Virus record (IMG/VR): IMGVR_UViG_3300043540_000104
Span: 1-27,929 of that record
Direction: 5' to 3' (one strand)
From: a virus
DNA: 27,929 bases
In this document: piece after piece, positions 1 through 27,929 of the stretch
Layout: each line of letters opens with the position of its first letter
Numbering within the stretch: position 1 is the stretch's first letter
Made by a program: the position numbers and the translations under genes
Notes under the pieces: model-generated
Database searches by the model: none
Told to the model about the DNA's origin: nothing
Seen by the model: only the letters and a program-made list of their open reading frames with translations

Positions 1-645
1 ATCATCAATTTTGCTTGAAGACAACACTGCTTTAGCATCTTTGCTCATACAACCATTAGCGGCAAAATACCCTATCAAAAAACCTAACACATATTCTTCA
101 TTGAAATTTTCTAATTTTGGAATTGTGTTTTTAAAATAAGAAGGTAAATATTTTATTGTAATAGTTTCATTATTGGTTTTTATTGACCAATCAAAACCCT
201 GAAAGTATTTTATCAATTCTTTAGAATCACCACTCAAATGTAATCTACAAGTATTGGTTGATTTATCATAATCACCATCACCATAAACCATTCCATGAAC
301 AAACCCTATAGGGCAAAAATATCTTGAATTACTGGGTTTTGAAGGTATCCATTTTCTTTTAATATATGGAATTATATCTCCATCTTCTAAGTCTAATGTT
401 TCTTTTTCAATCACACAATCATCTTTCAATGTTCGCCATATATGATTACCAGTGCAATAAATATCTTTTATAATAGTATCTCGTTTAACAGTTAATTTAT
501 AAAGTCTATCGTTTCCAAATTTTTTAATAGTAGATTTTACAAAAGATCCATAATTATTCATTACAGATACGGTATCTCCATCATTGAAATCTAAAAAAGA
601 TTTTAGTCCTTTGTCTGTTATAAATTTTGTATCTCTGCTAAAACA
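1..645 (-). other. Intein in the RNR with LAGLIDADG homing-endonuclease domain (partial)
   Basis: The intein starts at Cys96 (codon 643-645). Block A reads CFSRDTKFITDKGLKSFLDF. Block B is CTGNHIWRTL, with the usual Thr and His. Two LAGLIDADG-type helices follow: FVHGMVYGDGD and VLGFLIGYFAANG. The first keeps the catalytic-position Asp; the second has Asn there. The C-terminal splice junction is outside the window, so splicing competence cannot be judged. Confidence 0.85.
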
Positions 646-930
646 ATTTGCCAAAGATATTTTTTTCCCGCTACCAGCCCCTTGCATTATGCTTCCTGCT
701 GGATGCCACCAATCATTATAGATTTCGTCAAACCAACGTTCAGCCCAATACTTTCTTAATTCTTCTGTTTGTTCTACTGAGGCAATAAAATTACAGACAC
801 GCCATAATGCTTGAACATAGGTTTCCCCATCAAACATAGCATATTTCTTTTTGAAAGCATCAATAGAAAACTTATTTCCGTTGAAATAATCTTCAGTGGT
901 TTGATGCTTTACATCTTCATATTTCACCAT
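1..930 (-). CDS. Ribonucleotide reductase large subunit (probably class II), N-terminal part interrupted by an intein; runs off the left edge
   Basis: The reading frame opens with ATG at 928-930 and stays open to the window edge. The first 95 residues resemble the start of ribonucleotide reductase catalytic subunits, especially the adenosylcobalamin-dependent class: YVQALWRVCNFIASVE, then HPAGSIMQGAGSGKKISLAN. The next residue, Cys96, begins an intein. The conserved Cys after 'LAN' in this family is an active-site residue, so the intein sits at a catalytic position, as is common for RNR inteins. The enzyme makes deoxyribonucleotides for phage DNA synthesis. Only the N-extein and about 215 intein residues are visible; the C-extein lies to the left. 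Class II assignment is from N-terminal resemblance only, and class I is not excluded. Confidence 0.8.
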   Translation of the reverse strand, partial: MVKYEDVKHQTTEDYFNGNKFSIDAFKKKYAMFDGETYVQALWRVCNFIASVEQTEELRKYWAERWFDEIYNDWWHPAGSIMQGAGSGKKISLANCFSRDTKFITDKGLKSFLDFNDGDTVSVMNNYGSFVKSTIKKFGNDRLYKLTVKRDTIIKDIYCTGNHIWRTLKDDCVIEKETLDLEDGDIIPYIKRKWIPSKPSNSRYFCPIGFVHGMVYGDGDYDKSTNTCRLHLSGDSKELIKYFQGFDWSIKTNNETITIKYLPSYFKNTIPKLENFNEEYVLGFLIGYFAANGCMSKDAKAVLSSSKIDD

Positions 931-987
931 TGATTAAATCTCCCATTTATTCTTATACATAAACAATTTGATTAATAAACTTAATTT

Positions 988-1419
988 TTAATAAGCGTTA
1001 CTTTGTCTAATTGATTTTGTGATTTGTGCAATTTCGCCTTTAAAGACTGATTGACCAAATGGAGCAACAATAACATTATCCATATTATTTACATAAGCAT
1101 AATCCACCATATTTTTTACACCAGCAGGATTTGTAGATGTAATAAAAATCTTTTGGATTTCTTCTTTTAATGGATACTGTTCATTAATACTTACCAGTGC
1201 TTGATAACCACTGTTCGGAGATTCTGATGAGATTGATTCTGGATCTAAATCGTGTGTTAAAAAAATGTAATCCCATTTTCTTGAAAATAAATATTCCAGA
1301 AATGTTGCTACATTTTTTGCAGATTTATAAATTCCAGCTGTTGATTTGAAAGTTAAATCAAAAGTAATTAATTTTTGATTATCGTTTTCCAAAACTAATA
1401 CTGCTACATTATTATTCAT
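988..1419 (-). CDS. Cyclic-phosphate-processing receiver-like protein (cREC/Cpp type)
   Basis: The 143-residue protein has a receiver-like core. A strand ends in FLTHDLDPES (the family often has a D-H-D-L motif here), followed by SGYQALVSI and then IFITSTNPAGVKNMVDYA, which matches the S-x-NP-x-G-x-x-NM signature of the cyclic-phosphate-processing receiver family. That family is predicted, not well proven, to act on cyclic phosphate or nucleotide-derived substrates linked to RNA repair. The gene lies between the RNR and a zinc-ribbon gene, and its start is preceded by an AAAGG sequence. No DNA-binding or kinase partner is fused. The family call rests on motif recognition by eye. Confidence 0.6.
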   Translation of the reverse strand: MNNNVAVLVLENDNQKLITFDLTFKSTAGIYKSAKNVATFLEYLFSRKWDYIFLTHDLDPESISSESPNSGYQALVSINEQYPLKEEIQKIFITSTNPAGVKNMVDYAYVNNMDNVIVAPFGQSVFKGEIAQITKSIRQSNAY

Positions 1420-1552
1420 TTTGTTAACCTTTAATATAAAAATTTACGAAATCTTATTTATCTTTTTTACTACTATTATCCAACTTACTTATCTTTATAC
1501 AAATCTTTCATTTTATCTTTAAAAGATTTATTTTCTTCTTCTGGTTTTTGTT

Positions 1553-1801
1553 TTACTGTTGTGTATCTGATATCGCTTTTTTGTTTGGGTAATCTAAACT
1601 GTAAAATCCACTTTGTCCCGGAACACCTTTAAAAACAATTGCAGGTGCATTAACAAATTTTATAATATCATTAGAACCACAATTGGGACACTTCCATTCT
1701 TTATTATTAATTTTTTCCATATTAGAATCATATTCTGTAATGTGCCAAAATTCTTCCCAAACATATAAACATTTGTTACATCTAAAATCATGTGTTGGCA
1801 T
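1553..1801 (-). CDS. FmdB-like zinc-ribbon protein, probably frameshifted near its end
   Basis: The N-terminus MPTHDFRCNKCLYVWEEFW with a second pair KCPNCGS is a two-CxxC zinc ribbon of the FmdB-like putative regulatory family, common in phages and often placed near tail or replication genes. The annotated frame ends in KKAISDTQQ. If one A is added in the run around TACCCAAACAAAA, the frame continues as KQKSDIRYTTVKQK and then a charged tail, stopping at 1485-1487. The tail ends KDKMKDLYKDK and looks coding. So the intact protein probably spans 1485-1801. ATAAAGGAAA upstream is a plausible ribosome binding site. The function is unknown beyond zinc binding. Confidence 0.7.
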   Translation of the reverse strand: MPTHDFRCNKCLYVWEEFWHITEYDSNMEKINNKEWKCPNCGSNDIIKFVNAPAIVFKGVPGQSGFYSLDYPNKKAISDTQQ

Positions 1802-1824
1802 TTGTTTTTCCTTTATAATTATTA

Positions 1825-4800
1825 TTAAAACGGTTTTTGTTCATTTTCTATTTCTTTGTTAAATTCATCAACTATATTTCCCAATATAGTTTTGGATTCA
1901 GATTTTTTTTTGATATAAGCATATTTTTTATTTACCTCATTACCAGCATATCTATCACCAGAAGTTGGTGCAGATTGTTCTATTCTATAAGAAACACCAT
2001 TCAAATCAAACCAATCTTTAGCAATATTAATTGGACAAACACCTCTTCTTATTTTTTCAATATAATCATCTGCTGGAATTTCTATTGTTGCTAAAGAAGT
2101 GTTATAAATAACTGGCAATAAATATCCATCTTTTCCAGAACCCCTATTTTTAGAAATATGACAAGTCCCATAATCAAATTCACTTCCAGAAGGATTCCTA
2201 TTGATACCTAAAATTATATCAGAAATAGCGGCTTTTGCATAACTTTCTGACATATTTTCCATTGAAACATATTCAGATTTTTTACCTTCTTTATTTGCCT
2301 GAGAATTTTTTACGATTATTCCTGCATCCAATCCATAATTATGCAAATCATCAACTTCCATATTATAAACATCATCTTTTCCATAATATTCAATAGAAAC
2401 TACTTTGCAATTATAATTTTTTATTAATTCATTTTTTTCTGAATTTCTTAAAGGGATATTTTTTATTTTTTCCAAACTTTCTTTTTTATTGTTACAATTT
2501 TTTATAATTTCAATTATTTTTTGAATACGATCTTCTTTTACACTTCCAAACAAAGAAATTTCTCTTTTTTTAAAAATATTTTTATTATTTGGATTATCAT
2601 TATATTTATTTAAATCTTTATGATGTATATGTTTACCTTTCTTAACATTTCCAAATTTCCAGTTTACAACTAATTTATATTCTTTTTCCCATTTCCCATT
2701 ATTCAAATATATTTCTTTTCTTCCATCTTTACCCAACCTTCTTTTCAATGGCATTAAAGAATCTCCAATTTTAAGATTTTCAACCTTACAATAACTTCCA
2801 TCCCTTAACATAAAATTATGATTAGGAGTAACTATAATATGTTTACCATTATCTAATGTTACTTTCATTAAATCCTGATTTGTTCCAGATTTATAAACTG
2901 ATTTAACTGTTTTTAAAACTATAGATTTTTTTTCATTGTCGTAAGAATAAACTGGAAATCCTGATTTCCCCACCAAATCTTTTATTTTGTATTTCCCAAT
3001 GGGACTATAAATTACGGTATCACCATGAAAACATGCTGTCAAAATAGGAACTTTTCTTTCTACTGCCAATGCTCTTAAATCTTCATAAACATTTTCTAAT
3101 TCAAATCTTTTCTTTGCTTCCCCTTTATGTAAAGGTTTAACAATATCAGCATAATCAATAATGATAATATCTGGAAAAAAGTTTTCTCTTGCTCCTATTG
3201 TTTCTATAAATGTATTGATTGTTTGAACAGATGCTTTTTTTGTAGGGTAATTTTTTATTCTTAATTTTCCTGATTTTAATTTATAGTTTTGAATTGCATT
3301 ATCAACTACTGTTGGTTGATGTTCCAAATCATTTATTATAACTTTGCTAATCAAAGAGTAAAATCTTTTCATAACAACTTCTTCAGAAAGTTCAAGTGTA
3401 ATATATAAAACATTTTTTCCTTGGTCTAAAATTCTTTTTCCAAAATTAACAAGAGCAAATGAATTATGAATAACTACATTATTAGCTAATAAAAATAAAT
3501 TGTTCATATTTACTTCAAATCCATAGTAATTATCAATTCCTATATTATCAACTTTTATTCCATAATTTAAACTATTTGTTCTTTTTGTTTCTTTATTTAA
3601 ACGTTTTCTTGGAATTAAAACTGGTATTTTATAACAATCACCCTTTATTAAAACATTATAATAAATATTATTATATTTTTTATTAAAATTTTTACTAATA
3701 GATGTATTAAAACCAAGAGAACGAGATAAAGTTGATATGTCTAAAGCTAATGAATAATATTTTGTCGTTATACTATAACTTTTCCCCTTTTTACAACCAT
3801 TAACATCAATTAATCCAGCTAATAACTGTATTCTTTTCTTATAACTATTTACTAAATAATCAAATGGAATATGTTTATTATGTTTCAAACCATAGAAATT
3901 TAAATCATTCATTAAACTATTAGATGCTTCTTTTTCTAATTCACCTACTATTTCCTTATCCATAGTTGTTACTGAAAACTTATGTTTACTACCATTTCCT
4001 AACCATACACCTAATAAATATGGGGATATTTTAACTTGTTTATCTTCGTATTCAACACCATTTATACAACCCTTTAATTTTCTTTGGAATCCTTTTGGTA
4101 ATAATAAATATTCTTTTACTGGAATATTAAAAAATTCCCCATCATAATATTTTTTATATATACTATTCGGGTTACAATATTTTTTTATAGAATTTTTATC
4201 ATCTATTTTTAAACTTAAAATATGTTCGGAATTTACAATATAACTATCAATATCTATGTTATTTTGTTTTGTATTGATATTTGAAACTTTATACATTTCA
4301 CCTTTTCCACTGTGTAAAGACAAAACTTTTCTTGGTGTAGAATCATTACCCATTACCAAATCATTAATTTTTATGTCTTCTACATTTTTTGTTGTTCCAT
4401 CATACATCAATATTTTTGTTCCTTTTGCCAGACATTTTCCGGTTGAGGGACCACCACATATAACACAAAGTTCCCCAGCAGAAAAACCTCCATTGAAAAT
4501 AAAATCTAAAATATTATATCCGGTTCCTATTGTCTTTCTTGATGTTGAAAGAATTTTCTTTACATCTTCATCAAAACTTAATCCCAAATCTTTCTTCATA
4601 TCAAATTGAGTTGCTTCAGTAATTATTTTTCTAATTTTATCATATTCTTCTTTTGCAAGATAATCAGTAGATTTTTCAATAGCATCTCTCATTTTCTGAT
4701 TTTTACAAAATTCCAAACTCTTCTCTTTTGTGTATTGGAGATTAACTTCTTTGTTTTCAATTTCACCAATAATTTGCTGACATTGTTCAACAATATCTTC

Positions 4801-5052
4801 ATTTTTTATATAGGTTAATTCTGCTTTAAGTTCAAATATAGCAGGAGGACCATAGAACTTGTGATAGTGATTTAATATTTTATCAACTAATGTTCCGTGT
4901 GGAGAACTTACAAAATATTCTGGACGGATTAATTCTGCAATTTCATCTAAAAAATTTTTATCAGTTAATAACGCTTTTATTAAATTAGTCTGAAATTCTT
5001 TATCAAATTTATCAAACGAATTCTTTGGATTCCTTAAATTTTGTGGAAGCAT
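1825..5052 (-). CDS. dnaB: Replicative DNA helicase (DnaB/T4 gp41-like) precursor with two inteins
   Basis: The 1075-residue precursor would splice to about 508 residues, a normal size for a DnaB-family helicase. The N-terminal domain (1-~160) is followed by a RecA-like core. The Walker A motif GGPSTGK (200-206) is followed by intein 1 (207-530), and extein resumes with SFALVNFGKR. Walker B is DIIIIDYADIVKP (628-640). Intein 2 (674-916) interrupts 'ILTA | SQANKEG', the strand leading to the conserved Gln sensor of this family. The C-terminal part has KNRGSGKDG (968-976), the DnaB-type arginine-finger region. The helicase unwinds the phage fork with the primase encoded at 20682-21665. Its 5' end overlaps the upstream FEN nuclease gene by 41 bases. 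Function requires both inteins to splice. Confidence 0.95.
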   Translation of the reverse strand: MLPQNLRNPKNSFDKFDKEFQTNLIKALLTDKNFLDEIAELIRPEYFVSSPHGTLVDKILNHYHKFYGPPAIFELKAELTYIKNEDIVEQCQQIIGEIENKEVNLQYTKEKSLEFCKNQKMRDAIEKSTDYLAKEEYDKIRKIITEATQFDMKKDLGLSFDEDVKKILSTSRKTIGTGYNILDFIFNGGFSAGELCVICGGPSTGKCLAKGTKILMYDGTTKNVEDIKINDLVMGNDSTPRKVLSLHSGKGEMYKVSNINTKQNNIDIDSYIVNSEHILSLKIDDKNSIKKYCNPNSIYKKYYDGEFFNIPVKEYLLLPKGFQRKLKGCINGVEYEDKQVKISPYLLGVWLGNGSKHKFSVTTMDKEIVGELEKEASNSLMNDLNFYGLKHNKHIPFDYLVNSYKKRIQLLAGLIDVNGCKKGKSYSITTKYYSLALDISTLSRSLGFNTSISKNFNKKYNNIYYNVLIKGDCYKIPVLIPRKRLNKETKRTNSLNYGIKVDNIGIDNYYGFEVNMNNLFLLANNVVIHNSFALVNFGKRILDQGKNVLYITLELSEEVVMKRFYSLISKVIINDLEHQPTVVDNAIQNYKLKSGKLRIKNYPTKKASVQTINTFIETIGARENFFPDIIIIDYADIVKPLHKGEAKKRFELENVYEDLRALAVERKVPILTACFHGDTVIYSPIGKYKIKDLVGKSGFPVYSYDNEKKSIVLKTVKSVYKSGTNQDLMKVTLDNGKHIIVTPNHNFMLRDGSYCKVENLKIGDSLMPLKRRLGKDGRKEIYLNNGKWEKEYKLVVNWKFGNVKKGKHIHHKDLNKYNDNPNNKNIFKKREISLFGSVKEDRIQKIIEIIKNCNNKKESLEKIKNIPLRNSEKNELIKNYNCKVVSIEYYGKDDVYNMEVDDLHNYGLDAGIIVKNSQANKEGKKSEYVSMENMSESYAKAAISDIILGINRNPSGSEFDYGTCHISKNRGSGKDGYLLPVIYNTSLATIEIPADDYIEKIRRGVCPINIAKDWFDLNGVSYRIEQSAPTSGDRYAGNEVNKKYAYIKKKSESKTILGNIVDEFNKEIENEQKPF
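2305..3033 (-). other. DnaB intein 2 (cis, HNH-like endonuclease insert)
   Basis: It covers residues 674-916 (243 aa). The first residue is Cys674: CFHGDTVIYSPIGKYKIKDL. Block B is IIVTPNHNFML. An HNH-like segment, GKHIHHKDLNKYNDNPNN, lies in the middle. Block F is DVYNMEVDDLHNYGL and the end is AGIIVKN, followed by Ser917 as +1 nucleophile. The penultimate residue is Lys915 instead of the usual His. The insertion point is the conserved 'T-A|S-Q' strand of the helicase. Confidence 0.9.
3463..4434 (-). other. DnaB intein 1 (cis, LAGLIDADG domain, apparently inactivated)
   Basis: It covers residues 207-530 (324 aa), from Cys207 (CLAKGTKILMYDGTTKNVED) to His529-Asn530, with Ser531 as +1 residue. 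It interrupts the P-loop directly after GGPSTGK. Block B is IVNSEHILSL. The two LAGLIDADG helices read YLLGVWLGNG and LLAGLIDVNG. In both, the position that normally holds the catalytic Asp is Asn, so cleavage is probably lost while splicing residues look intact. Confidence 0.92.
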
Positions 5053-6025
5053 AGCATAAACTTCTTAATGTTGAAGACAATGACGAAAACTGTATTCTTA
5101 ATGGTATCATATTTTTTTGAAACAGTAAATTCAAATTGAAATGGTCGTATTCTGGCTTCCAACTTTTCAGCGAAGATTCAAGTTTATTAATTGCAGTAAC
5201 AGAAATATTTTTATTGTTTCTTAAATTCATTAATTCATACTTATTCTTTAAAGTATAATAAATAGAAACTTGATTATTTAAAGATTGCAATTTTTTGTTA
5301 TCATTTTGTTTTAATTTTACCAAAGACCAAAAATCATCAATTCCATATTCTTTTTCTGCTAATTCTGGAAATAATTTTTGAATGGTTTTATTCCCTATCC
5401 CTTTAAAATCTTTTTTTATGTTATCGGATTTATCACCCAATAAAGTTTTTCTGATAACCCAATTTTCAGGAATAATTTTATATTCATCCAATAAAACTTT
5501 TTTGGTTATCATTTTTCCTTTGATTTTTTCTTCACCAACTTTTTCTGTTTTAGTGGGAGAAAATACCGAAGTGTTATCTGAAATGAGCTGATAATAATCT
5601 TCATCAGTTGAAATGATTATTTTTTCTTCATCTTGAAATTTTTTGGTAAGATATGATATAACATCATCAGCTTCTAAAAAATCAACCGATAAGTTACAAA
5701 CCGGCATTTGTTCTACAAGTGTAAAAAACACTTTCAGTTCATTCCAGAAAGCATTATTTTCATTGTATTCAATATCGGATATTGTATGCGGACTTCTTCT
5801 ACCATCTTTGTAATCATGAAAACTGTGTCTACGTCTCAATCCACTTTTTTTTCCTTCATAACAAAGAAATACTACATCTGGATTGAAACGATTTATCCAA
5901 TTATACAAACTCATTACTGAATTTGTAATTGCACCAATGTGCAAACCATTTTCATTTAATTCTTTAGATGTAGAAAAACACCTAATAAATAGGTTAAATG
6001 TATCTACAAGAATTATTTTAGACAA
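5012..6025 (-). CDS. 5'-3' exonuclease of the FEN/T4 RNase H type
   Basis: The 337-residue protein begins SKIILVDTFNLF, the first strand with metal-binding Asp8. It has the family acid cluster DFLEADDVI (118-121), STDEDYYQL (140-143), and LLGDKSDNI (197-202) followed by a helix-hairpin-helix GIGNKT (209-214). This is the full catalytic set of flap endonucleases and phage RNases H, which remove RNA primers and 5' flaps. The first codon is TTG at 6023-6025, chosen because the conserved strand begins right there. The gene overlaps the helicase gene by 41 bases, which suggests translational coupling. A second FEN-type nuclease is encoded at 25663-26598. Confidence 0.9.
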   Translation of the reverse strand: MSKIILVDTFNLFIRCFSTSKELNENGLHIGAITNSVMSLYNWINRFNPDVVFLCYEGKKSGLRRRHSFHDYKDGRRSPHTISDIEYNENNAFWNELKVFFTLVEQMPVCNLSVDFLEADDVISYLTKKFQDEEKIIISTDEDYYQLISDNTSVFSPTKTEKVGEEKIKGKMITKKVLLDEYKIIPENWVIRKTLLGDKSDNIKKDFKGIGNKTIQKLFPELAEKEYGIDDFWSLVKLKQNDNKKLQSLNNQVSIYYTLKNKYELMNLRNNKNISVTAINKLESSLKSWKPEYDHFNLNLLFQKNMIPLRIQFSSLSSTLRSLCYASTKFKESKEFV

Positions 6026-6044
6026 AACAAATATTAGACTAACA

Positions 6045-6065
6045 AAGCAAAAAATATTTTTGCTT
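6045..6065 (-). other. AT-rich hairpin between genes
   Basis: AAGCAAAAA, a 3-base loop and TTTTTGCTT form a perfect 9-bp stem upstream of the FEN start codon. It is not followed by a clear U tract on the coding strand, so I do not call it a terminator. Confidence 0.35.
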
Positions 6066-6081
6066 AATGAAACCTTTTGTT

Positions 6082-6396
6082 TTACTCTGATTCGTATTGG
6101 ATAGATTTATCTGGGAAGTGTTTGTCTACTAATTTCTTCACATTTTTATTAGCCCATTCCGCTTCTTCGGAATAAACTTTCTTCTTTTCTTCAGCGCTAC
6201 CTTCAACGATTACTTCTTTGTTTTCGTCTTTGGTAACTGCTTTCCATTTCTGGTCTGCGTTATCAAAATCAATGTTGGAAACCCTCTGAACATTAAGGGT
6301 TCCCAATTTTTTCATAATCGGTGCAGTAATTTCATCAAATGTTGTGAAAACATTTCCTGTTTTTTTATTGATCAATATTGTTCTTTCTTGTGCCAT
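6082..6396 (-). CDS. Small protein of the AAA/DUF1257/DUF2997 cluster, unknown function
   Basis: A frame is open from a GTG at 6456, but I place the start at ATG 6394-6396. From there the protein begins MAQERTILINKKTGNV, closely parallel to the start of its neighbour (MAKEIIFKISKKTGL). The result is about 104 residues and highly charged in the C-terminal half (GSAEEKKKVYSEEAEW). It has no cysteines, membrane segments or recognised motif. It is the last gene of the group AAA ATPase, DUF1257, DUF2997 and this gene, so it probably works with them. It may be a paralogue or partner of the DUF2997 protein, an inference from the N-terminal similarity only. Confidence 0.65.
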   Translation of the reverse strand: MAQERTILINKKTGNVFTTFDEITAPIMKKLGTLNVQRVSNIDFDNADQKWKAVTKDENKEVIVEGSAEEKKKVYSEEAEWANKNVKKLVDKHFPDKSIQYESE

Positions 6397-6448
6397 TTTA
6401 TTATCTGGGTGTGTTAATAAATGATTATTTACTTTTGGATTCTTAATT

Positions 6449-6634
6449 TTATCCACTATCCGTTACAGCATAATTCGGCTGTTCTTCGTCTTTGAATTCA
6501 ACATCTGGTTCATCACCAGAAATATTCTTCAAGAAGTTTAATTCCTGTTCGCAGGTATTTCCTTCATAGCCGAATGTTTCTGCTTCAATTAATCCAGTCT
6601 TCTTACTTATTTTGAAGATTATTTCTTTTGCCAT
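6449..6634 (-). CDS. DUF2997 family protein
   Basis: The 61-residue protein has the layout I associate with DUF2997: MAKEIIFKISKKTGLIEAET, then GYEGNTCEQELNFLKNI with a conserved G-x-x-C. DUF2997 genes typically sit beside DUF1257 (Ycf35-like) genes and an AAA ATPase, as here. The biochemical role of the family is unknown. Translation should be efficient: an AAGGAAAAAG sequence lies just upstream of ATG. Its stop codon lies within the upstream end of the next open frame. Confidence 0.7.
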   Translation of the reverse strand: MAKEIIFKISKKTGLIEAETFGYEGNTCEQELNFLKNISGDEPDVEFKDEEQPNYAVTDSG

Positions 6635-6719
6635 TTTACTTTTTCCTTAATTTAAATTTGAAAAATTAAAAAAAAACACCGAAACCTTTAAGATACAAAA
6701 CTCAAAGCACTTTCAATGA

Positions 6720-7073
6720 TTAATTGACAGTGACTTTAAGTTCAAGGTAGTTTTCGTCTTCTGCCTGAACTGTGACACTTCTACCTTTTAATCTCTGGTC
6801 GTTTTCAATGAACTTTCTGTTGTAATTAAAAACAAATTCCCTGTTACACTTGTTCATATGAATGTCTTCACAAAGAATGTTGTAACTTTCGGTATCCTTA
6901 ATTTTCTTCAAGCCGTAGGTATAACCAGTATCAGATGTCATATAAAAATCTGCTTTTGTTCCACCGTAAATAGAACCTTTTTCGGAGAACTGCCATCCGA
7001 TTTCTTTACAAATTTCTTGTGCCAACGAAATATCGTTGACGATAAATTTTTGGATTTTTACTACTTGTGACAT
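6720..7073 (-). CDS. DUF1257 / Ycf35-like protein
   Basis: The 117-residue protein begins MSQVVKIQKFIVNDISLAQE, and IGWQFSEKGSIYGGTKADFY then YTYGLKKIKDTESYNILCED follow the DUF1257 pattern (a strand-rich small domain; plastid and cyanobacterial Ycf35 are members). Its genomic partners upstream (Ycf46-like AAA ATPase) and downstream (DUF2997) are the usual companions. AAAGGATATAAATTATG gives a good ribosome binding site. The gap upstream (7074-7176) holds a TAAATTTG element but no convincing -33 box. Molecular function is unknown; the family may assist the AAA ATPase. Confidence 0.72.
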   Translation of the reverse strand: MSQVVKIQKFIVNDISLAQEICKEIGWQFSEKGSIYGGTKADFYMTSDTGYTYGLKKIKDTESYNILCEDIHMNKCNREFVFNYNRKFIENDQRLKGRSVTVQAEDENYLELKVTVN

Positions 7074-7176
7074 AATTTATATCCTTTCTTTGTTTAATTA
7101 ATTAAAAAAAGTATTACTGTTACTTACAAATTTACTAAACATTTTTACAAAAGTAAAGTCATTTTTTTAACTTATT

Positions 7177-8724
7177 TTAATTTTTATTTTCTTCAATTTT
7201 TCCATCAGGGGAAACTTTGAAAGCACTTATATCAGAAGCATTGATATACTTACTTCCAATTTCTGTCATTATTTTCTTAATCTTATCTCCAGCAGTATTC
7301 CAGATTAACGGAGTTAATTCTTTTGCTAGATCCCAATTTCCACAATACTGATATTCAATAACGAGCTTTTCAATTTCAGCACCTGTCATTTTATCAAGTT
7401 TGACAAGTTTATATTGTTTTTCTGGTTCTTTAACACCATACAATTTACATTTCTTAATGAAAATATCTTTTGCATCTTCTGCTGTTGGATAATCAACAAA
7501 GAATATATTGTCCCATCTACCAGCACGTAAAAATTCCGGTGGTAAATCTTCAAGTGAATTTGAAGTTGCTACAACATAAATTTTTCTGTTCTTTTGATTT
7601 AACCATTTTAAAATGGTTTCAAAAATTCTGGAAGTTGTTCCACCATCAGTTCTATTTGAAGATTGAACACCACCAACAATTTTATCAATTTCATCAAATA
7701 CCAAAACACCTTCACCTACTGCATCAAAAACATCAATAGCATTTCTGATTGACTTTTCTGATTCACCAACATACTTGTTGAATACTGAAGCAAAGTTAAG
7801 ATACATTGTAGGAATTCCTAATTTATTTCCAAGCGCTTCAGCAAAAGTTGTTTTACCTGTTCCCGGAGGTCCTACTAATATAATACCAGAACGAGGTAAA
7901 TCATTTCTTTCAAATCTTTGGTTAATATATCTTTTTAATTTAGACATTCCACCAATATCATCAAAAGTTATTTTTGATTTTAAGAATTTTATCTTTGAAG
8001 TTTTTTCAATTACTTCTTCTTTATGTTTTAGAATTATTTGCATATCAACTTTATGTTTGACATCTCTGCATATAATAGAACGAATGATAGCATTTTTAAT
8101 TTCAAGATTGATTAATCCTGCTGTATTCTTTGCGATTGGTTCCTTCATATCCGGAGGAATAGAAAGATTTTGTTTTTTGTATTGTCTTTTTAAATATTCA
8201 TCAACAACATCAAGATACTTTAATCTTTCTTCGTAATTTGGCAATCCATGATAATACACATGAACATATCTTAAATATTCTAAAGGAATTTTTTCAAATG
8301 GCGAAATGAACACAATTCTTTTTGCTGAAATGTTCAGCAAATCCATTGAATTCATCATCATTCTCCAGAACATCATATCTGCCCACAAATGAGCATCTTT
8401 GAATATTAAGATTGAAAATGCAGATACATTTGCAGAAAGAAATTCTTTAAATGCATCAATTGGAGGAATTGCTCTTTTTAAATTGCTTATTACTAATGGT
8501 TGCTGCCATTGTTCTTTAAATAAAGAATATGCTTGAAAACCAACAACGTTATCATAAATAAACATTGATTTAAATTCGTTGTTTCCTTTTTCTTCAGCAA
8601 GTTTTTCTAACTGGTAATAAATGTCTTCCAAACATTCACTATCTCTCTGGGTTACAATCCAATTAAATTTGGAATAACCTTTTAACAAAACTTTTAATTC
8701 ATTTGTTATGAGTTCTTCAGCCAT
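7177..8724 (-). CDS. AAA+ ATPase, Ycf46-like
   Basis: The 515-residue protein has an N-terminal domain (1-~240) and a classical AAA module. Visible motifs are FDDIGGMSKLKRYI (254-267), Walker A GPPGTGKTT (285-293), Walker B VLVFDEID (340-347), sensor 1 VVATSNS (384-390) and arginine fingers LRAGRWD (399-405). The lines YVGESEKSIRNA and TSRIFETILKWL closely follow the Ycf46 family, including the N-terminal half that resembles a degraded RecA/AAA fold. The protein is probably hexameric and uses ATP to remodel a protein or nucleic acid. It heads the group with DUF1257 and DUF2997. The substrate cannot be read from sequence. Confidence 0.85.
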   Translation of the reverse strand: MAEELITNELKVLLKGYSKFNWIVTQRDSECLEDIYYQLEKLAEEKGNNEFKSMFIYDNVVGFQAYSLFKEQWQQPLVISNLKRAIPPIDAFKEFLSANVSAFSILIFKDAHLWADMMFWRMMMNSMDLLNISAKRIVFISPFEKIPLEYLRYVHVYYHGLPNYEERLKYLDVVDEYLKRQYKKQNLSIPPDMKEPIAKNTAGLINLEIKNAIIRSIICRDVKHKVDMQIILKHKEEVIEKTSKIKFLKSKITFDDIGGMSKLKRYINQRFERNDLPRSGIILVGPPGTGKTTFAEALGNKLGIPTMYLNFASVFNKYVGESEKSIRNAIDVFDAVGEGVLVFDEIDKIVGGVQSSNRTDGGTTSRIFETILKWLNQKNRKIYVVATSNSLEDLPPEFLRAGRWDNIFFVDYPTAEDAKDIFIKKCKLYGVKEPEKQYKLVKLDKMTGAEIEKLVIEYQYCGNWDLAKELTPLIWNTAGDKIKKIMTEIGSKYINASDISAFKVSPDGKIEENKN

Positions 8725-8771
8725 GTTTTTTTTCTTTGTTTGTTTTTCAAAAAATATTTAGCAATCGTTTT

Positions 8772-9049
8772 TTAAGATTTCTTTTGAGGATTTCTTTTTA
8801 GAAATTTTTTTAATCTTTCATTTACAATATAGCAAAAGTTTTTATCAATTTCAATACATAAAAATTTCTTTTTAAAAATTGTGTTGTAATACAACTTGTT
8901 CCACTTCCACAAAACGATTCTAAAATTAAATCACCTTTTTTACTACCTAAAATAATCAAAAAAGACATTAATTTCAAGGATTTAAATCTTTCCCAATACT
9001 TTCCTTTAAAATGTTGTTTAACCCAATGAACATATTCAGAAAAATTCAT
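8772..9049 (-). pseudogene. C-terminal fragment of a DNA methyltransferase, frameshifted
   Basis: The first frame (8822-9049) encodes GDLILESFCGSGTSCITTQF, which is motif I (FxGxG) of N6/N4 DNA methyltransferases, then runs into KRNFYVLKLIKTF and stops. With one base added in the TTTTTATG run, the sequence becomes KRNF-Y-CIEIDKNFCYIVNERLKKF and stops at 8772-8774. CIEID is the expected strand after motif I. The fragment lacks the DPPY-containing half, so even when frame-corrected it is not a whole enzyme. It may be a decayed relative of the intact methyltransferase at 22811-23500. The start ATG lies 7 bases after the stop of the upstream small membrane gene. Confidence 0.7.
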
Positions 9050-9056
9050 ATATTAC

Positions 9057-9152
9057 TCACATACCTAATAATATAGTAAGATGAATTATTATATATAATC
9101 CTAATGTTATATACAATAAATCTTTCCAGAATTGTTCAAGAAATCCTTTCAT
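9057..9152 (-). CDS. Small single-span membrane protein (31 aa)
   Basis: This ORF is too short for usual gene callers, but its ATG overlaps the stop of the upstream gene as ATGA (9149-9152), a classic coupling arrangement. It encodes a short amphipathic start, MKGFLEQFWKD, followed by a hydrophobic stretch LLYITLGLYIIIHLTILLG long enough to span a membrane. No function is recognised. Confidence 0.6.
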   Translation of the reverse strand: MKGFLEQFWKDLLYITLGLYIIIHLTILLGM

Positions 9153-9355
9153 ACAATACTTGCATCTTCTTCATAAAATTCACATTCGGGGTCAAAACAT
9201 AATATTGCCATTCCACCATATTCTATTTCACTTCGCAAACCATTATAGTATTCAATATGAACATTATGAATATCTTCAATATTAATTATTGTTCCGATAT
9301 TCCCTTCTGAATCTTGAATTGTCATTCCTATTTTTAAATCTTTGAAATCAATCAT
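9149..9355 (-). CDS. Small beta-rich protein, unknown function
   Basis: The 68-residue protein reads like a small SH3/KOW-type barrel: FKDLKIGMTIQDSEGNIGTI, then VHIEYYNGLRSEIEYGG, ending in an acidic tail ECEFYEEDASIV. The barrel idea is from pattern only. The ATG overlaps the expected stop of the upstream zinc-finger reading frame as TAATG, and the stop overlaps the next small gene as ATGA. It is clearly part of a coupled series of small genes. Confidence 0.65.
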   Translation of the reverse strand: MIDFKDLKIGMTIQDSEGNIGTIINIEDIHNVHIEYYNGLRSEIEYGGMAILCFDPECEFYEEDASIV

Positions 9356-9515
9356 TATAAAAATTTTAAAATTCTACGTTCATCTACATTATATTGTGGA
9401 AAATGAACACACCAATCTTTTATTGAATTATGTAATCTACAAATTTAATTTTATGTGTTCTAATATGATTGTCAATTCCCCCATCAATTTTTATATTACA
9501 TATTTTACAAATCAT
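9355..9515 (-). pseudogene. Small zinc-finger protein, frameshifted
   Basis: The ATG at 9513-9515 overlaps the TGA of the upstream membrane-protein gene. The open frame (9420-9515) encodes MICKICNIKIDGGIDNHIRT then HK, a C-x2-C...H-x4-H finger, and stops after 31 residues. Adding one T near GTAGATTACAT continues the frame as DLHNSIKDWCVHFPQYNVDE and RRILKFL. That frame stops at 9355-9357, overlapping the next gene's ATG as TAATG. The long, coding-like extension with correct coupling at its end argues that the intact gene was about 53 residues. The function is probably nucleic-acid binding. Confidence 0.6.
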
Positions 9516-10441
9516 TTATTTTCTCTGTTTACATGTAGGTATTCGGTTAATGCTTTTATGAACGTAAGAGATACAATAGGTAAAACACCACCTTGTAAAA
9601 ATCCTAAAATTCTTAAAGTCCAAGGTAAAGCATCAGCATCAGCTCCAATAATAGAAAGTAGTTTTAATAAATCTGGATTTGCTGGTTCCATATGTATATA
9701 TGAATGATACATATTACCTATTACTTGCATAACAACAATTGCAAAGAATAGAATCCAAATTGTATTCTTTTTTATTTTGGTTAATGCTGTTAAAGCAAAT
9801 AATGCGGAAATGGATGCAAACTCAAATGCAGCAGCCAAAGCCCAAGATAACCAAGATGTATTACTCAATTCAAAAAATGAAACAACGTGAATCATAGAAA
9901 TGATAGAAATAACTAATGGTGGAATTATAAATGCAAGAAACACTGTTCTTTCACTTTTATTTTTAAAACTGAAAACACCCAAACTAACTGATTCATCAGG
10001 TTTCCAGCCAGTTGCTTCTGTTACTTTTTCTTCTACCTTTTTAAGAATTGGTTTCTTTGATTTTTCTGAATTTATTTCAATTGGCAAATCAATTTTTTCA
10101 TCAATAGTAGTAATTTCAGGACTTTTAAAATTTATAATTTCTCCATCAGAATTTCTTTCTAATTCTGGTTTTAATTCTTCTTGTTTGATTTCTTCTTTCG
10201 TTTCCAATACTTCATTTCCCGTATTATTATTTTCTTTATTTAATGAATTCGTATTATCAATTACACGAACTAAATCCGAAACTTCACCTTCATTATTAAT
10301 TTTTGGAATGTTATCAGTGTTCCCAATTTCAGGAACTTTTTCTTCTACTATTGTGGGTTCTACAATAGATGGATTTGATGGGGAATTATTTTCATTTTCC
10401 CCATCAAATACCGGACCAAATTTATATTTTCTAAAAGCCAT
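9512..10441 (-). CDS. Four-span membrane protein with long disordered N-terminus
   Basis: Of 309 residues, the first ~145 are hydrophilic, rich in Glu, Asn, Pro and Lys, and likely disordered. Four hydrophobic segments follow at about 166-191, 197-221, 227-247 and 275-299. There is no signal peptide, so the N-terminal half is probably cytoplasmic. No enzymatic motif is seen. It sits just downstream of uvsX and ends in an ATGA overlap with a zinc-finger frame. It could tether a phage complex to the membrane, but that is a guess. I do not recognise the family. Confidence 0.75.
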   Translation of the reverse strand: MAFRKYKFGPVFDGENENNSPSNPSIVEPTIVEEKVPEIGNTDNIPKINNEGEVSDLVRVIDNTNSLNKENNNTGNEVLETKEEIKQEELKPELERNSDGEIINFKSPEITTIDEKIDLPIEINSEKSKKPILKKVEEKVTEATGWKPDESVSLGVFSFKNKSERTVFLAFIIPPLVISIISMIHVVSFFELSNTSWLSWALAAAFEFASISALFALTALTKIKKNTIWILFFAIVVMQVIGNMYHSYIHMEPANPDLLKLLSIIGADADALPWTLRILGFLQGGVLPIVSLTFIKALTEYLHVNRENK

Positions 10442-10470
10442 TTGGCTTACCTCAATACTATTGTTATATA

Positions 10471-11760
10471 TTAATCTTCATCAGGAACAACTTCAACATT
10501 AGTTGGAGTCATTGCATCAAGGTCATCTTCAGTATATTCATCTTTTTTTTCCCATTTCATTATATAAGTATCAATGAGTTTCTTTCTAACATCTTCAATC
10601 AAATTATTTTCTTTAATCACATTTTTCCATTCTGCTTTTTTGAACTCAAAACTTTTTCCATCATCAAAAGTGATTTTATATTTTTGAGTTGTTGGTCTTT
10701 CAATTCCACCCCTTAAAAGAAGTGCATCAAACCAACTATCTTTATCATCTATTCCACGATTGAAATAAACATTAAAGTTTGCTTCACGGAATCCCGGACC
10801 TACTCTTGATTTCTTTGTTGTTACTTTTACATTGATACCCCTTATTTCTTCAACATCTTTATCTCCCAAAGTGATCTTTTCTTTTATCCATCCATTCCTT
10901 TCAACTTTAAGTCTTAAAGAAGCATAGAATTCAAGTGCTTTACCTGCTGATGCTGAAACATTTTTTTCACCAAACTGAACACCAATATTAGTTCTGGTTT
11001 GTGCTGTGCAAACCAATGCTACATTGTGTTTCTGAAGTAACCTTGCGAGTTTTCTGAAACCTTTTGACATAAGTTTTGCTTTAGCCATACCATAACCAGA
11101 TGCAGCAAATTCACCTTCCATTTCTTCATCATCTGAAGTTGCTGTTACAGAATCCCAAACGATTGTAATGAATTTGAATTTATTAGCATAATTTATGATT
11201 TCTTCAATCTTTGAAAATATTTGTTCAACAGTATCTAAATTTCTATAATGAACAAGTGTATTAATATCTACACCAATGATTTTCATAAAGTCTGTGCTTG
11301 TTGCTGCCTCTGTATCTATAAATACTGCCAAGCCACCCATTTTTTGAGTGCTGGATAAAATATGTGAAGCCAATAGAGATTTACCAGAATTATGATTCAA
11401 CATTCCATTTCCAAAATAACATTGTTCATCATAATCTTCTTTGTCAATCATAATATCAACAATAGGATATTCTCCAATGTATTTAACTTCTTTAACTGTT
11501 CTATAAATATTATCTTCACACAATATCTTTGTTTGTGTGGGTAACAAATTTAAAGTTGTGACCCATCCAGAATTTGTAAAAAATATGTGTTTTTCTGCAA
11601 CTTTTATACTAAAATTATTTTCCAAAATTACTTGCCATGTTTTTAATATTCCTTTCTTTATATATTCTTTTACTGGATAATATTCGTTATTTCTTGAAAG
11701 AATTTTTACTTTTTTACCATCTTTTAATAATTGTTCAATTTCTTTTATTTTGATTTTCAT
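10471..11760 (-). CDS. uvsX: UvsX/RecA-like recombinase, C-terminal half, with split C-intein at its N-terminus
   Basis: Residues 1-124 are the C-terminal part of a split intein. Residues 125-429 are the body of a RecA-fold recombinase beginning SGKSLLASHIL, the second half of the Walker A motif. FITIVWDSVTATSDD is the Walker B strand, and LARLLQKHNVALVCTAQTRT the RecA-type sensor strand. Joined to the product of 12206-12511, the P-loop becomes GAPSSGKS and the mature protein is about 393 residues, similar to T4 UvsX. It would form filaments on single-stranded DNA for strand exchange and replication restart. AAAGGATTAG before the ATG is a good ribosome binding site. The acidic C-terminus resembles other RecA-family proteins. 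Confidence 0.93.
   Translation of the reverse strand: MKIKIKEIEQLLKDGKKVKILSRNNEYYPVKEYIKKGILKTWQVILENNFSIKVAEKHIFFTNSGWVTTLNLLPTQTKILCEDNIYRTVKEVKYIGEYPIVDIMIDKEDYDEQCYFGNGMLNHNSGKSLLASHILSSTQKMGGLAVFIDTEAATSTDFMKIIGVDINTLVHYRNLDTVEQIFSKIEEIINYANKFKFITIVWDSVTATSDDEEMEGEFAASGYGMAKAKLMSKGFRKLARLLQKHNVALVCTAQTRTNIGVQFGEKNVSASAGKALEFYASLRLKVERNGWIKEKITLGDKDVEEIRGINVKVTTKKSRVGPGFREANFNVYFNRGIDDKDSWFDALLLRGGIERPTTQKYKITFDDGKSFEFKKAEWKNVIKENNLIEDVRKKLIDTYIMKWEKKDEYTEDDLDAMTPTNVEVVPDED
11389..11760 (-). other. C-terminal fragment of the split UvsX intein (124 aa)
   Basis: It starts MKIKIKEIEQLLKDGKKVKI, strongly basic. AEKHIFFT looks like block B with its His. VDIMIDKEDYDEQCYFGNG is block F, and the end is LNHN, with His-Asn and Ser125 as +1 nucleophile. 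No endonuclease domain is present. It therefore carries nearly the whole intein fold, and the partner N-fragment is only 13 residues. Confidence 0.92.
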
Positions 11761-11773
11761 TTTCTAATCCTTT

Positions 11774-11932
11774 CTAACCCTTTAAATTATTTTTTAATCT
11801 TTTTAATTGTTTTTCATTTATTAAAACCATATTTTGTTCTATATATTTTGATAACTTTTCTTCGGTTAAAATATTTTTAATATCAAATGTCGTTTCTGTT
11901 ATATAACCATACTGCAAATTCTTTCCTTGCAT
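11774..11932 (-). CDS. Small ORF in the gap of split uvsX (52 aa), perhaps continuation of the 98-aa ORF
   Basis: The ORF starts with ATG at 11930-11932, inside the end of the 98-residue ORF, and encodes MQGKNLQYGYITETTFDIKN, then ILTEEKLSKYIEQ and a basic tail LKRLKNNLKG. It looks coding by composition. It may be an independent gene, or the true C-terminus of the 98-residue ORF if one base is extra near AGGAAAGAATTTG. No motif identifies it. It ends 13 bases before the C-intein start codon. Confidence 0.45.
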   Translation of the reverse strand: MQGKNLQYGYITETTFDIKNILTEEKLSKYIEQNMVLINEKQLKRLKNNLKG

Positions 11933-12179
11933 TTGGGTTTTTTATTTTTGGATTGCGATATTTCTTCTTTAATGTTTTTTCGTAAACATCATAAAAATTA
12001 TTTTTTCTTGCAATCCATAATATCCATCTCGGATTTTTAATTCCTATTTTTTTACAGATACGATGTCTATCAAATCCAGACTCTAATAATTTTTTTATCA
12101 TATCAATGTTTTCTTCGTTTTCTTCTAAATTTCTAAAACTGTTCAAATTTTCTCCATAGTAAAATACCAATGAAACCAT
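11883..12179 (-). CDS. ORF between the halves of split uvsX, HTH-like, possible homing-endonuclease relative
   Basis: The 98 residues contain a helix-turn-helix-like stretch, IKKLLESGFDRHRICKKIGI, then KNPRWILWIARKNNF and a lysine-rich tail. In known phage 'fractured' genes the gap between split-intein halves holds a freestanding homing endonuclease, and this position fits. However, I see no GIY-YIG, HNH, LAGLIDADG or clear Vsr-type catalytic motif, so it may be a truncated or unfamiliar DNA-binding protein. The start codon lies in the loop of a strong inverted repeat. The end overlaps the 52-residue ORF in another frame. Confidence 0.55.
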   Translation of the reverse strand: MVSLVFYYGENLNSFRNLEENEENIDMIKKLLESGFDRHRICKKIGIKNPRWILWIARKNNFYDVYEKTLKKKYRNPKIKNPNARKEFAVWLYNRNDI

Positions 12180-12204
12180 TAATATAATTACTATGGAGAA
12201 ATTT
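12145..12204 (-). repeat. Inverted repeat flanking the start codon of the gap ORF
   Basis: Plus-strand arms AAATTTTCTCCATAGTAA (12145-12162) and TTACTATGGAGAAATTT (12188-12204) are complementary over 16-17 positions, with one extra T, around a 25-base loop. The ATG of the 98-residue ORF (12177-12179) lies in the loop. One end of the hairpin reaches the stop of the N-terminal uvsX gene. A folded mRNA could control initiation, as hairpins do for some phage homing-endonuclease genes. No U tract follows. Confidence 0.7.
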
Positions 12205-12205
12205 G

Positions 12206-12511
12206 TTAATCTACAATTATATCAACAATCGTATCTTCTGTCACGCAACTTGGAGCACCATAAATTTCTGTAATTCTTCCAACTGGGATTCCACCATTTT
12301 CTTTATTAGTAATGATAGTATCTAATATTGTGCTTTGTGTGGAAATATAAAATGGAATTGTAGAATCTGTCTCACCCAATAATGTTGCTTTTTCTCCTGG
12401 TTCAGAAGTTTTATTTATTGAGTTAAAAAATTCTGTTACTTGCTGTTTGTAATCATTTACATCAGAATTGGTTTCTAATGTATTCTTGACTATTTTACTT
12501 GATTTTGCCAT
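12206..12511 (-). CDS. uvsX: UvsX/RecA-like recombinase, N-terminal half with very short split N-intein
   Basis: Of 101 residues, 1-88 are the N-terminal part of a UvsX-like recombinase: ENGGIPVGRITEIYGAPS ends with the first half of the P-loop. Cys89 begins an intein fragment of only 13 residues (CVTEDTIVDIIVD) before the stop. The remaining intein and recombinase are encoded 446 bases downstream at 10471-11760. Splicing in trans is needed to rebuild the ATP site GAPSSGKS. The acidic N-intein and basic C-intein start are consistent with charge-driven association. Expression probably follows gp32, whose gene lies just upstream. Confidence 0.92.
   Translation of the reverse strand: MAKSSKIVKNTLETNSDVNDYKQQVTEFFNSINKTSEPGEKATLLGETDSTIPFYISTQSTILDTIITNKENGGIPVGRITEIYGAPSCVTEDTIVDIIVD
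12209..12247 (-). other. N-terminal fragment of the split UvsX intein (13 aa)
   Basis: Cys89 to Asp101, directly followed by TAA. The sequence has the block A start C-x-x-x-D-T. A split this near the N-terminus is the atypical kind known from VidaL and AceL-TerL inteins (N-fragments of about 15-25 residues); 13 would be at the short extreme. Confidence 0.88.
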
Positions 12512-12567
12512 AAGTTATACCTTTCAATTTTAAAATTATTAGTTTATTTAAATAAATTTTTTTGAAC

Positions 12568-12613
12568 GGTGTGGCTCACCATTTTGTAATGAACCACACC
12601 ATTACGGGAATGG
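12568..12613 (-). other. Paired stem-loops between gp32 and uvsX
   Basis: GGTGTGG (12568-12574) pairs with CCACACC (12594-12600), with an inner CATT/AATG stem (12580-12583 with 12588-12591). A second hairpin, CCATT/AATGG, spans 12599-12613, so the two compete for two bases. There is no U run on the coding strand, so a classical terminator is not supported. It may be an mRNA-stability or attenuation structure. Confidence 0.5.
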
Positions 12614-12625
12614 AGTAAATTTATA

Positions 12626-13396
12626 TTATTGGCTTAAAATATCTTTTAACTTGCTGGTCAATAAAGATTCGTTTGCTGCAACTTCTTGGTCAATGGTTGC
12701 AGTTGGATCTTCTTCTTTACCATCAACTAATTTTTGAACCTTTTCTAATAATTCTTCTGTTGAAAGTTCCTTAAAGATATCAAGAATATTTGGACATTCA
12801 TCATACAACTTTTGTGCGAGTGCCATATCCTCAAGTAAAGGAGTCTTTGCGGGTTTCATAAACACGGAAGTCTTTCCCCAGATTTCTTTTGCATTACGAC
12901 CAGTGTATTCTACGATAACATCGTGTCCTGCTTTTGCATTTGCGATATCACCATAATCTTCCTGTAAACAGAATTTAATTATGGTTTCGTAAACTGTTGG
13001 TGATATACCCCAAAAATAAACCTTTGGTTCATTTCCTCTTTTAATTTCATCTCTTGAAATGATTGGAATGTAATATCTTGGTTTTGCTCTCAATGCTTTT
13101 GCTTTATCTTTATCTTCCTGTAATTCGGATTTATAAAGATTGCTTACATAATCACAAAGAGGACAATCTGCCCTGCCCAAAGATTTCTTTGCACAAAGAA
13201 CAGTTTCGCCTTTTAAATAGTGAAAATAAAGTTCATTGAAAGGACTTACAGCGTGTTTGTAAGGAATAATTCTGACGAGGTTGTTTCCTTCTTGTGGTTT
13301 CCAAAATAATTTTTCTGATGCTTTTTTCTTTTCTTCAATTGTGTGTTTAAGTTGTTCTACATTAATTGAGCCTTGAAAGTTAAATGTGTTATCCAT
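12626..13396 (-). CDS. 32: Single-stranded DNA-binding protein, T4 gp32-like
   Basis: The 256-residue protein has FWKPQEGNNLVRIIPYKH, typical of the gp32 N-terminus, and a zinc site His59, Cys68, Cys78, Cys81. The Cys-x9-Cys-x2-Cys spacing equals that of T4 gp32. YYIPIISRDEIKRGNEPKVY and the following WGISPTVYETI match the OB-fold core. It coats single-stranded DNA for replication and recombination and would cooperate with UvsX, encoded next downstream. The C-terminal region is moderately acidic, as expected for partner binding. The leader contains a GCGTA/TACGC hairpin (13422-13438) that could matter for autoregulation, as T4 gp32 controls its own mRNA. Confidence 0.92.
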   Translation of the reverse strand: MDNTFNFQGSINVEQLKHTIEEKKKASEKLFWKPQEGNNLVRIIPYKHAVSPFNELYFHYLKGETVLCAKKSLGRADCPLCDYVSNLYKSELQEDKDKAKALRAKPRYYIPIISRDEIKRGNEPKVYFWGISPTVYETIIKFCLQEDYGDIANAKAGHDVIVEYTGRNAKEIWGKTSVFMKPAKTPLLEDMALAQKLYDECPNILDIFKELSTEELLEKVQKLVDGKEEDPTATIDQEVAANESLLTSKLKDILSQ

Positions 13397-13745
13397 AGTA
13401 TTATTATCCTATAAATATAAAGCGTAGAGTAATTACGCATACGAAACATTTTGTCAATTAATAATCATCTGATTTTTTATTTTATTTAATGATTATAATT
13501 CGTTTAATTTTTTAACTTGGTGACTTCTTTTTTTAAATTTTCTTATTATAATTTTTCTTTATTTTAATTTTTTATCCATCTTACTTAATAATTTCAATTT
13601 TTATTTTCTGGCATATAGTCGTTCATAATAGAAATATATTCCGGAATTGTTTCGTTTGAAAAATTTTTAAGAAAAATTTAATCTATACAAATATAAGTAT
13701 AAATTTTCAAAATACAAAGTTTTTTTCTGCTGCCTCTAAAAATTT
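13397..13745. other. Long intergenic region upstream of gene 32
   Basis: No full gene is seen in these 349 bases. A promoter-like site lies at 13688-13718 on the minus strand, and a GCGTA-N7-TACGC hairpin at 13422-13438 just before gene 32. One stretch (about 13592-13665, minus) reads SNETIPEYISIMNDYMPENK before a stop but lacks a start codon other than internal ATGs. It may be a gene scrap or chance. Confidence 0.5.
13688..13718 (-). promoter_or_regulatory. Promoter-like site with Bacteroidota-type elements
   Basis: On the minus strand TTTG (13715-13718), a 19-base spacer and TATATTTG (13688-13695) match the Bacteroidota consensus TTTG / TAnnTTTG at the usual spacing. The wider string TATACTTATATTTGTATAG recurs with one difference at 22277-22295. 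It would drive gene 32 and the uvsX locus. AT-rich DNA yields chance matches, hence modest confidence. Confidence 0.45.
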
Positions 13746-14048
13746 TTATTGTGTCTGATTTACTGTTCCTTCTAATTCTTTTAACACAAAGAATTCAATT
13801 TTATCATCATCATTTTCATACCAATTGAAAATCATAAATTTTTTTGCAAATTTAGGGTGGTTCTTAAATTGTGCAATATCCTTTTGGAATTCTTCTAATT
13901 TTACCTTATCTTTTGATGATGCTATTACAACATCTTTCCAATATTCTTGATTTTCTTCAATATCAACATAAAACATAGATGTTTTTAAAGGAATTTCTTG
14001 TTTTTCCTTGTTGAATGGGATTAAACGAAACGCCTTAACGGTTGCCAT
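13746..14048 (-). CDS. Hypothetical protein (100 aa)
   Basis: The start is firm: AAAGGAGATAATTATG is a strong ribosome binding site. The protein begins MATVKAFRLIPFNKEKQEIP and alternates strands with charged helices (DVVIASSKDKVKLEEFQKDI). It has FMIFNWYENDDDKIEFFVLK near the end. It is soluble, with no cysteines and no known motif that I recognise. It precedes the long leader region of gene 32 and may be separately transcribed. Confidence 0.7.
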   Translation of the reverse strand: MATVKAFRLIPFNKEKQEIPLKTSMFYVDIEENQEYWKDVVIASSKDKVKLEEFQKDIAQFKNHPKFAKKFMIFNWYENDDDKIEFFVLKELEGTVNQTQ

Positions 14049-14196
14049 AATTATCTCCTTTATTATATCTTTTTTTTACCGAAACACTTTTGTTTAATTT
14101 AGTGGTTTCTGTATCTTTTAATCCTTATTGTGATTAATTGAATTATATTTTTCTATCCAAAATATTTCTTTTCTATATATACTATAAATGCTTTGA

Positions 14197-14385
14197 TTAT
14201 TGGCATAACCGTTCCATCCTTAAATAATTTCTTACTATTTTATTAAAGTCAAAAACGAATTGAAGGGTTTGTTCTTCTTGAGAAACAGTTTCCCAATCTT
14301 TTTCAGAAAAGAACTGAAATACTGGATATTGTGTTTTGTAGAAAATATTCCAATACTTCAGTTCTAATTTTGTATATTCTTTCAT
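14197..14385 (-). CDS. Hypothetical protein (62 aa), possibly frameshifted at its end
   Basis: The ATG overlaps the stop of the glucosaminidase-like gene as ATGA, so it is translationally coupled. The protein is aromatic-rich: LELKYWNIFYKTQYPVFQFF, then DWETVSQEEQTLQFVFDFNK. After LRMERL it stops with CQ. One added base would continue MPIIKAFIVYIEKKYFG, which looks coding. The same one-base pattern is seen in three other small genes here. The function is unknown. Confidence 0.6.
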   Translation of the reverse strand: MKEYTKLELKYWNIFYKTQYPVFQFFSEKDWETVSQEEQTLQFVFDFNKIVRNYLRMERLCQ

Positions 14386-15158
14386 ATAAATAAATTCCTA
14401 TACTTGATAAGTATATAAAATATAAAACCTATCAATAGGAAATTAGGAAGATAGTGTTTTGTATATAAAACATCACCTTTCATACTTATAATATAAATAC
14501 TATCACCAATAGAAATCGTATCTGATTTAAAGAAATTAACTTTCATTGTGTCCATCTTTTCTTTAAATTTTTTATCAGATATAATTAAATCTTTAATTTT
14601 CTGAGAAGTCTGATTTTCTAATTCTGTCGGAATAATTTTTCCAGTATTAATCAAAGTATTATAGGTTTTAAAACTTTCCTCAATACTTTCAAAAGAAGCA
14701 AGTTTGACAAAAGATAATTTATAGAAACTACTATCTTTGGTTGTTACCCATTTATATTTTTTAGTCAATACTGTTGCGGTGCTTGGAATATTAATCAATT
14801 GTTTAACATCATTATATTCAATACCAAATGGATTATTACCAAATGAATATTGACCCCAATTTGAATTGATAGCCCATTGTGCCATTAACATATTTGGATT
14901 ATCAAACTTCTTTGCAATTGTTCTTATTGATACTGGGATTATTCCAGAAGTATATGAACTATCTGTAACATCTACATACTTACCATTCGGCATCAAATAT
15001 GATTTTTGATAAAGTTGATTGGGTATTTCTACTGAATAATTTTTCTGCCATTGATGTTTTAAATATTCAGTATTTTCCTTTTTGGTATAATAATTAAAAG
15101 GAAATATCAATTCATATAAGAACAATATGATTAATATGATATATTCAATTTTTTTCAT
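14382..15158 (-). CDS. Membrane-anchored glucosaminidase-like (Bax/GH73-type) protein
   Basis: The 258-residue protein has a hydrophobic N-terminal segment (4-22) and another at the C-terminus (~238-253). Between them, MLMAQWAINSNWGQYSFGNN (90-109) and PFGIEYN match the glucosaminidase pattern A-Q-x-A-x-E-S-x-W-G...NN-x-FG, and FVKLASFESIEESFKTYNTL matches its 'F..Y.S..eS...Y' part. That family cleaves peptidoglycan glycan strands. The catalytic Glu position is Asn98 here, so activity is doubtful; it might bind cell wall or have shifted function. A lysis or cell-envelope role is inferred. It overlaps the next gene as ATGA. Confidence 0.65.
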   Translation of the reverse strand: MKKIEYIILIILFLYELIFPFNYYTKKENTEYLKHQWQKNYSVEIPNQLYQKSYLMPNGKYVDVTDSSYTSGIIPVSIRTIAKKFDNPNMLMAQWAINSNWGQYSFGNNPFGIEYNDVKQLINIPSTATVLTKKYKWVTTKDSSFYKLSFVKLASFESIEESFKTYNTLINTGKIIPTELENQTSQKIKDLIISDKKFKEKMDTMKVNFFKSDTISIGDSIYIISMKGDVLYTKHYLPNFLLIGFIFYILIKYRNLFI

Positions 15159-15164
15159 TGGTTA

Positions 15165-15737
15165 TTATTTCTTTTTCTTGTTTTCGGTTAAATTCCAAGT
15201 TCTGTTAATTCTTTCAAATATATGTCCCATTTGTTTGAATACAATTTTCTTGATATTAGACAATTTTGGGGAAATAATAGGAATCTTATCAGCAGCAACT
15301 GTTTTCTTGACAAGGAACGGTTCAATTTTTTCTTTTGGAATTTCATTGCCGGAATTATCAAAATATTTAATAGAAATATTTTTAATTGGTCTGAATTTAA
15401 GATATGTTTCACCACCTTTTTCAAATACTGAATTATTTCCTTGAACTTGAATTTTTGAATTAGAAGTAGACCAAGGATGTTTTCCTACTGTGAATGTAGA
15501 TGTTCCGGGAGTTCCATACATTTTATCTTGTTTTCTTCTTACACCGGCTTGATAATCAAAATTTATCATTCCATTAATCACAGATTGTTTCTTTACTTTT
15601 CCGTAATATGGATTTGTTACGTTCATTCCATTTACGATACCACTTCTATTCATTGTTGGAATTGTTTCTAAAACGATAGTGATAAATTTTGCACCCTTTA
15701 AATTTTTTACATAGTTTACAAATTCTTGTTTGTTCAT
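15165..15737 (-). CDS. Hypothetical protein (190 aa)
   Basis: The protein is basic and Asn/Lys-rich: MNKQEFVNYVKNLKGAKFIT begins it, with TNPYYGKVKKQSVINGMINF and YGTPGTSTFTVGKHPW in the middle. It ends in a Lys tail, NKKKK. There is no signal peptide or membrane segment. I do not recognise a family. The beta-rich, Gly/Asn-rich middle resembles nucleic-acid-binding or structural folds, but that is not evidence of function. It lies 6 bases upstream of the glucosaminidase-like gene and is probably in the same operon. Confidence 0.7.
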   Translation of the reverse strand: MNKQEFVNYVKNLKGAKFITIVLETIPTMNRSGIVNGMNVTNPYYGKVKKQSVINGMINFDYQAGVRRKQDKMYGTPGTSTFTVGKHPWSTSNSKIQVQGNNSVFEKGGETYLKFRPIKNISIKYFDNSGNEIPKEKIEPFLVKKTVAADKIPIISPKLSNIKKIVFKQMGHIFERINRTWNLTENKKKK

Positions 15738-15768
15738 TTAATTTTTTCTTTAATTAATTTTTAAAATA

Positions 15769-16083
15769 TTATGGATTGGTTAGTTTTTTTAATTCTTCTG
15801 TTATTTGATTATATTTTCCAATAGTAAATTTACTCATCAAAATTTCGTCTTTGTTTTCATCTATATAATATAATTCAACAATGTTTACATCTTTATTTTT
15901 AACCAATTTAAACATATCCAATACTTCAGATACTGTTCCGTTCTGAAACATAAAACTCAACATTTCTTCATATTGTTTTTTATTTTCAGAAAACTGACAA
16001 AATTCCAAAAGAAATTTAGCAATAAATCTTCTTTCGGTATCTACAGTTCCATTTATATATTCTTCTAAAATTTTATAACTCAT
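15769..16083 (-). CDS. Hypothetical protein (104 aa)
   Basis: It is mainly helical and charged in the first half (MSYKILEEYINGTVDTERRF, then IAKFLLEFCQFSENKKQYEE). The second half is strand-like (DVNIVELYYIDENKDEILMS). It is the first gene after the terminator at 16101-16188, so a promoter must lie in or before the short 16084-16100 region, or transcription reads through. No motif is recognised. Confidence 0.65.
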   Translation of the reverse strand: MSYKILEEYINGTVDTERRFIAKFLLEFCQFSENKKQYEEMLSFMFQNGTVSEVLDMFKLVKNKDVNIVELYYIDENKDEILMSKFTIGKYNQITEELKKLTNP

Positions 16084-16100
16084 AGCAATTATAGTAAAAT

Positions 16101-16188
16101 TTTTAATAAAAAGAAAGGGGAAACTACAATTAATATTTTTCTTTTATACTTGGGAGTTTTCATAGAATTATTGTAGTCTCCACCCTTT
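16101..16188 (-). terminator. Rho-independent terminator with long loop
   Basis: On the minus strand AAAGGG-(T)-GGA.ACTACAAT pairs with ATTGTAGT..TCCCCTTT, followed by CTTTTTATT. Arms lie at 16114-16130 and 16170-16188, with a bulge and a loop of about 39 bases. It ends the transcript carrying the gp46 and small zinc-protein genes. Confidence 0.65.
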
Positions 16189-16215
16189 ACTACATATAAA
16201 TAGTTTCAAAAATGC

Positions 16216-16440
16216 TTATAAACTATTATTTAATTCTTTATTTTTTTTGAAGTCATTAAGCATTTTAATAAAACGTTTTACTCGTTTTATCTTTTTGTGT
16301 TCTCCCATAACAAAAAGATGCTTTAAATAACTTACTTCACCTTTTTTATCGCAATACGTGCAATCTGGATTCCAAGGTTTTTCTGGAATCGGTTCATCAA
16401 TAGCGTGTCCTCTACAAGCGGGACAAGGAATTTTAATCAT
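16216..16440 (-). CDS. Small zinc-binding protein (DnaJ-type CxxC pairs)
   Basis: The 74-residue protein opens IPCPACRGHAIDEP, followed by NPDCTYCDKKGEV. The two CxxC pairs resemble half of a DnaJ-type zinc domain (CxxCxG). The rest is a basic helix, KHLFVMGEHKKIKRVKRFIK. GAGGGTATTATG gives the ribosome binding site. Such small phage zinc proteins often bind nucleic acid or protein, but the exact role is unknown. It is the last gene before a terminator. Confidence 0.7.
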   Translation of the reverse strand: MIKIPCPACRGHAIDEPIPEKPWNPDCTYCDKKGEVSYLKHLFVMGEHKKIKRVKRFIKMLNDFKKNKELNNSL

Positions 16441-16496
16441 AATACCCTCTGTTTTTTGTTTTCAAAATAAAGTTAATTAATTAGTAATTGTTTCAT

Positions 16497-18779
16497 TTAT
16501 TGCTGTATAATCTTTGAGAAACCATTTGATTTATTAATCAATAAAACATTATCACAAATATCATAAATAGTGACATGACTAATAACCATTACATTTTTAA
16601 ATAATCCCTTTAAATATCTGAATAACTTTGGAATTTCTCCAAGCATATTAGCATCAAGAGGTCCCAATGGTTCGTCTAATAACAATATCTTACATTTTGC
16701 TATTCTGGAAATCAACACCAGTGCTGCCCTAAAAGCCAATCCAATAATTGTTACTTGCATACCACTTGCTTGTTTTTCAACATGGTATTCCAATCCGGAT
16801 TTTTCTTTTACTTTAAATAACAATTCTTCATCTTGCATAATAGCATTTATATTCCAATCAACAACATTCTTTGTCATATTAGTCATTGTTGAATTTAATA
16901 ATTGAATATAATGTGCCACAATAGATTTTGGAATTCCATCTCTATGAACAGCATGATAATAGGTTTCATAAACCATATATTCTTTTTCCATCAATTCAAA
17001 TTCTTTAATTTGCTTATCAATGGAAGCAACCTTTTCAGCATTTAATTTTAATGCAACTCTTAAATTATTTGCTTCATTGTTCTTTTTAATTCTTTGGTCT
17101 TTTAAATTATATACTACAAGTTCTTGTTCGTTTGCTTGTTTCTTATATAATTTGTTTTCCAAAATTGTCTTTTGATTTATTTCATAATCAGAAATTTTTG
17201 TTTTTATTTTTTCAATTTCTAATCTTATTTTTTCAATCTGGGTTTTAAGAAGACTAATTCTGTTTTGATTTATTTTGTGTTCTGTATCTTTATTTACCCG
17301 AATTTCAAATTCTTTAATCTTATCTTCTATAATCTTCTTATCGGTTTGTTGTTCATCAATTTCATCTTCTTTTTGCCTTACATATTGTTCAAATGCAATA
17401 ATATCTCTTTCTAATCCTGGAATTAATCTTTCTTTTTCAAATGCTTTTTCAAGGAACATACATTTCTTACACAAATCAGTTTCTCTGCACCAAGGTTGTT
17501 TGTCTATAATTTGAGAATCATTTTTATTTTCTTTTATCTTACTTTTATTAACTTGAATACTTCTTTCGGCATTATGTTTTTCAGTAGTCAAATTTCTAAT
17601 CTTAGTATCAATATCAGCAATAGCATTTTTAAGAACTTTTATGTTTTCCTGAATCTTCGGCATATCTTCTGGATTATGTGGATTTAATTGTATTAATTGA
17701 ATTTCCGCTTCTTTGTTTTTTATTTCTTGTTCATATAAAGTGATATTGTGTTTTTCATCATCTACATTGATTTCTTCCACCTTTACTTCTTTTATCAACT
17801 TTTGAATTTCAATTAATTTATCAGTTTCAACCGTTATTTTATCATCTAATTCCGAAAGTTCTGTGTTGATATCTTCAAGTTTTAAAGTATCTTTTCTTAT
17901 AGTATCTTGAATAGTTGAAAAATCTGCTAAAACATTATCTTTGTTAAATGTTTTCAATTTGTTTTTCATTTCATTATATCTTGGTGTAATGAATTTTAAC
18001 AAACCTTCAAATATTTCAAGTCCCAGCATTTTAATTAAAATTTTTGCTCTAATTGTCGGTGTTGAACATACAACACTTTGAATATCAAATTGTTTAGATA
18101 AAGCAGTATCTCTAAAATCTTTATAACTTCCGAAAGTAGTTTCAATAAATTTTTTTATTTCATTTTTGTTTCCTTTACAAGAAGTATCTGATGGGTCTGT
18201 TAAATTATTAATTTCAACATCATATTCAGTTGTTCTTTTTATATCACTTTTTTTTCTAACATCTCTTATGATATGATATTTTTTTCCACCAACATTTATA
18301 ATTACTTCTAAGTGCATACTTTCTTTTTTATGATGTATTAAATCATATTCAGGAGTATCATTTAAAGACTCGCCATATATAGAATAATATAAGGCATTAA
18401 AGAATGTAGAATTATGAGAAACTATCCCATTGGAATAATATTGTTTAACTTCTGCAACCTGTATATCATATAAATCTTCTTTGTTTTTTAATAATTCTAT
18501 TACCTCTAATTCTTCCGATCCACTATCAGTTTCAATAAAATCTCCAATATTAAATTCTGACACCTTTTGAAATTTATTCTCTTGTTTTAACAAATGGTTT
18601 GGCGAACATTTCAATGTTTTGCCTGATTTAGTTTGAATTTTTATGACATCTGAATTTTTTGCTGTAATATCACAAGCCTCAATTTTTTTATATCCAAATG
18701 GAGTATTAACATTTATGTTTAAATCTCCATATTTTTGAAAGATATTATATATTTGTTCTATTGTTATTTTCTTTTTCAT
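16497..18779 (-). CDS. 46: Rad50/SbcC-like ATPase (T4 gp46 type), main part, with split C-intein at its N-terminus
   Basis: Residues 1-123 are a C-intein. Rad50 resumes at Ser124 (STFFNALYYSIYG), which completes the P-loop begun on the other gene. Then come two long coiled-coil arms (~280-430 and ~445-610) around a zinc hook CKKC (Cys437, Cys440). The signature is EKQASGMQVTIIG (S672-G673), Walker B KILLLDEP (Asp702-Glu703), D-loop GPLDANM (706-712) and H-loop VISHV (His735). This ATPase with its Mre11-like nuclease processes DNA ends for recombination-dependent replication. Without trans splicing it lacks a working P-loop and the first ~50 residues of Rad50. Its partner gene is 19051-20367. 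Confidence 0.95.
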   Translation of the reverse strand: MKKKITIEQIYNIFQKYGDLNINVNTPFGYKKIEACDITAKNSDVIKIQTKSGKTLKCSPNHLLKQENKFQKVSEFNIGDFIETDSGSEELEVIELLKNKEDLYDIQVAEVKQYYSNGIVSHNSTFFNALYYSIYGESLNDTPEYDLIHHKKESMHLEVIINVGGKKYHIIRDVRKKSDIKRTTEYDVEINNLTDPSDTSCKGNKNEIKKFIETTFGSYKDFRDTALSKQFDIQSVVCSTPTIRAKILIKMLGLEIFEGLLKFITPRYNEMKNKLKTFNKDNVLADFSTIQDTIRKDTLKLEDINTELSELDDKITVETDKLIEIQKLIKEVKVEEINVDDEKHNITLYEQEIKNKEAEIQLIQLNPHNPEDMPKIQENIKVLKNAIADIDTKIRNLTTEKHNAERSIQVNKSKIKENKNDSQIIDKQPWCRETDLCKKCMFLEKAFEKERLIPGLERDIIAFEQYVRQKEDEIDEQQTDKKIIEDKIKEFEIRVNKDTEHKINQNRISLLKTQIEKIRLEIEKIKTKISDYEINQKTILENKLYKKQANEQELVVYNLKDQRIKKNNEANNLRVALKLNAEKVASIDKQIKEFELMEKEYMVYETYYHAVHRDGIPKSIVAHYIQLLNSTMTNMTKNVVDWNINAIMQDEELLFKVKEKSGLEYHVEKQASGMQVTIIGLAFRAALVLISRIAKCKILLLDEPLGPLDANMLGEIPKLFRYLKGLFKNVMVISHVTIYDICDNVLLINKSNGFSKIIQQ
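18411..18779 (-). other. C-terminal fragment of the split gp47-46 intein (123 aa)
   Basis: It starts MKKKITIEQIYNIFQKYGDL. KIQTKSGKTLKCSPNHLLKQ is block B with its His. DLYDIQVAEVKQYYSNGIV is block F, and it ends SHN, with Ser124 as +1 residue. No endonuclease domain is present. The basic start complements the acidic 30-residue N-fragment. Confidence 0.93.
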
Positions 18780-18811
18780 CTGTAAAATTTTTTATTTTTT
18801 AACATTATCAC

Positions 18812-18988
18812 TTACAAACACATTGAAATTGTTTGATAGGTAAAATTTTTTTCTATTGAAACTATTTGGGTTGTTACTACATTAAATTTATTCCTATATT
18901 CTTTGTTAGACAATTTGTGAATTCTTGATATATGTGTTGTAAGATTTGTAGATTCTAATCCACATATTATACATTTTAATTTTTCCAT
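18812..18988 (-). CDS. Small zinc-finger (MucR-like) protein in the gap of the split gp46 gene
   Basis: A frame is open from 19006, but AAAAGGAGAAGTGCGATG places the start at 18986-18988 with a strong ribosome binding site. The 58-residue protein has LKCIICGLESTNLTTHISRI then HKLSNKEYRNKF: a C-x2-C...H-x4-H finger followed by the 'HxLSxxEYxxKF' helix typical of MucR-like fingers. In phages this module often sits at the start of larger homing endonucleases. Here only the finger remains. Its place exactly between split-intein halves suggests it is a relic of, or helper for, the mobile element that split the gene. It might also regulate transcription. Confidence 0.65.
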   Translation of the reverse strand: MEKLKCIICGLESTNLTTHISRIHKLSNKEYRNKFNVVTTQIVSIEKNFTYQTISMCL

Positions 18989-19050
18989 CGCACTTCTCCT
19001 TTTCATATAAACAATATCTTGCTATAAATAGAATAGGAAAGTCTTGAAAA

Positions 19051-20367
19051 TTATTCAATTAATTCCTTTGGAATAAAACCCAATTTTTCTTTAATATATT
19101 CTTCATCAAATTCTACTTCTATTTCTGTTTTTTTATCTACACATTTACCCATAGTATTATCAGCAAATATTCCAGTAATACCATGTAATTTTGTGAAATC
19201 AACTATATTATCCTCCCCATATCCAGAAAAATTTGAAAAAGTTAGAAGTTCCGGTTCCCAACTAAATTTACGAAAATCTTTTTTATTTATTGTTTGGTTT
19301 GCCGCTTCGTTCAATTGAACACACCTATCAATAATCCATTGATCTGTTTTCCATTCCTTTAAATAATTTTTAAGTATTTCGTTTTGAACTTTTGTATCAT
19401 AGATATTTTCAACATCAGTATCAATATTAACCTGAATATCTTTTACTTCTTCTTCATAATTATAACTTAAAATCAAACTACCTTTTTGACTTACTTGGTC
19501 TCTAATATTTTTTTCAAGTTTTGCTTTTTCAACTTCATTTAATTCTTTATCACTAATATATCTCAAATGAACATATTTACTTAATTCAATATTAGATAAA
19601 TCTTCTGAAAATAATTTTACAAAAGAATATTCGTTTTTTACCGGAACATATTGACATTCTTTTGTATTTATATCCCAGACCAAAACCCCTTTAGATACTG
19701 ATTCTCCGAAGTCCTGTTGAACAAGAGAACCAGAATATGCAATTGCTGGTTTTATAATTCCATTTAATACAGAATATTTTTGTATAATTTGTCTTTTGTG
19801 AATATCCCCAGCAATAACTATATCATATCCATTAAACATATCAACTGTATCTTTTTCATCACTAAACACATATCCATCTTCATTAGTGCAACCTTTAATT
19901 GTTCCATGATATATTGCTATATATTTTTTGCCATCTATTCTTTCTGGATTTAAAGGATATTTTTTTCTATCATCAATCATAGAAAATATCCCTAAATTTA
20001 TTTCATCATCAAACTTATAAATTCCACTTTGGGTATAATAAAGTAAATTCGGATTTTTTATATCTTCTATAATTGCAGATATACTATCCATTCTATCTTT
20101 TACCGATAAATTAAAATCGTGGTTTCCGGGAATAACAACTGTTTTAGTAATTTCAGAAAGACTTTTTAAAAACCATCTGTTTATAGAAACCGATTCTGGT
20201 GATAATATAAGTTTTGCATGAAACAAATCTCCTGCCACAACTATCATTCGTGGCATTATCTTTTTTGCCAAATCAATTGTTCTTTGCATAACACCTCTAA
20301 ACTCATCGTGTCTTGAAGTGTTTCTTGTTTGAACATCTGCTATGTGTAATATAAATTCATTGTTCAT
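19051..20367 (-). CDS. 47: Mre11/SbcD-like nuclease (gp47) fused to the N-terminus of Rad50 (gp46), ending in a split N-intein
   Basis: Residues 1-~350 are an Mre11-type phosphoesterase: HIADVQ (8-13), VVAGDLFH (D47, H50), PGNHDF (81-84), AIYHGTI (H154) and VIAGDIHKRQ (D188, H190). The first motif has Gln13 where Asp-x-His is usual. From ~360 the protein continues directly into Rad50: FSWEPELLTFSNFSGYGEDN, then the strand GITGIFADNTMGK, whose end (402-408) is the P-loop up to the Lys. Cys409 starts a 30-residue N-intein. Splicing with the product of 16497-18779 would give a single Mre11-Rad50 chain of about 1045 residues. In T4, genes 47 and 46 are separate neighbours, so this fusion is unusual. 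Confidence 0.93.
   Translation of the reverse strand: MNNEFILHIADVQTRNTSRHDEFRGVMQRTIDLAKKIMPRMIVVAGDLFHAKLILSPESVSINRWFLKSLSEITKTVVIPGNHDFNLSVKDRMDSISAIIEDIKNPNLLYYTQSGIYKFDDEINLGIFSMIDDRKKYPLNPERIDGKKYIAIYHGTIKGCTNEDGYVFSDEKDTVDMFNGYDIVIAGDIHKRQIIQKYSVLNGIIKPAIAYSGSLVQQDFGESVSKGVLVWDINTKECQYVPVKNEYSFVKLFSEDLSNIELSKYVHLRYISDKELNEVEKAKLEKNIRDQVSQKGSLILSYNYEEEVKDIQVNIDTDVENIYDTKVQNEILKNYLKEWKTDQWIIDRCVQLNEAANQTINKKDFRKFSWEPELLTFSNFSGYGEDNIVDFTKLHGITGIFADNTMGKCVDKKTEIEVEFDEEYIKEKLGFIPKELIE
19054..19143 (-). other. N-terminal fragment of the split gp47-46 intein (30 aa)
   Basis: Cys409 to Glu438: it starts CVDKKTEIEVEFDEEYIKEK and is strongly acidic. It contains block A and little more. It is longer than the UvsX fragment but still much shorter than usual split N-inteins. 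Confidence 0.9.
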
Positions 20368-20370
20368 ATT

Positions 20371-20640
20371 TTATTCTCCATTAAAAGAAGCACAAATTAC
20401 TCCTCTGGTTTGTTTATCATTTGCGATACCTATTTCTTCTGCATAAACTGTTTTTGTAGATGAAGCCCACCAACCATAAGAATATGTATCTTCATTCTTT
20501 TCTGCTGGTGTTACATCCCCATCAGGTGCTATTGTCTTTGCATCTTCAATATCATAAGCACATACAACACAACTGTCATAAGTATAATAACCTGTGTTTT
20601 CATCTTGCCATAACTGATATATTTTTAATTCTTGTTTCAT
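20371..20640 (-). CDS. Hypothetical protein (89 aa)
   Basis: An acidic, aromatic-rich protein: KIYQLWQDENTGYYTYDSCV is followed by a strand CAYDIEDAKTIAPDG, then YSYGWWASSTKTVYAEEIGI. It looks like a compact beta-alpha domain of the sort found as small phage accessory proteins. The family is not recognised. It lies 3 bases upstream of the gp47-46 fusion gene, so it is certainly co-transcribed with it. Confidence 0.65.
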   Translation of the reverse strand: MKQELKIYQLWQDENTGYYTYDSCVVCAYDIEDAKTIAPDGDVTPAEKNEDTYSYGWWASSTKTVYAEEIGIANDKQTRGVICASFNGE

Positions 20641-20681
20641 ATTACAATTTAATAAATTTTTTTATTCAAGTAAAGTTTTTT

Positions 20682-21665
20682 TTATATCAATCTTAATTTC
20701 ATTCTAATATTATAATCAGAATCAAATAATTTAATATTCCTAATAGCATTTTCTATTTCTTCTGGCGTTGAATCACCTAAATCATTATATTCAGTTTCCA
20801 TTGAATATACTGATATTTGTTGTTTATATAATGATAACATAATTTGTCTTTGTTTTGCCAAAGCGTCTGGGTCTAAACATACTGTAACCGATCTTGGTTT
20901 TTCCCTTATAATTTTCTTATATAATTTGCTATCTTCGGATAATGTTGAACCCAATAAAGGAATAGTTTGAAGTCTTTGCGATAATTTGATTGCATCAAAT
21001 ATTCCTTCGGATAATGCTATATCACCTTTCCAATCTATATGTGATTCATTAAATATAATTTCTTTCTTTGATGTCTTGCAGTTATATTTGAAATTTGTAT
21101 CAATTGAACGAAAAAACAAAAAATCAATTCCACCTTGAACTGAATATGAAGGGATACAAATACTTCTTCTTAAAACTTTATTATCAATGTTAATTTGGTC
21201 AGCATATCTTATATCAAACTTAACTGCTGTCTGAATATCAATTCCCCTTACATCATGAACATATTTTCTGGCACTGTGATTTTTGCTTAATTGGGTAAGT
21301 GGTATTGTATTTCTAAAAACATCATCATACCATACTTTTTCAACCTCAATGTTTTTAATTGTTTCGGGAATATAACTCCCAGAAACTTCATTCCATTCCG
21401 ATATAAGTTTACTAGCATATCTTTTGATAAGATATGCAATATTTTTGATTTTAATATTACATACCCAACAGTGTGCATTTTCCTTTTCAATGTTTACACA
21501 AAATTTATCTTTTCTTTTATTGTGTGAATTACATTTTGGGTTAATACATTTATATAACAATTCGCCATTTTTGGGAACTGTGCTTGGTCGTCTACCATAC
21601 GCATCCAAAAAACTGTTAAGTATTCTTATTTTCTTTTGAAGTTGCTGTAAACTGTATGTATTCAT
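20682..21665 (-). CDS. DNA primase, DnaG/T4 gp61-like
   Basis: The 327-residue protein has an N-terminal zinc region (Cys40, Cys45, Cys56, Cys66, Cys69; HCWVCNIK matches the second Cys pair of DnaG-type fingers). A Toprim core follows, with GDIALSEGIFDAIKLSQ (catalytic Glu) and SVTVCLDPDALAKQ (DxD). It would make RNA primers at the fork with the DnaB-like helicase. Its size is close to that of T4 gp61. It overlaps the upstream unknown gene by 50 bases. The spliced gp47-46 genes follow, so replication and recombination proteins are co-expressed. Confidence 0.9.
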   Translation of the reverse strand: MNTYSLQQLQKKIRILNSFLDAYGRRPSTVPKNGELLYKCINPKCNSHNKRKDKFCVNIEKENAHCWVCNIKIKNIAYLIKRYASKLISEWNEVSGSYIPETIKNIEVEKVWYDDVFRNTIPLTQLSKNHSARKYVHDVRGIDIQTAVKFDIRYADQINIDNKVLRRSICIPSYSVQGGIDFLFFRSIDTNFKYNCKTSKKEIIFNESHIDWKGDIALSEGIFDAIKLSQRLQTIPLLGSTLSEDSKLYKKIIREKPRSVTVCLDPDALAKQRQIMLSLYKQQISVYSMETEYNDLGDSTPEEIENAIRNIKLFDSDYNIRMKLRLI

Positions 21666-22191
21666 CAGTTTGAAAAGAATTTAATTTAGAAATCCAGACT
21701 GCTACTTCATTATATAAACATTTCACTTCTGTAATATCATTAGCTATAGCAAGGGTATCAGGTGGGAATAATCTTATTTCAATTTCAAAAAATTTTTTCT
21801 TTCCAAGTTTAAGTGAAGATGTTGTGTGTTCGTGATTATAAAAAGCCAAAGTGTCTGGTTCATAATCCCACCAAGGAATAGTTGCGATGTTAGAAATAAT
21901 TTCATCTTTAATATGTCTTAACCCAATTTTATTTTTACGAACCCAAGTGCTATATTCATAATTGTTCCCAAATTCAATATAAGATTTGTTTGTTGAATTC
22001 ACATAAAATGAAACATAATATATAACTTCCCACATCTTATATCTAGATAACAATCCAGAAACTCTTACATTATCAAATTTATGTAATGGAAATTTTTTAT
22101 AAGTATCAGTAAAATTACTTTTTTTGTTTATTACTAAATAATTTTTTAAAGTTGGAAACTGCTTACTCAATTTTTCATAATCGTAATTCAT
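21616..22191 (-). CDS. Hypothetical protein (191 aa)
   Basis: The protein starts MNYDYEKLSKQFPTLKNYLV and has aromatic-rich strands (MWEVIYYVSFYVNSTNKSYI; IPWWDYEPDTLAFYNHEHTT). There is no transmembrane segment or nuclease motif. It overlaps the primase gene by 50 bases, so it is probably co-translated with it. I cannot name a family. A promoter-like site lies just upstream (22277-22310). Confidence 0.65.
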   Translation of the reverse strand: MNYDYEKLSKQFPTLKNYLVINKKSNFTDTYKKFPLHKFDNVRVSGLLSRYKMWEVIYYVSFYVNSTNKSYIEFGNNYEYSTWVRKNKIGLRHIKDEIISNIATIPWWDYEPDTLAFYNHEHTTSSLKLGKKKFFEIEIRLFPPDTLAIANDITEVKCLYNEVAVWISKLNSFQTDEYIQFTATSKENKNT

Positions 22192-22276
22192 AAGGTAAAT
22201 TAGTTAATTTGTAATAAATAAATTAATAGTAGTTTCGCTTGGTATTTGAATAGCTGGTGGCTGTTCAATTTCTTTC

Positions 22277-22310
22277 TATACAAAAATAAGTATAATAAAA
22301 CTTAATTACT
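22277..22310 (-). promoter_or_regulatory. Promoter-like site, second copy of the TATACTTATnTTTGTATAG string
   Basis: TATTTTTG (22281-22288) is a TAnnTTTG element inside TATACTTATTTTTGTATAG, 18 of 19 bases identical to the site at 13688. The -33 region here is poor (AAGT instead of TTTG). It would start a transcript for the 191-residue protein, the primase and the gp47-46 genes. Confidence 0.4.
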
Positions 22311-22339
22311 TAAAATTTTGTTGCCAAAATATTTTATTT

Positions 22340-22717
22340 TTATAGATTCCCTTCAGGTGGAGGATTAATCATATTTCTAATCATCTGTTCCTGAAAGTCT
22401 TCTTTGTTCAAATCATCAATATCTTCTTTCTTTATTTCTGTTAGTCCTGTAAGTCTTTCAACTTCTTTGAAATCTGGTTTTTGCATTTGTAATTTTTCAA
22501 ATAACATATCAATCATTTTCTGCTGATTATCAATACTCTGAAATATAACATTGATATGGTTAGACATAAGACTTCTAACTTCCTTTACTTCAGCAAGAAT
22601 ACGAACATAATTCCTCATCATAATATTTGTTTGTTCCATCTGTGCCACAAGATTAACTATTAATGGGTCTTGTTCTTGCGATTTCAAATCTTTGTTGGAT
22701 AAAAAATTATTTTCCAT
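22340..22717 (-). CDS. Hypothetical coiled-coil protein (125 aa)
   Basis: An almost fully helical sequence with heptad character: LIVNLVAQMEQTNIMMRNYV, ILAEVKEVRSLMSNHINVIF, MIDMLFEKLQMQKPDFKEVE. It ends in a Pro/Asn tail, NMINPPPEGNL. It is likely an oligomer or a helical adaptor. No family is recognised. Its start overlaps the stop of the preceding 48-residue frame as TAATG, which supports the start choice. Confidence 0.65.
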   Translation of the reverse strand: MENNFLSNKDLKSQEQDPLIVNLVAQMEQTNIMMRNYVRILAEVKEVRSLMSNHINVIFQSIDNQQKMIDMLFEKLQMQKPDFKEVERLTGLTEIKKEDIDDLNKEDFQEQMIRNMINPPPEGNL

Positions 22718-22863
22718 TATTTTTCCTTTCTTTCTAACTTTTCTTGTTTTTTTTCTTGTTCTTGTTCTTGGAATTTATGAACAATTGATTGAAAATATTT
22801 TTCTTGGATTTTAGTCCAAAGTTTTTTCTTCTTTTGTAATTTGAATATCTTTGTTATTTGCAT
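22717..22863 (-). CDS. Small basic ORF (48 aa), possible separate gene or displaced C-terminus of the methyltransferase
   Basis: ATG at 22861-22863 lies inside the 3' end of the methyltransferase gene in another frame. The product is basic then Gln/Glu/Lys-rich: KKKKLWTKIQEKYFQSIVHK, FQEQEQEKKQEKLERKEK. Its TAA overlaps the next ATG as TAATG, which suggests real coding. Alternatively, loss of one A in the A6 run (22825-22832 region) would fuse it to the methyltransferase. Confidence 0.45.
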   Translation of the reverse strand: MQITKIFKLQKKKKLWTKIQEKYFQSIVHKFQEQEQEKKQEKLERKEK

Positions 22864-23500
22864 TGTTTTCTCCTAAACTTACATATTCTGGATTTAATTC
22901 CGAAGCGATAAAATTTCTTTTGTTCCTTATACATACTTTAGAAATAGTTCCAGAACCAGAAAATGGGTCATAAATTAAATCCCCTTCTTTTGTTGATTTC
23001 AAAACTAATCTTTCAATAAGTTCTTCTGGTTTCTGTGCTGGATGAATTCTCTCTTTTACCGGAACAGCTCTGCATTTTAATATATCACCATCTCCAGTTG
23101 GAATTGGTCTTGCTTCTGGTAATTCACCCCATAATATAATTTCGTGTTGATGTCTCCACCCATATCCATTGATAGATACTCCTTTATCCCATATTAATGG
23201 TCTTACATTCTTTGTGAAAAAATAAGCATAATAATAAAATAAAGGATAACTTTGACCATCACAAAACATATAAATAGAACCAGTCGGCTTTAATATTCTT
23301 GCAAATTCTTTAAATACACTTCTGAAAAAATATTCTACAATACCCAAATCAGAAAAATTCCTTTTGAAATTTTTTCTTGTTGCATAATGCTTTGTTGGCA
23401 AAAAATATGGTGGATCTGTAATAATACAATCTACAAACTTGTCTGGCATCTTTTCCATTGTGTAAAAACAATCTTCTACATAAATTTTATTTATTTCCAT
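22811..23500 (-). CDS. DNA methyltransferase (N6-adenine or N4-cytosine, beta class)
   Basis: The 229-residue protein carries the catalytic motif IITDPPYFLP (29-32) first, and later HPAQKPEELIERLVLKS (153-169) and DLIYDPFSGSGTISK (178-185), the SAM-binding motif. The order DPPY before FxGxG defines the beta class. GWRHQHEIILWGE lies between them. There is no restriction enzyme gene next to it. It could protect phage DNA from host restriction or regulate replication. Specificity cannot be read by eye. Its start overlaps the upstream gene by 10 bases. Confidence 0.9.
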   Translation of the reverse strand: MEINKIYVEDCFYTMEKMPDKFVDCIITDPPYFLPTKHYATRKNFKRNFSDLGIVEYFFRSVFKEFARILKPTGSIYMFCDGQSYPLFYYYAYFFTKNVRPLIWDKGVSINGYGWRHQHEIILWGELPEARPIPTGDGDILKCRAVPVKERIHPAQKPEELIERLVLKSTKEGDLIYDPFSGSGTISKVCIRNKRNFIASELNPEYVSLGENNANNKDIQITKEEKTLD

Positions 23501-23901
23501 CCTTCCTCCAACCCTTCTTCAATTTCTTCATCTTCTGTCAATTTGTTTTTTAAATTTCGCCTTTTTTGATTTCTTAATTCTTCTAAATGTGTTCTTCTTC
23601 TTATTTGACGTTCCCTATTTAATACTAACATAGTTCTTCTGTTTTCTAATATTAATCTTTCCAATTCTTTATCAGTTAAACCAGATAAGTTTGGGATTTC
23701 ATTTTCTTGTTCTTCTTCTGTTTCATCTATTCCTTCTGTAGTAACTGCTGGGTTTATCCAACTTGTATTGTGTGTCCAAATAGTATTAACAAAATTGTTG
23801 CTTAAAGTAATAGTATTTACTGATGGCATCATTACATCATTATTCAAATTTGGTTTGTTTTTAATGACTTCAATTGTAATATGTTCTAAATTCAAGTTCA
23901 T
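23491..23901 (-). CDS. Hypothetical protein with acidic and Arg/Lys-rich coiled-coil tail (136 aa)
   Basis: The first ~55 residues are Asn/Thr-rich (MNLNLEHITIEVIKNKPNLN; VNTIWTHNTSWINPAV). A linker of Glu (TEEEQENEIP) precedes a charged helix, LTDKELERLILENRRTMLVL to RNQKRRNLKNKLTEDEE. The lack of a known domain leaves the function open. It is coupled to both neighbours by overlaps, so the gene is real. Confidence 0.65.
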   Translation of the reverse strand: MNLNLEHITIEVIKNKPNLNNDVMMPSVNTITLSNNFVNTIWTHNTSWINPAVTTEGIDETEEEQENEIPNLSGLTDKELERLILENRRTMLVLNRERQIRRRTHLEELRNQKRRNLKNKLTEDEEIEEGLEEGWK

Positions 23902-24677
23902 TAGAAATTATAAATATATCCCAATCCAAATTTAAAATATGTATTACCTTTTAAATAAGTAACACCTGTGTTTATTCCTAAATTGAATGGTGCATAAATT
24001 CCAGTAGTAACTTCCCATACATCAAACATCTTATAATTATTGGAATTAAAATTTGTATTCAAAGATGTAATCCATTTCCAAGTTGGTGGTTTCGGTGGTA
24101 ATTGAATCATTACTGGATCTACAATGGTTTCGGTTGAATCATCAATAATAAAAGGATTAATGCTTTTTGTATAAACTGCAATTCTACCATTCGGCAATTT
24201 TGTTACAACAGTTGTTCTTTTGTTATTCACAAGAACTTTACTAAATTCAAAATTCCAAGGTTTTACAACCTGATACTTTGCTTCCAATTCATACCAACCA
24301 TCTTTATGATTTACTGTTGCAATTCTATATGTGCTATCAGTTGGGTCTGGTTTTGTTGTGTCTGCTGGAACTTTTTCAATATACACTCTTTCTTTTGTAA
24401 CAGTAACTATTAAGGGTTTTTCTTGACCTTTTTTTATCTGTTCAGTAATATCTTTATTAGATTTGATAATACTATCCATTTTTTGTTGATTGATATATGC
24501 TGTATATTTCCAAAGTGAATCACTGATTTTATAAGCAATCCCAACCTTATTAGCTTCTTCTTTCCATTGGTCTCTTTGGTTTTTTAAATCGTTAATATAA
24601 TACAATCCATATTCAACAAGAACAATAAAAATTACTGCTATTGTGATATAGATATATTTATGTATATTCAGTAACAT
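23901..24677 (-). CDS. Membrane-anchored protein with coiled coil and C-terminal beta region (258 aa)
   Basis: An N-terminal membrane span (IYITIAVIFIVLVEYGLYYI) is followed by a charged helical region to ~90. A strand-rich part follows, with ERVYIEKVPADTTKPDPTDS and PPKPPTWKWITSLNTNFNSN. The end TYFKFGLGYIYNF is typical of an outer-membrane-like beta strand ending in Phe. Such a layout (inner-membrane anchor, periplasmic coil, beta C-terminus) would suit a spanin-like lysis protein for a Gram-negative host, but it is only an analogy. TAAGGAGAAATAAATG is a strong ribosome binding site. Confidence 0.6.
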   Translation of the reverse strand: MLLNIHKYIYITIAVIFIVLVEYGLYYINDLKNQRDQWKEEANKVGIAYKISDSLWKYTAYINQQKMDSIIKSNKDITEQIKKGQEKPLIVTVTKERVYIEKVPADTTKPDPTDSTYRIATVNHKDGWYELEAKYQVVKPWNFEFSKVLVNNKRTTVVTKLPNGRIAVYTKSINPFIIDDSTETIVDPVMIQLPPKPPTWKWITSLNTNFNSNNYKMFDVWEVTTGIYAPFNLGINTGVTYLKGNTYFKFGLGYIYNF

Positions 24678-24688
24678 TTTATTTCTCC

Positions 24689-24853
24689 TTATAAAATAAC
24701 TTTACTATCGTCAAAACTTTCAATTTCTTCTTCATTTGTCTTTTTAACAAAAGACATTGTTATTTGTAAATAACTACTTTTCTTTTGTGTGAAATTTACT
24801 ACTTCGGTTTGTTGTATATTTACAAACACTATATATTTTTCACATAACTTCAT
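24689..24853 (-). CDS. Small ORF (54 aa), unknown function
   Basis: Too short for standard calling. From ATG 24851-24853 it encodes MKLCEKYIVFVNIQQTEVVN, FTQKKSSYLQITMSFVKK and an acidic tail TNEEEIESFDDSKVIL. It fills most of the 226-base gap. Its stop lies right before the strong ribosome binding site of the next gene. Amino-acid use and position support coding. Just upstream, another frame (ending 24840-24842) reads IIDEPEWMADIDVDTFDEVM, perhaps the displaced end of the preceding gene. Confidence 0.55.
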   Translation of the reverse strand: MKLCEKYIVFVNIQQTEVVNFTQKKSSYLQITMSFVKKTNEEEIESFDDSKVIL

Positions 24854-24903
24854 CAAAGGTATCTACATCAATATCTGCCATCCATTCTGGTTCATCTATT
24901 ATA

Positions 24904-25152
24904 TCATTTTCTATTGATTAGATTTTCAATCTCTTTATTTTTTCCCAAACTGTCTTTTATTACAAGATATTTTTTAGACAATTCTAATTCTTTTTGTGTA
25001 TATATTGTATCAATATCATTTTTATTTTTATTGCAAGCAATGTAATCTTTATAGGATTTAATTTTTAAAATATCCATAATTATTACTACACTTACAATTA
25101 TTATAATTAATATTATTAATACTTTTAATATGTATTTTATATCTTTTGTCAT
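24904..25152 (-). CDS. Small single-span membrane protein (82 aa)
   Basis: The N-terminal half is one long hydrophobic segment (KVLIILIIIIVSVVIIMDIL). A charged helix follows (YTQKELELSKKYLVIKDSLG). This type II-like layout resembles phage inner-membrane spanin subunits (Rz-like) or other small anchors, without proof. It sits between a multi-span protein and a membrane-anchored beta protein. The group may form a lysis module. Confidence 0.6.
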   Translation of the reverse strand: MTKDIKYILKVLIILIIIIVSVVIIMDILKIKSYKDYIACNKNKNDIDTIYTQKELELSKKYLVIKDSLGKNKEIENLINRK

Positions 25153-25161
25153 TGTTTTTAA

Positions 25162-25551
25162 TTAAGGTTTTAACCAATTCTTTTTTAACATTATTATATA
25201 TAATATTAATATAATAATTAATAAATAACTATATGCAGCAACCCAACTTCCTTGATTAAGTATTGTATCTGCAATTGAATCTTTTATCTCTATTGGATTA
25301 TGCCAACATCCTTTTAATTGTTTTATTTCAATAATTGCAAATATTATTGTCATTATTATACAAGGTATAAATATTAATTGATGTGGAAAACCTAATTGTA
25401 ATAAAAATGATATTGGTATATAACTCATTGCAAAATGTATAAAATGCCATTGTATTGCAATAAGTTTTATATCATTATTAACAGGATAAACTTCTTTTGT
25501 TAATTTAGTATATATATCTTTTAAAAAATATTTTAAATAATATAATATCAT
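25162..25551 (-). CDS. Multi-span membrane protein (129 aa), holin candidate
   Basis: Three hydrophobic segments are visible: about 32-52 (WHFIHFAMSYIPISFLLQLG), 56-75 (QLIFIPCIIMTIIFAIIEIK) and 103-123 (WVAAYSYLLIIILILYIIML). Size and topology are compatible with holins, but also with many phage membrane proteins. The start overlaps the stop of the 45-residue ORF as ATGA, and AGGAG lies upstream. No family is recognised. Confidence 0.6.
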   Translation of the reverse strand: MILYYLKYFLKDIYTKLTKEVYPVNNDIKLIAIQWHFIHFAMSYIPISFLLQLGFPHQLIFIPCIIMTIIFAIIEIKQLKGCWHNPIEIKDSIADTILNQGSWVAAYSYLLIIILILYIIMLKKNWLKP

Positions 25552-25685
25552 AATAAATCTCCTCTATTTTTTAATTCTTGTAATGCTATATATTCAGAAC
25601 TTCTACCCTGATTGTTTAATACTTTTGAAAATGCCAAAGAAGTATCTTTTGGTTCCAAATACTCATTGTGACTTATTGGTATCAT
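25548..25685 (-). CDS. Small ORF (45 aa), coupled to the downstream membrane gene
   Basis: Starts with ATG at 25683-25685, inside the last codons of the FEN gene, and encodes MIPISHNEYLEPKDTSLAFS then KVLNNQGRSSEYIALQELKN. Its TGA overlaps the ATG of the next gene, and its final codons carry that gene's ribosome binding site. The soluble, polar product is not recognised. Confidence 0.55.
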   Translation of the reverse strand: MIPISHNEYLEPKDTSLAFSKVLNNQGRSSEYIALQELKNRGDLL

Positions 25686-26598
25686 TGTTGTTTTCTCCAG
25701 AAAAATTTATTTGTCTTAAAGATAAAAAGTTATCAACCTTTTCATCCCAATTACCCATAAGAAACCTAAATGCTTTCTTCTCTCTACAATACATTTTTAA
25801 TAATGTGCTGTCAAATCTTGGTGGTTTAATTGATTTAAGTATATTGATTGTTTCATCAATATATTCTTGTGGAATACTTTTGAAGTCTATTAAAAATTTA
25901 TTATTAGCCAATCTATTTTGTTCTTCTTCAGTTCTCTTAATAAACCATTCATTCAATAAATTAAAGTTCTTAACATATTTTAGAGCAGTAACGGGACCCA
26001 CACCCGGAAATCCCTGTATCTTATCAGATTTATCACCTAATAATGATTTATATAAAACAAAGTCATAATTAATATCTTTCTTTTCGGTAAACAATTTTGT
26101 TCTTGGATTCCAGACTTTGACATTATCAATTTTGGTTACCAATTGAAGCCAATCAGCATCACTAGATATTGCAACAATATCTCCGCCATATCCAATATCC
26201 CTTAAATATTTTGCTGTAATATAAGCCAAATCATCGGCTTCCAGATTTTCATTTCTTAAAAAATATACAGGAAAGAATTCTTTTATCTTTTCTTTTAAAC
26301 TTTTTCGTTGTCTTCTAAAATCTTCAAATAATGGGTCTTTTTGTCTTACTTCATCTCTTCCAGATTTATATTCTGCAAGTCTGCTATAACGCCAATGTGG
26401 ATAACCTTCATCTAACATTATCATAGAGGTAGGTCTGTGGGTTTTTATCCAATAATTAAATTTGATAAGAAATTCACCGATTAGAGGCCAACCACCATTT
26501 ATGGAACTATCATTTACTCTTTTAGTCCTACATAAATAAAACATATTTGCCAAATCTATTATAAGACAACATTCTTTTTTTACACTTTGTATTCCCAT
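25663..26598 (-). CDS. 5'-3' exonuclease of the FEN/T4 RNase H type, second copy
   Basis: The 311-residue protein has LIIDLANMFYL (Asp15), NLEADDLAY (120-123), AISSDADWLQL (146-149), LLGDKSDKI (188-193) and the helix-hairpin-helix GFPGVGPVT (196-204). This is the complete FEN metal site. It differs from the 337-residue FEN at 5012-6025, so the window encodes two such nucleases. The start ATG lies within the last 19 bases of the GIY-YIG gene, out of frame with it. The residues before Glu9 appear to come from that boundary, not from an ancestral start. A 5' remnant of a similar gene is found at 27295-27360. Confidence 0.9.
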   Translation of the reverse strand: MGIQSVKKECCLIIDLANMFYLCRTKRVNDSSINGGWPLIGEFLIKFNYWIKTHRPTSMIMLDEGYPHWRYSRLAEYKSGRDEVRQKDPLFEDFRRQRKSLKEKIKEFFPVYFLRNENLEADDLAYITAKYLRDIGYGGDIVAISSDADWLQLVTKIDNVKVWNPRTKLFTEKKDINYDFVLYKSLLGDKSDKIQGFPGVGPVTALKYVKNFNLLNEWFIKRTEEEQNRLANNKFLIDFKSIPQEYIDETINILKSIKPPRFDSTLLKMYCREKKAFRFLMGNWDEKVDNFLSLRQINFSGENNNDTNKSQ

Positions 26599-27293
26599 AA
26601 AAACCCCCCACTTGTTTTATGTTTGTTTCTTAATACTAAAGATATTGCAGTTGGATTAATATTTAATTCTTTAGATGCTTCTGCAATAGATTCCCATTCT
26701 TTGATGAAACAACCATTTTTATCCAATTGGATAATTTTTTTCATTCTTTTTTTTGCAGCCATCTTTTGTATTTCTATTAATATTTTTTTTCTTTGTAAAA
26801 ATTTTGTAGGATTTAAATTTTTCCAATATTTTTTAGTTTTTACTTTATTCTTCAATCCTATTTTTCTTTTAGTTTCTTCTGATATTGGATTGTTTTTATA
26901 AACATTCTTCATCAATTCACCCCACTGTTGTTTAATAACTGGATCTTTGTATCTTCTTGTTTGGGATTTTGACATTTTTTTTCTAGTCTGTTCTGTCATA
27001 ACTGGATTTTCCCCACCAGCTGTTCTATTATATCCAATTTTTATATTAGTAGAATTATATTGATTTATGAAAATTCTTTCAAACCTATTTAATTCTTGAA
27101 AGTCATTACATTCTTTAATAATTTCCCACTGAAAATTTTCTTTACCATATTTTTTAATTGCATAATGCAAAACCATTAAAGGTTTTTTTAAAGAATGTAA
27201 TTCATGTTGTTTCTTTCTTCTTTCTAATTTTTGTTTTGTTAAACCTATATAAATTTTTCCATTAATTAAATTTGTCACTTTATATATAATCAT
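26580..27293 (-). CDS. GIY-YIG homing endonuclease with NUMOD3 and NUMOD1 modules
   Basis: A frame is open from 27338, but the conserved domain begins at ATG 27291-27293: MIIYKVTNLINGKIYIGLTK. The GIY-YIG motif is I-Y-K...Y-I-G, with FERIFINQYN containing the conserved Glu. SEETKRKIGLKN is a NUMOD3 repeat, with another at TEQTRKKMSKSQ. The C-terminus (IIQLDKNGCFIKEWESIAEA to GGFLWEYK) is NUMOD1, a helix-turn-helix-like DNA-binding module. Length is 237 residues. The enzyme would cut a target site to spread its own gene. It is inserted at the 5' end of a FEN nuclease gene. Confidence 0.9.
   Translation of the reverse strand: MIIYKVTNLINGKIYIGLTKQKLERRKKQHELHSLKKPLMVLHYAIKKYGKENFQWEIIKECNDFQELNRFERIFINQYNSTNIKIGYNRTAGGENPVMTEQTRKKMSKSQTRRYKDPVIKQQWGELMKNVYKNNPISEETKRKIGLKNKVKTKKYWKNLNPTKFLQRKKILIEIQKMAAKKRMKKIIQLDKNGCFIKEWESIAEASKELNINPTAISLVLRNKHKTSGGFLWEYKV
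26857..26914 (-). repeat. 58-bp direct repeat, copy A (copy B at 27528-27585)
   Basis: The two segments are identical over 58 bases and encode the NUMOD3 stretch KNVYKNNPISEETKRKIG in both the GIY-YIG gene and its upstream relative. Similarity continues at lower identity on both sides. It shows recent common origin, or gene conversion, of two homing-endonuclease units. Confidence 0.95.
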
Positions 27294-27294
27294 T

Positions 27295-27360
27295 TTATTC
27301 TCTTTTATATAAACATAAAGAAGCATTCGCCAAATCACAAATCAAAACTTTTTCATTCAT
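27295..27360 (-). pseudogene. Displaced 5' end of a FEN nuclease gene
   Basis: From ATG 27358-27360 the 21-codon frame contains KVLICDLANASLCLYKRE and then TAA. It aligns with the start of the FEN protein at 26598 (CLIIDLANMFYLCRTKR). ATG overlaps the stop of the NUMOD3 gene. The GIY-YIG gene begins one base after this stop. It is best read as the old FEN start, cut off by the mobile gene. Confidence 0.7.
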
Positions 27361-27736
27361 TTGAAATCCTTTCTTTATTTTTAAATCTTGTTTCCCATAT
27401 TTTTTTGTTACGATTTTGTATCCATTCTTTAGATACATTTTTCCAAAATTTTTTTAATGAAACCATTCTTTTTTTTACTGTTGTCTTTGTTTGTTTTTTA
27501 TCCTTTAATGATATTGAATTTGCTAACCCTATTTTTCTTTTAGTTTCTTCTGATATTGGATTGTTTTTATAAACATTCTTCATCATTTCATTCCACTGTT
27601 GTTTGATAATTGGATTTTTGTATCTATCTGTTTGTGATTTTGACATTTTTTGTCTTGTTTCAACAGACATTACTGGAATTTCTCCTAATAATCCTCCACA
27701 ATTTATGCAATTAGTTGGAAAGTCTCCCGTTGCCAT
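27353..27736 (-). CDS. NUMOD3 homing-endonuclease relative without catalytic domain
   Basis: The 127-residue frame starts inside the end of the upstream gene. Its first ~20 residues (MATGDFPTNCINCGGLLGEI) are not typical. From VETRQKMSKSQTDRYKNP onward it matches the middle of the GIY-YIG protein at 26580-27293, including SEETKRKIGL, with a different basic tail. No GIY-YIG or HNH catalytic centre is present, so it is probably a truncated mobile gene that may still bind DNA. Confidence 0.65.
   Translation of the reverse strand: MATGDFPTNCINCGGLLGEIPVMSVETRQKMSKSQTDRYKNPIIKQQWNEMMKNVYKNNPISEETKRKIGLANSISLKDKKQTKTTVKKRMVSLKKFWKNVSKEWIQNRNKKIWETRFKNKERISNE
27528..27585 (-). repeat. 58-bp direct repeat, copy B (copy A at 26857-26914)
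   Basis: Identical to 26857-26914 over 58 bases, 671 bases apart, inside the NUMOD3 remnant gene. Confidence 0.95.
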
Positions 27737-27929
27737 AATAATATTCTTTTAAATTTTTAAGAATAAATAATTTATATAAATTCTGTTTTACATATTTACG
27801 AACGTCTTTATAAGTAACCCACTTACAAGCAACTATTTTATCTGTAGGAATAAATACCCCATAATAAATTGGTTTCATATCAAACAAATAAATAATTTTC
27901 TTTTGTCCTTCAACTTTATCAATTAAAGT
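27711..27929 (-). CDS. C-terminal part of an unknown protein; start lies beyond the right edge
   Basis: The frame is open from the window edge to TAA at 27711-27713 (72 residues). It reads KIIYLFDMKPIYYGVFIPTD, then KIVACKWVTYKDVRKYVKQN and ends KEYYYGNGRLSN. It has no recognised motif. It overlaps the NUMOD3 frame by 26 bases. The mobile genes downstream may have removed or replaced its original neighbour. Confidence 0.6.
   Translation of the reverse strand, partial: TLIDKVEGQKKIIYLFDMKPIYYGVFIPTDKIVACKWVTYKDVRKYVKQNLYKLFILKNLKEYYYGNGRLSN

Follow-up and report, generated by a model that had tools for sequence, protein, structure and literature searches.

How could a phage Mre11-Rad50 gene that is broken in two inside the ATP site of Rad50 still yield one intact protein? 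The question is raised by a viral contig of 27,929 nucleotides (IMG/VR record IMGVR_UViG_3300043540_000104; the whole stretch analyzed is called the window here), in which the Mre11-Rad50 coding sequence is not contiguous and occupies two ORFs 271 bp apart (Table 1). According to the original prediction, one ORF runs from a gp47-like nuclease into the Rad50 N-lobe as far as Lys408 and then into a 30-residue N-intein, the other encodes a 123-residue C-intein followed by Ser124 and the remainder of Rad50 with hook, signature, Walker B, and H-loop, and trans splicing would give a single chain of ~1045 residues with the P-loop ADNTMGKS. Both ORFs were found where they had been placed, and each part of this architecture was borne out by the domain matches, structural matches, and alignments given below, from which splicing itself is predicted.

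Table 1. Coordinates of the two half-genes, their domains and motifs, and the spacer in the window
Feature	Coordinates	Strand	Basis
N-half gene, 438 aa: Mre11/gp47-like nuclease, Rad50 N-lobe, N-intein	19051..20367	-	ORF
Mre11-like nuclease, capping and Rad50-binding region, residues 1-360	19288..20367	-	
Rad50 N-lobe to Walker A GIFADNTMGK, residues 368-408	19144..19266	-	Alignment with contiguous fusions
N-intein, 30 aa, Cys409-Glu438	19054..19143	-	Aligns with N-inteins of L160, L163, L165, and L170 and with uninterrupted inteins of L159 and L166
Spacer between halves, 271 bp	18780..19050	-	
ROS/MUCR zinc-finger ORF, 64 aa	18812..19006	-	PF05443, 6.4e-6 (Pfam)
C-half gene, 760 aa: C-intein and remaining Rad50	16497..18779	-	ORF
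C-intein, 123 aa: block B His62, block F Asp105, His122-Asn123	18411..18779	-	
Ser124, +1 extein residue	18408..18410	-	Ser near-invariant here in fused relatives
Zinc hook CKKC	17460..17471	-	First hook Cys is an invariant column (C722 of joined protein)
ABC signature SGMQ	16755..16766	-	S-G-M invariant (alignment)
Walker B KILLLDEP	16668..16691	-	D-E invariant (alignment)
H-loop VISH	16575..16586	-	His invariant (alignment)

The N-half ORF contains a Metallophos domain (Pfam, E = 8.8e-10), and its predicted structure, a model that is poor past residue ~300, matches Mre11:Rad50 complexes in their Mre11 chains (E = 5e-15). Unlike the separate gp47 and gp46 polypeptides of the T4 type, the Mre11 domain continues in frame and without a stop codon into a Rad50 N-lobe that ends in GIFADNTMGK408. 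Motif V of the nuclease domain is GDIH, and motif I is DVQ (Q13) versus D-x-H in most relatives. The motif I histidine is near-invariant across the aligned relatives, with glutamine in 4 of 80 (the best 80 of at least 553) and in phages PAU and PTm1, and the DVQ form may mean that the nuclease activity of the window Mre11 domain is altered.

Residues 124 to 759 of the C-half protein are SbcC-like (PHROGs phrog_77, E = 1.2e-27). Its start codon has no clear Shine-Dalgarno sequence ahead of it, and the C-halves of two other split loci, L165 and L131, are similar. The intein-extein boundary reads YYSNGIVSHN and then STFFNALYYS, so placed that Ser124 would become the serine of Walker A upon splicing. 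Joining the exteins in silico gave a protein of 1045 aa in which residues 6 to 1042 align with a contiguous fusion without an intein, that of Microcystis phage Mel-JY01 (WWT39521.1; E = 8e-91, 27% identity), over its full length and with the same domain order. The joined exteins match an unbroken homolog, as expected of a fractured gene, and have the domain order of an Mre11-Rad50 fusion, with Metallophos N-terminal to a Rad50 ABC ATPase that has the zinc hook, signature, and Walker B. Joining also restores GIFADNTMGKS, which agrees with the clade pattern G[LIV]FAxNxxGKS. As the contig covers only 28 kb of the phage genome, an unsplit copy could lie in another part of that genome.

The N-half ends in GIFADNTMGK, the N-intein CVDKKTEIEVEFDEEYIKEKLGFIPKELIE, and a stop codon, and the N-inteins of fused relatives align with this N-intein almost without gaps (for example, L163, CVDKKTEIEIEFDEEEIINKLGFLPDELS). 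All of the splicing residues are present (C409, H62, H122-N123, and S124 at +1), and His62, Asp105, His122, and Asn123 are invariant across 17 homologous C-inteins. The Pfam Intein_splicing match on the C-half is weak and below gathering (E = 2.3e-4). The predicted structure of the C-intein (pLDDT 92.9) has a HINT fold, and its top structural match is VidaL (PDB 6vgv; E = 1.5e-7, TM 0.87), which is also matched by sequence (E = 1.2e-8). Atypically split inteins have an N-intein of ~15 to 37 aa carried on a polypeptide apart from the C-intein (PMC13014065), and the window intein, with 30 and 123 aa in two ORFs, falls within that range, in contrast to canonical split inteins of the DnaE and gp41-1 type, in which the N-intein is ~100 aa. 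VidaL (N-part of 16 aa), AceL-TerL (25 aa), and GOS-TerL share with the window a short N-part, Cys1, and a C-terminal HN, although the window intein is ~25% identical to VidaL, its host gene differs, and its splicing is predicted. On its lengths, residues, and modeled HINT fold, we assign the element to the atypically split inteins.

The spacer and its small zinc-finger ORF did not figure in the original prediction. The likelier start of this ORF is an internal ATG at 18988, with a good ribosome-binding site ahead (AGGAG, 18996 to 19000). In a small local comparison, the zinc finger resembled the N terminus of a 289-aa protein of phage SPO1L5 (E = 2e-11) and the N termini of ORFs located between the halves of the split fusions L165 (441 aa; 2e-9) and L163 (402 aa; 8e-9). 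By inspection, the SPO1L5 protein has a Vsr-like catalytic motif (ECNGYYWH); the endonuclease class of the L163 and L165 ORFs is a motif judgement, the Pfam match there being to the zinc finger only. By these similarities, the 64-aa ORF matches a truncated remnant of a homing endonuclease, and it is all that was found between the window halves when an intact endonuclease gene was looked for. Among the fused genes, L163 and L165 have the long zinc-finger ORFs between their halves, L160 has a GIY-YIG enzyme, the window has the zinc-finger stub, and in L170 the halves are 150 bp apart, with an 18-aa ORF preceded by a ribosome-binding site in the gap. In split but unfused gp46 genes, the gap can be ~1 kb and hold a full-length endonuclease ORF, can be 117 to 165 bp and hold fragments, or can shrink to 38 bp or an overlap. 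Read as a sequence series, these loci make the window one point in a course of endonuclease erosion, and because its endonuclease has decayed to the N-terminal zinc finger, the window element has probably lost the ability to move on its own.

Fusion of Mre11 to Rad50 is common in phages and has been known since 2011, when Yoshida et al. described it in Mimivirus (R555), a Bacillus phage, and aquatic viral metagenomes (PMC3175470). R555 and its relatives have the domain order of the window but are contiguous and without an intein (PMC3175470). A profile search found at least 553 IMG/VR loci with a related protein, and in the best 80 of these relatives the fusion is contiguous in all 80, with 1012 to 1096 residues and a GKS P-loop; phages PAU, PTm1, and phiLo and a phage of 735 kb likewise encode contiguous fusions. 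The idea that a gp47-gp46 fusion is a nonstandard arrangement is therefore contradicted by metagenomic relatives, isolates, and earlier literature alike. The proposed tie of Mre11 to Rad50 at 1:1 would hold by virtue of the fusion, as in all intein-free relatives, but not by virtue of splicing.

A break within the ATP site of such a fusion had also been thought unusual. A C-intein profile scan of IMG/VR detected split fusions with the same P-loop site in L160, L162 to L164 (one sequence type), L165, and L170, together with uninterrupted inteins at that site in the fused genes of L159 and L166; L161 has a C-half alone. By homology, at least four other fused phage lineages are thus split at this site, two more have the uninterrupted intein, the window split fusion is not unique, and the claim of rarity is wrong. 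Scanning IMG/VR with the protein of one half or the other, which reaches close relatives only, gave no matches, and neither did a long junction pattern for the fused clade; because the profile scan found other split fusions, absence by pattern is misleading. A strict pattern of P-loop plus Cys gave two matches, both by chance, and several of the seven matches from a scan of genome contigs were archaeal by record title (e.g., L147, L148, and L153), apparently inteins of secretion-type ATPases and not of Rad50. The same bond is also occupied outside the fused genes. A pattern joining an intein end to a Rad50-like P-loop had matches in 52 IMG/VR stretches, five of them by chance; at least 33 of the 52 carry both split-intein halves in an unfused gp46, several contigs being near-duplicates, and in L103 and L120 the intein at the bond is uninterrupted. 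A tree of 50 C-inteins sorted by host gene into those of helicases, gp46, SbcC-like proteins with ~200-aa N-halves, and fused genes; the eight fused-gene C-inteins adjoin in it without a fully supported clade, and the window C-intein is not joined exclusively to the others with full support. Among the open papers searched, none was found to report a split intein in Rad50, gp46, SbcC, or the fusion.

The layout of the locus is that of the fractured genes reportedly described by Dassa et al. in 2009, in which a host gene is said to lie in two ORFs, each bearing one half of a split intein, that are separated by an endonuclease gene. The relatives L098, L163, and L165 keep a long endonuclease-type ORF in that position, whereas the window endonuclease is a zinc-finger stub, and its host gene is an Mre11-Rad50 fusion. 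Related inteins follow GK in the terminases of Kuja and phiMAM1 and in DnaB-type helicases, and one precedes GKT in a PhoH-like gene of a 462-kb phage. Kuja and phiMAM1 belong to the Ackermannviridae, and the intein of the Kuja terminase (SGK/C...HN/TT) interrupts Walker A at the position used in the window. Archaeal VMA-b likewise has an intein in its P-loop (PMC8966425); the VMA-b inteins and those of the Kuja and phiMAM1 terminase large subunits share the P-loop insertion with the window but are uninterrupted and lie in other ATPases.

In the reading that we consider well founded and quite probably correct, the window holds a fractured gene: a split intein, mobile together with a homing endonuclease, would have invaded Walker A between GK and S, the endonuclease would have decayed, and the halves would trans-splice to an Mre11-Rad50 protein. 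The host gene would be made as two proteins, Mre11 with the Rad50 N-lobe and N-intein, and the C-intein with the remaining Rad50. The intein halves would associate and fold into a HINT domain, and splicing through Cys409, Asn123, and Ser124 would release one chain with an intact P-loop. Such trans splicing is very likely, and the spliced product would presumably have ATPase activity and may have nuclease activity. Without splicing, the Lys of the ATP site would be parted from its Ser by 30 and 123 foreign residues; we infer that the ATPase depends on splicing, which would be the likely route to a working enzyme. The dependence of end processing on splicing that had been proposed can be kept for the ATPase; an unspliced N-half would retain the whole Mre11-like domain and might work as a nuclease in free form, in which case splicing would not be strictly required for end processing.

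Other accounts of the locus fare less well. Splicing might serve as a control, late or conditional splicing delaying ATP binding by Rad50 while free Mre11 nuclease is already present; the insertion lies in the ATP site itself, and the split has been kept after endonuclease decay in the window, in L170, and in the gp46 loci L116, L118, L122, L131, and L097. Such persistence is, however, also expected if exact rejoining is rare, uninterrupted forms exist (L159, L166, and L120), no sensing feature was found, and fast natural split inteins would cause little delay, so we regard this account as improbable. Similarly doubtful is a broader proposal that the Walker A of phage Rad50/gp46 is a recurrent home of P-loop-specific split inteins, found also in DnaB, terminase, and PhoH, in which the split outlives the endonuclease in some lineages as a useful gate on ATPase assembly.

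Some phage enzymes split by endonuclease genes are known to function as two polypeptides, and the halves of split NrdA of phage Aeh1 are reported to assemble without splicing (reviewed in PMC2988022). Assembly of that kind here is very unlikely: the two halves bear intein parts that match each other and together contain every splicing residue, and a break between the K and S of Walker A would leave the extra residues of both parts in the ATP site. The decay of the endonuclease between the halves and the Gln in place of the motif I His might suggest that the split inactivated the gene and that both ORFs are relics. Against this, open frames of 438 and 760 codons persist despite only ~26 to 37% identity to relatives, and Walker A and B, signature, hook, H-loop, and splicing residues are intact; we give the idea scarcely any credence. 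Even less can be said for an assembly or sequencing artefact, the source of error allowed for in the original prediction; although the locus is a single metagenomic contig, its spacer has an ORF of its own, and the same junction recurs in unrelated, independent contigs.

In the fractured-gene reading, a central recombination enzyme is host to split inteins, which sit precisely at the lysine-serine bond of its ATP site. The fused and unfused versions of the gene both provide a comparative series, unusually clear among relatives of the window, from an intact endonuclease to none. With it one can test how the split intein persists once the gene that made it mobile is gone, and whether phage recombination is limited by splicing. 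These loci also supply many natural split-intein pairs with short N-parts for protein ligation. With gp46/gp47 listed among the possible homing functions, the recombination machinery targeted here is one that homing may itself use (PMC2988022).

The DnaB/gp41-like helicase of the window contains two uninterrupted inteins (slashes mark intein boundaries). The first, of the LAGLIDADG type, lies in the helicase's own P-loop (GGPSTGK/CLAKGTK...VVIHN/SFALV), at a GK/S position identical to that of the Rad50 split intein, and the second lies at LTA/CFHGDT...IIVKN/SQANKEG. The window as a whole is a T4-like replication/recombination module. As in the window, a primase-like gene stands ahead of the Mre11-Rad50 fusion in Microcystis phage Mel-JY01 and, judging by its look, in the 484-kb phage LR756508. 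In LR756508 an ORF that is endonuclease-like in appearance interrupts the fusion within its Mre11 part; the break follows GDIHKRQ.

Features of the window and of the compared phages
Feature	Record	Position	Strand
DnaB/gp41-like helicase, 1075 aa	window	1825-5052	-
UvsX-like recombinase	window	10471-11760	
gp32-like SSB	window	12626-13396	
Primase-like protein	window	20682-21665	
DNA methyltransferase	window	22811-23500	
T4 RNase H-like exonuclease	window	25663-26598	
Interrupted Mre11-Rad50 fusion	LR756508	L003:3947-8172	
Interrupting ORF	LR756508	L003:4668-5585	
gp539 (gp46 with intein)	SCTP-2	L156:1909-4674	

In the 462-kb phage LR756500 (loci L011 and L158) a PhoH-like gene and the gene for the terminase large subunit are both fractured, and in each the split-intein halves flank an endonuclease-type ORF. 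Gp539 of the isolate Salicola phage SCTP-2 is annotated as hypothetical; it is a gp46 whose P-loop carries, at the bond used by the window's Rad50 intein, an uninterrupted intein with Ala as its first residue (GK/AQPYH...THN/TTIIN). Related inteins, mostly split and grouping with good support, occupy another SbcC-like ATPase (loci L167-L191), which has an N-half of ~200 aa and the P-loop GGK/C; the one N-half examined, from L171, matched no Pfam or PHROG family.

The uninterrupted inteins of two fused Mre11-Rad50 relatives (L159, L166) have a Met at or near the point where split C-halves start (LENAMKKIITI and PDKMKKMMTI), a hint that each may have arisen by the re-joining of a split intein instead of being ancestral.
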